Shown here: positions 1-64,000 of the stretch, in pieces
Numbering within the stretch: the first letter of the stretch is position 1
Layout of the letters: each line of letters begins with the position of its first letter
Assembly: GCA_002839185.1 (NCBI GenBank)
Contig: PGXO01000005.1
Span: forward strand, 62,001-126,000
Length of the DNA: 64,000 nucleotides
Direction: 5' to 3'
Source: Synergistetes bacterium HGW-Synergistetes-1
Lineage (GTDB): Bacteria > Synergistota > Synergistia > Synergistales > Synergistaceae
Translations under genes and position numbers: made by a program
The notes under the pieces: model-generated
The model's input: only the letters and a program-made list of their open reading frames with translations
Told to the model about the DNA's origin: nothing
Database searches by the model: none

Positions 1-684
1 CCGGTTCAATTCGTCGCTTGTTATCATACCGTCCTTGAAATGGACTATCCTTTTCGCATAAGCTGCGACTTCAGGTTCATGCGTAACAAGGAGTATCGTT
101 ATTCCATCTTCTTCGTTGATTTTTTTAAAAAGTTTCATTATCTCGTCGCTTGTCTTTGAATCAAGGTTTCCTGTGGGCTCGTCTGCCATGATTATTGGAG
201 CCCTGTTGACGATCCCTCTTGCTATTGCGACCCTCTGCTGCTGGCCGCCCGAGAGTTGAGTGGGCTCATGGTAGAGCCTGTCCTCAAGTCCCATCTGGAT
301 CAAGGCCTCTTTTGCCCTCTCCCTGCGTTCTTTTTTTGCCATCCCCGCATAGAGCAGCGGCAGCTCAACATTTTCTATGGCGCTTGTTTTTTGCAGCAGA
401 TTGAACCCCTGAAAAACGAAACCTATCGTGCTGTTTCTTATAACTGCAAGGTCGTCGCCTTCAAGGTCGTTGATGCTTTGTCCGTTGAGGAAATATGTTC
501 CTGATGTTGGCTTGTCAAGACATCCCAGGATGTTCATCGTTGTAGATTTTCCTGAACCGGAAGGCCCCATCATGGCTACAAACTCTCCCTTTTCCAGAGA
601 AAGGCTGATGCCGTGAAGTATCTCTACTTCCTCTTTTCCCATACTGAAGCTTTTATGGATATCCTTTAGTTCTACCAGGGCCAT
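1..684 (-). CDS. MacB-type ABC transporter ATPase, 3' end beyond the left edge
   Basis: The ATG lies at 684, directly after the stop codon of the MacA-like gene, and 228 codons are in the window without a stop. The translation begins [13 protein letters not shown]. It has a Walker A (GPSGSGKST, about residues 40-48), the ABC signature [14 protein letters not shown] and a Walker B ([13 protein letters not shown]). These are typical of the LolD/MacB class of ATPases that drive tripartite efflux or lipoprotein release. The order channel, adaptor, ATPase suggests export across both membranes. The window ends near the end of the ATPase domain, so whether a MacB permease is fused here or encoded next cannot be seen. 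Confidence 0.93.
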
Positions 685-1884
685 TTATTTCGCTCCGTTC
701 GGAACAATGATACCTGTAATTACCTCATCGCCTTCACTGAGCCCTGATATTATCTCTGTGTTCTGACCGTCCGAGATGCCCCTTTTGACCTCTACCCTTA
801 CAGGTGCCTTTTTAGCAGGCACATAGACTGCAGGAGTTTTTACTTCTGCTATGGTCTGTTTCCCCATCATGCCTGCCCCTGGCTGACCGGAAGCCGCGGA
901 AGGATCGGCAGGTTTGAACCTGAAAGCGCTGTTAGGAACTACCACTACATCCTTGCGCTCTTCAACTATCAAAGAGACGTTGGCAGTCATCCCTGGCATC
1001 AGAAGCCCCTTATTATTAGATACTTTTACTATCACTACATAGGTCACAACATTGTCTGTTGTTTTGGGAGACAGCCTGACCTGAGTAACAACACCATCAA
1101 AGGGATCGTTTGGATGAGCATCTACGGTAAAGGTCGCTTTCTGCCCCTCTTTGACACCACCGATATCTGCCTCGTCGACGTTCACTTCCACCTGCATCTG
1201 GCCTAGGTCCTTTGCTATTTCTGCTATGCTCGGCGTCTGGTAACTGGCTGCCACCGTCTGTCCTTTTTCAACGTTTTTGGCGACGACTACACCGTCAACA
1301 GGGGAATATATTTGTGTGTACCCCAAGTTGATCTTTGTTTTGTTCAGCGTCGCCTGGTATTGAGCTATCCGTGCCCTTGACACAGCGACCTGGGCTTTTG
1401 AGGTCAGATAGGTCTTCTCGTCAGTATCAACATCTGCTTTTGCAATAAGGTCTTTTTCAGCGAGTTTTCTCGTCCTTGCGAGGCTTTTCTGCGAATTTGC
1501 CAATACTGCCTCTGAATTCATCAACTCTGCTCTTGCCGCCATCAAATTTGCCTCTGCCTGCGCAACATCAGTCCGCTGAGTGGCTGAATCTATTTCGGCA
1601 ATAAGCTGCCCCTGCTTTACCACACTGTTGTAATCTATGTATATTTCTTTTACTGTACCGGATATCTGCGTTCCCACGTCGACTGTTTCAACTGCGTCAA
1701 GGGTCCCTGTGGCCTGTATGACTGAACGAAGGTCGGATCTTACTGCCTTTGCAGTTTTATACTGGATCTCATCTGCGTCTTTGCTGTAGTACCAGAAAAG
1801 TCCGCCGGAGATCACTATCAAAACCAGAATGACAGCCATGATCCTTCTTTTTAGTTTTTTTGAAATTTTATCTGTGAAATTCAT
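685..1884 (-). CDS. MacA-like periplasmic adaptor (HlyD/RND family membrane fusion protein)
   Basis: The 399-residue protein has one N-terminal membrane segment (about residues 15-31, IMAVILVLIVISGGLFW) followed by a periplasmic adaptor. The lipoyl/barrel-sandwich half (QISGTVKEIYIDYN, about 70) is followed by a coiled-coil hairpin (about 105-185), the second lipoyl half (YSPVDGVVVAKNVEKGQ) and beta-barrel domains. This order is standard for MacA/HlyD-type proteins that couple an inner-membrane pump to a TolC-like channel. Its ATG overlaps the TGA of the preceding channel gene by 4 nt and its stop abuts the MacB-like ATG, so the three are translationally coupled. A Met/Gly-rich insertion (GQPGAGMMGKQ, about 330-340) is unusual. 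The substrate is unknown. Confidence 0.9.
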   Translation of the reverse strand: MNFTDKISKKLKRRIMAVILVLIVISGGLFWYYSKDADEIQYKTAKAVRSDLRSVIQATGTLDAVETVDVGTQISGTVKEIYIDYNSVVKQGQLIAEIDSATQRTDVAQAEANLMAARAELMNSEAVLANSQKSLARTRKLAEKDLIAKADVDTDEKTYLTSKAQVAVSRARIAQYQATLNKTKINLGYTQIYSPVDGVVVAKNVEKGQTVAASYQTPSIAEIAKDLGQMQVEVNVDEADIGGVKEGQKATFTVDAHPNDPFDGVVTQVRLSPKTTDNVVTYVVIVKVSNNKGLLMPGMTANVSLIVEERKDVVVVPNSAFRFKPADPSAASGQPGAGMMGKQTIAEVKTPAVYVPAKKAPVRVEVKRGISDGQNTEIISGLSEGDEVITGIIVPNGAK

Positions 1885-3134
1885 TCTTCAAGACCTCCCA
1901 TGGCCTTTTCAAGATCAAGACGTTTTGCTTTGCATTCATATAGAGAAAGTATTGTGTTTGTCTGAGCTGAAGCATAACTTTCTACTGCATCCGAAATTTC
2001 AAGGCTGCTTCCTACACCTGCTTCATATCGTCCCTCCGCGAGCTCATATGTCTCCCTTGCCTGTCTTTCAGCTTCGAGGGATGCGCTGAGAGCCTCCCTG
2101 GCCTCAGCAAGTGCATGCCATGCCTTTCTTACTTCCAGGATCACATTGTTGGATGCGCTGCCCAGCTGAGCCCTTGCTGTAACAAGGTCTGCCTCAGCCC
2201 CCTGTACCCTGCTTCTGGTAAGTCCCCCGTCGTATAGCGGAAAGTTAAGTGAAAGCTTTGCATTCCAGCCATTGTCATCAAAAGGGGCGCTGCCGTATGC
2301 ACTGTAGCCGGCAGATGCGCTTATTTCTGGAGAAAGCCCCTTTTTTTCCAATGCCAGCAGAGTCTCGGCATATTCTACTTTTTTACGCTGTGAAGCAAGG
2401 TCAGGCCTGTTTGAGATCGCTCTATCAACAGCCTGCTCTATCGGAACGCTCCATTCTTTATATGACAATACATCTGCAACATTTTCTATGTCCATCATGG
2501 GGATACCCATTGAAGATGCAAGCTGTGCCCTATATTGTTCTGCAGCCGACGAAGCCTTTACGAGCGCAAGCTTTGAATTGGCAAGATCCGACTCAGCCTT
2601 TGTAACTTCAATTTTTGGCTTTGTTCCTACCTCGTAGTATGACTTTGCCCACAAAAGCCTCTTCTGATAATTGTCAAATCTGGCTTTTGCCACTTCATGC
2701 TGCCTTATCGCCTTGTTAAGGTTGTAGTAGGCAGACTTGACTCCCACAATTATTTTGTCCCTGGTATCTATGTATTCTGCTTCTGCAGCATCCATGTTGA
2801 TCCTTGCCCCTTCTATCTTAAGCCCTCGTTTGCCCCAGTCATAAACTGACTGTTCAAGCGAGATGGATGCGTTGTACCTCCCTGTATCGTATGATGAATC
2901 TGTGCTGTCACTTCTTGTGTATGAGGCGCCTCCCTTTATCTGTGGCCTGCTGTCTGCCGCGCTCTGACCGACAGCAGCTTTTTTTGAAGCAACCTTGCTC
3001 TCCGCTGCGACCATGTCAGGGTGCGTTTCAAGAGCTGTTCTGACACATGATTCAAGGGTGAGCGTTTCCGCTGCAGCCACACCTGTAAACAATATTTGGA
3101 TCAAAAATAACACTGCAATAATTTTATTTCTCAA
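1881..3134 (-). CDS. TolC-family outer membrane efflux channel
   Basis: The protein has about 417 residues, with a signal peptide (KIIAVLFLIQILFTGVAAAE) and the two-fold repeated helical architecture of outer membrane efflux proteins. Repeat markers are LESCVRTALETHPDMVAAESKV near the N-terminus and VDRAISNRPDLASQRKKVEYAE near residue 235, with Ala/Glu-rich coiled-coil helices between. GTG at 3146 is almost on the Shine-Dalgarno GGAGG, so the TTG at 3134 is preferred. It is the second gene after the histidine kinase (gap about 30 nt) and overlaps the adaptor gene by 4 nt. It would form the outer-membrane exit duct for the MacAB-like pump. TolC use shows the cell has an outer membrane. Confidence 0.9.
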   Translation of the reverse strand: MRNKIIAVLFLIQILFTGVAAAETLTLESCVRTALETHPDMVAAESKVASKKAAVGQSAADSRPQIKGGASYTRSDSTDSSYDTGRYNASISLEQSVYDWGKRGLKIEGARINMDAAEAEYIDTRDKIIVGVKSAYYNLNKAIRQHEVAKARFDNYQKRLLWAKSYYEVGTKPKIEVTKAESDLANSKLALVKASSAAEQYRAQLASSMGIPMMDIENVADVLSYKEWSVPIEQAVDRAISNRPDLASQRKKVEYAETLLALEKKGLSPEISASAGYSAYGSAPFDDNGWNAKLSLNFPLYDGGLTRSRVQGAEADLVTARAQLGSASNNVILEVRKAWHALAEAREALSASLEAERQARETYELAEGRYEAGVGSSLEISDAVESYASAQTNTILSLYECKAKRLDLEKAMGGLEE

Positions 3135-3167
3135 CAGACCAAGCACCTCCGATCAAGATATCCTTTT

Positions 3168-4562
3168 TTATGCCAATGGAAGCCTGATTATGAATATGCT
3201 ACCTTCGCCTTCCCTGCTTTCTGCAGTTACGCTGCCGCCGTGTGCCTCCACTACCGCTTTTGTTATTGCCAGTCCTATTCCAAGTCCTCCGCTTGACCTT
3301 GCCCGTGACTTGTCTGTCCTGTAGAAACGTTCAAATATGTAGGGCAGATCTCTGTCTGAAATACCGATGCCTGTGTCTCTGACTTTGATGTGTACGTCCC
3401 CGCCTGCTTTTTCAAGATAAATAGTGGTCCTGCCTCCGCTGTCTGTATACCTTAGGGCGTTAGAAAGAAGGTTTTCCACCGCCTGTCTTATCTTGTCTCC
3501 ATCTGCTGCAAGCATTACATCCTCTTCAATTTCTCTTTTCAGTTCCACCGACTTTGCTCTGAAAAGAGGATCAAAGGTCATAGCGACCCTTTCTATTTCT
3601 TTTGAGAGGTTAACTGATTCAAGTACAAGGCCTTTTCCGGCATTCTCTATCAAAGTTAGTTTTTCAATTTCAGAAATCATCCTGGATAGCCTGTCTATCT
3701 CGTCAACTGTAAGTTGGATCCTTTCTTTTGTCGGTTCCCATACCCCGTCCTCAAATGCTTCAAGGTGCGATTTGATTATCGTTAGGGGGTTCCTCAGCTC
3801 ATGAGCAATATCGCTCATAAGCCTTTTACGCAGCTCCTCCTGTTCCTCAAGTCCAAGCCCAAGCCTGTTGATGCTGTCGATCAGCATCTGCAGTTCTGTA
3901 ATGTCAGATCTGAGATCATCCTGTATCCTGTATTTGCCTTTGCTTATGAGTGATGCTCGCTTCGATACGTTTAGGACAGGCCTGCTTATGAGGTCCGCCA
4001 TTATAAAAGATATGACCACTGCGATAAGAAGCATAAATGCGATTGCGTATACCATGTGAGAATTAAACTTCTTAAGAAAAAGACCCTCCCTGCTCTCCCT
4101 GAAAGGCAGGCAGAGAAAACGGACTTTCCCGACTATTTTGCCTCCTGAAGAGACAGGAAGCTCATTCATTATCAGCTCCGGCCCCATTGATCTCATAATG
4201 CCGGAGGTTTCGTTGTTATCTCTTCTTGGACCGGGCCCTCTCATTGCTCCGTGTCTCATTGAGCGACTGAATTCAGCTATCAGGATGCCATCTGTATCAT
4301 AAAGCGCAGCATGGACCATAGGCCATCTGAGAATATCGCCCCGGAGCTCCGTTATGATCTCTTTGTTCCAATAGCCGTCTGAACTGTATAACTCCTCTAA
4401 GACCCGGACAGCCTCCTTTTGGTCATCCAGAAGCCTGTCAGAAGAAAAAAGGCGAAACTGCCTGTCCAAAAGCTTTGAGATCCCGGTTGGGATGACGAGC
4501 ATGCAGATGATAACTATCACCACGTACTGAACAAGCATCTGCGTCCTGAGAGAGCGTTTCAT
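3168..4562 (-). CDS. Two-component sensor histidine kinase
   Basis: The 464-residue membrane kinase has TM1 (about residues 10-30), an extracytoplasmic sensor of about 135 residues, TM2 (about 168-190), HAMP, HisKA (H-box DIAHELRNPLT, about 248-260) and HATPase (N-box NLLSNALRYTD, G-boxes DTGIGIS and GGLGIGLAI). All phosphotransfer and ATP-binding motifs are intact. The sensor contains an Arg/Met-rich loop (SMRHGAMRGPGPRR, then MRSMGPELIM), which hints at a metal or envelope signal, but this is inference. It starts 4 nt after the response regulator stop and precedes the efflux genes, so the regulator pair probably controls this pump, much as BaeSR or CpxAR control efflux and periplasmic chaperones. 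Confidence 0.93.
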   Translation of the reverse strand: MKRSLRTQMLVQYVVIVIICMLVIPTGISKLLDRQFRLFSSDRLLDDQKEAVRVLEELYSSDGYWNKEIITELRGDILRWPMVHAALYDTDGILIAEFSRSMRHGAMRGPGPRRDNNETSGIMRSMGPELIMNELPVSSGGKIVGKVRFLCLPFRESREGLFLKKFNSHMVYAIAFMLLIAVVISFIMADLISRPVLNVSKRASLISKGKYRIQDDLRSDITELQMLIDSINRLGLGLEEQEELRKRLMSDIAHELRNPLTIIKSHLEAFEDGVWEPTKERIQLTVDEIDRLSRMISEIEKLTLIENAGKGLVLESVNLSKEIERVAMTFDPLFRAKSVELKREIEEDVMLAADGDKIRQAVENLLSNALRYTDSGGRTTIYLEKAGGDVHIKVRDTGIGISDRDLPYIFERFYRTDKSRARSSGGLGIGLAITKAVVEAHGGSVTAESREGEGSIFIIRLPLA

Positions 4563-4566
4563 TTAT

Positions 4567-5247
4567 CTACTCCGAGACCCTGTATCCGAAGCCGTGAACT
4601 GTTTTGATATAACCATTTTCATGCACCGGATCAGCAAGTTTTTTTCTGATGTTTTTGATGTAGCTGTCAATAGAGCGCTCAAAGGCATCATATTCATAAC
4701 CAAGAGCATAGGTGATCAGTTCGTCTCTTGTCCATGTTTTGTCCTGCCTCGATGCCATCTTTGAAAAGATCATGAATTCATTTTTAGTCAGAGGTATGTC
4801 CTCTCCGTTTTTTGTAACTGTAAAGTTTGAAGTATCTATGATCAGACTATCTCCTACTGTTATCGTCTCTCCGTTATCCTGATCAAATGCAGCCGTTCCC
4901 CTGAGGTTTGCCCTTATACGGGCCATAAGCACCCTCGGGCTGAAGGGCTTGATAATGTAGTCATCTGCTCCGGCATCAAGCCCTGCAATGACATCGTCTT
5001 CCCCACTCTTGGCAGTTACCATTATTATTGGGACCGGGGAGTAACTCCTTATCTCCCTGCATACAAACTCGCCTTTCATACCGGGAAGCATCAGATCCAG
5101 GATCACAAGGTCATATGCTCCCTCACTGAACATTCTGAGAGCTTCAATACCGTCTGAGGCTATGTCTGCTTCATAACCTTCCCGCAGCATATAAGCCTTT
5201 TCAACATCGGCAATGGCTTTTTCATCTTCAACGATAAGGATCTTCAC
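4567..5247 (-). CDS. OmpR/PhoB-family response regulator
   Basis: The receiver domain (ILIVEDEKA, acceptor Asp in LVILDLMLPGMKG, Lys in DYIIKPFSP) is followed by a winged-helix Trans_reg_C domain (LTKNEFMIF ... SIDSYIKNIRKKL ... TVHGFGYRV). The open frame extends to a TTG at 5268, but a strong GGGGGTGG ribosome site precedes the GTG at 5247 (VKILIVEDE), which matches the usual family start and gives about 226 residues. It is the first gene of the regulator-kinase-TolC-MacA-MacB operon. It lies downstream of the Spy-like gene, separated by a hairpin. Probable targets are this operon and the Spy-like gene. Confidence 0.93.
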   Translation of the reverse strand: MKILIVEDEKAIADVEKAYMLREGYEADIASDGIEALRMFSEGAYDLVILDLMLPGMKGEFVCREIRSYSPVPIIMVTAKSGEDDVIAGLDAGADDYIIKPFSPRVLMARIRANLRGTAAFDQDNGETITVGDSLIIDTSNFTVTKNGEDIPLTKNEFMIFSKMASRQDKTWTRDELITYALGYEYDAFERSIDSYIKNIRKKLADPVHENGYIKTVHGFGYRVSE

Positions 5248-5330
5248 AGCGTCCACCCCCGTTATCAACGCTCTTTGTCCATAATTGATATTAATAAAAA
5301 ATTAGAACAACTTCAGTTTCAATCAGTATA

Positions 5331-5394
5331 AAGCAAAAAAAAAAACAAAAGAATGACAATACTACTGGGATCGGTCTACGCCGGCCCCAGTAGT
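5331..5394 (-). terminator. Intrinsic terminator after the Spy-like gene
   Basis: A 9-bp inverted repeat, ACTACTGGG (5361-5369) with CCCAGTAGT (5386-5394), is followed on the minus strand by an almost uninterrupted T tract (5331-5350). It separates the Spy-like gene from the two-component/efflux operon. Confidence 0.7.
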
Positions 5395-5408
5395 AAAATT
5401 ATAATTGT

Positions 5409-6014
5409 CTACTGTTGTGTAGGGTTGTTTTTGAATCCCTGGCCGAAGCCGCGGCTGTTTTTGAAAGCTTCGGGATTTTTGAGCATCTCTTCTAGGCGTG
5501 CATTATCTCGGTCATTTTTGATCTTCTGGATCTTAGCGTGAAGATCGCGTACCTTAGTCTTGTTTGGTGCTTCTTTCTGAAGCTCAGTCCTTATTTCGGA
5601 ATGGAGCTTCCTTATCTCTTCCATCTGTGTTCTGCCCTCGGGAGAAATTTCATGTTTGGGTCCTCTCGCCGCAGGACTGAACTTTGAAGGGTCTTTCAAC
5701 ACTGCCTCAAATTGAGCTGTTTCGATCTCTCGGTTAAGCGTCTGGATCTGCATATGGATCTCACGAGCCTTCGCCTTGTTTGGAATCTCTTTCTGCAGTT
5801 CAGATCTAAGGTCAATGTGGAGCTTGGCCCTTTCATCAAGCTTTGCACTGAGTTCAGGTGAAGCATCCTGCCTCATCTGTTGGCCGTACCCCATCGGCAT
5901 CCCGGCACCGGCGCCAGGGCCGCATTTTTCTGCTTTGCCATATCCTGGAGCAGCCATCGCGCTGCCCGCAAAGACAAGAACTAATATTGCTGCTGCAAAA
6001 ATTTTCTTTTTCAT
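5409..6014 (-). CDS. Periplasmic Spy/CpxP-like protein with internal duplication
   Basis: The 201-residue protein has a clear signal peptide (MKKKIFAAAILVLVFAGSAMA), a Gly/Met-rich linker (GAGAGMPMGYGQQM) and two similar helical units of about 55-60 residues. Unit 1 includes LRSELQKEIPNKAKAREIHMQI (about 71-92) and unit 2 includes IRTELQKEAPNKTKVRDLHAKI (about 141-162). The second ends LEEMLKNPEAF, parallel to FEAVLKDPSKF in the first. Small, helical, charged periplasmic proteins beside envelope two-component systems are typical of the Spy/CpxP/ZraP group, but the classical LTxxQ motif is not evident. The ATG at 6014 follows GGAGG. It may be an accessory chaperone or sensor partner of the downstream kinase. 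Function is inferred from context only. Confidence 0.7.
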   Translation of the reverse strand: MKKKIFAAAILVLVFAGSAMAAPGYGKAEKCGPGAGAGMPMGYGQQMRQDASPELSAKLDERAKLHIDLRSELQKEIPNKAKAREIHMQIQTLNREIETAQFEAVLKDPSKFSPAARGPKHEISPEGRTQMEEIRKLHSEIRTELQKEAPNKTKVRDLHAKIQKIKNDRDNARLEEMLKNPEAFKNSRGFGQGFKNNPTQQ

Positions 6015-6174
6015 TTACATCAACCTCCAAATTTATGATCAACATCATTTGATGTTCCATGATGCTAGTCTAGCTATACCATATGGAGATTTTATGACGT
6101 AAATGTGTGGATTTTATGGGGATTTATTAAGACCAGAGTCTGACCGACACTCTGAATGGCACCCTTTCTCCACT

Positions 6175-6216
6175 AAAAAAGCTTCCGCTTAAGAGGGGTT
6201 CAGTTTAAGCGGAAGC
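6175..6216 (-). terminator. Terminator of the butyrate kinase/2-oxoacid oxidoreductase operon
   Basis: A perfect 12-bp stem (GCTTCCGCTTAA 6181-6192 with its complement 6205-6216) is followed on the minus strand by TTTTTT (6175-6180). It lies about 45 nt after the gamma-subunit stop. Confidence 0.88.
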
Positions 6217-6261
6217 GTCATATGATTATTTTAATATCCGGACATGGGGCATATAAAAATT

Positions 6262-6813
6262 TTAGTTTGAAAGTCCTATCTTTCGCCCAAGGTCGTAGGC
6301 CTTCATGTTGCTCTCAAGAAATTCTGGTTTTCTTGCACCCAGTTTCAGTTTAATGATCTCCCTGGCTGTATCATCAGAAATAAAATCAGACATTGCTATG
6401 ACGACTCCAAGGATCACTACGTTCACAGCCCTTTCGTTCCCCAGACTTCCTGCTATCTTCGAAGCTTCGACCGGTATAACTTTGATGTCGTCTCTTGTAG
6501 GTGTGTATTTGGCCATGTCACTGTTATAGATCAAGACACCACCGGGCTTGACTGACTTTTCGTATTTATCGAGTGAAGGCTGGTTTAGAGCAACTACCAC
6601 ATCCGGTTTTGTCACGAATGGCGAGCCTATCTCCCTGTTGCTCACAGTAACACCGCAGTTTGCAGTTCCGCCTCTCATCTCCGGTCCGTATGAGGGAAGC
6701 CATGTCACATATTTACCCTCTTTAATGGCACCGTACGCAACCAGCTGTCCCAGGACCATTACACCCTGACCGCCAAAGCCTGCGCAAAACAGCGTGCGTG
6801 TGTAATTCGACAT
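6262..6813 (-). CDS. vorC: 2-oxoacid:ferredoxin oxidoreductase, gamma subunit
   Basis: The 183-residue protein has the POR_gamma fold. The N-terminal FCAGFGGQGVMVLGQLVAYG and the GTANCGVTVSNREIGSP segment are hallmark features of gamma subunits of KOR/VOR/IOR-type enzymes. It assembles with the alpha, beta and delta subunits encoded just upstream to oxidise 2-oxoacids with CoA and ferredoxin. It is the last gene of the operon, 15 nt after the beta-subunit stop and followed by a strong terminator. Whether the complex prefers branched-chain 2-oxoacids (VOR) or 2-oxoglutarate (KOR) cannot be settled from sequence alone. The neighbouring butyrate kinase favours VOR. Confidence 0.9.
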   Translation of the reverse strand: MSNYTRTLFCAGFGGQGVMVLGQLVAYGAIKEGKYVTWLPSYGPEMRGGTANCGVTVSNREIGSPFVTKPDVVVALNQPSLDKYEKSVKPGGVLIYNSDMAKYTPTRDDIKVIPVEASKIAGSLGNERAVNVVILGVVIAMSDFISDDTAREIIKLKLGARKPEFLESNMKAYDLGRKIGLSN

Positions 6814-6828
6814 TTAGCAGAACCTCCC

Positions 6829-7575
6829 TTACTCAAAATCCTTGAATACCCCTAGGGGGTAATAAGGGATCATGTTATCGACAAGCCAGTCGCATGCGTC
6901 AGTGGGCCTCATTCCCCAGTTCGTAGGACATGTAGAGAGGACTTCAACAAAAGAGAAGCCTTTATTGTCCATCTGGTTCTTAAAAGCTTTTTTGATCGCC
7001 TTTTTAAGACCGTTCAAATGAGCGGGTTTCGCCGCAGAGACCCTTTCTATATAACAAGGCGAAGCAAGGGATGCGAGCATCTCTGACATTCTGATCGGAT
7101 AACCGGCCCTGAGAGGATCACGTCCGCTCTGGGTAGTCGTGGTCTTTTGTCCGATCAGTGTAGTAGGAGCCATCTGCCCCCCTGTCATGCCATATATTGC
7201 ATTGTTGACAAAAATTACGGTTATGTTTTCAGACCGGTTTGCAGCATGAACTATTTCAGCCATACCTATCGAGGCAAGATCTCCGTCTCCCTGATATGTA
7301 AAAATAAGTCTGTCCGGCCTGATACGTTTGAACCCTGTCGCAACTGCAGGCGCCCTGCCGTGGGGAGCTTCAATGAAATCTGTATCTATGTACCCGTACA
7401 TAAGGGCAGCACAGCCTACAGGAGCTACTCCCGTAGTTATATCCTGTATTTCGAGTTCATCCAGAGTCTCGCATAACATCCTGTGGATTATCCCGTGAGT
7501 ACAGCCTGGACAATAATGAGTATGAACTCCCTCTATCCAGCTTTTAGGTCTCTGGTAAACGATTTTTTCTGCCAC
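6829..7575 (-). CDS. vorA: 2-oxoacid:ferredoxin oxidoreductase, beta (TPP-binding) subunit
   Basis: The 248-residue protein has the thiamine-pyrophosphate fold of KOR/VOR beta subunits. Visible are HYCPGCTHGIIHRML near the N-terminus, the TPP/Mg motif GDGDLASIG and NNAIYGMTGGQMAPTT. The frame is open back to 7653, inside the alpha gene, but GTG at 7575 is preceded by AAGGAGGGG with 7-nt spacing and gives VAEKIVYQRPKSW, the family-like start. The gap to the alpha stop is then 17 nt. Catalysis takes place here: TPP attacks the 2-oxoacid and electrons pass to the Fe-S delta subunit. Confidence 0.92.
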   Translation of the reverse strand: MAEKIVYQRPKSWIEGVHTHYCPGCTHGIIHRMLCETLDELEIQDITTGVAPVGCAALMYGYIDTDFIEAPHGRAPAVATGFKRIRPDRLIFTYQGDGDLASIGMAEIVHAANRSENITVIFVNNAIYGMTGGQMAPTTLIGQKTTTTQSGRDPLRAGYPIRMSEMLASLASPCYIERVSAAKPAHLNGLKKAIKKAFKNQMDNKGFSFVEVLSTCPTNWGMRPTDACDWLVDNMIPYYPLGVFKDFE

Positions 7576-7592
7576 TTTTAGTCCCCTCCTTT

Positions 7593-8660
7593 TCAGGAGA
7601 GTTCCGCAAATATCTTGCGGCACTCTTCTTCTATTTCCTCTACCCCTGGACACATACCGCCTGAACGTCCGTAAAAACTCACAGGTATGCGGTATTTGAC
7701 TCCCCTGTTGACATCTTTTAACATCTGCCCCCAGTTCATTTCCACATCGAGGATGTGTTTGCAGGAGGGAACAAGAGATTCAAAATCATCATACGGGAAC
7801 GGGCTTACCAAAAGCGGCCTTATGAGTCCGACTTTGTATCCTTCAGATCTGAGGCTGTCGATCGCTGACCTGGCTATCCTTCCCACTGTACCGAAAGCAG
7901 AAATGACAACTTCCGCATCGTCTGTAAGATATTTTTCGCAGGAAGTTTCATTCTTTTCTATTTCGTGCCACTTTGCTTCAAGTTTTCTGTTGTGTTCTTC
8001 CAGTTCGTCCGGATCAAGGAAGAGGCTTCTGATGATGTTTCTTTTGCCGCCTCTTTCCCTCATGTACCCGCAGGCCCATTTTTCAGGATGCGAAAGGTTT
8101 TTGCCGTGACCTTCCGGGATCTCTACAGCTTCCATTATCTGGCCTATGACTCCGTCGCAAAGCACCATTACCGGCGTCCTGTATATCTGTGCAAGGTCAA
8201 AGGCCTTCTGCACCATGTTGACTGTTTCCTGAAGAGAACCGGGGGCCAGGACTATCAGATTAAAATCTCCATGGCCGATGCCGCATGTCGCCTGATTATA
8301 ATCTGACTGAGAGGGCAGTATCCCGCCCAATCCGGGGCCTGCCCTGACTACGTTGACCACTACGACAGGGACTTCCTGCCCTGCTATATAGCTCAACGTC
8401 TCCGACATAAGGGAAATGCCCGGGCTTGAGGAACTTGTCATTACCCTTTCTCCCGTAGCGCCTCCGCCAAGAATCATATTTGATGCCGCGACTTCGCTTT
8501 CTGCCTGGAGATATACACCCCCGACCTCAAAAAGCCGTTTTGACATATACTCCGGGATCTCGTTCTGGGGAGTTATCGGATAACCATAGAAATACTTGCA
8601 GCCCGCCTGAACAGCAGCTTCAGCGATCGCTTCAGTACCTTTCATCAAAGTTTTTCCCAT
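7593..8660 (-). CDS. vorB: 2-oxoacid:ferredoxin oxidoreductase, alpha subunit (VorB-like)
   Basis: The protein of about 355 residues has the pyrimidine-binding POR_N domain (KGTEAIAEAAVQAGCKYFYG, YPITPQNEIPEYM, MTSSSSPGISLMSE) and a C-terminal transketolase-like domain (VVISAFGTVGRIARSAID). This architecture is the VorB/KorA type. ATG at 8660 has AAGGGG at the right distance. The alternative GTG at 8669 would lie on the ribosome site. It follows the delta ferredoxin gene by 20 nt and precedes the beta gene by 17 nt, in the order delta-alpha-beta-gamma. Probable reaction: 2-oxoacid + CoA + 2 oxidised ferredoxin to acyl-CoA + CO2 + reduced ferredoxin. Confidence 0.93.
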   Translation of the reverse strand: MGKTLMKGTEAIAEAAVQAGCKYFYGYPITPQNEIPEYMSKRLFEVGGVYLQAESEVAASNMILGGGATGERVMTSSSSPGISLMSETLSYIAGQEVPVVVVNVVRAGPGLGGILPSQSDYNQATCGIGHGDFNLIVLAPGSLQETVNMVQKAFDLAQIYRTPVMVLCDGVIGQIMEAVEIPEGHGKNLSHPEKWACGYMRERGGKRNIIRSLFLDPDELEEHNRKLEAKWHEIEKNETSCEKYLTDDAEVVISAFGTVGRIARSAIDSLRSEGYKVGLIRPLLVSPFPYDDFESLVPSCKHILDVEMNWGQMLKDVNRGVKYRIPVSFYGRSGGMCPGVEEIEEECRKIFAELS

Positions 8661-8680
8661 TTTGATCACCCCTTCTCACA

Positions 8681-8896
8681 TCATTCTTCGCGGAAGACCT
8701 TGATAACTGCATCAGGACAGCGCATAGCGCACATTCCGCATCCTATGCAGTCTTCTGGTCTTGCCGCTTCCACAGGGCGATATCCCTTTTTGTTGATCTT
8801 GTCGGATATTTCAAGAACATTTTTAGGACACGCCTCAACGCACATTGAACAGCTCTTACAGTATTGCTCGAGTATTTCGACTCTCCCTTTTGGCAT
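8681..8896 (-). CDS. vorD: 2-oxoacid:ferredoxin oxidoreductase, delta (2[4Fe-4S] ferredoxin) subunit
   Basis: The protein of about 71 residues has two cluster motifs, CKSCSMCVEACP and CIGCGMCAMRCP, the standard CxxCxxCxxxCP pattern for two [4Fe-4S] clusters. ATG at 8896 (MPKGRVEILEQYC) is placed well behind AAGGAG, while GTG at 8905 would be too close. It is the first of four oxidoreductase genes and carries electrons from the TPP site to free ferredoxin. It follows the P-loop ATPase gene by 21 nt. Confidence 0.93.
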   Translation of the reverse strand: MPKGRVEILEQYCKSCSMCVEACPKNVLEISDKINKKGYRPVEAARPEDCIGCGMCAMRCPDAVIKVFREE

Positions 8897-8917
8897 ATGA
8901 AACACTCTCCTTTTGTA

Positions 8918-9664
8918 TTAAATGCGCACTTTGCCTCTTTCCCACGGCAGTAATATCTCTCTTCGAAGTATCCACAGCGGGATATTATCCGGAAGGATCT
9001 TTCTCACATCAGATGAAATCGATTCCTCTGCTATCCCAAAAAGCATCGGAACATCCATCTTTTTTGAAAATTCGTCCACTAAAATTATTCCTTCTGCACA
9101 GTCTTTAGGGCTTGTTGTGTTCATAAGGTGCGGATTAGCTGCTGTTGCGTTGACTTTTAGTCCGCATGTAGCTTCAAGTTTGTCTTTCATTTGGGCAATT
9201 TCTGAAAAAGTTTTGGTATGGGTCCTGTAGGGGTTGATGACAAAGATAAGGTCATATCCGGCTTTAATAATTTCCGGTTCAAACTGCTTTAACGCAAGTG
9301 CTCCCTTTGAATCTCCTCCGACATCAATAATAAGCCGGTTTGACGTATCATGTATCTTTGTCCGGATCAGGGGATTGATGTAGCTCATATCTCCCCATTT
9401 TATATCTCCGGGCGGCGTCAGTACCGAAAGGTTATCCTTTATTATGTCGCCCGCAAGAGCCCTGAGGCAAAAATAGGGATTGATTATGTCCATGTCCGCC
9501 AGGATAACGCTGACGCCACTGTCCGCCATAGCCGAAGCAAGGCTCATTGTCAGTTCGGTCTTGCCTGATCCAAGAGCTCCGGTGACAGCAATTACATGAT
9601 TCCATTTTTTATCTTTTAACAAAGACAGGTTGTTCTCAGGGACGCGGTTATTCTTTTTCATAGA
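8918..9664 (-). CDS. P-loop ATPase of unknown role (SIMIBI/MinD-CobQ-like) in the butyrate kinase-VOR operon
   Basis: The protein of about 248 residues has a Walker A (VTGALGSGKTELT, about residues 25-37), a switch-like ADMDIINPYF, a Walker B (NRLIIDVGGDSKG) and a later VINPYRTHTKT segment. This pattern resembles the SIMIBI class (MinD/CobB/CobQ-like), but it lacks the deviant KGGxGKT of MinD/ParA. ATG at 9664 overlaps the butyrate kinase stop by 17 nt, and the frame is open further upstream, inside buk. It sits between buk and the ferredoxin oxidoreductase genes on the same strand, so it is probably co-translated with them. A role in maturation, cofactor delivery or regulation of the oxidoreductase is possible. 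No function can be assigned from sequence. Confidence 0.75.
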   Translation of the reverse strand, partial: SMKKNNRVPENNLSLLKDKKWNHVIAVTGALGSGKTELTMSLASAMADSGVSVILADMDIINPYFCLRALAGDIIKDNLSVLTPPGDIKWGDMSYINPLIRTKIHDTSNRLIIDVGGDSKGALALKQFEPEIIKAGYDLIFVINPYRTHTKTFSEIAQMKDKLEATCGLKVNATAANPHLMNTTSPKDCAEGIILVDEFSKKMDVPMLFGIAEESISSDVRKILPDNIPLWILRREILLPWERGKVRI

Positions 9665-10724
9665 TGTGAGCCTCTTCTTCCCCTGTGAGCACTTTGTAGG
9701 CCCCTTCAGCAAGTGCTCTCAGTTCGTCTTCCCCTGGCACGAAGATGACCTCTGATATCCAGGACACCCTCTCTTTGATCAGATCGCATAGATAGGTACT
9801 GTTTGCAAGGCCTCCCGTCAGTATCACAGCGTCCACTCTCCCATAAAGATTGACAGCCCTTGAACCTATTTCAGCAGCTATCTGATAGGCAAGCGCCTCT
9901 ACGATGAGTTTCGCTTTCTCGTCTCCCGCATGCACCATTTCAGCTATTTTCCTGAAATCACGCGTGCCAAGGTGGGCAGCAACTCCAGCATTTCCAATAA
10001 TCATTCTTTGAATTTCTTTTTCTGAATACTTACCTGAAAAACATCTTTTTATTAGATCTCCTGCATGTACTGTGCCGGCACGTTCCAATGACATCGGACC
10101 ATACCCTCCAAGTCCGTTGTTCACGTCTATCACCCTGCCTTCACAGTGTGCTCCGACGGTAACCCCGCCACCCATATGCACTACTATGAACCTGCACTCC
10201 TCAATAGGTTTTCCCATTTGCTTCGCTATCCTGTATGCCACAGCTTTTTGGTTCAATGCATGGAATATGGATCTTTTGGGCATATCTGGGATGCCGCTGA
10301 CATGTGCTACGGGGGACATCTCGTCAACACAGACAGGATCAACGATAAAGGCAGGAATAGATCCTGCCTTCTCTGATATCCTTTTTGCAATTAGTCCTCC
10401 GAAATTTGAAGCATGCCTTCCATATCGGCATAGTCTCAAGTCGCTTTCCATCGCTTCGTTAATAATCCAAGCGCCGCCAATCATCGGACGCAGCAACCCA
10501 CCCCTGCCTGCAACAGCAGAGAGTTCGGAAACCCTGTTCCCATGGTTTTCAAGTATTTCTATTGAATTGGAAAATCGAAAGTTTTCTTCCTTTTCAGCTG
10601 ACTCTTTGCAACGGTCAATATCTTCCTGGCTATACTCCGCAGATTCTGACCAGATCATATTCAGGTCATCATACAAAGCTGCCTTCATTCCTGTGCTTCC
10701 CGGGTTGATTGCAAATATCTTCAT
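9648..10724 (-). CDS. buk: Butyrate kinase
   Basis: The protein of about 358 residues belongs to the acetate/butyrate kinase (ASKHA) family. It shows FAINPGSTGMKAALYDD (phosphate 1), VVHMGGGVTVGAH (phosphate 2), NGLGGYGPMSLERAG and the adenosine motif VDAVILTGGLANS. Gly-Gly-Gly-Val-Thr-Val-Gly-Ala-His and the length are typical of butyrate rather than acetate kinases. ATG at 10724 (MKIFAINPG) is the family-like start. A TTG at 10736 is also in frame. Reaction: butyryl- or branched-chain acyl-phosphate + ADP to acid + ATP. The usual partner phosphotransbutyrylase is not in the window. With the VOR genes it would complete ATP formation from amino-acid-derived 2-oxoacids. Confidence 0.93.
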   Translation of the reverse strand: MKIFAINPGSTGMKAALYDDLNMIWSESAEYSQEDIDRCKESAEKEENFRFSNSIEILENHGNRVSELSAVAGRGGLLRPMIGGAWIINEAMESDLRLCRYGRHASNFGGLIAKRISEKAGSIPAFIVDPVCVDEMSPVAHVSGIPDMPKRSIFHALNQKAVAYRIAKQMGKPIEECRFIVVHMGGGVTVGAHCEGRVIDVNNGLGGYGPMSLERAGTVHAGDLIKRCFSGKYSEKEIQRMIIGNAGVAAHLGTRDFRKIAEMVHAGDEKAKLIVEALAYQIAAEIGSRAVNLYGRVDAVILTGGLANSTYLCDLIKERVSWISEVIFVPGEDELRALAEGAYKVLTGEEEAHIYEKE

Positions 10725-10911
10725 TTTTATCCGCAACCTTTGCTAAATAGAGTCATATTTCACATTTAGGTTTGTTTTTAAAAAGAAACTCTTACCTATA
10801 CTTTATTATAATACATTTTTATTTTTAAGAAAAGGTTTCAATATTCAGCTGAATTTTCTGGCTTTTCTGTGCCTTGACACTCAATATTCTGGTTGTTATA
10901 CTCTCCTTCGT

Positions 10912-10985
10912 GGCGGCATAGCCAAGCGGTAAGGCAGAGGACTGCAAATCCTTCATCCCCGGTTCGAATCCGGGTGCCGCCTCCA
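10912..10985 (+). tRNA. tRNA-Cys (GCA)
   Basis: The cloverleaf can be folded by eye. Acceptor GGCGGCA (10912-10918) pairs with TGCCGCC (10975-10981). The anticodon stem AGGA/TCCT encloses a loop with anticodon GCA, the T arm is CCCGGTTCGAATCCGGG, and CCA is encoded at 10983-10985. Confidence 0.95.
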
Positions 10986-11017
10986 TAATTTCTTGATCAA
11001 TGATACGATTCTTTAAT

Positions 11018-11069
11018 AAAACATAAAAAAGATCTCAAGACTTAAGTCTTGAAATCTTTTTTATGTTTT
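11018..11069. terminator. Long bidirectional hairpin between tRNA-Cys and the EamA gene
   Basis: Two 24-nt arms (11018-11041 and 11046-11069) pair with one mismatch around a TTAA loop. The outer part is A-rich on one side and T-rich on the other, so it can act as an intrinsic terminator in both directions for the convergent tRNA-Cys and EamA transporter genes. Confidence 0.8.
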
Positions 11070-11114
11070 ACAAAGTATGCAAGATTTTCAGTAAGATCGC
11101 AGCCGCTGAATAAA

Positions 11115-12044
11115 TCACGAGCCTTTCCGTGGAGTCCAAATCATCAGTATAACGGATGCTACTATAAGGGGCGTAGCCACAAGCATATTGATACTCAGAT
11201 GTTCCCCTCCCAGAAGCCATCCTAGAAAGACAGCCACTACAGGATTGACAAAAGCATGGGTAGCGACCCTGTTGGCCGGTTCGACCCTCATCAGCCAGAG
11301 AAAAGATGAGTATGCGACAAGGGAGCCGAAGATTATCAGGTAAATAAGCGCAAGCACTGATCTGTCGGAAAAAGAGGCCATGCTTTGATAATTTCCCGTG
11401 AAGGCCGATATCAGAAAGTGTATGGACATCATTACAGCGCCGCCGCACATCATCTGCATTCCCGACGACATCAGCGAGTCCTCATGAATTTTCGGATTCC
11501 TTGAGATAAAAGCGCCTGTTACCCAGGTGAGTCCGCTCAGAATAAGCATAAGCACCCATATCAAATAACTTGATTCAAATGAGAAATCCGCGTTAGGATC
11601 TCCTGTGACCAGGAAAAAGATACCCAAAAAGCCTAATATTATCCCAACATAATGACGCTTTGCAGGTCTTTCGCCATTGAAGAACATCCATCCTAATACG
11701 CAGAACCAGAGCGGCTCCAGTGCCACAAGAAGGGCCGCTATGGAAGATGGCACTACGGTTTCAGCGCTCGTTATCAGTCCGTATGATATTACGAATGGGA
11801 GCAGAGATGCCATAAAGGCATTTTTCCATCCCTGCACAGTAGTCCTGTAACCGGACTGAAGAAACCTGGCAGCAAAAAGCATGATTCCGGCACTAAGAAA
11901 CCTTGCTCCTCCCGAAAAAAAAGGAGGAATGGTCTCAACAGAAAATCTTATGGCAAGATATGTGGATCCCCAGATAATATAAATCATCAGATAAGCAAAA
12001 ATAAGTGCCGCTTTTGAAGGCTTGCTCATCCCGACAGGAGACAT
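11115..12044 (-). CDS. EamA/DMT-family permease
   Basis: The protein of about 309 residues has ten predicted hydrophobic segments arranged as two EamA repeats: first repeat YLMIYIIWGSTYLAIRF to VLGWMFFNGERP, second repeat YLIWVLMLILSGLTW to AVFLGWLLGGEHLS. The motif IIWGSTYLAIR and the F(F/G)GE signatures are typical of drug/metabolite transporters. ATG at 12044 has AGAGG with 7-nt spacing. The frame opens 20 codons earlier without a better site. Such proteins usually export amino acids or small metabolites. The substrate is unknown. It is a single gene, convergent with tRNA-Cys. Confidence 0.88.
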   Translation of the reverse strand: MSPVGMSKPSKAALIFAYLMIYIIWGSTYLAIRFSVETIPPFFSGGARFLSAGIMLFAARFLQSGYRTTVQGWKNAFMASLLPFVISYGLITSAETVVPSSIAALLVALEPLWFCVLGWMFFNGERPAKRHYVGIILGFLGIFFLVTGDPNADFSFESSYLIWVLMLILSGLTWVTGAFISRNPKIHEDSLMSSGMQMMCGGAVMMSIHFLISAFTGNYQSMASFSDRSVLALIYLIIFGSLVAYSSFLWLMRVEPANRVATHAFVNPVVAVFLGWLLGGEHLSINMLVATPLIVASVILMIWTPRKGS

Positions 12045-12270
12045 ATAACAACCTCTTTTCATTGTTAACAGCATTCCGCCCATTATCAACAGACAGTTCA
12101 GCAATTATACAGCCATCTTTCAATAATTCTTTTTTTCATATTTAGAAAAAACGTTGTTTAAGTGCATATACCCATGCAATAATGACAAATATAAATCAAA
12201 ATTTCAGTGTTATGGAATTATGTTGTTAAGTATATTAAAAAGCAACCTCTATCAAGGGAGGCCGCGAATT

Positions 12271-12990
12271 TTGAAAAATATCGCAAAAATGCAGTTATTC
12301 GTAGAAAGACACATGTCTGATGGAAGAGCGCTGACAGTACCCTGTACGATCGAAGTACTTTCTAGAAAAGACCAAGACATCTCTGTGAAACTGCACAACG
12401 AAGTAGCGCATGGACTCAGCCGTGAGATCTTTGCCGCAAGCACTGAAGAAGATCTGAAAAGATTTGTGAGCAAAGACGGTCTTGCTGTAGGTGCCAGATA
12501 TGAAGACCGCCTGATCTGTCTCAGGACGCTCAAAACTTCACGTGAATGGGTCAGGGAATCCTTAAAGGATTATAATCTTGCTCCCGATAGATATGCTAAT
12601 TCCGCAGTAACTGGTTTTTGCGTAGTAGATAGGGAATTCAGGGGAAACAACATACAGTTTCTTTCACAGTTTTACGCGGAGAACATTGTTTCGAAAAAAT
12701 ATGATTCGGTAGTTACGACTGTATCTCCCAAAAACATCTTCAGCCTGCAAAATGTCCTTGCATGCGGATACTATATTATTGCAATAGAATGGACTTACGG
12801 AGGTTTTTTGCGTTTTGTTCTGAAAAAAGAATTTTATCCTGCGTATCCACTCTGGACTCACGGACATCTGAGGATACCTATAAGGGAAATAAAAAAACAG
12901 CAGGAAGCTATTTCAAGGGGCAATGTCGGCTACAAGATAGTTAGAGGTCCGAGGGGATTCATAATGCTTTACGGCAGGGTGGGCCCCTGA
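12271..12990 (+). CDS. GNAT-like acetyltransferase-fold protein
   Basis: TTG at 12271 is chosen because AAGGGAGG lies 8 nt upstream. The frame is open to 12154 but without a ribosome site. The protein has about 239 residues. The middle (TGFCVVDREFRGNNIQFLSQ, then VVTTVSPKNIFSLQNVLACGY) resembles the beta4-alpha3 and beta5-alpha4 parts of GNAT acyltransferases, where RGN(N/G) would contact the pyrophosphate of acyl-CoA and SLQNVLACGY is the usual S..N...CG(F/Y) element. The N-terminal 90 residues and the C-terminus are not recognised. No partner gene lies beside it. The substrate is unknown and the family assignment is moderate. Confidence 0.6.
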   Translation: MKNIAKMQLFVERHMSDGRALTVPCTIEVLSRKDQDISVKLHNEVAHGLSREIFAASTEEDLKRFVSKDGLAVGARYEDRLICLRTLKTSREWVRESLKDYNLAPDRYANSAVTGFCVVDREFRGNNIQFLSQFYAENIVSKKYDSVVTTVSPKNIFSLQNVLACGYYIIAIEWTYGGFLRFVLKKEFYPAYPLWTHGHLRIPIREIKKQQEAISRGNVGYKIVRGPRGFIMLYGRVGP

Positions 12991-13030
12991 GCTTTTCCTT
13001 ATAATCAAATAATTGCGTCTATCAAGAAAA

Positions 13031-13064
13031 ATGGCAGTCCTGCCGTTAAGACATGGACTGCCAT
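13031..13064 (-). terminator. Hairpin terminator for the yqjDEK-like operon
   Basis: A 10-bp stem ATGGCAGTCC (13031-13040) with GGACTGCCAT (13055-13064) is followed on the minus strand by TTTTTCTT. It also lies after the convergent GNAT-like gene. Confidence 0.75.
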
Positions 13065-13087
13065 TATTATTAATTGTCCGGGAAAAG

Positions 13088-13324
13088 CTATATCAGTTTT
13101 TTTATTATTCCTGAGATCAGACTTGGTCCGGGGAAAAAAGCACGGGACAACTTTTTGCCCGTGAAGCCAGTCATCAGACCGGCAAACGCCATTGCTCCGA
13201 GGACATGCAGAGGTTTTCTTTTAATTATACGGACAGGATCGAACTCCATGATCGCGGCCTTAAAATTGGCCTTCGCCTCTTCAAGAGTCAGTTCTTTTTT
13301 GTTCTGCTCCAACACCAGCCCCAC
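13088..13324 (-). CDS. Small membrane-associated protein, third gene of a yqjDEK-like set
   Basis: The protein has 78 residues or slightly fewer. In-frame starts are GTG 13324, GTG 13315 and TTG 13312, and AAAGGTGGGG lies just upstream. An acidic/basic helix (EEAKANFKAAIMEFDP) is followed by a hydrophobic stretch (LHVLGAMAFAGLMTGFTG) and a short basic C-terminus. It overlaps the holin-like gene by about 35-44 nt. Its size, topology and position match YqjK of enterobacteria, although direct sequence identity is not obvious. It probably stays at the inner membrane. Confidence 0.6.
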   Translation of the reverse strand: MGLVLEQNKKELTLEEAKANFKAAIMEFDPVRIIKRKPLHVLGAMAFAGLMTGFTGKKLSRAFFPGPSLISGIIKKLI

Positions 13325-13604
13325 CTTTGCCGTAAGTGATCGCCCTGCCCTTAGAAAGCAGCCATATACCGGTTCCTAAAAAAAGAACAGCAACAGCAAG
13401 GGCAGAAATAGGTTTTCCGATATGATCGCTCAGCCAAATGTACAATGCTGCTCCAACGGCAAAAACTCCGTAAATGACCAGTGAGACACCAAAGAACATA
13501 ATAAGAAATCCCTCTATCACAAGGACAGATTTCTCTTTCAATGTTCTTCCTTCGGCCTCAACGAGATCAAAAAAACTAACTATCAAGTTGGCGAAAGTTT
13601 CCAA
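13281..13604 (-). CDS. Phage_holin_3_6/YqjE-like membrane protein
   Basis: The 107-residue protein has an N-terminal amphipathic helix (FANLIVSFFDLVEAEGRTLK) and two hydrophobic segments (FLIMFFGVSLVIYGVFAVGAA and ISALAVAVLFLGTGIWLL) separated by a short loop. This is the pattern of the so-called holin superfamily III/YqjE proteins, which are bacterial membrane proteins and not phage lysis genes. It starts at TTG 13604 with GGTGA upstream. It lies between a DUF883-like gene and a YqjK-like gene, the same order as yqjD-yqjE-yqjK in Escherichia coli. A role in membrane or stationary-phase stress is inferred only. Confidence 0.72.
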   Translation of the reverse strand: METFANLIVSFFDLVEAEGRTLKEKSVLVIEGFLIMFFGVSLVIYGVFAVGAALYIWLSDHIGKPISALAVAVLFLGTGIWLLSKGRAITYGKGGAGVGAEQKRTDS

Positions 13605-13646
13605 CTTTAATCACCGTTCCTGTCCAAAGCCCAAGAGGCCTGATTA

Positions 13647-13985
13647 CTATTCTTCTTCGGCACGCCAGCAACAATAATCGAGAAGTTTTCCTATTACTAT
13701 ACCGGCCCCAAAAGCTATAACCACAGAAAGGAATGGGTTGTCTGACACTCTTGTCCCAACTTTGGCAACAGCTGCTCTTCCTGGCTCTTCATATTTTTCG
13801 ATCACCGGCTTTACAGCTGCAAGGAGGGACTTAGCTCCGTCATCCAAGGTGTTTTTTACCTTGTTGAAATCAATGATGCGCTTGGCTTCGGCCTTTTCCT
13901 GCTGTTCCGCGATCGTACATTTCAAGGCCTCGATTTCAGCCTTCAATTCCATGATGATGTCTTCGCTTTTATTCACCTCTGTCAT
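13647..13985 (-). CDS. ElaB/YqjD/DUF883-like membrane-anchored protein
   Basis: The 112-residue protein has an N-terminal charged coiled coil (MELKAEIEALKCTIAEQQEK), a central helical region and a C-terminal hydrophobic anchor (PFLSVVIAFGAGIVIGKLLDY) preceded by a VSDNP motif. DUF883 proteins (ElaB, YqjD) characteristically carry a V..NP....  .G..IG(F/L)L(I/L) tail and can bind ribosomes in E. coli. The ATG at 13985 follows AAGGAGG. It is the first gene of a three-gene minus-strand operon with a YqjE-like and a YqjK-like protein. Confidence 0.75.
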   Translation of the reverse strand: MTEVNKSEDIIMELKAEIEALKCTIAEQQEKAEAKRIIDFNKVKNTLDDGAKSLLAAVKPVIEKYEEPGRAAVAKVGTRVSDNPFLSVVIAFGAGIVIGKLLDYCCWRAEEE

Positions 13986-14138
13986 GGCAATACCTCCTTC
14001 TGATTTTTCTGATTCAGTTCGTATTGCTTATGATCTCTGTTTTGCTATTTTATCATGATAGAGTATTTTCAGGAAATAAAAGGTTAAAATATAAGCATAA
14101 TTACTGCAATAATTTATTTAACAGTCGGAGGTCAGAAA

Positions 14139-14609
14139 ATGAGAGAGAACTACGTAGAGGTACCCCTCCTGCAGCAGAGGGAGATCGAAATAAAGGTACT
14201 TGGACCTGTAATAAGGGCGTTTGCTGAGGAATTCGGCAAGGAAAAAACGTATGATCTGGTACGAAAGACTATGCAGGAGATATCACGAAGCCTCGGGAAG
14301 GAAAAATCACTCAATGGAGGCGGACTGGAAAACCTGAAGGAAAAATGCATTTCAAAGTGGAACGAGGGGGGGGCGTTGGAAGTCAAGATGAAGGAAGATC
14401 TTGACTCTGTGCTTTCTTTTGATGTCACTAGATGTGAATTTGCAAACCTATACAAAGAACTGGGGTTCGGCGACATAGGATCTCTGATTTCATGCGACCG
14501 TGACTCGGCATTCCTGGAGGGATTCGATCCCGAACTGGAACTGGTGCGAGAAAAAACTCTCATGGACGGGGATACCCTCTGTGATTTCTGTTATAGAAAA
14601 AAAGGATGA
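14139..14609 (+). CDS. L-2-amino-thiazoline-4-carboxylic acid hydrolase family protein
   Basis: The 156-residue protein starts at ATG 14139 after GGAGG. It has the family features: an all-helical N-terminal half, a central FDVTRCEFANLYKELG segment, then ISCDRDSAFLEGFDPELELVREKTLMDGDTLCDFCYRKK, in which the acidic DPELEL, the MxGxxxCDFCYR tail and paired Cys are characteristic. Named for one enzyme that hydrolyses ATC to cysteine derivatives, most members are uncharacterised. It lies 4 nt before larE on the same strand, so the two are probably co-expressed and both concern sulfur-containing small molecules. The actual substrate is unknown. Confidence 0.78.
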   Translation: MRENYVEVPLLQQREIEIKVLGPVIRAFAEEFGKEKTYDLVRKTMQEISRSLGKEKSLNGGGLENLKEKCISKWNEGGALEVKMKEDLDSVLSFDVTRCEFANLYKELGFGDIGSLISCDRDSAFLEGFDPELELVREKTLMDGDTLCDFCYRKKG

Positions 14610-14613
14610 TTTT

Positions 14614-15423
14614 TTGCATCCTGAAGAAAAGTACAAAGAGCTTGTCAAATTAATAAAAAAGCTGGGAAGAGCTGCTGTCGCTTTTTCAGGAGGTGTGGAC
14701 AGTGCTTTGCTTGTTTTTGCGGCCAAAGAGGCATTGGGTGACAACGCCGTTGCCTTCACTGTCTGGTCACCGTTGCTCTCATCAAAAGATAAGATAGAGG
14801 TCCTCGCTTTTGCTGAGAGGTACGGGATCAGGCTTTTCAAAATAGGGCACGATGATCTTGACAGCAGAGATTTTTGCGAAAACGGACCGGAGCGGTGCTA
14901 TGTATGTAAATCCAAAAGGCTTGACGCGATGTTATCTTATGCAGCACAGCTTGAGATCCCATGGCTCCTTGACGGTTCAAATACCGATGACCTTAATGAC
15001 CACCGGCCGGGAATGAAGGCCCTTAAAGAATCATTCAATGTTCTTTCACCTTTTCTTGAGTGCGGCCTTTCGAAAAAGGAAATCAGGGAGATATCATCAA
15101 GCCTGGAACTGCCCACCGCAAACAAACCCTCTGCGGCCTGCCTTGCCTCAAGAATACCTACAGGCACTGCGATCAGTGAAGAGATGATCTTGAAGGTCGA
15201 TGTCGGAGAGAGCATCATCAGAAAATATCTTCCCTTAGATTCTCAACTAAGGATGCGTTATGACGGAATAACAGCAAAAATAGAAACAGACCGGGAAAAT
15301 ATTCCCGGTCTGATCAAGGATCTAAGTCTTATCACGGATAAACTGACCTCTTTCGGAATAACTGACGTCCTGGTAGTGAAGGACGGCTATTCCATGGGAG
15401 GAGCTACATTTCGACCGAAATGA
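14614..15423 (+). CDS. larE: LarE-type ATP-dependent sacrificial/iron-sulfur sulfurtransferase
   Basis: The protein of about 269 residues has a PP-loop SGGVDSALL near residue 22, the RCYVCKSKRLDAML motif, LDGSNTDDLNDHRPGM and PSAACLASRIPTG. Three conserved cysteines (RCYVCK and ACLAS) suggest the iron-sulfur-containing LarE type rather than the single sacrificial-Cys type. TTG at 14614 gives HPEEKYKEL, the usual LarE start, with AAGGATG upstream. A GTG at 14581 inside the preceding gene is the alternative. LarE makes the thiolated nicotinic acid of the nickel-pincer nucleotide cofactor, but larA, larB and larC are not in the window. The 3' end overlaps the convergent protease gene by 20 nt. 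Confidence 0.9.
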   Translation: MHPEEKYKELVKLIKKLGRAAVAFSGGVDSALLVFAAKEALGDNAVAFTVWSPLLSSKDKIEVLAFAERYGIRLFKIGHDDLDSRDFCENGPERCYVCKSKRLDAMLSYAAQLEIPWLLDGSNTDDLNDHRPGMKALKESFNVLSPFLECGLSKKEIREISSSLELPTANKPSAACLASRIPTGTAISEEMILKVDVGESIIRKYLPLDSQLRMRYDGITAKIETDRENIPGLIKDLSLITDKLTSFGITDVLVVKDGYSMGGATFRPK

Positions 15424-16927
15424 AGAGTGTCTGTCCTCCCCTGGACACCAGTATGCCCAGTGATTTGTTCTTTGCCCCCATGACCCTGTTCCAGTCATCC
15501 AGCGTCTTCATCTTTGTCCTGTTGACTTCTAGGATAACATCACCGGGCTGAAGTCCAAGCCGGGCACCCAGGCTCCCCCTGTCAACGTTTACCACGATAA
15601 GTCCCTCATTTGATTCAAGCTTGAACTGCTTTTGAATTTCATTGTCTATCACTGCAGCAGTGATCCCCATCTGCTTTGATATTTTTGCTGTGCCCGAAGG
15701 TTCCTTTGTGGGTTTACTGCCTGTTTTCTGATTTTCACCTTTGTCTATCTCGCCAAGCACTACTTCTATTGTCCTCTTTTTTCCATCCCTGAATATTTCG
15801 AATTCTACCTTGTCTCCGGCTAGCTTGTTCCTTACAGAAAAGACTACGTCCTGGCTGTTTTTGACCGCCTTGCCTGCTATTGATACTATCACGTCGCCTC
15901 TCCGAAGTCCGTATTTTTCTGCAGGTGAGCCGGGCTGAACATCAGCAATGATCGATCCTTCTTTAACAGGTATCTTGTAGGCGTCGACAAGCGCAGCCGT
16001 CAGCGGCTGCACTGTTACCCCAAGCCAGCCTCTCCTTACTTCCCCATGCTGGATAAGGTCGTCCATGATCTGCTTGGCCATGTTGATCGGAACTGCGAAC
16101 CCTATTCCCTGTGCATAAGGAACGATAGCGGTGTTGATACCAATGACCCTTCCGTTGAGGTCGATAAGAGGTCCTCCGCTGTTTCCCGGGTTGATCGCCG
16201 CGTCTGTCTGCATGAAACCCTGGAAGTTGACTCCGGGTGCCTGTAGAGTCCTGTTTTTAGCTGAAACTACTCCCGCAGTTACAGAATTCTCAAAACCCAG
16301 TGGGTTGCCTATCGCGACGACCCATTCACCGACTTCTGTCGCATCAGAGTCTCCGAGCAAAAGCACGGGAAGGTCAGGGGCCTTGATCTTTATTACGGCA
16401 AGGTCGAATGTAGGATCCTGCCCGATTTTTTTCGCGTCAAAGGACCTGCCGTCCAAAAGTGTGACCTTGATCTTGTCAGCGCCTTCAACAACATGGTTGT
16501 TTGTCAGGATATACCCATCCTTAGTAACGATGAAGCCGGAGCCTTTGCCTCTTTGAGGCACCACTCTCTCCTGCATCCCGTCTCCGCCGAAGAAATCCTC
16601 TCCAAAAAATTCTTCAAAAAATGGATCCCTGCCGAATGGATTGCTCATTATCCTCTGTTTGACCATCGTCTCTGTGTCAATATTTACAACAGCAGGAGAG
16701 CTTTTTTTGACTATCGAGACAATAGGATTGCCGTTGTAGATATCCTGTGCGTATGCTCCGACGGTCGCAGAGGCAACAGTTTTTGCATCAGGTTCCCGTG
16801 CATTCTTTACAACAGTGTATTCTGATGCAATGAAAGTTCCAAAGGCTCCCCCAGCAAACATTATCGCACCGGCTGCAGCGGCAATACCAAATTTTTTCAC
16901 AGCAGTTATAATTTTTTCTTTACTCAT
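15404..16927 (-). CDS. Do-family periplasmic serine protease (DegP/HtrA)
   Basis: The protein of about 507 residues has an N-terminal signal anchor (IAAAAGAIMFAGGAFGTFIA), a trypsin-like domain with His in TNNHVVEG, Asp in DLAVIKI and Ser in NPGNSGGPL, and two PDZ domains (about 295-385 and 420-505). The catalytic triad is intact. The N-terminal acidic/Phe/Gly loop (DPFFEEFFGEDFFGGDG) is typical of Do proteases. ATG at 16927 has GGAGG at good spacing. It removes or refolds damaged periplasmic proteins. It is monocistronic, overlaps larE tail-to-tail by 20 nt, and is divergent from the GGDEF/EAL gene. Confidence 0.94.
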   Translation of the reverse strand: MSKEKIITAVKKFGIAAAAGAIMFAGGAFGTFIASEYTVVKNAREPDAKTVASATVGAYAQDIYNGNPIVSIVKKSSPAVVNIDTETMVKQRIMSNPFGRDPFFEEFFGEDFFGGDGMQERVVPQRGKGSGFIVTKDGYILTNNHVVEGADKIKVTLLDGRSFDAKKIGQDPTFDLAVIKIKAPDLPVLLLGDSDATEVGEWVVAIGNPLGFENSVTAGVVSAKNRTLQAPGVNFQGFMQTDAAINPGNSGGPLIDLNGRVIGINTAIVPYAQGIGFAVPINMAKQIMDDLIQHGEVRRGWLGVTVQPLTAALVDAYKIPVKEGSIIADVQPGSPAEKYGLRRGDVIVSIAGKAVKNSQDVVFSVRNKLAGDKVEFEIFRDGKKRTIEVVLGEIDKGENQKTGSKPTKEPSGTAKISKQMGITAAVIDNEIQKQFKLESNEGLIVVNVDRGSLGARLGLQPGDVILEVNRTKMKTLDDWNRVMGAKNKSLGILVSRGGQTLFISVEM

Positions 16928-17079
16928 AAACACACCTCCGCGTTTTTGACGATTATTTTTTCGAATACGTATTTCATTTTAGTTAATCCTAATTAAATTA
17001 CATCAAGTATATTACGTATGGCAAAGCGGGTGAAAAAACCTAAATCAACTTCGTAAACTTTATTGCGCATTTAGTTCCA

Positions 17080-17108
17080 TTGTTCTTTGCGCCTTTGCCT
17101 GCTATAAT
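17080..17108 (+). promoter_or_regulatory. Sigma70-type promoter of the GGDEF/EAL gene
   Basis: TTGTTC (17080-17085), a 17-nt spacer, and a perfect TATAAT (17103-17108) lie about 38 nt before the ATG at 17147. Confidence 0.7.
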
Positions 17109-17146
17109 ATTAAAGTAATGCAATCCAACCACTGTGGAGCCTGTAT

Positions 17147-19783
17147 ATGAGGAAGATATTCAGATCTTATTTTCCGACCACTCGCACATTTTTTCTTCTG
17201 ATAGCCTTTTTGGCTATTACTTTTTTTGCGATTTTTGCTCTCCTTGGACATGTCAGGTCAATTTTTTTCTCCCACGCAGACACTCAAAACCAATCAGTTG
17301 TATCTATGGCAGCAAACATGGTCAACGAACGCATATACGCAAAACTCATCCAGCTGCAGGCACTGGCATATACCCCCTCTTCACAAAAGAATTTGTTCAG
17401 CAAGGAAAACCTGAATAAAAGACTCGAACAACTAAGACCGGAAGCTGCAAAGATCGGGTATGACTTTATCCAGCTGACAGACGCAGAGGGGAACACGGTA
17501 AGTACCAACGGGAAAAAAGTTGACATCGTTGAGACAGATCATTTTTATCGGGCCATTCGAGGTTTCACTGTTATATCACAGGTAGTAAGCGATGATGTAA
17601 CAAGCACACCCAGAATATCAGCTGAGAGGATAGTTTTTTTAAGCGTTCCCGTTTTTTCTGGAGCTGCAGTTATTGGTGTACTTACCGCCGCGATAAATGT
17701 TGAGAAACTTTTCATACTTCAAAACATAGATATTCCCTATAGCGGAACTTTCTTATGCCTGATAGATAAAAACAACAACGTTGTTGAGTATTCAGGAAGC
17801 TACCTGAGAGAGTTCGCTCACCTTACCAGAAGTCTGAACTTTTTCAGCCCCCTCTCTACCCTGATCGAATCAGATGAACTCAAGTTTCTCAAAGAAGAAC
17901 TTTCAAACCTCGCAGGAAACATGATAAAACATCACAAAAGCACCAAAAACGACAGGATGATATCTTTTGCATCTCTTCCGCATTCAGATCAGTGGAAACT
18001 TGTTGCCGTCTCATCAGAAGAGAGTATCAGGTCCCAGCAGAACAGTCTTCTTATGAAGATAGGCGCTTTGATTTTATTGAGCACTCTTTTAATGACATTA
18101 ACAGCGATATATCTTTACGTAATGAACTGGAAATATAAAAGGATCCGTGAACTTTCACACAGCACGATAAATAAGACCGGATTTCATTTTTTCAAAATTT
18201 CATCTGACGGAGAAGTTATGGACTTTGAAGATGATTTCGCATCTTTTCTGGGTATATCTCCTGATAAATCAGCTTTCAACTTTAAAGAGTTCATGAATGA
18301 CGGACAAACAATATTCCCGGCTAAGATCGAAAAGGATGCTTCATTCAAACTTTCTCTTCGCAACAAGAACAACGACAAGACTTTTCTTCTTATTCAGATA
18401 ATCGGAAATAACGAGAGAGGTTTCTTCCCTGCATTTGCGATCGATGTTACAAAGGACGAGCTGCTCCAGGAAAGGGTCAGAAATCTTGCTTATACTGACA
18501 TGACCACCAATGTTCCCAACAGGGAGAGCTTCACCCTCAAAATTGAGAGCCTTAATCAAAAATGCCTCTCAAAGAGCTTTAAAAGCGGGCTGCTCTTTAT
18601 TGACATAAACGACAGCCATAGAATAATGGAAATTTTTGGACACAGGCTCTTCCAAAAAATGCTTCGTGAGGCAGCCGGAAGGCTTACGTCTGTTTCGATC
18701 CAGGCCCAAGGGAGCATTTATAACCTTGACAGCGATGATTTTGTAATAGTTATCGACGAACATGACAATATCAGCCAGATCCTTGAGATCGCAGGAGAGA
18801 TAAACAAAAAATTCCTTGATCCCTTCATACTCGGAGATTGTCCTTTCGAAGTCAAATGCAGGATAGGGATAGTATCCTGCCCTGAATACCAGAGAAGGAC
18901 ACCTATCACTCCAAGTGACATGATCAGATACGGTGAAATTACATTGAGGCTTGCAAAATCCAATGACGACCTCTTCATTTTGGACAAACAGTCTTATCTC
19001 GCAGTGATCAAAGAATTAGACATGGAGATGGACCTGCAGAATTCAATAAGAGACAAGGAGCTAATACTTCTTTACCAGCCCATATATTCTTTTGGATCAG
19101 ACAGGATAATAGCAGTGGAATCCCTCCTTTCATGGAAAAGCAAAAAACATGGGACAGTTGCCCCTTCTGTTTTTATCCCATTGGCAGAAAGGAGCGGTTT
19201 TATAAATAAATTGGGAGACTTTGTAATAGATACATCTTTTGAGTTTGCATCAAAATTGAAAGAGAATAATATATTCGTCAATTTCAATGTTTCAACAGTA
19301 CAGTTCTATCAGATGGATTTTGCAGAAAAGCTTGCAGCCAAGTTAAAAAATCACGGCCTTCCGCCGCAAAGCGTGGGCCTGGAAATAACAGAATCCTGTT
19401 TGTGCAAGGACATTGCAGAATTAGTTGAAAAACTAAGTATGATAAGAGAAGCAGGCATAACGGTCTTGATCGATGATTTCGGCACAGGGTACTGCTCTCT
19501 CTCGTACCTGAAAGATCTTCCTGTCGACTATCTGAAAATAGACAGAAGTTTTATTATGGGGATCGAAAAATCGGATAAACAGGTCAAACTATTAAGAGGA
19601 ATAACCAACGTAGCAAAATCCCTTGGGGTTGAGATCATTGCTGAAGGGATCGAAACAGAAGATCAGCTTGATGCCGTTATAGGATGCGGGTGCAGAAACA
19701 TACAGGGATTCTATATTTCCAGACCTATGAATGAAATAAATACTCTTGATTTTATCAACTCTTACATGGGCCCGGGGAAATAA
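17147..19783 (+). CDS. Membrane GGDEF-EAL protein, probable cyclic-di-GMP phosphodiesterase
   Basis: The 878-residue protein has TM1 (about 14-36), an extracytoplasmic Cache-like sensor (about 40-295), TM2 (about 302-325), a PAS-like segment (about 335-430), a GGDEF-like domain (about 440-600) and an EAL domain (about 620-870). The GGDEF signature is degenerate (LDSDDFVIVI at about 525), so cyclase activity is unlikely. The EAL domain keeps its catalytic elements: AVESLLSW in place of EALLRW, IDDFGTGYCSLSYL, LKIDRSFI and EGIETEDQ. It probably degrades cyclic-di-GMP in response to an external ligand. It is a single gene with its own promoter and a strong terminator. No cyclase partner is nearby. 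Confidence 0.92.
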   Translation: MRKIFRSYFPTTRTFFLLIAFLAITFFAIFALLGHVRSIFFSHADTQNQSVVSMAANMVNERIYAKLIQLQALAYTPSSQKNLFSKENLNKRLEQLRPEAAKIGYDFIQLTDAEGNTVSTNGKKVDIVETDHFYRAIRGFTVISQVVSDDVTSTPRISAERIVFLSVPVFSGAAVIGVLTAAINVEKLFILQNIDIPYSGTFLCLIDKNNNVVEYSGSYLREFAHLTRSLNFFSPLSTLIESDELKFLKEELSNLAGNMIKHHKSTKNDRMISFASLPHSDQWKLVAVSSEESIRSQQNSLLMKIGALILLSTLLMTLTAIYLYVMNWKYKRIRELSHSTINKTGFHFFKISSDGEVMDFEDDFASFLGISPDKSAFNFKEFMNDGQTIFPAKIEKDASFKLSLRNKNNDKTFLLIQIIGNNERGFFPAFAIDVTKDELLQERVRNLAYTDMTTNVPNRESFTLKIESLNQKCLSKSFKSGLLFIDINDSHRIMEIFGHRLFQKMLREAAGRLTSVSIQAQGSIYNLDSDDFVIVIDEHDNISQILEIAGEINKKFLDPFILGDCPFEVKCRIGIVSCPEYQRRTPITPSDMIRYGEITLRLAKSNDDLFILDKQSYLAVIKELDMEMDLQNSIRDKELILLYQPIYSFGSDRIIAVESLLSWKSKKHGTVAPSVFIPLAERSGFINKLGDFVIDTSFEFASKLKENNIFVNFNVSTVQFYQMDFAEKLAAKLKNHGLPPQSVGLEITESCLCKDIAELVEKLSMIREAGITVLIDDFGTGYCSLSYLKDLPVDYLKIDRSFIMGIEKSDKQVKLLRGITNVAKSLGVEIIAEGIETEDQLDAVIGCGCRNIQGFYISRPMNEINTLDFINSYMGPGK

Positions 19784-19810
19784 TATCTGAAACATAAGTT
19801 ACAGCCATAT

Positions 19811-19849
19811 AAAAGGTGCGCGGAGCAGCAAATGCTCCGCGCACCTTTT
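19811..19849. terminator. Strong bidirectional terminator
   Basis: A perfect 17-bp stem (19811-19827 with 19833-19849) has a GCAAA loop, with A-rich and T-rich outer ends. It sits between the converging GGDEF/EAL gene and the jag-rpmH operon. Confidence 0.93.
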
Positions 19850-19877
19850 ATATATGTGAAAGTGATACGATATATAT

Positions 19878-20564
19878 CTATCTGCTGCGCGGGGTTCTTT
19901 TTCTTCCACTATCGGGACGTGAGACAGGACAGACAAGGACCCGTCTTGAAGGTTCTTCCCCTATTGACCTTGTCTCAACCTCTTTGTTGTCTCTTAGAGC
20001 CAGATGAACTATGCGTCTTTCCCAGCTCGACATTGGCTCAAGGCTTACCGGGGTCCCCTTGCGAAGGGCTTCCCTGGCTATTGATTCTGCAAGCCTTGAC
20101 AATGTCTGCTCCCTGCGCTGGCGGTAACCCCCGCAGTCAAAGCGTACCCTGCGGGTCGACATGTCATCATGACAGGCAAGGTTTGTAAGGTATTCCAAAG
20201 CCTTCAGTGTCTCGCCATACCTTCCGATGACAACTCCCACATCTTCTCCCACCAGATTGATCATTCCGTCTTCGTTCAGTTCAGGTATCAGGTCCAGGTC
20301 CATCTTATCCAAGACCTCGTTGACGAAGTGGCATGATTTTATAAAGGTGGCTGGAGCAAATGGCCTTACCTCAACTTTATACGAACTGCCAAGAAAACCA
20401 AAAAGTTTTTTATCCTCGGAAATTATCTGGGTTTCAACATCATCCGGCTCTATTCCCCAAAGTTCCGCCGCTTTTCCACGCGCTTCTTCTACAGACACAC
20501 AATCCAAGATCAGGGATTCGATCTCAGGCATCGGACATTTTTCTTCCATATCTCTGTCCATCAT
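19878..20564 (-). CDS. jag: Jag/KhpB RNA-binding protein
   Basis: The 228-residue protein has a Jag_N domain (SVEEARGKAAELWGI and KKLFGFLGS, about 25-65), a KH domain with the GxxG loop in VIGRYGETLKALEYL (about 113-127), and an R3H domain (SSWERRIVHLALRDN, about 179-193, then SRRVLV). All three RNA/ssDNA-binding parts are present. It is the last gene of the rpmH-rnpA-yidD-yidC-jag operon, its classical position. In Firmicutes KhpB acts with KhpA in RNA binding and cell division. A Lys/Arg-rich tail follows R3H. Confidence 0.94.
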   Translation of the reverse strand: MMDRDMEEKCPMPEIESLILDCVSVEEARGKAAELWGIEPDDVETQIISEDKKLFGFLGSSYKVEVRPFAPATFIKSCHFVNEVLDKMDLDLIPELNEDGMINLVGEDVGVVIGRYGETLKALEYLTNLACHDDMSTRRVRFDCGGYRQRREQTLSRLAESIAREALRKGTPVSLEPMSSWERRIVHLALRDNKEVETRSIGEEPSRRVLVCPVSRPDSGRKRTPRSR

Positions 20565-20600
20565 ATATACCTCTTGCTGACTCTGATAAGAGAATGACTT

Positions 20601-21455
20601 TTATTCATCGTCATCTTCTTCATAGTCGTCGTCCTCGTATTCATCGTCATCTTCTTCTGCTGTTGAAGATGTCGGCTTATTTTTATGAAGAGCCGGCTTG
20701 ACCTGAAGTTCCTGTTTAGTTTTGGACATTACGAAATACTGCTGGACTACTCCCATAAGAGAGGAAAGGCCCCAGTAAAGCATAACTCCACCCGGCATTG
20801 AAAGACATATAAACGCCATGAAAAATGGCATTATCGTGTTCATCATCGCCATCTGGGGGTTTGTGCCGGATGAAAGCTTCTGCTGTGCCCATGTAAGGAA
20901 GGAAATGCTTATCAGCAAAATAAGGTTTCCAATATAGAGTCCTGCATTCGACAGACCAGCAGGATTTTTGAGTATCCCGGTCAAAACCGACATGACTCCG
21001 TAGTTCCCGGTGGGATCCGCAGCTACTCCGACTGCCTGTGCCAACCCTGCGGTGGTCGAAGAACCGAGTATTATTCCCATAAAGGAACCCCCGGCAAAAT
21101 CATAAGTTCTCAGTACGTTGAAGAGAAGAATGAGGATCGGAAGCTGCACAAGCAACGGGAGGCATCCTGCTGCCGGATTGACCTTATTCTCCTTATAGAG
21201 ACGCATCGTTTCCTGGTTGAGTTTCTCTTTATCATTTGCATATTTTTCCTGCAGCACCTTCAGCCTTGGCTGTATCTTCTGCATCTGCTGCATGCTTGTC
21301 ATCTGCTTCTGATTAAGAGGATAGAGAACTATCCTTACTGCTATGGTCAAGAGCACTATTGCCAGACCAAAAGAGTTTGTGAGACCATAAAAAAATTCAA
21401 GAATCGTTAGAAGCAGTTCGCTTGCTCCACTCCATATCGCGCCCAAAACTTTCAC
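20601..21455 (-). CDS. yidC: YidC/Oxa1 membrane protein insertase, short form
   Basis: The 284-residue protein has the five core membrane helices of YidC ([75 protein letters not shown]), with the conserved Arg in VRIVLYPL facing the groove. It lacks the large periplasmic P1 domain usual in proteobacterial YidC and has no lipobox. The C-terminus ends in a run of about 20 Asp/Glu with a few Tyr ([17 protein letters not shown]), in contrast to the usual basic tail of short YidC proteins. GTG at 21455 overlaps the yidD stop by 4 nt. Confidence 0.95.
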
Positions 21456-21739
21456 CTAACCTTTCGAAGTCCTTTAAATAACTTCCCCATCCAGATCCGT
21501 GTATCTACTTCTTTCTGCTCGGGTACAGGGTCATATCCCCCCGGATCCCATGGGCCACAACGCAAGATCCTGCGCAAGCCCAGCTCTGCTCCGCAAAAAA
21601 GACCGTATTTCTCAACCGCTTCAGCTGTATATTCGGAGCAATTTGGAATGAAGCGGCATTTTCCACCCCCTAATATCGGTGATATTGCTGCCTGGTAAAA
21701 CCTGATAAAAAAAAGTCCTGCCTGTGAAGCTAAGCGCAT
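21452..21739 (-). CDS. yidD: Membrane protein insertion efficiency factor YidD
   Basis: The 95-residue protein shows [36 protein letters not shown] and [17 protein letters not shown], the diagnostic YidD motifs with conserved cysteines. It has an N-terminal amphipathic helix. It overlaps rnpA by 10 nt and yidC by 4 nt. It is a small cytoplasmic-face membrane protein that assists Sec/YidC insertion. Confidence 0.95.
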
Positions 21740-22131
21740 GTTTCCCCTTCTTTGTCAGCATTCCAGTCAAAACCGGGCCAGTCGTTCTTCATAAGCCCTC
21801 TCCTCTTGAGTGAGCAAGCAATATCCATGTAGACATCCCTCGAAGATCTTTCCAGCGCTTTCTCCCTTAAAGAAGCAATTATCCATACACCGTCCTTGAT
21901 CCACGGCAAAAGCCGTCTGAATGCTTCTCTCATCATCCTTCGACCTCTGGTACGTCTGGATGCATTTGCAGTTTTTCGTCCGACGGTTACTCCGATGAGT
22001 GGTGGGTCGCCGGGGCGTTCAACAAACAACAACCGCACCAGCTCGCCTTTTTCACGGCGTCCGGTGCGGAATACAAGGTCGAACTGCCACCCGTGCTTGA
22101 GCCTGACAGCTGACGAAAAGCCGAAATTCAC
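21730..22131 (-). CDS. rnpA: Ribonuclease P protein component
   Basis: The 133-residue protein shows [17 protein letters not shown] at the N-terminus, [29 protein letters not shown] (the basic RNR-like RNA-binding helix) and a C-terminal extension. GTG at 22131 lies 6 nt after the rpmH stop. It binds the RNase P RNA and helps process 5' ends of tRNAs. Confidence 0.93.
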
Positions 22132-22137
22132 GGCAGA

Positions 22138-22272
22138 TTAGACAGCAAGACGCGCTCTACCCTTACGGCGACGATTCCTTAAAATACGGCGTCCGCTTGG
22201 GGAGGCAGAACGTACGAGAAAGCCCATTGAACGCTTTCGTCTGGTGTTATGCGGCTGAAATGTTCGTTTCAC
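22138..22272 (-). CDS. rpmH: 50S ribosomal protein L34
   Basis: The 44-residue protein starts at GTG 22272 behind AGGAGGTG. The translation begins [18 protein letters not shown], continues through [18 protein letters not shown] and ends RLAV, nearly invariant L34 sequence. It heads the rnpA-yidD-yidC-jag operon. A good promoter lies about 60 nt upstream. Confidence 0.97.
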
Positions 22273-22333
22273 AGACTACACCTCCTGTGGTTCATTTTCA
22301 CATGACCTTAATTGTCTTATATGCAACCTAGTA

Positions 22334-22362
22334 AATATAACATACACTTCCCTATGGAGCAA
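22334..22362 (-). promoter_or_regulatory. Promoter of the rpmH operon
   Basis: On the minus strand TTGCTC (22362-22357), a 17-nt spacer and TATATT (22339-22334) precede the rpmH GTG by about 60 nt. Confidence 0.65.
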
Positions 22363-22499
22363 GGAAAATTATACATCTTATTCATTATATATTTTTTGGA
22401 CATTTAATCTGAATTTAGAGTAAAATAGAATGTGTTGTTGCAGAAAATGCCCCATATGTGCTAATATATCCGCTGTCTTTTGTGAAGGAGGTGACGGCA

Positions 22500-22766
22500 T
22501 TGCCAAATAAGAAATCAGCGAAAAAACGAGTTCTGGTCACTGAAAGAAACCGCATTTACAACCGCTTCTGGAAAACCCGCTGCAAAAATGCAGTAAAGAA
22601 GCTTCTGGATGCAGTTGAACAGAAAGACTCCGAGCTTGCAACAAAGAGGCTGAACGAGGCTCAGGGTGTACTGGATAAAGCGGTAGTAAAGGGCGTCGTC
22701 CACCGAAATACAGCGTCTCGCCGCAAGGCTATGATGGCAGCAAGATTTAAGTCTCTTTCTGCATAA
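22500..22766 (+). CDS. rpsT: 30S ribosomal protein S20
   Basis: The 88-residue protein starts at TTG 22500, placed 7 nt after AAGGAGGT. The open frame begins earlier at 22458 without a ribosome site. It shows PNKKSAKKRVLVTERNRIYN, TRCKNAVKKLLDAVEQKD and GVVHRNTASRRKAMMAAR, typical S20 helices. The UUG start is notable because rpsT often uses UUG for autoregulation in enterobacteria. It is divergent from rpmH and convergent with holA. Confidence 0.95.
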   Translation: MPNKKSAKKRVLVTERNRIYNRFWKTRCKNAVKKLLDAVEQKDSELATKRLNEAQGVLDKAVVKGVVHRNTASRRKAMMAARFKSLSA

Positions 22767-22791
22767 GTGACCTGATTTAATTTACAAATCT

Positions 22792-22830
22792 ATGGAGGGG
22801 CTAAAGGTGCGTCCCTCCATTTTGTTTTTT
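22792..22830 (+). terminator. Terminator of rpsT
   Basis: ATGGAGGG (22792-22799) pairs with CCCTCCAT (22813-22820) and is followed by TTTGTTTTTT. Confidence 0.88.
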
Positions 22831-22833
22831 CGT

Positions 22834-23748
22834 TCAGCAGCCCATCAATTCGATCACAAGCGTCTCAAGTCCGGCCCACCCCGACCCCGTACCGCTCTTT
22901 TCATCAATATTTATCTTTATTAGGCCAAGCACAAATTTGCTTATAGATCCTGCACTGTATTTTCGAGCAGCATTTCCAGCCATACTCCATGCGTAATTCT
23001 TTGCTCCCAGCGACTCCGCAAAAAGAGATCCTTTATGCGGATGCATTGACGAGTACCATGCGAGTCTCATTCTGTTGTGCATGGCAGAAACAAGAGGGAT
23101 GAGGTCGCCGTTCTTGGAGATCGCGTGAAGGCTTTTCAGAGTTTTTATATGATCTCCGCTGCACAGTCCGTCGAGAAGTTTGAGAAGGTTTCTCGTACCG
23201 TCATCCAGACACATGTTTTCAATATCAGAAGTATTGACAGTACCTCCTTTTTTAAGCAGTGACAGGCTTGAGAGCTGACGTCTGATCTCCTCCGGATCCT
23301 CAGTCAGTTCTATTATCAAGGCGGCAGCTTCACGGTCTATCTTAATTTTCATCTCTTTGGCCAGATCTATGGTCCACATCATTCTTTCCCTGGGCCAGCG
23401 AGGAAAGGGGGGTGCCTTTATGATCCTGCATTTTTGAAGGGTCTGAGGAGGAAAAACTTTTGCCGGATCTGAATCATAGACCAGCAGCAATACTACCGGA
23501 GAATCAGCATCTACCATAGGGTCAAGGTTTTCAGGAAAAGGGCCCAATATGGGAGCCGAATCAACAATAACTATCCTGTTCTCGTCAAACAGTCCGCCTG
23601 AGAGATTATCAGACAGGAGAGGGCTCCATTCCCCCCCCTCCTGTCTTCCTGATACCACATATCCTTTTTTTTCAAAATGGGCAACTGTCTCCTCCAGGAG
23701 GCGTCTCTGTGCGGTACCTGAAGCAGAGATCAGGAGGAGCGAAGGCAT
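22834..23748 (-). CDS. holA: DNA polymerase III delta subunit
   Basis: The 304-residue protein has the HolA-type layout. The N-terminal region (NLSGGLFDENRIVIVDSA) is AAA+-like without a Walker A, the middle has the IDREAAALIIELTEDPEEIRRQLSSLSLL helix characteristic of HolA, and the C-terminal collar region begins SGDHIKTLKSLHAISKNGDLIPLVSAMHNRMRL. It opens the beta clamp during clamp loading. Its ATG overlaps the last base of the leuS stop codon (TGATG), which shows translational coupling with leuS. Confidence 0.88.
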   Translation of the reverse strand: MPSLLLISASGTAQRRLLEETVAHFEKKGYVVSGRQEGGEWSPLLSDNLSGGLFDENRIVIVDSAPILGPFPENLDPMVDADSPVVLLLVYDSDPAKVFPPQTLQKCRIIKAPPFPRWPRERMMWTIDLAKEMKIKIDREAAALIIELTEDPEEIRRQLSSLSLLKKGGTVNTSDIENMCLDDGTRNLLKLLDGLCSGDHIKTLKSLHAISKNGDLIPLVSAMHNRMRLAWYSSMHPHKGSLFAESLGAKNYAWSMAGNAARKYSAGSISKFVLGLIKINIDEKSGTGSGWAGLETLVIELMGC

Positions 23749-26246
23749 CAGCCCTTCACCACTATGTTTACCAGTTTGCCGGGTATCGGGATGATCTTTA
23801 TTATCTCTTTACCCTCTATCCTCTTAAGTGTCTGAGGTCTTGACAGTATTTCCTTCTGAAGGTCTTCTCCTGACATGTCGGCCCTTACTGTAAACTGCTC
23901 GCGTACTTTGCCGTTTATCTGGAGCACAACTGTGACCTCATCATCAGCAAGGGACTCCGGATCTACATCAAACCACTTCTCAACTGAGAGGAACGTTTCG
24001 TTTCCGATATTATGCCAAAGCTCTTCGGTAATATGCGGTGCAAAAGGAGAGAGACAAGAAAGAAGGGTCTCCACTCCCTCTTTCATCACTGACCATGCCT
24101 CCGGAGTCTTCGGCTTAAAGCTGATCAGCGCATTAGTAAGTTCCATGAGCCTTGCAACAGCTGTGTTAAACTGGCGCTCTTCGCTTATGTCCTTTGTTAC
24201 CCTGTCTAAAGTGTTGTGGGTGATGCGTTTGATATCCCTGACATCCACCGCTTTAATGTCTTTCATCGGGACCCGCTCTTTTGAAGCAGACCTGATCTCC
24301 TCAAGGTTTGCTTCAACAAGACGCCATACCCGTCCAAGGAAGCGGTTTGCGCCTTCTACCCCACGTTCAGACCAGTCCAGGTCTTTTTCCGGCGGCGAGG
24401 CAAAAAGTATAAATAGTCTTGCCGTGTCAGCTCCAAATTTTTTGATTATCTCGTCGGGATCGACAACGTTGCCAAGCGATTTGGACATTTTGGCCCCGTC
24501 TTTTATGACCATCCCCTGGGTAAGAAGCCTTTTGAATGGCTCTCTCATGTCCTTTGGAAGAAGTCCCAGGTCCGCGCATACTTTTGTAAAGAACCTGGCG
24601 TAGATGAGATGGAGACATGCGTGCTCGATACCGCCGATGTACTGATCGACGTTCATCCAGTAAGCAGCATCATCCTTGTCAAAAGGCTGTTCTGTCTCCC
24701 ATGGTGATGTATACCTGCTAAAGTACCATGAAGAGCAGAAAAAGGTGTCCATTGTATCTGTTTCACGCCTTGCCGGCTTTCCGCAAACAGGGCACGTGGT
24801 ATTTATCCAGTCTTCACGAAGTGCAAGTGGATTGCCTCCGTTTTCAGGCATCTCGATATCAAGGGGCAGTTCTACGGGAAGCTGATCCTCAGGCACCGGG
24901 ACGATCCCGCAGTGATCACAGTAGATCATTGGTATGGGGGTTCCCCAGTAGCGCTGTCTCGAGATGAGCCAGTCCCTCAGCCTGAACTGGACTTCTTTGC
25001 TTCCAAGTTTCTTTTTATCGAACCATTCACCAATTTTTTCGATCGCCTGAGGTGTTGGCAGACCGTCGAACTCGCCTGAGTTGCATGCTATACCGTCGGC
25101 ATCAACAGACTCAGGCATCGTCGCCCCGTCAGGGACTGGCCCGTCCTCAGGTCTGACTACCGGGATCACGGGTATTCCGTATTTTCTTGCAAAGTCGAAG
25201 TCCCTCTGATCGTGGGCTGGAACACCCATTATCGCTCCGGTCCCATAATCAGTAAGGATGTAGTCAGCTATCCAGATAGGCACTTTTTCTCCGTTCACAG
25301 GGTTTATCGCGTAGAATCCGGTCTCGATGCCCTCTTTATCTGCACCTACTGCAGTACGCTCTATCGCGCTGCGCGATGACATTTTCTTTGCGAAAGCCCT
25401 AAGCTCTTCAGCCTTAGTCCCTCCGACCTTTTCAGCAAATGCCTCAACAAAGGGGTGTTCAGCTGCCATTGCAACGAAGGTGACGCCGAAAATGGTATCT
25501 ATCCTTGTTGTGAATGCTTCAATACTGAGGTCAGTATCGACGATGTCCATTTTAAAATGGACTCCTTCGGATCTGCCTATCCAGTTTCTCTGCATGGTAA
25601 CTACCCGTTCCGGCCATCCGTCAAGATCGTCGAGGCAGTCTACGAGTTCCTGTGCATAATCTGTTATCCTAATAAACCACTGTTCCAGTCCGCGCTTAAC
25701 TACAGGCGTGCCGCAGCGCCAGCAGACGCCTTCTCCTACGACCTGTTCGTTTGCAAGAACTGTTTTGCAGTCTTCGCACCAGTTGACGGGGGCGTGCTTG
25801 CGGTATACAAGTCCTTTCTTATAGAACTGGAGGAAAAGCCACTGGTTCCATTTATAGTAATTAACGTTGCATGTCTCTACCCTGCGTCTCCAGTCATAAC
25901 TGTAGCCTGCTCTCTTGAGCTGATTGGTCATATGTTCGATATTGCTCCATGTCCATTCAGCAGGAGGGAGTTTCATTTTTATGGCAGCGTTTTCGGCAGG
26001 CATCCCGAAAGCGTCGAAACCCATGGGATAGAGGACGTTATAGCCCTGCATCCTTAGGAATCTTGCCAAAAGATCCCCAATGGAATAATTGCGCAAGTGC
26101 CCCATATGGAGTGCTCCGCTTGGATAGGGGAACATCTCAAGGCAGTAAAATTTTTCTTTACTGCTGTCTGCCTCAACTTCGAAAACCTTTGATTCGGTCC
26201 ATTCCTTCTGCCATTTTGGTTCTATGGCACCAAAATCGTATGGCAT
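23748..26246 (-). CDS. leuS: Leucyl-tRNA synthetase
   Basis: The 832-residue class I enzyme has the HIGH element in [14 protein letters not shown] (about 39-52), KMSKS in [10 protein letters not shown] (about 590), the CP1 editing domain ([40 protein letters not shown] with the conserved Asp) and zinc-like Cys pairs ([11 protein letters not shown] ... [23 protein letters not shown]). The C-terminal anticodon and tail domains are complete. Length and order are normal for bacterial LeuRS. The ATG at 26246 follows GGAGGAG. It forms an operon with holA. Confidence 0.97.
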
Positions 26247-26355
26247 CTATATCTCCTCCGTTGCTAAATGAAATCGAAACAAATTATACATCAGGGTATT
26301 ATATACTCCCGCCAATTGCAGGGCAATCTTTAGCTGACTCCCAGTCCGGCAGCAC

Positions 26356-27540
26356 TTAATTTCTTTTATCAGATACTGAACCTTTCGAAATATCGGATAT
26401 CACAAACGCCGCCCATAATTCAAATGCGTCCTTAAAATTCCAGGGATCCTTTCCGGTAAGCGAACGAATTTTTTTCAGCCTGTACTGCAGGCTGTTCCTG
26501 TGCATAGAAAGTTTGTCCGCCACGTTGCCACTGGCAAAGGGAGATTCGCACCATGCAAGAAAGGTCTCTTTTATTTCCTCATAATCATTCCTGGAATCCA
26601 GCCCTTTGAGCGTCCTTGAAACATAATCCTCCCTCACTGCGGCAGGAAGTGAATCAAGCAAGGACTCTCCTGTGAACTCCTCAGATCTGATTATTCCATT
26701 AACACCAAGCTGCTTTGCAAGCCTTAGGGATTTCCTTGCAGAGAGAAGAGAGCGGGCCAGTCCCTGGATGTCAAATGCAAAAAAACCAATAGAGACATCA
26801 GCATATATCCCCTTGCATTTTATGCTTTCAAGAAAATCATTTAAAAGTGTTTCCGCTGCCTCGTAAATTTTTTCCGGAGCCCTCTCTGAACTGGGCGCCA
26901 GCAGTACAGTCACCCTGTAATTTTCCTGCGGGCAAATAACGTTCCTGGGATTTGAAAAGCTGGTTTTCGTTTCCCGAAGCATCCTCTGAAAGGCAGATTC
27001 GGCAGCTTCATTTGACCATTTTTTCATCTCTATCACTATTGCGGCTCTGCACCTTGACAGGTTAAAACCGAGTTCCTTTGCCTGCATCATGATAAACTCT
27101 TCGTTACCGTTTCTGGGGTCGTAAGAGGCGACGTTCTCTATAAGATCACGAAGCGCTCTCTCCCTGAGGAGGTTGGACTCGAGAAATGCCTGCTCACGCA
27201 GCATGATCTCTGCCTGTTTCTGGACCAGCAGACCATATCTGGCCACTTCTTCCGGGAGACCTGCTATCGAAACGGACCCGAGCACATTGTCAAAAAGCTG
27301 AATGGGAAGGGTATATCCCGGAAGTACGTTCAGGTAATTCTCCGCGTCAAGGGTAGATGTTGCCATTGGCCTGTTTTCCTGCATTACCCTTATCGAAGGC
27401 GGGTGAAATTCTCCAACTCTTTTTTCCTCGTTGCATCCGATAATAACTCCCTTTTCATCTGTTACAAGGACCCCATATCCGATAACTTCACTGGTGCTTT
27501 TGGCAATATTCTGGGCCATTTTTTTAAACAACCGTTCCAC
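26356..27540 (-). CDS. CdaR/PucR-type transcriptional regulator
   Basis: The 394-residue protein has an N-terminal Diacid_rec-like sensor (MAQNIAKSTSEVIGYGVLVTDEKGVIIG, then GYTLPIQLFDNVLGSVSIAG), a central GGDEF-like/PucR linker region and a C-terminal PucR helix-turn-helix (NVADKLSMHRNSLQYRLKKIRSLTGKDP). Start is ambiguous: GTG 27540, or the ATG at 27519 that matches the family N-terminus. It is divergent from the glycine reductase operon, with a 142-nt shared upstream region containing a palindrome. CdaR-type proteins usually activate neighbouring catabolic genes in response to small carboxylates, so control of grd genes by glycine or a related metabolite is a reasonable inference. Confidence 0.88.
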   Translation of the reverse strand: MERLFKKMAQNIAKSTSEVIGYGVLVTDEKGVIIGCNEEKRVGEFHPPSIRVMQENRPMATSTLDAENYLNVLPGYTLPIQLFDNVLGSVSIAGLPEEVARYGLLVQKQAEIMLREQAFLESNLLRERALRDLIENVASYDPRNGNEEFIMMQAKELGFNLSRCRAAIVIEMKKWSNEAAESAFQRMLRETKTSFSNPRNVICPQENYRVTVLLAPSSERAPEKIYEAAETLLNDFLESIKCKGIYADVSIGFFAFDIQGLARSLLSARKSLRLAKQLGVNGIIRSEEFTGESLLDSLPAAVREDYVSRTLKGLDSRNDYEEIKETFLAWCESPFASGNVADKLSMHRNSLQYRLKKIRSLTGKDPWNFKDAFELWAAFVISDISKGSVSDKRN

Positions 27541-27598
27541 CCCATCTTTTTATTCATGAGCATAGTTTTAAGGTAAATATTAGATAAATGTATATTCT

Positions 27599-27613
27599 AA
27601 AGCATAATGCTTT
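27599..27613. promoter_or_regulatory. Palindrome in the CdaR-grdE divergent region, candidate operator
   Basis: AAAGCAT (27599-27605) and ATGCTTT (27607-27613) form a perfect 7-bp dyad around one A. It lies midway between the divergent regulator and grdE starts. No experimentally known CdaR site is matched. Confidence 0.4.
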
Positions 27614-27682
27614 TAACAGTAAAAAGCAATTAGAATTCAATTATGCGGCATGATACAGAGAATAATAAAGGGGGAATTTTAA

Positions 27683-28972
27683 ATGCGGCTGGAACTGCAC
27701 AAGATACACATCACCGGCCTTGCTTTCGCCGATAAGACATACACGTCCGGCGGAACTCTTTTTATCAACAAAGATAAGGCTGAGGCAGTCATAGCAGAAG
27801 ACAAACGTTTTGCTAAAGTTGAACTGGACCTGGCATGTCCGGGAGAAAGCACACGCATCATACCTGTCAAGGACGTTATCGAACCCCGAGTTAAGATCGG
27901 CAGGAACTCTTACTTTCCAGGGTTTTTTGCGCCTATGGAAAAAGCAGGATCAGGAGAGACCCTTGTCCTTGACGGGGCTGCGGTGGTCACCTGCGGTCCT
28001 ATAGTTGCATTCCAGGAAGGATTCATAGACATGAGCGGGCCCGGAGCGCCTTATACTCCGTTCTCGCAGACATTTAATGTAGTCCTCTACGTTGAACCTG
28101 CAGAAAATCTTGAGAAGCATCTCTATGAGGCCGCACTCCGCGAAGCCGGACTTAAGCTCGCAGTCTACCTTGCAAAGTGCAGTGCGGAGAACGAATGGAA
28201 AGCTGATGAAGTCCAGGTCTTCGAAAAGGGGAACTCTTTCGAGGAGACACAAAAATATCCCGATCTGCCAAAGATCGTATATGTCTGCATGAATATAACG
28301 CAGGGTCTGCTTCACGACACATACCTTTATGCGAACGACCTGAAGCCGGCTCTGCCGACACTCCTTCACCCCAACGAAGTACTTGACGGAGCCATGGTCT
28401 CAGGAAACTGCGTATCAGCATGCGACAAAAATACTACATGGCACCATCTCCACAATCCTATTGTCCAGGCTCTTTACGCGAGACACGGCAAAGAAATCAA
28501 CTTTATGGGAATGATCCCCACCCAGGAAAGCACTGTTATGGACGGCAAACTAAGGGCGGCAGCCATGAACCTTTCGATAGCACAGCAGCTTGGAGCCGAC
28601 GGAGCGATAATATCAGAGGAAGGGTACGGAAACCCTGACACAGACCTCTGCCTGAATGCCAGATTCTTTGAGAACGCTGGGATCAAAGCTGTCCTTGTCT
28701 CCGATGAATCAGCGGGAACTGACGGAGCAAGCCAGAGTCTTGCGGATGCAACACCGGAACTTGATGCTTTCATCTCCACAGGAAACGTTAATGAGATGAT
28801 AGAAGTGCCGGCTATGGACAAAGTTATCGGCTGTAAAGAAGCAATATCTCTTCTTTCAGGTGGTGCTGAAGAGAGCCTGAGAAGTGACGGTTCAATGTTC
28901 GTAGAGCTTCAGTCGGTTATTGCTTCAACTGCAGAGATCGGTTTCAACAAACTTGGCTGCGAGTGGATCTAA
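27683..28972 (+). CDS. grdE: Glycine reductase complex component B, alpha/beta proprotein
   Basis: The 429-residue GrdE proprotein starts MRLELHKIHITGLAFADKT. It contains the GNCVSACDKNTTWHHLHNP segment, in which Cys243 is the expected site of self-cleavage that forms the pyruvoyl group. C-terminal parts include GADGAIISEEGYGNPDTDLC and LGCEWI. The ATG follows AAAGGGGG. With selenoprotein GrdB it forms substrate-specific component B, which captures the amino group of glycine as a Schiff base and passes a carboxymethyl group to the GrdA selenol. Paralogues serve sarcosine (GrdG) or betaine (GrdI). Glycine is favoured, but the substrate is not proven by sequence. Confidence 0.93.
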   Translation: MRLELHKIHITGLAFADKTYTSGGTLFINKDKAEAVIAEDKRFAKVELDLACPGESTRIIPVKDVIEPRVKIGRNSYFPGFFAPMEKAGSGETLVLDGAAVVTCGPIVAFQEGFIDMSGPGAPYTPFSQTFNVVLYVEPAENLEKHLYEAALREAGLKLAVYLAKCSAENEWKADEVQVFEKGNSFEETQKYPDLPKIVYVCMNITQGLLHDTYLYANDLKPALPTLLHPNEVLDGAMVSGNCVSACDKNTTWHHLHNPIVQALYARHGKEINFMGMIPTQESTVMDGKLRAAAMNLSIAQQLGADGAIISEEGYGNPDTDLCLNARFFENAGIKAVLVSDESAGTDGASQSLADATPELDAFISTGNVNEMIEVPAMDKVIGCKEAISLLSGGAEESLRSDGSMFVELQSVIASTAEIGFNKLGCEWI

Positions 28973-28987
28973 AAGGAGGCGGCTGAA

Positions 28988-30298
28988 ATGACATACAGGA
29001 TAGTTCATTACATAAACCAATTTTACGCCGGAATAGGCGGAGAAGAGATGGCAGACCACAAACCGGAACTTAGGGAAGGTTATGTCGGTCCCGGAATGCA
29101 GATCGAGAAACTCTTCAACGGAGAAGGCAAAGTCGTAGGAACTGTAATATGCGGAGACGGATATTACGGCGAGCATACCGATCAGGCAAGGATCGAATGC
29201 CTTGAGTTGATAAAGGGGCTACAGCCGGACATCCTCTTTGCAGGTCCTGCCTTCAACGCAGGAAGGTACGGCTTCGCCTGCGGAGATATTGCCGCAACGG
29301 TTGGGGAAGAACTCAATATCCCTACGGTATCGGCAATGTATCCCGAAAACCCCGGAGTTGAACTTTACTCGAAGAAAACTTACATAGCAATAACAACTGA
29401 CAGCGCCAGAGGCATGGCAAAAGCAATTCCATCCATGGTCAGCATCGGGGAAAAACTGCTCAAGCGCGAGAAGATGGGACCAGCAAGGCTGGAAGGCTAC
29501 ATCCACCGCGGCATAAGAAAATCATTCTTCCATGAAAAGAGCGGCGCAGAGAGAGCTGTTGAAATGCTGCTCGCAAAACTCAAAGGAGAAGGATTCCGTA
29601 CAGAGTACGAGATGCCTGTCTTCAACAAGATCCCGCCTGCAGCTCCTGTAAGTGACCTCAGTAAAGCAACGATCGCGCTTGTATCTTCGGGCGGCATAGT
29701 CCCCAAGGGGAACCCGGACCATATAAGAGTTTCATCTGCAGAAAGTTTCGGAGCTTATGACATTTCTGAGCTCAAGAATATGACACCGGAAAATTACGAG
29801 TCTATCCACGGAGGATATGACAGAGAGTGGGCAAACGTTGACCCGGATGTCGTCCTTCCCCTCGATGTAATGCGCGAGCTGGAGGCTGAAGGAGTTATCG
29901 GAAAGATCCATCCGATTTTCTACACTACGACGGGAACGGGAACAGCCGTTGCAAACGCGGAAAGATTTGGCAAGGAAATTGGCGAAGAGCTTAAAAAAGC
30001 AGGGGTAGACGCGGCAATACTGACATCTACCTGAGGAACCTGCACACGATGCGGCGCATCGATGACCCGCGAGATCGAAAGAGTAGCAGGTATACCAGTT
30101 GTGCAGATAGCAACGATAGTCCCGATAATGCTCACTGTCGGCACAAACAGGATAGTTCCTGGAGTAGCGATACCTCATCCGACCGGCAACCCTGCACTGG
30201 GTCCGGAAGGCGATAAAGCAGTCAGGAGAGAGCTGCTGCTCCGCTCTTTCAAGGCATTGACGACACCTGTAACAGAGCAGACTATTTTTGAAAAATGA
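28988..30298 (+). CDS. grdB: Glycine reductase component B gamma subunit, selenoprotein with in-frame UGA
   Basis: The full reading frame is 436 residues when the UGA at 30032-30034 (codon 349) is read as selenocysteine. The local sequence is TSTUGTCTRCGASM, the classic UxxCxxC active site of GrdB. Downstream residues (REIERVAGIPVVQIATIVPI ... NRIVPGVAIPHPTGNP) are fully family-like, so the UGA is not a stop. Residues before it include VYPENPGVELY-type and SSGGIVPKGNPDH segments. A small hairpin (30047-30061) follows at 12 nt. The start at ATG 28988 follows AAAAGGAGG, 15 nt after grdE. An ordinary caller would split this gene into 348- and 78-residue pieces. Confidence 0.95.
30035..30061 (+). 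promoter_or_regulatory. Candidate bacterial SECIS of grdB
   Basis: Immediately after the UGA, CGATGC (30047-30052) pairs with GCATCG (30056-30061) around a GGC loop. It is at the distance expected for a SelB-binding hairpin, though the loop sequence differs from the E. coli element. Confidence 0.6.
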
Positions 30299-30305
30299 TT
30301 TTTCA

Positions 30306-30349
30306 GGCAGGCTGTGATAAATGTGACAAAGATCACAGCCTGCCTTTTT
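30306..30349 (+). terminator. Intrinsic terminator between grdB and grdX
   Basis: A perfect 13-bp stem (30306-30318 with 30332-30344) is followed by TTTTT. It lies inside the grd gene cluster, so grdX-trxA-grdA may be partly separately expressed. Confidence 0.9.
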
Positions 30350-30371
30350 ATAATTTGAGGAGAGATCGGAA

Positions 30372-30764
30372 ATGGCGGGAAAGATACTTCAGATAGTGAC
30401 GAACAACCCTGATATCTACTGGAGCCCTGAGATGCCTTACGGTGTAGTCTTTACAGAGGGCTCTCCCCTGGATGTGCTGGATAAGACTGAGGAACTTCTT
30501 CAGCATGGATGGCGTCTTCTTTCTGCACCACTACCTCCCAATGTCCCGATAATGCGCGGCCCTTACAGGTCGCTCGTGATCGAGGAATCTGAGTCAAAGT
30601 ACGATAAGGACGGAATAATCGCGATCGAGAAAGCAAGGGACAGATATTTGATAGAAAGACAGAAGAACTGCGCTGAACCTCAGGAAGATTTTGCTCTTAT
30701 TGACAGGCAGATGCTTCAAAGAGCTTTAAGGGATATTTCCATCCTGAACAGTATTTCTTCATAG
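30372..30764 (+). CDS. grdX: GrdX family protein
   Basis: The 130-residue protein begins MAGKILQIVTNNPDIYW and contains VVFTEGSPLDVLDKTEELLQHGWRLLSAPLPPNVPI and GPYRSLVIEE. These are recognisable GrdX features, a small protein found in glycine/betaine reductase loci, with no known biochemical role. The ATG follows GAGGAGAG with 7-nt spacing. It stands between component B genes and trxA-grdA, downstream of a strong hairpin terminator. Confidence 0.85.
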   Translation: MAGKILQIVTNNPDIYWSPEMPYGVVFTEGSPLDVLDKTEELLQHGWRLLSAPLPPNVPIMRGPYRSLVIEESESKYDKDGIIAIEKARDRYLIERQKNCAEPQEDFALIDRQMLQRALRDISILNSISS

Positions 30765-30858
30765 TTTTTCACTGTCAGGGCTTATATTTAATCACAACAA
30801 GTGATACCATAAGCAGGACAGGTTTTCAGGCATATAGTATTTCAGGAGGCGATTCCAA

Positions 30859-31182
30859 ATGATCGAATTGACAAAGGAAAATTGTGACGCTGAGGTACGC
30901 GAAGAGAAAGTGCTCCCGGTAGTTGTGGATTTCTGGGGACCTCAGTGCGTCCCGTGCATGGGACTTATGCCCCATTACATGGAAATGGCAAAAGAATTTG
31001 AGGGCAAGGCCAAGTTCACAAAGGTAGACTGCTCTGTAAACAAGAGAGTTGCAATGGGGTTCCGGGTAATGGGTCTTCCCACATTCCTTTTCTGGAAAGA
31101 CGGGGTCGAAGTAAGGCGCCTGACCAAAGAAGAGTGTACACCCGAAACGATCAGGGCAGAGATAGAAAAACTCATCGCATAG
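30859..31182 (+). CDS. trxA: Thioredoxin of the glycine reductase system
   Basis: The 107-residue thioredoxin has the active site WGPQCVPC (Cys30 and Cys33) in place of the usual WCGPC, and the cis-Pro loop MGLPTFLFWKDG. A CVPC-type active site is known for thioredoxins linked to glycine reductase in amino-acid-fermenting anaerobes. Its position directly before grdA supports that job: reduction of the oxidised selenoprotein A after acetyl phosphate release. No thioredoxin reductase gene lies in this cluster. The ATG has AGGAGG upstream. Confidence 0.9.
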   Translation: MIELTKENCDAEVREEKVLPVVVDFWGPQCVPCMGLMPHYMEMAKEFEGKAKFTKVDCSVNKRVAMGFRVMGLPTFLFWKDGVEVRRLTKEECTPETIRAEIEKLIA

Positions 31183-31239
31183 GCTTCAACGTCCATCCCG
31201 GACGCGCAAAAAAATATAAACCTAAGGAGGTGTTCAGCC

Positions 31240-31632
31240 ATGGGCAAACTGGCAGGTAAGAAACTTCTCCTCCTGGGAGAAAGGGACGGCGTCCCTGGAC
31301 CGGCCATGGAGGCATGTCTGAAAGAAAGCGGAGCTGAGATAGTATTTTCTGCTACCGAATGCTTCGTCTGAACCGCAGCAGGGGCAATGGACCTGCAGAA
31401 CCAGCAGCGCATCGTTGATGCGGCTGAAAAGTATGGAGCCGAGAACTGTGTAGTGATACTGGGTTCTTCGGATGCGGAAGGCGCAGAGATCTACGCCGAG
31501 ACCGTAACGAACGGCGATCCTACTTTTGCAGGACCACTTGCAGGAGTCCCGTTGGGACTCGCGGTATACCACGTGTTTGATGAAGAGATCCGTTCTGAAT
31601 GCAATGAAATTAAAAGGACCGCGGAGCCCTGA
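31240..31632 (+). CDS. grdA: Glycine reductase selenoprotein A, with in-frame UGA
   Basis: The frame from ATG 31240 (after AAGGAGG) to TGA 31630 is 130 residues if the UGA at 31369-31371 is selenocysteine. The site is codon 44 in ECFVUT, exactly the conserved GrdA position. Flanking sequences [20 protein letters not shown] and [22 protein letters not shown] are strongly family-specific. GrdA carries the Se-carboxymethyl intermediate from component B to component C. Without recoding only the last 82 codons would be called as a gene. The C-terminal coding end overlaps the terminator stem. Confidence 0.96.
31372..31396 (+). promoter_or_regulatory. Candidate bacterial SECIS of grdA
   Basis: After the UGA, GCAGG (31378-31382) pairs with CCTGC (31392-31396) around a nine-base loop GGCAATGGA. 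Confidence 0.5.
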
Positions 31633-31656
31633 TTTTCAGGCTCCCCGGTCCTTTTA
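31612..31656 (+). terminator. Terminator after grdA
   Basis: AAAAGGACC-GCGGAGCC pairs with GGCTCC-CCGGTCCTTTT (31612-31656) with one mismatch. The left arm overlaps the last codons of grdA. Confidence 0.88.
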
Positions 31657-31673
31657 TAGATGTATCCGGATTT

Positions 31674-32297
31674 TTATGCTTTAAGCAAACTTAGTTTTTT
31701 TCTGCTTTCACTGTTCTGGAGCAGTCCCATAGCAACATTGAGTACATGGATGTTGTCTACCCAGAGAAAAGAAGACCCGGACAATAATTTTCCCGGTTCA
31801 TCTCTCTTTGCAAAGCAGAGGCTCCCGTTTACTATCCCCCACTGAAGATCTGACCATGGGTAAAAATCCTGTTTTTCCGTCGAAAAGGCCGATTTTGTAT
31901 TAACTGTGATACCCTCATCTTCAACCAGGATGTTTGCAAAAGGATACTTCTTTCCTTCAGCAAGGCCCTCCATCATTTCAGAAAAAAGGCGCCTTCCCAC
32001 TGCTTTCCAGTACTTGTCGGTAAGATGCTCATAAAAATCTTTTTGTTTTGTTTTTATCGTGTATTCTTTGTCAGATGTGCCAAAGACTGCAACATATACC
32101 CGTTTGGGGAAGACTCCTCCCCTCCTGAGATCTACTCCCCATCTGAGCCGTGTAATATTTTTCATGGGGATCAGTTCTCCACACCAGTAAAAGCCTTTGG
32201 GTGTTATCTCCAGAGTCCTTTTAAAAGGCCACATACCAAAGGAACATCTAAAATCTATTTCATAATGCCATGATTTATTCTTTTCCAAAAAAAGCAC
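31674..32297 (-). CDS. Hypothetical protein, possibly two PH-like modules
   Basis: The protein has 207 residues or a few fewer. GTG 32297 and TTG 32288 are possible starts after TTAGGAT. Family not recognised. It is soluble, with no signal peptide, and is rich in aromatic and basic residues. Two parts have a similar rhythm of short strands: RTLEITPKGFYWCGELIPMKNITRLRWGV and NILVEDEGITVNTKSAFS-type then FYPWSDLQWGIVNGSLCF. A basic-to-tryptophan strand pattern of this kind is seen in bacterial PH-like folds, but this is only a suggestion. It is convergent with the grd operon and downstream of a pseudopilin-like gene. Confidence 0.6.
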   Translation of the reverse strand: MLFLEKNKSWHYEIDFRCSFGMWPFKRTLEITPKGFYWCGELIPMKNITRLRWGVDLRRGGVFPKRVYVAVFGTSDKEYTIKTKQKDFYEHLTDKYWKAVGRRLFSEMMEGLAEGKKYPFANILVEDEGITVNTKSAFSTEKQDFYPWSDLQWGIVNGSLCFAKRDEPGKLLSGSSFLWVDNIHVLNVAMGLLQNSESRKKLSLLKA

Positions 32298-32345
32298 ATC
32301 CTAAATAATATAATATGTTAAGTTGGACAATTATACATCGAGTTT

Positions 32346-32822
32346 TCAGTTGATCGTGTCCCTTATTGTCACACACCCTGCCCCCGAGACAACAACATAA
32401 AGAGTTTTGCCTTCATTTGGCGGCTCCGGTTTGACGTCTACTGTAAGAGCCGGGGTGAGTGAGCTCCATTCTCCGTCAAATATACGTGGTTTTGAAAGAT
32501 CTCCGGTCTGGGGAAATATCCTGACCCTTGATGTAAAATAAGTTTCCATCTTACCATGCTGTGTGCCATCCTGCCATAAAAGCCTGAATGATGTGTTTCT
32601 TGTCCCTTCTTCAGACATTGAAAGTTTGAAACTGCATTCCTCGAACTGCGCCCTTGACATGCGGTCTGTCAGCCATAAGGCGAAATTGTCAGCCTCTTCC
32701 CTGATCAATTTGTTTCCATCCTTAACATCGGAAAACATAAAAGAGGAACTTGCCGCGATCACACCAATGATCAGCATCACTACAAGAAGTTCTATTAATG
32801 AAAAACCTCTCCTGTTTCTGAT
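32346..32822 (-). CDS. Type IV pilin/pseudopilin-like protein with a non-standard start
   Basis: An ATG/GTG/TTG-based reading begins at 32780 and removes most of the signal. The same frame upstream encodes RNRRGFSLIELLVV followed by the hydrophobic MLIIGVIAASSSF, a clear prepilin peptidase motif with Glu at +5. No ATG, GTG or TTG exists between the motif and the preceding in-frame stop. An ATC at 32822, positioned behind GGAAG, gives a leader of ordinary length and a protein of about 158 residues. The remainder resembles minor pseudopilins (GspH-like length), with Cys in the C-terminus. It starts 4 nt after the thioesterase stop. Alternatives are a sequencing error or a lost start codon. Confidence 0.6.
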   Translation of the reverse strand: MRNRRGFSLIELLVVMLIIGVIAASSSFMFSDVKDGNKLIREEADNFALWLTDRMSRAQFEECSFKLSMSEEGTRNTSFRLLWQDGTQHGKMETYFTSRVRIFPQTGDLSKPRIFDGEWSSLTPALTVDVKPEPPNEGKTLYVVVSGAGCVTIRDTIN

Positions 32823-32826
32823 CTTA

Positions 32827-33264
32827 CTATTCTTCCGATGGTTTCAGCCGCTCTTGGGAGATCAGCCAGTTATAAAAGGGATGTTCTTTTTTGTAGAGCC
32901 GTCCATCACAGTTCGTACAACCATGTTTTGTCCAGCCCTCTGCAATGAGTTTGTAATCAGAAGCCTTCAACAGCCTGTATTCGAATGTCACGCTGTAAAT
33001 TTTCACATCTGTTATCCTGCACCAGAGCTGTATCTGGTCATCATACCTTGCAGGATGTTTGTATCGGCAGTGGCTTTCGACGACAGGAAGGATCAGACCA
33101 TCCTCTTCCCATTTTGAATAGGGGATGCCCGTCAGACGGCAAAACTCTGTTCTGGCTACCTCGAACCAGTCAAGGTAGTTCGCGTAATAAACGACTCCCA
33201 TCTGGTCAGTTTCGCTGTACCTCACCCTTATCGTAGTCGCAAGCGTGTAGTCTTTTTGTGTCAT
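32827..33264 (-). CDS. YbgC/4HBT-type acyl-CoA thioesterase
   Basis: The 145-residue single hot-dog domain shows RVRYSETDQMGVVYYANYLDWFEVARTEF, the classical YbgC/FadM active-site segment with Asp in TDQMG and the NYLDW helix. ATG at 33264 begins MTQKDYTL. It hydrolyses short or medium acyl-CoA or acyl-carrier thioesters. The true substrate is unknown. It lies downstream of the broken TetM-like gene by 83 nt and upstream of the pseudopilin-like gene by a few nt on the same strand. Confidence 0.9.
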   Translation of the reverse strand: MTQKDYTLATTIRVRYSETDQMGVVYYANYLDWFEVARTEFCRLTGIPYSKWEEDGLILPVVESHCRYKHPARYDDQIQLWCRITDVKIYSVTFEYRLLKASDYKLIAEGWTKHGCTNCDGRLYKKEHPFYNWLISQERLKPSEE

Positions 33265-33346
33265 TGCAATACCCCCTGAATTCCTGATGGCATCAGATCG
33301 ATCCAGAACTGAAATAATATCTGTACAAACATTATAAGGTATAAAT

Positions 33347-35269
33347 TTAAAGGACTGCTCCCCTCTTATGCAGAATATATTTTTCTCTGTCAGCAGGGCT
33401 GATGCCCCTAAAGGGGACTTCCAGGCCTACTCCGGGCGGACACAGGTCATAACCGTCAAAGAATGTGTTAATCGTACCGCGTCCTCCTGTAATAGATGAA
33501 AACCTGGCAGGAAAATCTATCCCTTCAGCAACAGGATACCTTCCTTCCATAACAGCTGTTCCTTTTCTGATCAACGGGGAATTAAAAGTTCCCCTCATTC
33601 CGATTATTTCACCGATGACCTTTCCTGATTTTTCCTCAGGGTAGGTTATCCTAAACCTGTTGATAGGCTCCATCAGATCTGTTCCGGCATTCGTCAGGGC
33701 ATCCATTATTCCGATCGGAGTTGCCATGATAAAATCCATAGGATGAGTATGGACAACATGATGTTCCCCATCGACCAGGGTGATCTTAAGGTCTGTTACC
33801 TGCCATCCTTTTGGCCCCTGCCGAAGGGCCACAGGGATCGTCTGCTCAACCTGAAGTTGATACTTTGTATAAATTTTCTCGTTACGGACCCTGCTCTCAA
33901 AGACCACTCCCGAGCCTGTTTCAAGAGGTTCGATCTCGAAACGAAGAACAGCCCAGCATGGTTTTGGCATCGTATACTCGACATATCCCGATCCTTTGCG
34001 AGAAGGCCTTTCTTTATATATGACCTGCGGAGACCCGATAACTGCATCGATAGAAGATCTTTCTTTCAGAAGTGCTTCTATCACCTCGATCTGGAGCCTT
34101 CCTGACACGGACAATATCAGTTCTCCCGTGCTTTGTTCCCAGATGACATCAATAAGAGGGTCTTCAGCGCTGATCTGATCTACTGCTTAAATAAGAGCGG
34201 GGTAATCTTTTTCGGATCGCGGTATGACTCTGACTCTCATCGAAGGGCATGCTATGTTTATCTCATCCCTGACATTGGAGTAGCTGCCAAGGACATCTCC
34301 GTTTCGTGAATTAGAAAGTCCGTAGATCGCCGCTATCTCTCCGGCGGAAGCTTCGCCTGTGTCGATCTCTTTCGCACCTGTTACTTTTTTTATCTGTACT
34401 GCCTTATCATAACTGTGATTGCTTGCGTTATATATCAGGTCCCTGTTCTTGATACTGCCGGAAAAAAGCCTGGCATAGGCAACACGCCCCATCTGTGGAT
34501 CATGTTTCATTTTAAAAATGACCGCAGATAGGCTGCTCCCTCTATCCACTATCTTCTTTTTATGGGCAAGAAATTCGATCAGATCCAGAAATTCCTCTAC
34601 TCCCTCTCCGATAAGTGCCGCACCCGCAACAAAGGGGAATACCTTCCTCTGGGAGAAAGAACTCTCATATGATTCGAGAAGCTCTTCTTCCGATATCGAC
34701 CCAGGACCTTGTTCGACATATTTTTCAAGCAGATCATCATTTACACCGCAAAGTACTTCAGTGATACTTTCTTTTTCCTTAGTGAAAGAAGGTATCAGTA
34801 CAGCACCAAAAGAATCCCCGATTTCTTTAATGACACTCCTGACGTCAGATCCTTCCCTGTCTCTTTTGTTGATAAAAAACATAACAGGAACTCCTGAAGA
34901 ACGAAGAGCCTCCCATAACACCTCTGTCTGGGGCTGTACTCCCTCTACCGCAGAAACCACTATGGCCGCGGCATCCATAGCTCGTATCGACCTTTGGACT
35001 TCTGACGAGAAATCACTGTGTCCCGGGGTATCGATTATGTTGACAGGCTGGCCTTTCCACAAGAGATAGGCTGAAGCAGCCCTTACAGAGATGCCCCTTC
35101 GCTTTTCTATCTCCATGAAATCAGTATGGGCGTTTCCTTCGTCAACACGCCCTATTTTTTTAATAGAACCGGATATGTAGAGCATCTGTTCAGTCAGGGT
35201 AGTTTTCCCTGCGTCAACATGGGCAAGAAGCCCGATGTTCCAGGGTTCTATCGCTTTTATTTGATCCAT
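33347..35269 (-). pseudogene. TetM/EF-G-like ribosomal GTPase interrupted by one in-frame TAA
   Basis: The two open segments 34190-35269 and 33347-34186 are in the same frame and together would give 640 residues, exactly the size of Tet(M)-type ribosomal protection proteins. Codon 361 is TAA (34189-34187), between YPALI and AVDQISAEDPLIDV, where the family continues without a break, most likely a former Glu codon. The G domain is intact: AHVDAGKTT, IEKRRGIS, DTPGHSDF, NKRD. C-terminal EF-G-like domains IV-V continue to FDGYDLCPPG. The 5' end overlaps the nitroreductase gene by 13 nt. It may be a recent nonsense mutation, a split gene, or a sequence error. Its resistance specificity cannot be judged. 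Confidence 0.8.
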
Positions 35270-36081
35270 GAAATATTCAGCGGTTTTCTTATCGGATATT
35301 GTCTGGCAGGCCTGAGCAGCGGGTAACCAAACATCTGTGCGCCGCAGACATGTTCATCAGAGCCTATGGCAAGATACTCTCTTAATCCTTCAAAATTCCT
35401 TATTGCTGCAGTGAGAAAACCTCCCCAGCAGGCCCCGATGCCAAGGGCATGCGCTGCCAGTTCAAAGTATGTAAGAGCTATAGAAGCATCTTCCGGCCAC
35501 ATATGGGCCTTTGGCACTACCGCAACGGCAACATGAGGCGCGCCACGTAATAGGGCATCTTCCCCAGCTTTGGCCTTTGCTATCATAGATGCTCCGATAA
35601 GCGAGATCCTGGAGGTCGGGTCCTTGAATATTTCTTCTCTCATCCAGCAAAGGATAAGATTCGTTATCTCCTGCGTTTTTTCAGGATCTGCAGATACTAC
35701 CCATCTCACCGGCTGCTGGTTTGATGCAGTTGGAGCAAATTTTACGACATCAAAAATCTGATCAAATAACTCCTGAGAAAGGGGGGCTTTTTTGAAACGC
35801 CTGATGCTTCTCCTTGTTTTTATGAAATTCATTGCTTCTTGTGCTGATGGCATTTTGAGACCTGAAACTGCCACCATTTCTTCATTTTTCAGGAAAGAAA
35901 GAGAATTGGCGCTTTCCGGGCAAAAGAGTGCGCAATGACCGCACTCAATGCAGTTCGCTGAAGCCTTTATCTCCATCTCCGGAAGACCGGTCTCCCCAAA
36001 CTTAACTATACCTGCTGGGCACGCTTTTACACAAATTCCGCATCTGGTGCATTTTGTAGGATCTACTATCATTGACCACAT
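35257..36081 (-). CDS. Ferredoxin-nitroreductase fusion protein
   Basis: The 274-residue protein has two N-terminal [4Fe-4S] motifs (CTRCGICVKACP about 11-22, CIECGHCALFCP about 43-54), followed by an FMN-dependent nitroreductase domain (RRSIRRFKKAPLS, ASNQQPVRWVV, and C-terminal GIGACWGGFL, AQMFGYPL). Such fusions are common in anaerobes and accept electrons from ferredoxin-like carriers to reduce nitro or quinone-like substrates. The ATG at 36081 follows GGGAGG. Its stop overlaps the start of the TetM-like gene by 13 nt, so both were once one operon. Confidence 0.93.
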   Translation of the reverse strand: MWSMIVDPTKCTRCGICVKACPAGIVKFGETGLPEMEIKASANCIECGHCALFCPESANSLSFLKNEEMVAVSGLKMPSAQEAMNFIKTRRSIRRFKKAPLSQELFDQIFDVVKFAPTASNQQPVRWVVSADPEKTQEITNLILCWMREEIFKDPTSRISLIGASMIAKAKAGEDALLRGAPHVAVAVVPKAHMWPEDASIALTYFELAAHALGIGACWGGFLTAAIRNFEGLREYLAIGSDEHVCGAQMFGYPLLRPARQYPIRKPLNISWIK

Positions 36082-36300
36082 TGATATTCCTCCCTGTGTT
36101 AGAAAAACTCATAGACAGATATTATTATATCAACATGGCACAATTAGTTGGGAATTGGCAAAAATAACGAACTTTTTATAAAAATTAAATTGCAATGAGT
36201 GAGATCAGCCATCCGCTTTCAAAAAAATGAATGAGCCGCAAGTATGTTGCGTACTGGCAGATTCAGCATGAATACTAAATGAAACAAATAAATTATGTTC

Positions 36301-36306
36301 TATAAT
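36301..36306 (+). promoter_or_regulatory. Probable -10 element of the serpin gene
   Basis: A perfect TATAAT lies 41 nt before the serpin ATG. The corresponding -35 is weak (TGAAAC at 36280, spacing 15). Confidence 0.4.
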
Positions 36307-36346
36307 GCATAATCAGATCATACAAAACCGGAATGGAGACAGAAAA

Positions 36347-37879
36347 ATGAAAAAGCTGTTTTTGATCATTATCTTATTGTTGCTGGTTATTCCATCAGCA
36401 GCCTCAGCCTCCGACTTGATTCCGCCCTACCACTGGACTTACCATTCTCTTGAGATCCTCTCCAATAAAGACCTGATCAAAGAAAAGATCATACCGGGTG
36501 AAAGCACTTACACAAAGGAACAGGCGGCAAAGATGATCATCGAAGCTATGAAAAAAATCAGGACTGACCCATCGTTATTGGGAGATGATGAACTTAGCAG
36601 CATGAGACAGCTCATAAACGGATACAGGAACGAGCTTGAAACAGAAGGCCAGGATCATGACAAAATCAGGACTGAGCTTGAGGATATGGCCCTTTCTGCC
36701 GGTCTTTCTGCAATGGAAATACCAGTCACTTCAGGCTCAAAAGAGAGACCTCTCAATTTACAGGCTGTAAGATCGGTAAATAAATTCACTTTCGACATTT
36801 ACAGATATTTCGCATCAAAGAACAGGAGTGGTCTCTTCATATCCCCATACAGCATTTCTTCTGCGCTTTCAATGACTTACGCGGGAGCGGAAGGCAAAAC
36901 AGCAAGAGAAATGGAGAGCGTACTCCATCTTGACCCGGGAATTCACCGAAGCATGGCCGCACTGATTAATGACATAAACTCAGTTCCAAGTGAGACAGCA
37001 ACTGTTAAAACTGCCAATGCCCTTTGGCCTGCCAAAGATGAACACCTGCTTGACAGTTACACAGGCAAGGTAAGCCGCTTCTACGAAGCCTCACTGACCC
37101 CTCTGGATTACAGGAAGAAAACAGAAGAGGCAAGGGAGACTATAAACAGATGGGTGGATAAGGAGACAGAGGGGAAAATAACAAACCTCGTCGGAGAGGG
37201 TATCCTGAAAAAAGACACCTCTCTGGTACTGACTAACACGATCTATTTTAAATCTGAATGGATGAACAAGTTTGATATACAGAATTCCCGGGCAATGCCT
37301 TTTCACATAAGCCCATCTGAATCTGTTCCCACTGTTATGATGGCCAAGACTGACAAAGGGATCAGATACTCTAAAGAGAGCGACCTGGAAATAGCTGAGA
37401 TACCATACAGCAACAACAGGTTTTCAATGCTGATACTTCTGCCACTCAAAGGGGTAAAACTGGAGAATATAGAAAAAAAACTTGACCATCTGAAATTCAC
37501 AGAATGGACTGCTCTTATGTCTCCCAAAAAAGTCAGGCTGACTATCCCCAAATTTAAGACAGAACAGAGTTTCGAGCTTGACGATGCACTGAAAGAAATG
37601 GGGATGGCAAGCGCGTTTAAAGCTACAGAAGCAGATTTTTCAGGAATGAACGGAAAGAAAAATCTCTATATCGGGGCAGCGATCCACAGGACATTCCTTG
37701 ACGTCGGAGAAGACGGCACAGAGGCCGCAGCAGCAACAGCTGTAATAATGACCAAGACATCTGTGATGCATGATCCTGAGGAAACAATCGAATTCAAGGC
37801 AGACAGACCATTTATTTATATGATCAGAGACAACCAGACCGGAACCATTTTATTCATAGGCCGCTATACAAAGCCATAA
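36347..37879 (+). CDS. Secreted serpin with N-terminal SLH-like segment
   Basis: The 510-residue protein starts at ATG 36347 with GGAG upstream. It has a signal peptide (KKLFLIIILLLLVIPSAASA), an SLH-like segment (YHWTYHSLEILSNKDLI, then YTKEQAAKMIIEAM, about 28-70), a helical linker (70-125) and a full serpin domain (about 135-510). Serpin markers include NLFISP-like GLFISPYSISSALSM, LTNTIYFKSEW, IPKFK, the hinge GTEAAAATA and DRPFIYMI near the C-terminus. The reactive loop reads VIMTKTSVMH after the hinge. Small residues in the hinge indicate an inhibitory serpin. It may protect the envelope from foreign or own proteases. It is a single gene with promoter and terminator. Confidence 0.92.
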   Translation: MKKLFLIIILLLLVIPSAASASDLIPPYHWTYHSLEILSNKDLIKEKIIPGESTYTKEQAAKMIIEAMKKIRTDPSLLGDDELSSMRQLINGYRNELETEGQDHDKIRTELEDMALSAGLSAMEIPVTSGSKERPLNLQAVRSVNKFTFDIYRYFASKNRSGLFISPYSISSALSMTYAGAEGKTAREMESVLHLDPGIHRSMAALINDINSVPSETATVKTANALWPAKDEHLLDSYTGKVSRFYEASLTPLDYRKKTEEARETINRWVDKETEGKITNLVGEGILKKDTSLVLTNTIYFKSEWMNKFDIQNSRAMPFHISPSESVPTVMMAKTDKGIRYSKESDLEIAEIPYSNNRFSMLILLPLKGVKLENIEKKLDHLKFTEWTALMSPKKVRLTIPKFKTEQSFELDDALKEMGMASAFKATEADFSGMNGKKNLYIGAAIHRTFLDVGEDGTEAAAATAVIMTKTSVMHDPEETIEFKADRPFIYMIRDNQTGTILFIGRYTKP

Positions 37880-37891
37880 ATTTTTTATGAT

Positions 37892-37943
37892 CCGTTGCTG
37901 CCTTGGCGACGTTTCTACAAAGATCCCGGCAGCAACGGTTTTT
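37892..37943 (+). terminator. Terminator after the serpin gene
   Basis: CCGTTGCTGCC (37892-37902) pairs with GGCAGCAACGG (37928-37938), followed by TTTTT. Confidence 0.88.
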
Positions 37944-37956
37944 ACAATATCCCTGT

Positions 37957-39351
37957 CTAAACTGCAAGAAGCATGATCGCTTCAGCGTATATGTGAGTTA
38001 TCTTTCGAAGATTTTCAAGGGTTACGTGTTCGTCAGGCTGGTGGATAACATCAGGTTCACCGGGAAATACGGGACCAAAAGATACTGAGTTCGGAAGATA
38101 CCTGCAGTACGTCCCCCCGCCGATACTTAATGGTTCTGCTGTTGATCCGGTGACTTTCTTATAAGCCTCGAGAAGTTTTTTTATCAGTGGGCTTGAAGGA
38201 TCGACAAATAGCGGCTTCTTGTCCCTGTCGACAAAAAACTTCGCGCCAAGCTTCTCCGCTGATTTTTTAAAATCTTCTGCAAGCTCTGCCCCTGACAGCG
38301 TCACAGGGTAACGGAGGTCAAAACTTAGTCTGCACACCCCGTTATCCAGCTTTATCATGGCAGTGTTGAAGGTAAGTGATCCTGAGACCTCGTCCTTTCT
38401 TGCAAGTCCGAGTCCTGCGCCGTCAGTGTCCTTAAAGCTTTCAGCTGCCTGACGCACGAAATCTGATAATTCACGAGGCTCCCAGTCAAAGGATGAAAGT
38501 GCTTTAAGAAGCAATTCAACTGCATTTGTTCCCAGCTCCGGCGACATTGCATGAGCCGATACTCCTTTTGCCCTTATTATGGTTTTTCCATCTGTGCCTC
38601 CGATAATGACGCCCTCCGCAGACCTCAGTTTCCTTATGATATTTTCTTCAAAGAGGCCGTCAAAAACCGCCTCGGCAGAGTCCGGTACAACATTATATCT
38701 TTCTCCTCCTTTGATGGAAAGAATGCGCGGGGCAGAGCCTTTTCCCGTATTTGAGAACTTTTTTTCCATCCAGCAGTGAAATATTCCCTTTTCAGCGTTG
38801 ATCAACGGGAAGTTGGCATCAGGAGAAAAGCTTGAACCGGGAATTTCTTCCGTTTCGAGGTATCTGGCAATACATCTTCCGCCGCTTTCCTCGTCCAGTC
38901 CTACTATCAGCCTGATCCGGCACTCAAGTTTGAAACCGGAGTCACGCAGTGCCTTCATTGCATAAAGCACCGAAAATGCCGGTCCCTTGTCATCAAGAGA
39001 CCCTCTGCCGTAGAGCCTTCCTTCAACCACTTTGCCGCTGTAGGGGGGAACGCTCCATGCCGCGGTCTCTCCCTCCGGGACTACATCAAGGTGGGCAAGT
39101 ATCCCCACTAGTTTTTCTCCGCTGCCCATTTCAGCGTACCCGGCATAATTTGAAATATTGGCGGTCATGAAACCAAGTTTTTCAGCGCACTTTAGGAAGC
39201 CTTCAAGGGCTTCTGATATTTCCGGGCCAAACGGGTGCTCCACGGAGACGAGCGATTCGTCATAAACACTTCGGATCATAAGGGATGACTGCAAGTCCTT
39301 CAGCAAGTCTTCAAAATCGTCATCAATGATCTTATGCATCAAATTTTCCAT
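37957..39351 (-). CDS. PepV/Sapep-type M20 dipeptidase
   Basis: The protein of about 464 residues has M20 family metal-site segments ILAHLDVVPEG (His-Asp), GRGSLDDKGPAFSVLYAMK, LIVGLDEESGGRCIARYL (catalytic Glu-Glu) and a C-terminal IGGGTYCRYLPNSVSFGP ... HQPDEHV. The N-terminal ENLMHKIIDDDFEDLLKDLQ helix and length match the PepV group of non-specific dipeptidases, including those taking D-amino acid-containing dipeptides. ATG 39351 is used. It is the third gene of a minus-strand set behind a dipeptide epimerase and a DUF819 membrane protein, so the substrate is probably an imported or recycled dipeptide. Confidence 0.9.
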   Translation of the reverse strand: MENLMHKIIDDDFEDLLKDLQSSLMIRSVYDESLVSVEHPFGPEISEALEGFLKCAEKLGFMTANISNYAGYAEMGSGEKLVGILAHLDVVPEGETAAWSVPPYSGKVVEGRLYGRGSLDDKGPAFSVLYAMKALRDSGFKLECRIRLIVGLDEESGGRCIARYLETEEIPGSSFSPDANFPLINAEKGIFHCWMEKKFSNTGKGSAPRILSIKGGERYNVVPDSAEAVFDGLFEENIIRKLRSAEGVIIGGTDGKTIIRAKGVSAHAMSPELGTNAVELLLKALSSFDWEPRELSDFVRQAAESFKDTDGAGLGLARKDEVSGSLTFNTAMIKLDNGVCRLSFDLRYPVTLSGAELAEDFKKSAEKLGAKFFVDRDKKPLFVDPSSPLIKKLLEAYKKVTGSTAEPLSIGGGTYCRYLPNSVSFGPVFPGEPDVIHQPDEHVTLENLRKITHIYAEAIMLLAV

Positions 39352-39420
39352 ACACAACCCGCCTTCTTAAGGGAGAGCAGCTGTCGTGTCGGCCGCTCTC
39401 CCTCTGTATTTGAATAATTA

Positions 39421-40617
39421 TCAGACTCCCGCGATCATTGAGAGTATTTTTGCTACAGTAAGACCGCCAAATGTTCCAAGGACATACCCCATCAAAGCCA
39501 TCAGAACTCCAACGGGGACAAGTGTCTCTTTGTAAGCTGCGGCAATTATAGGTGCAGCTGCTACAGCGCCTATGTTTGCAAGGCTTGCCACTGCACATGT
39601 AAAGAGGTCCAGCTTGAACAGTTTGGCAAGCAGAGCCATTAAGGCTGCATGGATCGCAAGTATCACAAATCCGGCAAAGAGATAGTATGGAGCATCTGTA
39701 AGTTCTTTGAACGAGGCTCTGGAAGCTATCAGGCATATTATTACATAAAGCATCGTCATAGAAACAGGTGAGGATCCCGGGACTTTGCCAAGAGGAGTAA
39801 GGGCACATATAACACCAGCGACGGTGGCAAGTACTATCGTAACAGTGTTAGCAGAATAGAAATCGCTCTTTCCGAATGTTTCGGCAAGCATAGGGGATAA
39901 TATTGAGGCAAGCCAGCTTGAAAGCGCCGAAACGAGAATGCCGGCTCCGATAAGTAGACATAGGTCACTCGTTTCCATTTTTGTTCTCGCATTATCGTCG
40001 CCCTGTGACAAGGTTTCGCCTATTGAATCGATAAGGGTAGTGTCGCTCTTCGTCCAGCGGTTGAAAATATAGGCATAGGGAACCGTCGCAAGCAGCATTA
40101 TTACCCAGATAGAGTAATTTACATTGTCTACAAGCAACGTGTAACCCATGGCTGAATCGTTGATGCCAAGCGCCCCCTGAATGGCGACCATGTTTGCTGT
40201 TCCCCCGATCCAGCTGCCCGCAAGTGCTCCCCATGTCTTCCAGGCTTCGGGAGGAAAACCATTCTTCATAAGGGCAAACATTACTACGAACCCAACCATG
40301 ATGGTAAAGGTTGCACAGAAAAATCCGAGAAGCATTCTTGGTCCAAGCTTGAGGATCTTCCTTATGTCACAGCGCAGGAGCATTATAAAGATCATGGCGG
40401 GTATGAGGTTGCCCCTTACAGCTCTGTAAGTTGCCTTGATCGAATCATTGTTCTCCCAAAGGTCAAAAGTAGCAAATAGCATGCACATAACGTAAAGGAT
40501 GACGGGTGTTGGCACATATTTGAAGAAAGTGGTATCTTTGTACTTCCGCTCGAGGGAAGATACGATACCGGCAAAACATACAAGGAATGCCAGATATGCA
40601 AAGCCATTGGTTATCAT
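39421..40617 (-). CDS. DUF819 family membrane protein
   Basis: The 398-residue protein has about ten to twelve hydrophobic segments and the DUF819 (YjcL-like) landmarks: PAMIFIMLLRCDIRKILKLGPRML, GSWIGGTANMVAIQGALG and NIGAVAAAPIIAAAYKETLVPVGVLMALMGYVLGTF. The GGxxN motif and helical repeats hint at a secondary transporter fold. No substrate is established. It lies between a dipeptide epimerase and a PepV-like dipeptidase on one strand (gaps 58 and 69 nt), suggesting it moves a dipeptide or one of its parts. ATG 40617 follows GAGGAGG. Confidence 0.88.
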   Translation of the reverse strand: MITNGFAYLAFLVCFAGIVSSLERKYKDTTFFKYVPTPVILYVMCMLFATFDLWENNDSIKATYRAVRGNLIPAMIFIMLLRCDIRKILKLGPRMLLGFFCATFTIMVGFVVMFALMKNGFPPEAWKTWGALAGSWIGGTANMVAIQGALGINDSAMGYTLLVDNVNYSIWVIMLLATVPYAYIFNRWTKSDTTLIDSIGETLSQGDDNARTKMETSDLCLLIGAGILVSALSSWLASILSPMLAETFGKSDFYSANTVTIVLATVAGVICALTPLGKVPGSSPVSMTMLYVIICLIASRASFKELTDAPYYLFAGFVILAIHAALMALLAKLFKLDLFTCAVASLANIGAVAAAPIIAAAYKETLVPVGVLMALMGYVLGTFGGLTVAKILSMIAGV

Positions 40618-40675
40618 ATAAAAAACCTCCTCATAATAATATATTTATTCCTATTAAATAACAAAAAATTAATCA

Positions 40676-41770
40676 CTAATTGAACCACTGCAGACCGGGA
40701 ATTTCCTCTACTCCAAATCCCGGATCTTCGGTCAGCAGGATCCTCGGACCGCCGTCAAAGATCGGACCGCCCTTGACCGGATCTGTACTGCATAAGACCG
40801 GACCGTCCAGATCGACCCTGGTTATACAGCTGTAAGCAGAAGCCAGATGGACAGCAGCGGCGCAGGAGACCTTGCCTTCGAGCATACAGCCTATCATTAC
40901 CTCTGCTCCCATAGCCTGTGAGAGTGCGATGATCTGTCGTGCGTTCCTTATTCCTCCGCACTTCATAAGCTTGATGTTGACCATATCCGCTGCACGGCGC
41001 CTAAGTATCTCCATTGCGTCACGCGCCGACCAGCAGCTTTCGTCAGCTGCGACAGGCACCGGAGAATTTGCTGTTACATGCGCAAGCCCATCCAGGTCGC
41101 CGGCCTTTACGGGCTGCTCAACAAGCTCAAGGTCAAAACCGGCATCCTGCATCCGGTTAAGGATCCTTACTGCCTCATTTGGCTTCCAGCCCTGATTGGC
41201 ATCGATCCTGATCTTTACTCCGCTGCCAACCGCATCGCGTATCGCCTTCAGACGCAGAAAATCGATCTCTGGGTCAATTCCTACTTTTGTTTTTATGATC
41301 CTGAAACCGTCCTTAAACGCTCTCCTGGAGTCCTCAGCCATTTCTTCAGGGCTGTTGACGCTTATTGTGACATCTGTTTCAACTGCTTTTCCACTTCCCC
41401 CGAAAAGCCTCCATACAGGCTGTTTCACAGACCTCGCCCAGATGTCATGGAGTGCGATGTCGATCGAAGCTTTGGCACTGGTGTTCCTTATCAGGGAAGC
41501 GTCAAGGATGTCAAGGCACTGCTCCAGGTCGGATGCGTCGATTCCCGTCATTACAGGTCTTATCATTTCATCTATTGCGCCCCTGATCGATCCGACAGTA
41601 TCTCCTGTCACTTTTCCAGTTGGGGGTGCCGAACCCCATCCGGAAATTCCGCAATCAGTATCTATCCTTACTATCACATCGGTCATTTCATCGACTGTCC
41701 TGACCGCAGTTTTAAAGGGTACTTTGAGCGGAGTTCTGAGAACTCCGGTCTTTATACCGGTTATTTTCAT
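40676..41770 (-). CDS. Dipeptide epimerase, enolase superfamily (L-Ala-D/L-Glu epimerase-like)
   Basis: The 364-residue enolase-superfamily protein has the epimerase acid/base pair: Lys in RIIKTKVG (about 164) and Lys in NIKLMKCGG (about 268). Metal ligands lie in RIDANQGW, ELVEQPV and AADES. The C-terminal RVDLDGP motif (DxD, about 320) is the signature of dipeptide epimerases, where it binds the alpha-amino group of the dipeptide. It probably epimerises the second residue of a dipeptide such as a murein-derived Ala-Glu. It heads a set with DUF819 and PepV-like genes. The ATG at 41770 follows GGTGAGG. Confidence 0.92.
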   Translation of the reverse strand: MKITGIKTGVLRTPLKVPFKTAVRTVDEMTDVIVRIDTDCGISGWGSAPPTGKVTGDTVGSIRGAIDEMIRPVMTGIDASDLEQCLDILDASLIRNTSAKASIDIALHDIWARSVKQPVWRLFGGSGKAVETDVTISVNSPEEMAEDSRRAFKDGFRIIKTKVGIDPEIDFLRLKAIRDAVGSGVKIRIDANQGWKPNEAVRILNRMQDAGFDLELVEQPVKAGDLDGLAHVTANSPVPVAADESCWSARDAMEILRRRAADMVNIKLMKCGGIRNARQIIALSQAMGAEVMIGCMLEGKVSCAAAVHLASAYSCITRVDLDGPVLCSTDPVKGGPIFDGGPRILLTEDPGFGVEEIPGLQWFN

Positions 41771-41907
41771 AATTCCTCACCTCTTTTCCTGCATGGATCT
41801 TTCTTAAAAAAAGATGTTTCCATCATCAATCCCCCTCTTTCTTCTTTTTTAGGTTTCAGTGTTGATAATTCACAGCAGCTGGTCCAATGTGCTGCAGCAG
41901 ATAGAAA

Positions 41908-41955
41908 CAAAAAAGCACCTCTCGGCATCTGATAAACAGATGTCCAAAAGGTGCT
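41908..41955 (-). terminator. Nested hairpin terminator downstream of DUF3870
   Basis: On the minus strand AGCACCT/AGGTGCT (41949-41955 with 41914-41920) encloses a second stem CATCTG/CAGATG (41937-41942 with 41926-41931). A T run follows at 41908-41913. It also lies in the leader region of the epimerase operon. Confidence 0.8.
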
Positions 41956-42010
41956 GGATCTTCTCCCCATTGCTGTAAACGTATAGCTTACAGGCGGGTG
42001 GACAAGGCAG

Positions 42011-42343
42011 CTATTCCGTTATTATTATTCCTTTGTTCCACGATCTGTACTTTTTCACTGCATCTTTGTATGCAACCTGGATCGCTTTCTGGGACGAACC
42101 CAGATAGGTATGATCTATTTTTTCTATTATCACTGGGTCTACCTCGGCTAGCGACCTGCCAAGAAAAATATCTTTTATGAACTTATTCGTCAGCTTCAGT
42201 ACTACTGAAGCTTCGAGATCCAATATCTCACCTGACTCGCCGTCTGCAATGAAAGTGATGAAAAACTGTGAAAACTGGTGTGTTATCGGGTTTCCCATCT
42301 GAGATTTCGCATTTCCGATAATACATAACCTCTCCCGTTCCAT
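42011..42343 (-). CDS. DUF3870 domain protein
   Basis: The 110-residue protein has the full DUF3870 pattern: LCIIGNAKSQMGNPITHQFSQFFITFIAD, GEILDLEASVVLKLTNKFIKDIFLG and YLGSSQKAIQVAYKDAVKKY. No function is known for this domain. It is a small cytoplasmic protein without a membrane segment. It lies between rmuC and the epimerase set on the same strand, separated from the latter by a terminator. The ATG at 42343 follows AGGGGTGGAG. Confidence 0.85.
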   Translation of the reverse strand: MERERLCIIGNAKSQMGNPITHQFSQFFITFIADGESGEILDLEASVVLKLTNKFIKDIFLGRSLAEVDPVIIEKIDHTYLGSSQKAIQVAYKDAVKKYRSWNKGIIITE

Positions 42344-42426
42344 AACTCCACCCCTAACGGTCGATTATTATTATATATATAAGATCAAGCACAAGCAATA
42401 CGACAGTTCAATAAAGAACTAAAATT

Positions 42427-43761
42427 TTATTCAGATATTTCGCAATTATCGGACATGTTTTCTCCGGCCTCAAGGGGGATGCCTTCGACTGTCCTTAATG
42501 TTTTTTTTATAGCTCTGGTCCTGACTTCTGCATTCTCGAGCTCTTTTCCGGCCTGTTCAATCTTTTGCCTTGTCTTTTCGAGAACTGAACCAAATTTATC
42601 AAATTCTGTCTTGACCTTTCCAAGAAGGATCCAAACCTCGCTTGAACGCTTTTCTATCGCAAGGGTACGGAATCCCATCTGGAGGCTGTTAAGCAGGGCG
42701 GCAATCGTGGTAGGTCCAGCAGGTACAACTCTGTATTCACGGGATAGGATATCGCACAGTCCGTCTATCCTGAGTATTTCTGCATAAAGTCCCTCGACCG
42801 GAAGATAAAGTATGCCAAAATCTGTCGTGTACGGAGGCTCCAGGTATTTATCCCTAATCGTTCTGGCCTCTTCTATTACACGGTTCTTAAGGGCTTTCTG
42901 GGCATCCGCAAGTGCCTGGGCATCTACGCTTTCAGAAGCTGTCACCAGCCTCTGGTAGTCCTCAAGAGGGAACTTCGAGTCTATTGGAAGCCAAACAGGC
43001 AATGCTGAGTCGTTAGCTCCAGGAAGGGATATCGCAAACTCCACCCTTTCACCGCAGTTGGGTTTCGTTGCAACGTTTTCTGCATACTGGTCCTTTGTGA
43101 GTATTTGTTCAAGAAGTGCACGAAGCTGGGTCTCTCCCCAGGTACCCCTGACTTTGACGTTGGACAGAACTTTTTTGAGGTCTCCCACGTCAGCTGTGAG
43201 GGCCTTCATCTCCCCAAGTCCCTTATGTACCAGCTCTAGCCTCTCGGATACCGTTGAGAAAGCCTCTCCAAGTCTTTTTTCAAGTGTCGAGTGGAGCTGT
43301 TCGTCAACTGTGGCTCGCATCTTTTCAAGTTTTTCCTCGTTGTTTTTATGGATCTCCTGGAGTTTAGCCTCGACTGTGCCTCTTATGGCTTCAAGTTTTT
43401 CCTCGTTAAGACGGCTGATGTTCGTAAGCTGCAGTGAAAAAGCTTCAAGGCTTTCCCTTTGCAGGTCACCTATCTCTTTGATCCTCTTTGACTGAGCTTC
43501 CCCAAAAGAGATAAGGCCTCTGGACTGCTCCTCACGTCCCGCCCTGGCTTCATCCCTTTGTTCTTTTCTCATAGAGATAAATTCAGAGTTGATGTCGCGT
43601 TCAGTATCCTCAAGCTTTTCTTCAATATTCTGCAGCCTCATAAGAAGTTCCCTTGAGACCTGCTCCATTGCAGCGCTGTTCTCCTTGAGCCTTGCCACCG
43701 ATGCTATTATGTACGCGGCAACAAGAAGGGCCGCGACCGCGATTCCTATTATCAAATGCAT
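42427..43761 (-). CDS. rmuC: DNA recombination protein RmuC
   Basis: The protein of about 444 residues has an N-terminal membrane anchor (LIIGIAVAALLVAAYIIA), a long coiled coil (about 25-200) and the RmuC core: KGTWGE-type VRGTWGETQLRALLEQIL, VEFAISLPG, PIDSKFPLEDYQRL, PPYTTDFGILYLPVEGLYAEILR and GPTTIAALLNSLQMGFRTLAIEKRS. ATG 43761 is chosen. The frame is open 9 codons further to a TTG, but the AGGAGAGG ribosome site favours ATG. RmuC limits inversion and aberrant recombination in E. coli, by a mechanism still unclear. Confidence 0.95.
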   Translation of the reverse strand: MHLIIGIAVAALLVAAYIIASVARLKENSAAMEQVSRELLMRLQNIEEKLEDTERDINSEFISMRKEQRDEARAGREEQSRGLISFGEAQSKRIKEIGDLQRESLEAFSLQLTNISRLNEEKLEAIRGTVEAKLQEIHKNNEEKLEKMRATVDEQLHSTLEKRLGEAFSTVSERLELVHKGLGEMKALTADVGDLKKVLSNVKVRGTWGETQLRALLEQILTKDQYAENVATKPNCGERVEFAISLPGANDSALPVWLPIDSKFPLEDYQRLVTASESVDAQALADAQKALKNRVIEEARTIRDKYLEPPYTTDFGILYLPVEGLYAEILRIDGLCDILSREYRVVPAGPTTIAALLNSLQMGFRTLAIEKRSSEVWILLGKVKTEFDKFGSVLEKTRQKIEQAGKELENAEVRTRAIKKTLRTVEGIPLEAGENMSDNCEISE

Positions 43762-43842
43762 TATGCGTGCACCTCTCCTTCCTTTCAAAACACTATTATA
43801 AGCTAAAACAAGAGAGGCTTGAAAAAGAAAAATTTGAACTGT

Positions 43843-43870
43843 AAAACCCCCGGACCTGCAGGTCCGGGGG
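43843..43870 (-). terminator. Terminator of the Synerg-CTERM gene
   Basis: A perfect 10-bp GC-rich stem CCCCCGGACC/GGTCCGGGGG (43847-43856, 43861-43870) with TGCA loop is followed on the minus strand by TTTT. Confidence 0.88.
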
Positions 43871-43906
43871 CAAATTTATTGCTGGTCAGACATTCTCCGG
43901 TTAAGG

Positions 43907-44863
43907 CTATTTCTTCCTGTAAAGGATTATGGGAAGCCCAAGAAGAGCAAGCATCAGAGGAAGACCTGTGCTGCATCCGCCTGATGAACCTGACGGTGTG
44001 GGTGTTTCTTCGTTGCCCAAACTCACAGGGTCTCTCAGTTCATTGTTCTTATTGCCGTCGAATATAAATAATACTCCCGATACATCTTCTTCTGAGTCTT
44101 CGCTTATAACGAAATCTTTGTTAATAACGAATGGCTGTCCGTCTTCAGGAGCTTCATCCAGCAATATATACCTGATTCCAACAGTCAAGGTCTCCGCTAC
44201 ATCATCAACCTCGAATTCTATGAAACTTGGCAAGGAATCAGGGTATTCTGATTTTACAAATTCTACGATGTCCTTGGGGTCTATCGCCGGATCCGCACCG
44301 TCAAATATTTTAAAATAGGTGAATTCGTCAAAAAACGTTATCTGTGCATCAATTGGGTCTGCTGCAAAGAGTGCATCGGCATCAGCCTGTGGGACGCCCT
44401 GCTCAACCAAAAATTCCTTTGAAAGGGTCATTTCAAGCGTAGCAACTGTTGCAGCCGTCTTGTTTTCTGGAATCACTCCAAGGTACAGTCCAAGATGGTA
44501 ACCGGCCGCTCCCAGGAAGGTATCAAAATCCACAGCTGCTTCAGCGGCATCTTCTGCCCAGTTGGCACCTGAATTATCCGTATCAATATCTCCATAAGAT
44601 ATACCCGGGATTCCACCCTTAACAAACTGCAATTCTTTTCCTATGGCCTCATGCAGGGCATCGATATCCCCTGTTATTTCGCCAAACTTAAGACCAATTC
44701 CGATCCCATCAGGTATAACTGCGGTTGCGAGTTCGTCTTCGACAGCTTGGTTCACCACTTCCATATTATCTTCCGTATAGGTTGCAGCTGCTTCTGCCAA
44801 AGAGGGGCTTGCTAAAATAAACAACAATAGAAAAATTGTAAAAAAAAGTTGCACTTTTCTCAT
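43907..44863 (-). CDS. Secreted protein with Synerg-CTERM-type C-terminal sorting signal
   Basis: The 318-residue protein has a signal peptide (QLFFTIFLLLFILASPSLAEA) and an acidic extracellular body of about 265 residues with no family I recognise. The end reads SGSSGGCSTGLPLMLALLGL followed by PIILYRKK: Gly/Ser-rich linker, Cys, hydrophobic helix, basic tail. This is the Synerg-CTERM pattern, a sorting tag described for Synergistota. The body is rich in Asp/Glu and contains YTEDNMEVVNQAVEDELATAV and repeated DxDxxGANWAEDAAE-like stretches. Its role is unknown. It has its own promoter and terminator. Confidence 0.85.
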   Translation of the reverse strand: MRKVQLFFTIFLLLFILASPSLAEAAATYTEDNMEVVNQAVEDELATAVIPDGIGIGLKFGEITGDIDALHEAIGKELQFVKGGIPGISYGDIDTDNSGANWAEDAAEAAVDFDTFLGAAGYHLGLYLGVIPENKTAATVATLEMTLSKEFLVEQGVPQADADALFAADPIDAQITFFDEFTYFKIFDGADPAIDPKDIVEFVKSEYPDSLPSFIEFEVDDVAETLTVGIRYILLDEAPEDGQPFVINKDFVISEDSEEDVSGVLFIFDGNKNNELRDPVSLGNEETPTPSGSSGGCSTGLPLMLALLGLPIILYRKK

Positions 44864-44910
44864 ATATTATCACTCCCTCTGAAAATATTTTCATGCGTTA
44901 CCATGTTTTT

Positions 44911-44938
44911 ATTCTAACATTACAATATGTTTTTGTAA
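44911..44938 (-). promoter_or_regulatory. Probable promoter of the Synerg-CTERM gene
   Basis: On the minus strand TTACAA (44938-44933), 16-nt spacer, TAGAAT (44916-44911), about 48 nt before the ATG. Confidence 0.5.
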
Positions 44939-45106
44939 CTACAGTTATTACGTACTTGGTTAATGTTTTTAAAGTTATTTTAATATTTTTTTAATTAATA
45001 TTAATTTTAAATTATCAGTATTTTCTGTCATTTTTGTCATCGCAAACGTTCAGGACTATCTTTGCTCCTTCTTTGCGACTAAAATATCGACTAAGAGGTG
45101 ATGTTC

Positions 45107-46717
45107 ATGTCAAAAAGAGAGGTAACAAACATACCGCGGCTTATTTCTTCATACTATACTGAACATCCGGACCCGGCTGACCTATCAAACAGGGTATCAT
45201 TCGGAACATCAGGACACAGAGGATCTTCATTTAAAAGGAGCTTTAACGAAGATCACGTAATTGCAATCTCACAGTCGATATCAGAGTACAGAAAAATTAA
45301 TGGCATAGGTGGACCTCTATTTATAGGAATGGACACACACGCTCTTTCCGAGCCTGCTCTAAGGACCAGCGTTGAAGTCTTTGCTGCAAATGGAGTCCTT
45401 GTCCGGATCCAGGACGGCTTAGGATATACGCCTACGCCGGTAATTTCACATGCCATACTCTCCTGGAACAGCGGTTCCGGGGCTCCGGCCGCTGACGGTG
45501 TAGTAATTACTCCTTCACACAATCCCCCGGAAGACGGAGGCTTTAAATACAACCCTCCCTCAGGAGGCCCTGCAAACACTGACATTACTTCATTGATCGA
45601 AAAAAGGGCTAACGAGATACTTGCCGGGGGACTTAAAGATGTGAAACGTATAGATTTTAACAAAGCACTTTCCTCTGACAATGTTCTGTCGATCGACTAC
45701 ATCATTCTCTACGTCAAAGCTCTTGAAGAGATTATTGACATCGAGGCTATCCGCAGCTCAGGACTGAAGATGGCAGCAGATCCGATGGGAGGTTCAGGAG
45801 TGCACTTCTGGGAACCAATAGCCGAGATATGGGGATTGGATATCGATGTGATCAACAAGGATGTCGACCCCACATTTTCCTTTATGCCGCTTGACCACGA
45901 CGGCAAAATCCGCATGGACTGCTCTTCCCCATATGCGATGGCAGGTTTGGTATCGCTGAAAAACAACTATGACATAGCATTCGGTAATGATCCGGACTAT
46001 GACCGCCATGGGATAGTAACAAAGGAGGGGCTTATGCCCCCAAACGCATATCTGGCAGCAGCAATAGAGTATCTTTTTACTCACCGACCGGACTGGAACA
46101 ATAATTGTATGGCAGGCAAAACTCTTGTCTCAAGCTCAATAATCGACAAAGCTGTAAATTCGATCGGCCGGAAACTCTACGAAGTTCCGGTAGGCTTCAA
46201 ATGGTTCGTCGACGGTCTGAAGTCCGGCATGCTGGGCTTTGGAGGAGAAGAGAGTGCCGGTGCGACGTTCCTGAAAAAAGACGGAACAGTCTGGACAACA
46301 GACAAGGACGGTTTCGTAATGGACCTCCTGGCTGCTGAAATTACAGCCGTTACAGGTAAAAACCCCGCTGAACATTACAGAAGACTTACTGAAAAATTCG
46401 GACATTCCTATTATTCACGAAAAGACGCACCTGCTTCACATGAGGAAAAAAGTAAACTGAAAAAACTGTCACCGTCAGATGTTACAGCAAATACTCTGGC
46501 AGGAGAAAAGATAACTGCAAAAATGACAGCTGCTCCCGGAAATGGTGCCCCAATAGACGGACTTAAAGTTACTACTGAAAACGGCTGGTTTGCAGCCAGG
46601 CCTTCAGGAACAGAGGAGATCTACAAGATCTACGCTGAAAGCCTTGTGAGCAGTGAACACCTTGACGCTATAAACAATGAGGCAAAAGAAATTGTATCGA
46701 AGGCCATCGCAGGATAA
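45107..46717 (+). CDS. pgm: Phosphoglucomutase (alpha-D-glucose phosphate-specific)
   Basis: The protein of about 536 residues shows the Pgm features VSFGTSGHRGSSFKRSFNEDH (near the N-terminus), the phosphoserine loop VVITPSHNPPEDGGFKYN, the metal loop GNDPDYDRHGI and the sugar-binding GFGGEESAG ... ARPSGTEEIYKIYAES. All catalytic loops are intact. ATG 45107 is preceded by AAGAGGTG. GTG/ATG codons just upstream in frame lie on the ribosome site. It interconverts glucose 1-phosphate and glucose 6-phosphate. It is monocistronic. The upstream 240 nt is very AT-rich. Confidence 0.96.
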   Translation: MSKREVTNIPRLISSYYTEHPDPADLSNRVSFGTSGHRGSSFKRSFNEDHVIAISQSISEYRKINGIGGPLFIGMDTHALSEPALRTSVEVFAANGVLVRIQDGLGYTPTPVISHAILSWNSGSGAPAADGVVITPSHNPPEDGGFKYNPPSGGPANTDITSLIEKRANEILAGGLKDVKRIDFNKALSSDNVLSIDYIILYVKALEEIIDIEAIRSSGLKMAADPMGGSGVHFWEPIAEIWGLDIDVINKDVDPTFSFMPLDHDGKIRMDCSSPYAMAGLVSLKNNYDIAFGNDPDYDRHGIVTKEGLMPPNAYLAAAIEYLFTHRPDWNNNCMAGKTLVSSSIIDKAVNSIGRKLYEVPVGFKWFVDGLKSGMLGFGGEESAGATFLKKDGTVWTTDKDGFVMDLLAAEITAVTGKNPAEHYRRLTEKFGHSYYSRKDAPASHEEKSKLKKLSPSDVTANTLAGEKITAKMTAAPGNGAPIDGLKVTTENGWFAARPSGTEEIYKIYAESLVSSEHLDAINNEAKEIVSKAIAG

Positions 46718-46751
46718 TATTTAAGGTCAATAAGATGTATCTGAGAAAATA

Positions 46752-46780
46752 CAACTGACCCGCTGATGGCGGGTCAGTTG
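46752..46780. terminator. Hairpin between pgm and hcp
   Basis: A perfect 12-bp stem CAACTGACCCGC/GCGGGTCAGTTG (46752-46763, 46769-46780) lies between two convergent genes. T richness is weak on both sides. Confidence 0.7.
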
Positions 46781-46823
46781 TGAATTTAAGTTAGTTTTTT
46801 GATCTGGTTTCTGACTTCTGACT

Positions 46824-48422
46824 CTAGCCAAGAATAGCCTTGAGGTCCCCTTCGGCTGTTCCGATCGGCTTGATTCCGAAATTCTGTACAAGAACGTCAA
46901 GGACTGCCGGGCCGACAAATGCGGGAAGCGTGGGGCCGAGCCTTATGTTCTTTATTCCCAGATGGAGAAGGGTCAGGAGAATACATACCGCCTTCTGCTC
47001 GTACCAGGAAAGGATCAGTGAAAGCGGAAGTCCGTTGACATCAGTCTTGAATACATCCGCAAGAGCCACAGCGATCTTTATTGCAGAATAGGCATCATTG
47101 CACTGTCCGCAGTCAAGAAGGCGGGGTATGCCTTCGATATCTCCGAATTCAAGCTTGTTAAAGCGGAATTTGCCGCATGCAAGCGTGAGGATGACAGTAT
47201 CCTTAGGTGCTTTCTCGGCAAACTCAGTGTAGTAGTTGCGTCCTGACTTTGCACCGTCGCATCCTCCGACAAGGAAGAAGTGGCGGATCTTTCCTGCATT
47301 GACAAGTTCCACAACTTTGCCTGCGGCACCAAGGACTGAATTGCGGGCAAACCCTATCATGATCCTCTTTTCAGGGGCATCTTCCGTGAATCCGGGAGCC
47401 TCAAGCGCTGCCTTTATCACAGGAGCGAAATCCCTGTTCTCAACGTGTACTGCTCCGGGCCACTGCACAAGTCCACATGTGAAGATCCTTGCCATGTAAC
47501 TCTCCCTGGGCTTCTGGATGCAGTTGGTCGTCATAAGGATCGCACCGGGGAATTCGTCGAATTCCTTCTGCTGATCCTGCCATGCTCCGCCGTAGTTGCC
47601 AACGAGATGGGGGTATTTCTTCAACTCGGGATAAGCGTTGCAGGGAAGCATCTCACCGTGCGTATAGACGTTGATACCCTTACCCTCTGTCTGCTTAAGC
47701 AACTCTTCAAGATCGCCAAGGTCGTGTCCTGAGACAAGGATAGCTTTGCCCTTCACGGGGGTCACTCTGACCATAGTAGGTTCGGGATGTCCGTATGTTC
47801 CGGTATTGGCTGCATCAAGCATTTCCATCACTCTGAGATTGACTTCGCCAATTTTGAGGTTGAGCGCAAGCATTGAATCAACTGTAATATTCTCGTTTAG
47901 GAGTTCTGACATTGCTTCCAGGAAGAACTTGTTGACTTCCCTGTCCTTCTGGCCAAGGATCCATGCGTGGTCGGCATAAGCGGCGACGCCCTTAAGTCCG
48001 TATACGGCAAGCCATTTGAGGCCGCCAAGGTCTGCGCCGTACTTGTCGATGTCGGCCTGGGGTGAGTACTCTTGTCCCTCTTCGACCAATTCGTCGGTCG
48101 TAGGATCTTCTGAAGCTCCACATCCGCAGCAGCATGAGCATCCGCCGGCAAACTCGTCTGTTGCCTTTCTTGTATTTCTGACCATCTCTGCAAGAGTTTC
48201 GGGATCGAAGTTTACATTTGTTACTGTCGTAAATAAATTTTCGATGACCATCTTGGACACTTCGTCGGAACTGTCTCCTGATTCAAGGGCTGCTTTTGAA
48301 AGAACCATCGTCTCATAAAGAAGAAGGTCCTGAAGTGCTGCTGTCTGCGGATCTTTGCCGCATACTCCCATTGCTGTGCATCCTGTACCCTTTGCTGCCT
48401 GTTCACACTGATAACAAAACAT
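46824..48422 (-). CDS. hcp: Hybrid cluster protein (hydroxylamine/NO reductase)
   Basis: The protein of about 532 residues starts MFCYQCEQAAKGTGCTAMGVCGK, where C-x2-C-x8-C-x5-C binds the N-terminal [4Fe-4S] cluster as in strict-anaerobe class I Hcp. Hybrid-cluster ligands lie in SGHDLGDLEELL, TNCIQ, LVGGCDG, LACGKFRFNKLEFGDIEGIPRLLDCGQCNDAYS. The Cys-rich insertion EFAGGCSCCCGCGAS (about 93-107) is a lineage feature. ATG 48422 is preceded by GGAGAG. It reduces NO or hydroxylamine. It is the last gene of an Rrf2 regulator/Fe-S protein/hcp set. Confidence 0.96.
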   Translation of the reverse strand: MFCYQCEQAAKGTGCTAMGVCGKDPQTAALQDLLLYETMVLSKAALESGDSSDEVSKMVIENLFTTVTNVNFDPETLAEMVRNTRKATDEFAGGCSCCCGCGASEDPTTDELVEEGQEYSPQADIDKYGADLGGLKWLAVYGLKGVAAYADHAWILGQKDREVNKFFLEAMSELLNENITVDSMLALNLKIGEVNLRVMEMLDAANTGTYGHPEPTMVRVTPVKGKAILVSGHDLGDLEELLKQTEGKGINVYTHGEMLPCNAYPELKKYPHLVGNYGGAWQDQQKEFDEFPGAILMTTNCIQKPRESYMARIFTCGLVQWPGAVHVENRDFAPVIKAALEAPGFTEDAPEKRIMIGFARNSVLGAAGKVVELVNAGKIRHFFLVGGCDGAKSGRNYYTEFAEKAPKDTVILTLACGKFRFNKLEFGDIEGIPRLLDCGQCNDAYSAIKIAVALADVFKTDVNGLPLSLILSWYEQKAVCILLTLLHLGIKNIRLGPTLPAFVGPAVLDVLVQNFGIKPIGTAEGDLKAILG

Positions 48423-48478
48423 CGAAGTCACTCTCCTTAATTATTCTGCCGATATCCCGGCGATGTAAAATAAATTCC

Positions 48479-49216
48479 CTAGTTCGGGAATATCTGCCTT
48501 ACCTCAAGAAACTTGCCTGTCATCGAAAGTTTTATCAGTTTCAAAGTCACAGCTTCGCCTGATTTCTTTACTGCTGTATCGACAAGTTTTACAAGTCCGC
48601 CGCAGCAGGGAACTTCCATATATGCCACATCGATCTCCTCGATATCGTTCAGTTTTATGATCTGTGCAAGTTTTTCAATATATGGTTCCACTTCGTCCAG
48701 TTTTGGACATCCAACGAGGCACACTTTACCGGGAAGAAGGTCCCTGTGGAAGTTAGGACATGCAAATGCCGTGCAGTCAGCAGCAATAAGAAGCTTCGCA
48801 CCTTCGAGATATGGCGCCTCGACCGGTACGAGAGAGAGCTGGACAGGCCAGTTGCGAAGCTCTGACTCCTGTCTGCAAGAAGTTTTCTCCTCTTTCTGTA
48901 CAGGCTTGTCGGACTTTAGTTCCTTCGCCATGCTTCCGGGGCATCCACAAGGGAGCGTTCCGCTGCAGGGCTCTTTCTTTCTGGCTGCCATCCTTGACTT
49001 TACAGATGCTTCGTCGTAGGCAGCCGCTTCTCTCATTTCAAAAGATATAGCACCCTGGGGACATTCTCCAATACAGTCTCCGAGACCGTCACAGTAGCTG
49101 TCGCTTATTAATTTAGCCTTGCCGTTCTCGATAACTATCGCGCCTTCGTGGCAAGCATCAGCGCAAAGTCCGCATCCGTCACATTTTTCTTCATCAATTT
49201 TGATTATCTTTCTCAT
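48479..49216 (-). CDS. Hcp-associated 4Fe-4S protein
   Basis: The protein of about 245 residues has two N-terminal ferredoxin motifs (CDGCGLCADACHEGAI and CDGLGDCIGECPQGAI), the second with C-x4-C spacing, a linker with CSGTLPCGCPG and a C-terminal domain with CTAFACPNFHRDLLPGKVCLVGCPKLDE and EVPCCGG. This is the conserved partner often seen beside hcp in anaerobes and probably supplies electrons to it. ATG 49216 is preceded by GGAGGGG. The frame is open 21 codons further but lacks a ribosome site. It sits between the Rrf2 regulator and hcp on one strand. Confidence 0.9.
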   Translation of the reverse strand: MRKIIKIDEEKCDGCGLCADACHEGAIVIENGKAKLISDSYCDGLGDCIGECPQGAISFEMREAAAYDEASVKSRMAARKKEPCSGTLPCGCPGSMAKELKSDKPVQKEEKTSCRQESELRNWPVQLSLVPVEAPYLEGAKLLIAADCTAFACPNFHRDLLPGKVCLVGCPKLDEVEPYIEKLAQIIKLNDIEEIDVAYMEVPCCGGLVKLVDTAVKKSGEAVTLKLIKLSMTGKFLEVRQIFPN

Positions 49217-49250
49217 TGATCTGCCCCTCCTGTAAAGTTTTTTTATTTGT

Positions 49251-49649
49251 TTAAAATTCAGCCAATGTTTTCGATCCAAGCCACTCTTTTGCTTCTTTTG
49301 TCATCTTTACAAGGAAATCCCCGAATATGCATCCCTCACGAGAGCAGTTGCTTTTCCCAAAAACACAATCCGAATTTTCCAGCGGTCCCTCTATCGCTTC
49401 TACGATATCCAAAAAGCTTATTTCTTTTGGTTTTTTTGCAAGGACCGCACCGCCGCCAGGGCCTCTTGTTGTACTGATAAGTCCTGTGTGAGCCAATCTC
49501 AGTATCACCTTGGCAAGATGTGCTTCCGACACGCATATCGTCTCTGCCATTTCCCTTATAGATATCCTTTCGCCATCTTTCTGCCCTATCAGGACCATGG
49601 CATGAAGTCCTATATATGTCGCCTCGCTAAAACCAGCTACTTTTGCCAT
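49251..49649 (-). CDS. Rrf2-family Fe-S regulator, NsrR-like
   Basis: The 132-residue winged-helix protein has the Rrf2 pattern: ISIREMAETICVSEAHLAKVILRLAHTGLISTTRGPGGGAVLAK. It keeps three cysteines (C95, C102 and C107 in DCVFGKSNCSREGC) in the cluster-binding loop, with C-x6-C-x4-C spacing, close to but not the same as IscR or NsrR. It is followed by the Fe-S protein and hcp, targets of NsrR in other bacteria, and is preceded by a palindrome, so nitric-oxide-responsive autoregulation is likely. ATG 49649 follows GGTGG. Confidence 0.9.
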   Translation of the reverse strand: MAKVAGFSEATYIGLHAMVLIGQKDGERISIREMAETICVSEAHLAKVILRLAHTGLISTTRGPGGGAVLAKKPKEISFLDIVEAIEGPLENSDCVFGKSNCSREGCIFGDFLVKMTKEAKEWLGSKTLAEF

Positions 49650-49668
49650 GCTTAACCACCAACCTTAA

Positions 49669-49690
49669 TTAAGGTATTAAAATACCTTAA
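49669..49690. promoter_or_regulatory. Palindromic operator upstream of the Rrf2 gene
   Basis: TTAAGGTAT (49669-49677) and ATACCTTAA (49682-49690) form a perfect 9-bp dyad with TAAA between. The AT-rich symmetrical form and position about 20 nt before the ATG fit an Rrf2-type operator. Confidence 0.7.
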
Positions 49691-49819
49691 TATCTTAATT
49701 CAAATATTATATGTTTTGCTTTCTTGTTCAATCAGTATAATTACTTATTCAATGAAAAAGGAGTTTTTTGGCAAATCTATGGGCAGGCAATGTAATAATT
49801 ATAGAGAAGAGATTATCAT

Positions 49820-49845
49820 TGAGGCACAGACATATCTGTGCCTCA
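49820..49845. terminator. Hairpin beyond the racemase gene
   Basis: TGAGGCACAGA (49820-49830) pairs with TCTGTGCCTCA (49835-49845). It lies 13 nt after the racemase stop on the minus strand. The T tract is poor. Confidence 0.5.
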
Positions 49846-49857
49846 GTGATATAGGGT

Positions 49858-50547
49858 TTAATCAGCAAGGATTTTTATACAAGCCTCAGCAAGTGCGTCA
49901 AGGCTTGAAATGTTTTTATCCTTTGGAAGATCCGATGCATCGTAGGCGAGTGGCAACTCTGTGCATGCGGTTATTATCGGCAGGTCTTCGATGGACCAGA
50001 GTTTTTTGACGGCATCTTCGATACACCTTACAGCCATTTCCATATTTCCGGATTTCACGTAGATTATGGTCTCCTGTATCCTATTCTGAACATCCTCCGG
50101 CGGGATCACGAGCCGATAGTTCCGATCGGCAGCAACCTTCTGATATAGACCCGATCTGGCAGTACCTATTGTCGATATAATCCAGGCGCCTTCAGGTGAG
50201 CTTTTTATCGAGGCATCTACTGTAGCTTCAATTATGTGCACCAACGGCACTTTTATCTCATTCCTGAATCTGTCTATAAAATAGTGCGCGGTGTTGCAGG
50301 GGACAGCAAGAATATCTGCTCCCCATCCGACAAGTTTTTCCATGTTTTGTCTTATGTATGGCTCAGGGTCCTCTCCCTGGCCTTCAATTGCGCTCCCTCT
50401 GTCGGGCATCTTAGGATCTGATATCATGTATACGACAGGATGGTCCTGATCTTTTTCGGCAGGATATTTTTCGGCAAGGATCTTTAAAAATTCCGCCGAA
50501 GCGGCAGGCCCCATGCCTCCCAGGACACCCAATATCTTTTCTGACAT
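49858..50547 (-). CDS. Aspartate/glutamate racemase family protein
   Basis: The 229-residue protein has two catalytic Cys motifs, AVPCNTAHYF (about 83-92) and ITACTELPL (about 193-201), with the N-terminal GVLGGMGPAAS loop. This is the Asp/Glu racemase (RacX/YgeA) family, which uses a cysteine pair and no cofactor. The preferred amino acid is not clear. It is divergent from an aminotransferase IV gene, and a D-amino acid link is plausible. ATG 50547 follows GGGAGTG. Confidence 0.92.
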   Translation of the reverse strand: MSEKILGVLGGMGPAASAEFLKILAEKYPAEKDQDHPVVYMISDPKMPDRGSAIEGQGEDPEPYIRQNMEKLVGWGADILAVPCNTAHYFIDRFRNEIKVPLVHIIEATVDASIKSSPEGAWIISTIGTARSGLYQKVAADRNYRLVIPPEDVQNRIQETIIYVKSGNMEMAVRCIEDAVKKLWSIEDLPIITACTELPLAYDASDLPKDKNISSLDALAEACIKILAD

Positions 50548-50682
50548 TCAAAACACTCCCTAAAAAAATTGATTTGCTGAATTATAGCCCTCACTATTTT
50601 CGATTGCAATTTATTTCGTTGAGTGATAATGTTCCTTAGTTGGAAGTATGCCGGTATACATGTTATGAAAGGATTGGTGTTT

Positions 50683-51516
50683 ATGTCTATTTGCTTCTAC
50701 AGGGGTTCGTTCATGCCATTGGAGGAATGCAGTATTCCTGTGACGGACCTGGCTATCCTTCGAGGGATAGGTGTTTTTGATTCTATAAGAACATACGGGA
50801 AAAAGATATTCGCCCTGGGCGAGCATATCGATCGACTGAGTGAAAGCGCCAAAAGGTGCGGCATAGAAGCGGAAGCAATAATCAACGAACTTCCTGATAT
50901 CATCAGAAAAGGCGTTGACCACGATTCCCTCCCTAATAAAGACTTGGTGATAAAACCTTACATAACAGGCGGAAGGATAAATGATCACGGACACTTCCCC
51001 GATCCGGATTTCTTTGTGATATTCGAAGAAGCACATGTTCTGACTCAGGAGGAGCTGAACAAAGGCGTAGCTCTGAGGCCGGTCTACACACAGAGACCTT
51101 TTCCTGAGGCTAAGAGCACCAATTACCTTACAGGATACGTGCCTATGATGGGAGCCAAATCAAACGAATTTGAGGCACTCTACATAGTCAACGGAGAGAT
51201 AACGGAATCCACTGCAAGCAGTTTCTTCCTGTGCAAAGAGGGCAGGATAATTACAGCTCCGGTCGGAAAAGTCCTCAGGGGGATAACGAGGGAAATACTG
51301 ATAACCCTCCTAAAGGAAAACAACTTCGCAATCGAGGAAAGGTGTCCTCTTGAGAGCGAACTTTCGCAGGCGGGAGAAGCATTCATCTCTGGCTCTATCA
51401 AAGAGATACTTCCTGTAATAAGGGTCGGCGATCAGACCATCGGGAACGGATATCCCGGACCTGTTTCAAAACACGTACATAAGCTTTTTCTCTCAAATCT
51501 TGAGAGATGGATGTAA
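50683..51516 (+). CDS. Class IV PLP aminotransferase (D-amino acid or branched-chain)
   Basis: The protein of about 277 residues is a fold-type IV enzyme. It shows IPVTDLAILRGIGVFDSIRTYGKKIFALGEHIDRL, the PLP lysine in AKSTNYLTG (about 150), ALYIVNGEITESTASSFF, and GITREIL with FISGSIKEILPV near the C-terminus. ATG 50683 has AAGGA upstream and gives normal family length. D-alanine, branched-chain and aminodeoxychorismate enzymes share these elements. STNYL leans toward branched-chain type, while the racemase next door favours D-amino acids. Undecided. It ends in a strong terminator. Confidence 0.88.
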   Translation: MSICFYRGSFMPLEECSIPVTDLAILRGIGVFDSIRTYGKKIFALGEHIDRLSESAKRCGIEAEAIINELPDIIRKGVDHDSLPNKDLVIKPYITGGRINDHGHFPDPDFFVIFEEAHVLTQEELNKGVALRPVYTQRPFPEAKSTNYLTGYVPMMGAKSNEFEALYIVNGEITESTASSFFLCKEGRIITAPVGKVLRGITREILITLLKENNFAIEERCPLESELSQAGEAFISGSIKEILPVIRVGDQTIGNGYPGPVSKHVHKLFLSNLERWM

Positions 51517-51517
51517 A

Positions 51518-51560
51518 AAGATTCAGAGGCGAAAACAATAAGGTTTCGCCTCTGAATCTT
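51518..51560. terminator. Bidirectional terminator
   Basis: A perfect 17-bp stem (51518-51534 with 51544-51560) lies between the converging aminotransferase and ald pseudogene. Confidence 0.92.
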
Positions 51561-51608
51561 AATATATTATCAATATCACTCATTACCGTGAAAGATGGCT
51601 CGAATTGC

Positions 51609-52627
51609 TTATAGTTTCAATGCTGCAAGAGTCTCCGTATATTCGTCATCCATTTTGAACGTTTCGGAGACTACGGGCAGAGTGAGTCTTTTCTTGTGGA
51701 TCGACAGCCCCTTACATATAGCTCTGTTTTCCTCACATGCCTTCACAACACCCTGAGAAGCTATCTGAACACCGTAACTGACCGTGGCGTTTGAAAGAGC
51801 TATGGCCGATGTTCTTGCATATGCACCTGGCATATTTGCTACACAATAATGTACTACTCCTTCTTCTATAAAAACCGGATCGTCGTGGGTCGTTGGATGA
51901 GAAGTTTCACCTATTCCTCCCTGGTCGATGGCAACATCAACAAAGACAGACCCCGGCCTCATCGATTTGAGATGTTCTCTTGTGACAAGCTTAGGAGCTT
52001 TTGCACCTCCCGGAAGAAGGACTGCTCCGATCACCATGTCAGATTCTTTTATCGTGTTGGCTATAGTCATCGAATCACTGTAGACCGAGACACAGTTCGA
52101 AGGCATGACATCTGAGAGGTAGGAAAGCTTTCTGTGGTTAATATCTGCTATCGTAACTTTAGCTCCAAGCCCCGATGCGACCTTTGCCGCATTGACCCCG
52201 ACTGTACCTCCGCCATGCCAGCCACCTCACTCATAGGCTGAAGAAGGGGGAGTCCCCATTCCTCAGATACAAGCTCATATGCGACACATGTAGCTCCGGA
52301 TCTCAGACATGCATTGGTAAGATCCTCATTTGCCGCAAAGTGGAAATAGGTGAAAATAATCTGGGAATCTCTCATCAGGTTATATTCAGGCTTTAATGGT
52401 TCCTTGACTTTAACTATCATATCTGATGTTTCCCAGACTTTTTCAGCTGCATCCATAATTTTGGCCCCTGCAGCAACGTATTCATGGTCATTAAAACCAG
52501 CTTGCAGCCCTGCGCCTGTTTCAACAAAAACCTCATGGCCTGCCTTCACATAGGTGGAGGTAGAAGCAGGAGTAAGTCCCACCCTGTATTCGCGGTTCTT
52601 GATCTCCTTTGGACATCCGATCCTCAT
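51609..52627 (-). pseudogene. ald: Alanine dehydrogenase with internal deletion and frameshift
   Basis: The N-terminal part (ATG 52627, MRIGCPKEIKNREYRVGLTPA, to LQPMSEVAGMA) is normal alanine dehydrogenase. At about 52215 the frame shifts. In the next frame the protein resumes at GGTVGVNAAKVASGLGAKVTIADIN and continues to AIDQGGIGETSHPTTHDDP and VVHYCVANMPGAYARTSAIALSN. Between these points about 37 residues found in other Ald proteins, ending just before the Rossmann GxGxxG, are missing, which means roughly 110 bases are deleted and the frame is lost. The truncated frame 1 ends at 52148. The product cannot be active. An assembly error is a possible alternative. Confidence 0.88.
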
Positions 52628-52798
52628 ATCAAATATCATCTCCCATTAGAATAAGATAATGAAAACCGTTACGAGCAAATCATACCATAATATTCAGAAT
52701 ATTACATTATGTACCAATTTTTTGATACTTATACATTTCAGTTAAAAAGATTTTCCAGTAAAAGTCATTGAAGATGCCAAAAGACAATCACAGAAAAT

Positions 52799-52832
52799 TA
52801 AAAAAGGGACCGGATATATTGATCCGGCCCCC
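52799..52832 (-). terminator. Terminator of the class II aldolase gene
   Basis: GGGxCCGGAT (52806-52815) pairs with ATCCGGxCCC (52822-52831), followed on the minus strand by a T-rich tract. It lies about 30 nt past the stop codon. Confidence 0.85.
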
Positions 52833-52862
52833 AATAATGCTAATTATGTTTTTTTACGTTAT

Positions 52863-54125
52863 TTAATCGTCGTAATTCTTTCCGTCGTTGCCCTCTTTGC
52901 CGGGCGCATTCTTCACTGTGTAGTCAGATCTGCAGCCCAGGACTTTTCTGTCCGGCGAAGCGTTATGGTCAGGACGGCGTGACATGACTTCTGCTACAGC
53001 CTCCGCGCTTCCTTCTGCTCCAAACGCAACTATGAACCTCTCTGCCCAGTACTGCATCTCATCGACTATTCTGTCAATTACATACTGCGGCTCTGCGAGT
53101 ATCCTGTCACAGAAGGGAAGATTGAGCTTTTTGTAGTCTCCGCTCTTACGGTTCATTCCCTTGCTGTCCCCGGCATTCACTATCTCGTTCCAAAGCTCTG
53201 TGGATATTCCCCTGTCTGCCTCTTTGGTGTAGGTGCCACCTTCGGTAATGGCATTTCCTGTTTCAGGGTCCATTTTTATTCCAAAATAGACGTTCTGGAA
53301 AAGGGTGGCAACATTGCCCTTTCTGATCCCGTATTTCCTGAAGGTAGAGACTTTGTCGAGGGGAGTTCCAGAGATACCGTGCTGAGCTATAGTAACACCG
53401 TAAGGCTCAATAACATCAGCGATCTCCTTTGTTCTTTTGAGGTCTATACCTTCCATCTGGCCTACTGTCGGATCATATGTCCCGTGGAGGCTTCCGTTAG
53501 AGATGGCAAGGTAGTCCGGGAAGATCCCCCATGAGTTCAGCCCGCCAATAAAATACTTAGCCTCTTCAACTGTCGAAAGTTCTCCGGGGCCTTTGATCTC
53601 TCCAACTTCAACTTCAAGGCCCAGTTCAGAGGGCAGCCATCCTGCGATGGATCTCGTTGCGACAAAGTTGTCATAATCATCAAGATGAGAAGCATCAATG
53701 GCAACAGATGTGAAACCGTTTACGAGTATCTTTGAAAGATGCGCTACTCCCTTGAGGACATCTTCGTTACCTTTGATCGCATAGTGGTCTACATGGAGAC
53801 CAAATACTGCGCCGTGCCCCATCTCAGAGGAATATTTGAGCGCATAATCGGGAATGTTGTCATAATTTGCTCCGCAATAGGTGGATTCTGATTTGGCAAG
53901 TTCTATAAGGACCGCGGCGTTCTTCTTTTTTGCGGCCTGCAGTACTGCCTTTATTACCAGAGGATGCCTGGCGTTGGCTGCAAGAACTATGGAGTCAACT
54001 TCCTTTGCCGCAGCGACAATATCTCTCCCGCTTACAAGCCCCATGCCCTCACCGCCGAAACGTGCCTGTACGTTCAGCGGTCTCTTCTTCAACAGTTCCT
54101 GATAAGCTTTGCTATTTACATCCAT
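52863..54125 (-). CDS. Class II fructose-bisphosphate aldolase family protein
   Basis: The 420-residue protein has the zinc and substrate motifs of class II aldolases: GLHVDHYA (about 108-115), LEVEVGEIKG (about 170-180), NGSLHGTYD (about 208-216) and IAQHGISGTPLD. The Cys-rich and substrate loops look intact. It is longer than standard FbaA/FbaB (about 285-360), with an extended C-terminal region (about 305-420) that may cover the active site. Fructose 1,6-bisphosphate or tagatose bisphosphate are the likely substrates, but the exact sugar is not determined. ATG 54125 follows AGGAGG. It is monocistronic. Confidence 0.85.
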   Translation of the reverse strand: MDVNSKAYQELLKKRPLNVQARFGGEGMGLVSGRDIVAAAKEVDSIVLAANARHPLVIKAVLQAAKKKNAAVLIELAKSESTYCGANYDNIPDYALKYSSEMGHGAVFGLHVDHYAIKGNEDVLKGVAHLSKILVNGFTSVAIDASHLDDYDNFVATRSIAGWLPSELGLEVEVGEIKGPGELSTVEEAKYFIGGLNSWGIFPDYLAISNGSLHGTYDPTVGQMEGIDLKRTKEIADVIEPYGVTIAQHGISGTPLDKVSTFRKYGIRKGNVATLFQNVYFGIKMDPETGNAITEGGTYTKEADRGISTELWNEIVNAGDSKGMNRKSGDYKKLNLPFCDRILAEPQYVIDRIVDEMQYWAERFIVAFGAEGSAEAVAEVMSRRPDHNASPDRKVLGCRSDYTVKNAPGKEGNDGKNYDD

Positions 54126-54235
54126 AGGAATCTCCTCCTGGCTGGAATATTTATATTTGGGTCCTCAGCTAATTGTATCCCATCGAAAGATTAATGCAAG
54201 TTCATCATAAGAGGCAGAACAGTCTGTATATATAT

Positions 54236-54922
54236 TTAGAACTCGTATTCTTCTCCCGGGCTCAGTATCTTTACTTCAGTAAACATCTCGCCTACAAGCC
54301 CTGCAAATTCTTCAGGATCCGCTTCGATCCTTGGGAATGTATTGTAGTGCATGGGTATCGCGATCCTCGGCCTTATCATCTTTACCGCCCTTGCGGCATC
54401 CTGGATATCCATCGTGTAATACCCGCCTATTGGAAGAAGTGCCACGTCTATGTTCTCATCTTGGAGCAGTGTCATCTCCATAGTGAGGCCGGTATCCCCG
54501 GAATGGTAGATTTTTTTACCGTCGACTTCTATTACAAAACCGCAGGCAACACCTCCGTAACGGACCTCATTGCCCTCTACTATCGGGCATCCGTGCCATG
54601 CCGGAGTAAGCTTGACCTTTCCAAATGAAAAGGTTGCCCTGCCGCCGATATGCATTCCCTCTGTCTTTATTCCTTTTGACGACAGATAACCGGCAAGTTC
54701 ATTGCAGGTAAATACTACCGCGTTGTTTCTTTTAGCTATCTCTACGGTGCTGCCCATGTGGTCCCCATGTCCATGGGTAAGAAATATGACGTTGATGTCA
54801 TTGAATTCTTCCTGTCTTGCCGAAGCCGCGGGATTGCCGTCAAGAAAAGGGTCTATGAGGGCTTTCAGGCCCTCTCCTTCAATGTAAAAGGAGCTGTGTC
54901 CAAGAAAACGGATCTTTGCCAT
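54236..54922 (-). CDS. UPF0173 metallo-beta-lactamase-fold hydrolase
   Basis: The 228-residue protein has the HxHxDH motif in LTHGHGDHMGS (about 49-59), later ligands in AWHGCP, HSGDTGL and PMHYNTF, and the N-terminal IRFLGHSSFYIEG. The pattern matches UlaG-like UPF0173 hydrolases. The substrate is unknown. It has no membrane or signal sequence. It follows the hisS-aspS region on the same strand, separated by the aspS terminator. Confidence 0.92.
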   Translation of the reverse strand: MAKIRFLGHSSFYIEGEGLKALIDPFLDGNPAASARQEEFNDINVIFLTHGHGDHMGSTVEIAKRNNAVVFTCNELAGYLSSKGIKTEGMHIGGRATFSFGKVKLTPAWHGCPIVEGNEVRYGGVACGFVIEVDGKKIYHSGDTGLTMEMTLLQDENIDVALLPIGGYYTMDIQDAARAVKMIRPRIAIPMHYNTFPRIEADPEEFAGLVGEMFTEVKILSPGEEYEF

Positions 54923-54991
54923 TTGCCATCCCTCCAGTCAATTTGTTCTTAATAAATTATACCTTATTAGAATAAGTACCCGCCGTCAGGC

Positions 54992-55033
54992 ACAAAAAGA
55001 AAAGGCTCCCTGGATTATGCCTCCGGGAGCCTT
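54992..55033 (-). terminator. Terminator of hisS-aspS
   Basis: AAGGCTCCC (55002-55010) pairs with GGGAGCCTT (55025-55033). On the minus strand it is followed by TTTTCTTTTTG. Confidence 0.85.
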
Positions 55034-55059
55034 ACTGATCTGATACGTTATCTGACCGC

Positions 55060-56850
55060 TTAAAGCAACAGCGGATCGACCGTTTTTATGGCAAGCTCGT
55101 CGAGTTGTTTCTCGTCTACAACGTTTGGGGCATCTGTCATCGGGCATTGGGCCTTCTGGTTCTTCGGGAATGCCATGACGTCCCTGATCGACCTGCATCC
55201 AAGTATGAGCATCACAAGCCTGTCGAGCCCGAGCGCAATGCCTCCATGGGGTGGTGTTCCGAAGCTCAGTCCCTCAAGAAGGAATCCGAAGCGTTCTTTG
55301 GCAGCTTCCGGCGTAAAATTAAGGGCCTGGAAAGCTTTTGCCTGCATCTCGGGGTCGTGTATCCTTATTGATCCACCACCAAGCTCGTTGCCATTGAGCA
55401 CCACATCGTATGCCCGTGAACGCACCTTGCCGGGTTCTGTAAGAAGGTATTCCATATCTTCGTCCATCGGAGCGGTGAAAGGATGGTGAACTGCAGTGTA
55501 TCTTTCTGTCTCCTCATCCCATTCAAAGAGCGGAAATTCAGTCACCCAAAGGAACTTGAATGATCCTTCGAGCATCCCTCTCTCTTTGCCAAGCTCAAGA
55601 CGTATCTGTCCTAGTATTTCACATGCTTTGCGCCAGTTTTCATCGGCCATTATGAAGAGAGCATCGCCATCTTCAATTTCGGACATATTCTTAAGCAGGG
55701 ATATTCGATCTTCATCAAGGAACTTAACAAGCGGTCCTTTAAGTTCTCCCTCTTTTATCTGGAAATTTGCCATACCTTTTGCGCCAAGGGCCTTTGCCCT
55801 GTTTTCGAGATCGGAGAGCTCCTTGCGGGAAAGTGCTGCCCCTCCGGGCAGCCTCAGCCCTTTGATAGTACCGCCCTTTTCTATCAGTGAAGCAAAGGGG
55901 TTCTCACCCCCTGCGAAAACTTTTCCAAGATCAGTCATCTGCATGGGGATTCTCAGATCGGGTTTGTCGCTGCCATAGAGATCCATTGCATCTCTCCAAG
56001 TAAGACGGAAGAAAGGAGTCTCAACCTTCACCCCAAGGATCTCGCAGAAAAGGCCGGCAAGGTAGTCTTCTGCCATTTTCATTATGTCTTCTTCTGTGAT
56101 GAAGCTCATCTCAACATCTATCTGTGTGAATTCCGGCTGTCTGTCCGCCCTCAGGTCCTCATCCCTGAAACATTTGACGATCTGCATATACCTGTCACAG
56201 CCGCTTACCATAAGAAGCTGCTTGAACAGCTGCGGTGACTGAGGAAGTGCGTAAAACTTGCCCGGGTTTACGCGGCTGGGCACAAGATAGTCCCTTGCCC
56301 CTTCAGGTGTCGATTTGGTGAGCATAGGAGTTTCTATCTCCATAAAACCGTTATCACCAAAGAAATTGCGGGTAAACCTTGTAACTTTGTGCCTCGTCAT
56401 AAGATTTTTCTGCATCGTCTCACGCCTGAGATCAAGGTAGCGGTATTTAAGCCTCAGATCTTCATTGACAGAGTCCGCGTTGTCCATTTCAAACGGGATC
56501 TGTTTTGAGGGGGCCAATATTATGAAATCATCTACCAGAAGTTCGACCGAGCCTGTTGCAAGTTCGGGATTTTCCGTCCCTTCTGGGCGCTGGTGCATTA
56601 CACCTTTTACTGCAAGAACATATTCATTCCTCAGGGAGGATGCCCTCTTATGAGCTTCTGCGTTTAGTTCGGGGTTGAATACCACCTGAGTTACCCCGGT
56701 CTTGTCCCAGAGCTCGATAAAAATGATGCCCCCCAGGTCGCGGCGGCAGCGAAGCCATCCGTTAAGGACCGCTTCTTTCCCTGAATCTTGAAGTTTCGGC
56801 TCTCCGCAGAACATAGTTCTCTGCCAGGATGAGTCATAGTATCTTTCCAT
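55060..56850 (-). CDS. aspS: Aspartyl-tRNA synthetase (bacterial type)
   Basis: The 596-residue class II enzyme shows an N-terminal OB anticodon domain (GWLRCRRDLGGIIFIELWDKTG), motif 1/2 areas (FMEIETPMLTKSTPEGARDYLVPSR, QSPQLFKQLLMVSG, FRDEDLRADRQPEFTQIDVEMSF), the bacterial GAD insertion (about 300-400) and motif 3 GIALGLDRLVMLILG. The length and insertion indicate the bacterial form. Use of tRNA-Asp alone or also tRNA-Asn is unclear. It follows hisS on the same strand. Confidence 0.97.
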   Translation of the reverse strand: MERYYDSSWQRTMFCGEPKLQDSGKEAVLNGWLRCRRDLGGIIFIELWDKTGVTQVVFNPELNAEAHKRASSLRNEYVLAVKGVMHQRPEGTENPELATGSVELLVDDFIILAPSKQIPFEMDNADSVNEDLRLKYRYLDLRRETMQKNLMTRHKVTRFTRNFFGDNGFMEIETPMLTKSTPEGARDYLVPSRVNPGKFYALPQSPQLFKQLLMVSGCDRYMQIVKCFRDEDLRADRQPEFTQIDVEMSFITEEDIMKMAEDYLAGLFCEILGVKVETPFFRLTWRDAMDLYGSDKPDLRIPMQMTDLGKVFAGGENPFASLIEKGGTIKGLRLPGGAALSRKELSDLENRAKALGAKGMANFQIKEGELKGPLVKFLDEDRISLLKNMSEIEDGDALFIMADENWRKACEILGQIRLELGKERGMLEGSFKFLWVTEFPLFEWDEETERYTAVHHPFTAPMDEDMEYLLTEPGKVRSRAYDVVLNGNELGGGSIRIHDPEMQAKAFQALNFTPEAAKERFGFLLEGLSFGTPPHGGIALGLDRLVMLILGCRSIRDVMAFPKNQKAQCPMTDAPNVVDEKQLDELAIKTVDPLLL

Positions 56851-56967
56851 AAAAATCCCTCTTTCAAAAATGATCTGTCAAAATTTCTCTCTTTTCAAAA
56901 GATATATGAAAAAAGAAGGAAACCTCTTAAATAATTCAAAAGGGGTTTCATCTGCATCGTTTCAAGA

Positions 56968-58218
56968 TTATTTTAGTTTGTTGATAATCGACTCGAGACT
57001 CAATTCCTCCTGAGTGCCTTCTTTTAGGTCCTTTATGGTAACAATATTTTTGTCAAGCTCTTCGCGGCCGATAATACAGGCATATTCAGCGAAGTTGCCG
57101 GCCGACTTCATCTGGCTCTTCATACTGCGTCCCATGTAGTCCATGTCAGCAGAGATACGGTTTTGCCTGAGCGTACGGACAAGATTCATGATCTCCATCC
57201 TGACCTCAGGTTCCGCAGACACAACATAGACCTTATTGGCAGGCTCTTTTCCGAAGCTGCAGCCCTGCGCTTCCATTGTCAGTACGACTCTTTCTATGCC
57301 GGATGCAAATCCTACTCCCGGAACATGCGGTCCGCCGATCGCCTCTGAAAGATTGTCATATCTTCCTCCGCCGCAGACAGCGTTCTGTGAGCCGAGGTCT
57401 CCGGAAAGGATCTCATATGCCGTCTTGGTATAGTAATCGAGTCCTCTGACCAGCCTGTTGTCTATTTTCACAACAGCTCCTATACGGTCAAGTCCGTTCT
57501 TCAGCTGTTCGAAATGTTCTTTGCATTCATCGCAAAGGTGTTCCATAACTGCAGGAGCGGTTTCCGTTATCTCTTTGCATATTGGGCTTTTGCAGTCCAG
57601 GATCCTGAGAGGGTTCCTGTCGTAACGGCTCTTGCATGTGTCACATAGCTCGTCGAATCTGGTTTTCAGGAATTCCTGCAGCGCTTTCCTGTAAACCGGA
57701 CGGCACTTGGGACAGCCGACAGAGTTAAGCACGACCTGAAGATTCGAAAGACCAAGGCGGCGATAGAGTTCCATTGAAAAATCTATTACCTCAAGATCAA
57801 CATAGGCATCCTGCGCACCAAGAGCTTCGATATCAAGCTGTACAAACTGCCTGTAACGACCCTTCTGAGGCCTTTCATAACGGAACATGGGTCCGATCGA
57901 CCAGAGTTTAGCGGGCTGTGCACCTTTATACATTTCGTTTTCCAGATAAGAGCGGACCATAGAGGCTGTAAGCTCCGGCCTTAACGTAATACTTCTTCCG
58001 CCCTTGTCCTCAAAAGTGTACATTTCTTTTTCTACAACATCGGTCGTTTCCCCAACGCCTCTGCAAAAAAGCTCTGTATGTTCAAATATGGGGAGATGGA
58101 TCTCTTTGTAACCATAATCATCCGCCACATCACGGCAAATGCCTGTTACATAAGCCCATTTCCATGATTCGTCGCCAAGTATGTCTCTCGTTCCGCGCGG
58201 TGCCCTGATGATATCCAC
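56968..58218 (-). CDS. hisS: Histidyl-tRNA synthetase
   Basis: The 416-residue class II enzyme shows APRGTRDILGDE, motif 1 KEIHLPIFEHTELF, TLRPELTASMVRSY, motif 2 FRYERPQKGRYRQFVQLDIEALG, the histidine-binding GLDYYTKTAYEIL and CGGGRYDNL, motif 3 FASGIERVVLTM and a C-terminal anticodon domain. The central domain carries an extra Cys-rich segment (CPKCRPVYRKAL, CDTCKSRYDRNP, CKSPICKEIT, CDECKEHF) typical of HisRS forms with possible zinc fingers. GTG 58218 follows AGGAGG. Confidence 0.97.
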   Translation of the reverse strand: MDIIRAPRGTRDILGDESWKWAYVTGICRDVADDYGYKEIHLPIFEHTELFCRGVGETTDVVEKEMYTFEDKGGRSITLRPELTASMVRSYLENEMYKGAQPAKLWSIGPMFRYERPQKGRYRQFVQLDIEALGAQDAYVDLEVIDFSMELYRRLGLSNLQVVLNSVGCPKCRPVYRKALQEFLKTRFDELCDTCKSRYDRNPLRILDCKSPICKEITETAPAVMEHLCDECKEHFEQLKNGLDRIGAVVKIDNRLVRGLDYYTKTAYEILSGDLGSQNAVCGGGRYDNLSEAIGGPHVPGVGFASGIERVVLTMEAQGCSFGKEPANKVYVVSAEPEVRMEIMNLVRTLRQNRISADMDYMGRSMKSQMKSAGNFAEYACIIGREELDKNIVTIKDLKEGTQEELSLESIINKLK

Positions 58219-58320
58219 AACAGCCGCCTCCTGATAAAAGATTTGTTTTCATTCTGTTCAAACTGTTATGATACTTCATTATGCGTAAACCTTACAAGTA
58301 GCAAATTTCTCAATGTTTGT

Positions 58321-58326
58321 TATAAT
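58321..58326 (+). promoter_or_regulatory. Probable -10 element of the L,D-transpeptidase gene
   Basis: A perfect TATAAT is located 33 nt before the ATG. No convincing -35 is seen (TAGCAA at 58299 with 16 nt spacing). Confidence 0.4.
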
Positions 58327-58358
58327 TAACGTCGCATCATTTATCAGGGAGTGTTTTT

Positions 58359-58904
58359 ATGAAAAAGTTCCTCGCTCTTATTATGATCATTTTGATATTT
58401 ATGGTTTATGCGGACAAAAGCGATGCTTCACAAACATGGCAGCCAAAAATGGGAGAAAACTGGATCGGGATTAATAAAGAACAGCTCAGGCTGACTCTTT
58501 ATAATGGACAGGCCCCAGTTAAAACATGGCAGATATCCATAGGCAAGGGAAAAGGCACCGAGAAAAAATCCCGTTTTGACCTCATCACACCTTCCGGTAC
58601 ATTCACAATATACCGTGTTGTGGAGGACGCAACCAAACTAGTTTATGATCCTGCCTGGTTCAACGAGCCCGGAGAACCCGAGGCAGGCGTGTACGGATCA
58701 AAGCTGATCTCTTTCTACAATAAGTGGCAGATAGCCATACATGGGACAAATAACCCCTCTTCAATAGGCAAATGGGCTACCCATGGCTGCATAAGGCTGA
58801 GGAACAGGGATATCGAAGAACTGGTAAAAAATGTCAGTCCCAAAATGAAACTTGTAATAGTTGAAAAAGATCTAAAGAAAAAATTCTACAGAGAGACTAT
58901 ATAA
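58359..58904 (+). CDS. L,D-transpeptidase (YkuD family)
   Basis: The 181-residue secreted or periplasmic enzyme has a signal peptide (KKFLALIMIILIFMVYADKSDA) and a YkuD domain with the catalytic motif AIHGTNNPSSIGK ... ATHGCIRLRNRD, Cys in HGCIRL. The N-terminal IGINKEQLRLTLYNG and TPSGTFTIYRVV are usual. It cross-links peptidoglycan or fixes envelope proteins through meso-diaminopimelate. The TATAAT at 58321 lies 38 nt before the ATG. It is divergent from hisS and followed by a small gene. Confidence 0.93.
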   Translation: MKKFLALIMIILIFMVYADKSDASQTWQPKMGENWIGINKEQLRLTLYNGQAPVKTWQISIGKGKGTEKKSRFDLITPSGTFTIYRVVEDATKLVYDPAWFNEPGEPEAGVYGSKLISFYNKWQIAIHGTNNPSSIGKWATHGCIRLRNRDIEELVKNVSPKMKLVIVEKDLKKKFYRETI

Positions 58905-58966
58905 CAACTATATCAGTGCCCGTAAGTAATCTATATAAATAATTAATTAAGGAGATGAGTATATCT

Positions 58967-59197
58967 ATGAGCCGTGCATTTGTAAAAGAAGACGACGGTG
59001 AACGGGGAAATCTTATCTCCGACATCCAACACCGAGAATCTAAAGTTGAGTGGCTCAGGATCCAGGAAAAAAAACTGGATACTCTTCTGAATGACCCTAA
59101 ATCAAAAAAAATCAAACCCGAAACACTTGAACGTTGGATAAAGGAAACCCGGGAAAACATTGAGAAAACAAAAAATGAACTGGGTTATCCGGACTAA
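58967..59197 (+). CDS. Small charged helical protein, unknown function
   Basis: The protein has about 76 residues. ATG 58967 is 12 nt after GGAG. An ATG at 58955 lies directly on the ribosome site and is less likely. The N-terminus MSRAFVKEDDGE resembles the start of GreA/GreB-related proteins, but the catalytic coiled coil and C-terminal domain are absent. The rest (ISDIQHRESKVEWLRIQEKKLDTLL ... WIKETRENIEKTKNELG) is a charged helical hairpin. Function unknown. It follows the L,D-transpeptidase gene by 62 nt. Confidence 0.6.
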   Translation: MSRAFVKEDDGERGNLISDIQHRESKVEWLRIQEKKLDTLLNDPKSKKIKPETLERWIKETRENIEKTKNELGYPD

Positions 59198-59543
59198 AAG
59201 CGGTTTTTCGCCAGTCTCCCGTGACATATATGATTTCTTTTACTTAAACTTTTTCATTGATCATTGCGTTTAAGATCAATAACCTTTAAACTGAACGCGT
59301 GTTTCCTTATGCCACTACACGGAAGGGACGTGAGACAAAAATTGAAAAAAAACACTGGTGTCTGGTGTAACAGACACGTAAACGCTTTCAGCAGACCTCT
59401 GGTAACATCCTGCTTGTATCATTTATCCGCACAGCATAGCAGCGCAGTAGTTTTTTCCACTGCCTCCCCTATATATGGCAAACAACTTCGAATATGACCC
59501 CGGAAAGAAAACGGCAAGACAATTCTTTAAGGGGGCATAAATT
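59198..59543. other. Gene-free region with one small hairpin
   Basis: No credible gene and no recognised riboswitch were seen over about 345 nt upstream of the amino acid transporter. GTGTCTG (59358-59364) and CAGACAC (59371-59377) form a 7-bp stem with loop GTGTAA. Later AT-rich stretches may hold the transporter promoter (TATATAT at about 59471). Confidence 0.4.
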
Positions 59544-60329
59544 GTGAATATAACCAACAAACCACTCATTGTAGTAGAAAATCTTTGTAAAGGCTTTGAG
59601 GATGGTGAAGTGCTGAAGAATGTCAGCTTCACTATTCGTGAGGGTGATCTGGCATCGATAATAGGTCCTTCCGGATGCGGAAAGTCGACCTTCCTTCGTT
59701 GCCTCAACTGCCTTGAACTCCTCGACTCAGGCTCGATCTCTATCGCTGGCGTCACCATATCACGCAGACCGGGGCAGGTGCCTGATGAAAAAATGCTTGA
59801 TATCGCTCACGAGATAAGGAGCGAAGTGGGCATGGTCTTCCAGAGTTACAACCTGTTCCCGCACAAAACAATAATTGAGAATATTATGCTTGCTCCAATG
59901 GTCGTAAAAAAGCACGCCAAAGACGAAGCATATGAATTGGCAATGAAGCTTCTGGATAAGGTCGGACTAAAAGGATTCGCCTCAAAGTACCCTTCGACCC
60001 TATCTGGCGGCCAGAGCCAAAGAGCCGCTATAGCAAGGGCGCTGGCTATGAACCCCAGGGTCATGCTCTACGATGAACCGACTTCCGCCCTGGATCCCGA
60101 GCTAGTCGGAGAAGTCCTCCAGGTCATGAAAGACCTCGATGCAGAAGGCATGACCCAGATAATCGTCACCCATGAAATGAAATTCGCAAGAGACGCGTCT
60201 GACTACATAATATTTATGGACAATGGCGAGATAGTTGAGTACGACGACGGGGATATACTGTTCACGAAGCCAAAAAGCGAACGGACAAAAGCTTTCCTCC
60301 GCCATTTCGTCAACACGGGGGTAGCGTAA
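59544..60329 (+). CDS. Polar amino acid ABC transporter ATPase
   Basis: The 261-residue protein has a Walker A (GPSGCGKSTFLRCLNCLE), the signature LSGGQSQRAAIARALAM, Walker B VMLYDEPTSALDPELVGEVL and the His switch IVTHEMKFARDASDYIIFMDNGEIVEYD. The cluster sequence is typical of GlnQ/HisP-type amino-acid importers. GTG 59544 follows AAGGGGG. Its stop is 2 nt before the fused binding-protein/permease gene, forming a two-gene operon. Confidence 0.95.
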   Translation: MNITNKPLIVVENLCKGFEDGEVLKNVSFTIREGDLASIIGPSGCGKSTFLRCLNCLELLDSGSISIAGVTISRRPGQVPDEKMLDIAHEIRSEVGMVFQSYNLFPHKTIIENIMLAPMVVKKHAKDEAYELAMKLLDKVGLKGFASKYPSTLSGGQSQRAAIARALAMNPRVMLYDEPTSALDPELVGEVLQVMKDLDAEGMTQIIVTHEMKFARDASDYIIFMDNGEIVEYDDGDILFTKPKSERTKAFLRHFVNTGVA

Positions 60330-60331
60330 AG

Positions 60332-61888
60332 ATGAAAAAATTAGCACTGTTGTTAGCGGTAATTATGCTTATAGTATTTTCTGCATGTCCACTTCAGGCA
60401 GAAGAAATGAAGGAGCTTGTCTGGGGAGGAGACTCCGAAGGCGGCTTTCCCTATATGTTCCCAAACCCCCAAAACACCGATGAGCTGATAGGTTTTGAGG
60501 TCGATATCGTGGACGCACTTGCTGAGCAAATGGGACGTAAGCCAGTCTATGTGAACAATGCCTGGGAAAACTTAATCCCCGGTCTCAACAGGAAGCTTTA
60601 CGATATTTCCATCAACGGCCTCGAAGTGACTCCAGAACACAAAGATGTAATCAATTTTTCGATTCCTTATTACAAAACTTACCTTCAGCTTGCCGTCCGC
60701 AAAAACGACAATTCCATAAAGACGCTTGAGGACTGCAAAGGCAAAAAAGTTGGAACTCTAAAAGAAAGTTTTGCACAGGAACTGCTTGAAGAGGTCGGAG
60801 ATATCGACATAAGGACATATAACGTCGAGGCCAACACTTACGAAGACCTCGCGAATGGAAGGCTCGATGCTGCTTTCTTCGACCATCCGATAGCGCTCTA
60901 CTCCGCAGGCTTCAACCCGGAGATCAAGTTTGTCGGCCCTGAGGTAGGCGAACTTGAATATGCCATAGCTATCAGATTGGAAGACAAAGAGCTGCTGACG
61001 GAAGTCAACAAGGCCCTTGTCGCACTGCGTGATTCGGGCAAGCTTCGTGAGATATACGACAGATGGAATCTCTGGACACCAACAATGGCTGCGGAATTCA
61101 ATGACTACAGCCCTTCGAAGATAGAGGCTTCAAGGTACAACGAATGGGCTGAGGCACACAGACCCAACCTTACATTTGCAAAACGTCTTGACCGCTATAA
61201 AGATGCCCTGCCCGCTTTTGGCCGTGCTGCTATCGTAACTATGCAGGTCTCGATCACCGCTATGATCCTTGCGATCACACTTGGGCTCACACTTGCCATT
61301 ACCAGGGTCTTCGCCCCCAAATGGGTAGCCTCGATCGCCACTCTTTACATTGAGGTAGTCCGTGGAACACCTGTATTGATCCAGCTGTTCTTCATCTTCT
61401 ACGGACTCCCTAGCATTGGGGTCAAGTTCTCACCTTTCTGGGCAGGCGCCATTGGACTTGGGCTGAACTATGCGGCATATGAAGCTGAAATTTATCGTTC
61501 AGGACTGTTCGCGATCCCCCGTACGCAATGGGAATCCGCTCTTGCTCTGGGCATGACAAGATGGCAGGCAATGAGGGAGGTCATCCTTCCCCAGGCAGTC
61601 CGTGTAGTTATCCCACCGATAACGAACGACTTCATCTCTCTGCTCAAAGATTCATCGCTCGTGTCGATAATAACTATGGTCGACCTTACAAAGGCCTACG
61701 GACAGATATCAGCAACTTACTATGATTACTTCGGGCCCGGCATAATAGTTGCCATTATCTATCTGCTGCTGGGACTGCCATTTGTAAGATTCGCCCGATA
61801 TACTGAAAAAAGACTGGCGGCCGTGGACAAGGACGGGAAATACGGTCACAGGGAAAATATATACCGCTCATCTACACGCTATATCTGA
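60332..61888 (+). CDS. Amino acid ABC transporter, fused substrate-binding protein and permease
   Basis: The 518-residue fusion has a signal sequence (KLALLLAVIMLIVFSACPLQA), a family-3 substrate-binding domain (about 28-245; GFEVDIVDALAEQMGRKPVYV, GLEVTPEHKDVINFSIPYYKT, GRLDAAFFDHPIALYSAG) and a HisM-type permease (about 290-505; TMQVSITAMILAITLGLTLAI, EVVRGTPVLIQLFFIFYGLPSIG, the EAA loop WESALALGMTRWQAMREVILPQAVRVVIPP). The exact amino acid is not clear. The ATPase gene is the only partner needed. A strong terminator follows. Confidence 0.95.
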   Translation: MKKLALLLAVIMLIVFSACPLQAEEMKELVWGGDSEGGFPYMFPNPQNTDELIGFEVDIVDALAEQMGRKPVYVNNAWENLIPGLNRKLYDISINGLEVTPEHKDVINFSIPYYKTYLQLAVRKNDNSIKTLEDCKGKKVGTLKESFAQELLEEVGDIDIRTYNVEANTYEDLANGRLDAAFFDHPIALYSAGFNPEIKFVGPEVGELEYAIAIRLEDKELLTEVNKALVALRDSGKLREIYDRWNLWTPTMAAEFNDYSPSKIEASRYNEWAEAHRPNLTFAKRLDRYKDALPAFGRAAIVTMQVSITAMILAITLGLTLAITRVFAPKWVASIATLYIEVVRGTPVLIQLFFIFYGLPSIGVKFSPFWAGAIGLGLNYAAYEAEIYRSGLFAIPRTQWESALALGMTRWQAMREVILPQAVRVVIPPITNDFISLLKDSSLVSIITMVDLTKAYGQISATYYDYFGPGIIVAIIYLLLGLPFVRFARYTEKRLAAVDKDGKYGHRENIYRSSTRYI

Positions 61889-61912
61889 TCCAACAACTTT
61901 TTTGAGAACGAC

Positions 61913-61945
61913 AGCAGAGCCGGCCTCTTAATGGCCGGCTCTGCT
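61913..61945 (+). terminator. Terminator of the amino acid ABC transporter
   Basis: A 13-bp perfect stem (61913-61925 with 61933-61945), then TTATTTCTGTTTC on the plus strand. It also faces the end of recD2. Confidence 0.85.
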
Positions 61946-61989
61946 TATTTCTGTTTCTGGACCCTCAGACTGAACAAAAAAATATCGAC

Positions 61990-64000
61990 TCAGCCTTTCA
62001 GGCAGTCTTTAAGTCTCCCCGCAAGCCTGGTGTATCTCTTTCGTGTCTTGTCGTTCTTCACCGCTATTGCAACAGCTTTTTTTGTTCCAACAAGCACGAC
62101 AAGCTTTTTACCTCTTGTTATGCCTGTGTAAAGAAGGTTTCTCTGCAGCATCATGTAATGCTGAGTCATTATTGGTATGACAACTGCGGGATACTCTGAT
62201 CCCTGAGATTTGTGGATCGAAACAGCATAGGCATGGATAAGCTCATCCAACTCAGAAAAATCATATGAGACACGGCCGCTGTCCATTTCGACTATTACTT
62301 TGCTCTCTTCACCGTCTATTCTGAGGACTGTCCCAATATCACCGTTGTAAACATCCTTTTCGTAGTTGTTGCGTATCTGCATGACCTTGTCGCCTTCCTG
62401 AACTATCCTGCCCATCCTCTGGACCTTTGATCCATGTTGGATATTAAGGACTTCCCTTAATTCTGAGTTTAGCCTTGTGGTCCCGACAGATCCCCTGTGC
62501 ATTGGGGTAAGGACCTGGATATCCTTTACCGGATCGAAACCGAACTTCTGGGGGATCCTGAGTGTCACTAGTTCTTTTATTATTTCAAGAGCTTTGTCAG
62601 GATCGTTTTGCTCAATAAAATAAAAATCACAGGGAGAAGTTCCATTGCTTTTGTCATCAAAGCAGGGCATCTCTCCGCTGTTGATTTTATGTGCATTTAC
62701 AACTATCATGCTCTCTTCACCCTGCCTGAAGATCTCTTTGAGGTGGACAACAGGGCACACACCGGAGTCGATTATGTCTTTAAGGACATTTCCGGGGCCC
62801 ACTGACGGAAGCTGGTCTACGTCCCCGACAAACACAACAGATGCGTCCTTAGGAATGGCTTTCAAGAGATGGTGGAACAGTATCTGGTCAATCATTGAAG
62901 CTTCGTCCACCACCAGCAGGTCACAGTCAAGGGTGTTTGTCTCGTTTTTCATGAAGTCTCCGCCGGCCATTGAACTTCCTGTGTACTCAAGCATCCGATG
63001 GATCGTTTTTGCCTCATGCCCTGTCGCCTCTGTCATCCTTTTGGCCGCTCTGCCTGTAGGAGCAGCAAGCATTATGCGAAAACCCCTCGCAGACCTGATC
63101 TTGATTATCGCCTTTATCAGGGTGGTTTTCCCGGTCCCGGGACCGCCTGTGATAACCATTACCTGTGAGCTCAGAGCAGTCTTCAGTGCCTCGGTCTGCT
63201 GCCCTGCGAAGCTTATGCCCAGCTCCTGCTGAACCCAAGGTATTACTACATCAGGGGCAGCATACTGTCCGTTGAACGGTGATGAGAGTATCCTGCATAG
63301 ATTCTTCGCGGAATGGACCTCCGCGTAATGGAAGGGAGGAAGGTAGACTGCGCAGTCATCCTTTCCTTCAATATCCGTATACCATTCGATAATAAGTTCC
63401 TGATTGAGCCTGCCATCCTCTATACCTTTTTCTACCAGCTCCGGAGAGACTGAAAGGATCTCAGCTGCTGATGCTGTCAGCTCCTCTATCGGTACAAAGA
63501 CATGCCCGTCCCTGGTCAGTTCATTTATTACGTGAAGCACTCCTGCTCTTATACGAAGAGGAGATTCTTTGCTGAATCCCATGCTGGAAGCTATCTTATC
63601 TGCAGTCACGAAACCGATGCCGAAAATATCGACAGCTAGCCTGTATGGATTTTCCTGGAGCACCTGGACCGAGGCGCTCCCATAATGTCTGAATACTCTG
63701 AGTGCATAACCTGTGCCGATGCCGTAGCTCTGAAGGAAGAGCATTACTCCGCGCATCTCTCTCTGTTCAAGCCATGCTTCATGTATGGCCGCTGCCTTCT
63801 TATCTCCTATACCTTCAATTTCAAGCAGCTTTTCTGGTTTGGTGTCCAGTATCTTAAAAGCTTCAGCCCCGAAGAGTGAGACGATCTTTTCGGCTATCGA
63901 AGGACCTATACCTTTAATCAGACCCGAGCCAAGATACTTCTCTATACCCTGGATTGAGGATGGTGCAAATGATCTGTATTCCACTATTTTGAACTGCGAT
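61990..64000 (-). CDS. recD2: RecD2-like helicase, 5' end beyond the right edge
   Basis: The frame is open through the right edge, with upstream codons encoding SQFKIVEYRSFAPSSIQ, so the first OB-like part is missing. Visible in about 670 residues are GIEKYLGSGLIKGIGPSIAEKIV (helix-hairpin-helix), Walker A GGPGTGKTTLIKAI, motif II VVDEASMIDQ, VFVGDVDQLPSVGPG, EIFRQGEESMIVVNAHKIN and the C-terminal DELIHAYAVSIHKSQGSEYPAVVI and LLYTGITRGKKLVVLVG. These identify the RecBC-independent RecD2 5'-3' helicase family. Confidence 0.94.
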   Translation of the reverse strand, partial: SQFKIVEYRSFAPSSIQGIEKYLGSGLIKGIGPSIAEKIVSLFGAEAFKILDTKPEKLLEIEGIGDKKAAAIHEAWLEQREMRGVMLFLQSYGIGTGYALRVFRHYGSASVQVLQENPYRLAVDIFGIGFVTADKIASSMGFSKESPLRIRAGVLHVINELTRDGHVFVPIEELTASAAEILSVSPELVEKGIEDGRLNQELIIEWYTDIEGKDDCAVYLPPFHYAEVHSAKNLCRILSSPFNGQYAAPDVVIPWVQQELGISFAGQQTEALKTALSSQVMVITGGPGTGKTTLIKAIIKIRSARGFRIMLAAPTGRAAKRMTEATGHEAKTIHRMLEYTGSSMAGGDFMKNETNTLDCDLLVVDEASMIDQILFHHLLKAIPKDASVVFVGDVDQLPSVGPGNVLKDIIDSGVCPVVHLKEIFRQGEESMIVVNAHKINSGEMPCFDDKSNGTSPCDFYFIEQNDPDKALEIIKELVTLRIPQKFGFDPVKDIQVLTPMHRGSVGTTRLNSELREVLNIQHGSKVQRMGRIVQEGDKVMQIRNNYEKDVYNGDIGTVLRIDGEESKVIVEMDSGRVSYDFSELDELIHAYAVSIHKSQGSEYPAVVIPIMTQHYMMLQRNLLYTGITRGKKLVVLVGTKKAVAIAVKNDKTRKRYTRLAGRLKDCLKG

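Follow-up and report, generated by a model that had tools for sequence, protein, structure and literature searches.

Among the described counterparts of the locus analyzed here is grdAB of Clostridium litorale, which encodes GrdB of glycine reductase (Kreimer and Andreesen 1995, cited in PMC9312934); in that system, GrdB contains selenocysteine (Sec) in a UxxCxxC motif encoded by a UGA with a downstream hairpin, and its neighbors include the alpha subunit, GrdX, thioredoxin and GrdA, features that are all found or predicted in the present locus. In the same phylum as our genome, all eight grdB genes of Cloacibacillus porcorum MFA1 are predicted to be Sec-containing and to possess a SECIS element, and Sec machinery was found in that organism (PMC10838667). 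The C. porcorum work concerns fluoroacetate (farB/farE), whereas the alpha subunit encoded here scores only 169 bits against the fluoroacetate FarE model (NF053623), far under the cut-off of 675. Further reference points are the sarcosine-type GrdF/GrdG pair of Peptoclostridium acidaminophilum (NZ_CP007453.1), which shares with our locus a GrdX neighbor and an alpha subunit with a pyruvoyl motif (57% identity for the beta and 51% for the alpha subunit), and betaine GrdH, which has the family and the Sec site in common with our protein at an identity of only 46%.

The window, that is, the entire analyzed stretch of 64,000 nucleotides, comes from a Synergistetes genome of 2.17 Mb in 15 contigs that is 99.9% complete. 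It contains a single 436-codon frame on the forward strand, from the ATG at 28988 to the terminal TGA at 30296-30298, with one internal TGA, at codon 349 (Table 1). The original prediction that two halves lie in one frame across this TGA agrees with the sequence base for base, and the surrounding residues are TSTUGTCTRCG, as had been proposed, with the predicted Sec as the first residue of the UxxCxxC motif. Plain ORF calling yields instead 28988-30034 (348 aa) and a 78-aa ORF that starts at the in-frame ATG 30062. The expectation that ordinary annotation splits such a gene thus holds for naive ORF callers but not across the board: the P. acidaminophilum record holds grdF as one intact CDS. 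The open stretch of 87 codons 3' of the UGA has a probability of about 0.03 by chance, which is weak evidence taken alone.

Table 1. Features of the component B locus (positions in the window)
Feature	Position	Strand	Evidence
PucR/CdaR-type transcription regulator, divergent	26356-27540	-	PF05651, PF13556; same place in 25/32 clade loci compared
Alpha subunit of component B (GrdE/GrdG type), pyruvoyl-forming motif GNCVSACDKNTT	27683-28972	+	PF09338 609 bits; motif alignment
Predicted selenoprotein B (beta subunit) of glycine/sarcosine/betaine-type reductase, 436 aa, Sec349	28988-30298	+	TIGR01918 599 bits, Pfam GRDB 536 bits; aligned with 43 family members
Predicted Sec-encoding UGA, codon 349, start of UxxCxxC	30032-30034	+	TGA in 107/107 related loci
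Putative bSECIS apical hairpin, 6-bp stem CGAUGC/GCAUCG, loop GGC	30047-30061	+	Fully paired in 80/84, compensatory changes
GrdX family protein	30372-30764	+	NF038093 65.8 bits, cut-off 40
Thioredoxin (TrxA)	30859-31182	+	PF00085 72 bits; NF047697 115 bits, under its cut-off 140
Predicted selenoprotein A (GrdA), 130 aa, Sec44	31240-31632	+	NF040748 211 bits, cut-off 130; comparison with relatives

The comparison with GrdB that had been suggested for the joined protein gave a match to the family profile TIGR01918 over residues 4-435, spanning the UGA and far above the cut-off of 65 (NCBIfam profile search). The Pfam GRDB model (PF07355) covers residues 3-348; the last of its 347 positions corresponds to the residue that precedes Sec. 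The structure predicted from 43 sequences has a mean pLDDT of 90.5, is confident both before and after residue 349, and positions this residue between a strand (342-347) and a helix (350-367); the placement of the domains relative to each other is less sure (pTM 0.58). No sequence-related solved structure was found for the joined protein, and a Foldseek search with the predicted structure returned weak general alpha/beta matches alone (TM about 0.2).

The genes of the locus are arranged in the order alpha subunit, beta subunit, GrdX, thioredoxin and GrdA, with the regulator divergent; by analogy, TrxA is the likely electron donor. The grdA gene, 1.3 kb downstream, is a second Sec gene that the original prediction left unmentioned, with a UGA at 31369-31371 (CFVU motif) that is conserved in relatives. 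Its product is shorter than those of relatives by 36 residues at the C terminus: compared to a related locus (L028, 6622-6748), 127 bp are missing at the junction 31608/31609. At this same junction, the end of contig C4 and the start of contig C3 overlap exactly by 76 bp, suggesting that two grdA copies share a repeat. The grdA gene is apparently truncated by a 127-bp deletion at this assembly junction, and both a real deletion and a misassembly are possible. Contig C3 opens with the grdA fragment, and directly after it comes a remnant of grdC that is interrupted by a TAA (L135; G000 C3:298-441). The genome contains a single copy of full grdC (C5:168328-169752), as expected if several B components share A and C. 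Elsewhere in the window, an alanine dehydrogenase-like gene (51609-52639, reverse strand) consists of two ORFs in different frames, with part of its middle apparently missing.

The genome encodes three component B genes. One of these, P0002 on the same contig, is a canonical glycine GrdB (661.1 bits, above the glycine cut-off of 602.2) that is accompanied by grdX, grdE, grdC and grdD; another, on contig C4, is betaine-like (best match 685 bits, under the cut-off of 775) and is located beside a BCCT transporter. The gene 28988-30298 scores 571.8 bits against the glycine GrdB equivalog model TIGR01917 (cut-off 602.2), 633.2 bits, its best among these models, against sarcosine GrdF (NF040794, cut-off 800), and 509.5 bits against betaine GrdH (NF040795, cut-off 775). 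The label grdB given in the original prediction can therefore be retained in the sense of a selenoprotein B of the GrdB family but not as a glycine-specific name, because the score is under the glycine cut-off that P0002 passes. The GrdF score does not discriminate, given that the same model assigns 698 bits to the glycine paralogue P0002.

In a quick tree of 88 rows, the gene belongs to a fully supported clade of 42 rows, all from Synergistota bar one that was binned as Ca. Adiutrix. The loci of this clade keep the order regulator, alpha, beta and, usually, GrdX; a search of the neighborhoods for a substrate-specific gene revealed no consistent marker except the PucR-type regulator and GrdX. 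In four relatives (L036, L041, L042 and L052), a sodium-dependent transporter is encoded a few genes downstream of component B, and our genome has a transporter of the same kind next to its canonical glycine reductase operon.

The alpha subunit provides an additional clue to the substrate. The cysteines of GNCVSACDKNTT are common to the glycine type and GrdG and are absent from the two betaine-type alpha subunits; such cysteines have been described as serving autocatalytic pyruvoyl formation, and betaine GrdI is without them (PMC10838667). Because the alpha subunit retains this motif, the substrate of the component B encoded at 27683-30298 is likely to be an amine, with sarcosine or glycine being the most likely and betaine unlikely.

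Between the two favored substrates, the evidence is divided. One tentative possibility is that of a second B component for glycine and not for sarcosine or another amine: the protein is 57% identical to the canonical GrdB of the same genome, the pyruvoyl motif is that of the glycine type, and joining of the clade to the Synergistota glycine GrdB is not rejected in AU tests (p-AU 0.53), but the score difference from the paralogue, the separate clade, the distinct regulator neighborhood and an operon without grdC and grdD all set it apart from glycine reductase GrdB. Orthology with the clostridial sarcosine reductase GrdF/GrdG can be entertained with the same reserve. Sarcosine GrdF is the top-scoring NCBIfam model, the identity to the P. 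acidaminophilum protein is as high as that to the genome's own GrdB, the joint clade is likewise not rejected (p-AU 0.47), and a sarcosine B component has been reported in Cloacibacillus (PMC10838667); however, the GrdF model gives the glycine GrdB the higher score, its cut-off is missed, and in the free tree GrdF groups with clostridial rows rather than with our gene. In a further, rather unlikely reading, the clade, with its conserved PucR-type regulator and amine-type alpha subunit, could represent a component B for an amine besides glycine, sarcosine and betaine, which would be a Stickland electron acceptor without prior description.

Regardless of the substrate, codon 349 is TGA in all 107 loci that align across it, and a Cys codon was never seen. 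These loci were identified by protein similarity with Cys substituted for Sec and include duplicates between collections, so that the number of distinct sequences is 84 (identity 42-100%); most are in related genomes and hence the 107 are not independent, although they range from Synergistota to Bacillota, Desulfovibrio, Cloacimonadota, Spirochaetota and Chloroflexota. A search of the phylum yielded a match in 134 of 188 genomes, almost all of them listed as having a single internal TGA. The part 3' of the UGA aligns with relatives across its whole length and, within the genus, evolves with dN of 0.005-0.03 and dS of 0.24-1.5, the same pattern as in the 5' part, so that the conservation of the downstream frame on which the original prediction had staked its case is indeed observed; on these comparisons, the 87 codons after the UGA are under purifying selection.

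These observations bear directly on the possibility that the UGA is a true stop, produced by a nonsense mutation or a sequencing error in a pseudogene. The TGA does interrupt the frame, and two other genes in the window, grdA at its 3' end and the alanine dehydrogenase gene, look damaged; nevertheless, this possibility is highly improbable and is refuted by the occurrence of the TGA at codon 349 in every aligned locus, including the other genomes of the genus, and by the conserved downstream frame with dN far below dS, to which the presence of the Sec machinery and of a conserved hairpin can be added.

The search for selA, selB, selC and selD that had been proposed along with the Sec assignment recovered all four genes, including selB and selC, the absence of which would have spoken against it. 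The selA (560 bits) and selB (370 bits) genes adjoin each other on contig C1, the tRNA-Sec gene (selC) scores 76 bits compared to the gathering score of 47 and has the anticodon tca (ARAGORN), and selD scores 332 bits. An in-frame TGA is also present close to the start of the selD gene itself (L021; G000 C4:202930-203853), suggesting that SelD of this genome is probably a selenoprotein as well. A genome-wide reassignment of UGA to a standard amino acid (Trp or Gly, for example) could account for in-frame UGAs in at least four genes of this genome but is even less credible than a true stop and was rejected, given that all in-frame UGAs found are at known Sec positions, that UGA terminates both the 28988-30298 gene itself and grdA, and that translation table 11 gives open frames for most other genes in the window.

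A hairpin was predicted to follow the UGA at a distance of 12 nt, and the stem begins exactly there, with arms 30047-30052 and 30056-30061 and the loop 18 nt after the UGA; a perfect hairpin of 6 bp and 3 nt occurs at this site alone within the gene. In the bSECIS model quoted in PMC13188914, the loop consists of 3-9 nt and is located 16-37 nt from the UGA, the stem is 4-16 bp long, and a G is found in the first two loop positions; the present hairpin, with its 6 bp, GGC loop and loop start, conforms to this model. When 60 nt from the UGA alone were folded with RNAfold, a different optimum was preferred (z -1.3), so the support for the hairpin is comparative and does not come from the folding energy of this sequence. 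Because single-sequence folding was uninformative, we used a null model in which synonymous codons were drawn according to each gene's own usage, over 84 sequences: all six pairs are formed in 80 of the 84 distinct sequences compared to 2.75 expected under such reshuffling.

The stem also shows co-variation. Pair 17-27 (numbered from the U of the UGA), which joins position 3 of an Arg codon to position 1 of the Ser, Thr or Ala codon that follows it, occurs as U-A, A-U, G-U and C-G variants and underwent nine changes by parsimony count, such that Arg CGA or CGG is paired with Ser UCG, CGU with Thr ACG, and CGC with Ala GCG. The outer pair changed from C-G to A-U via AGA and UCU in two loci that are placed apart from each other in the tree. 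Together, the conservation in excess of the expectation and the co-variation make the identification of the hairpin 30047-30061 as a bacterial SECIS well supported at the sequence level. In the 84 relatives, the Ser/Thr/Ala residue of the active-site stretch that is five positions C-terminal to Cys352 tracks the hairpin, as if the pairing and the residue changed together.

Considering the frame, its conservation, the Sec machinery, the selection on the hairpin and the gene neighborhood, all of which were computed, we can say with high confidence that the best explanation of the 28988-30298 gene is a substrate-binding selenoprotein B of a Stickland-type reductase in which UGA 349 is decoded as Sec via the hairpin. 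The original prediction of a single selenoprotein is borne out: UGA 349 is almost certainly read as selenocysteine in a GrdB-family subunit. Given that Sec-containing GrdB in Synergistota has already been published (PMC10838667), this reading is correct and ordinary.

Sec incorporation, the chemistry and the electron donor can be predicted by extrapolation from the family. SelB with Sec-tRNA(Sec) would decode UGA 349, directed by the hairpin, and the ribosome would carry on to the UGA at 30296, to which no such hairpin is assigned and where the protein would end. The alpha proprotein encoded just upstream contains the pyruvoyl-forming cysteine, and the enzyme is expected to hold the amine in a Schiff base linkage. 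Attack on the substrate by the selenol of Sec349 would then yield a carboxymethyl-selenoether that is passed to selenoprotein A; component C, encoded once and elsewhere in the genome, would make acetyl phosphate, with electrons supplied by thioredoxin.

The hairpin is a clear example of selection on RNA inside a coding region, where an Arg codon and the first base of a Ser/Thr codon change together. For annotation, it is important to join the two halves correctly: with a naive ORF caller, the protein is cut off just short of the catalytic residue, and the Pfam GRDB model stops at the same place. Furthermore, the 'grdB' matches in Synergistota should not all be taken as glycine reductase: the genome has three component B genes of differing type but a single full gene for component C, so which substrates these amino-acid fermenters can use hinges on distinguishing the paralogues.
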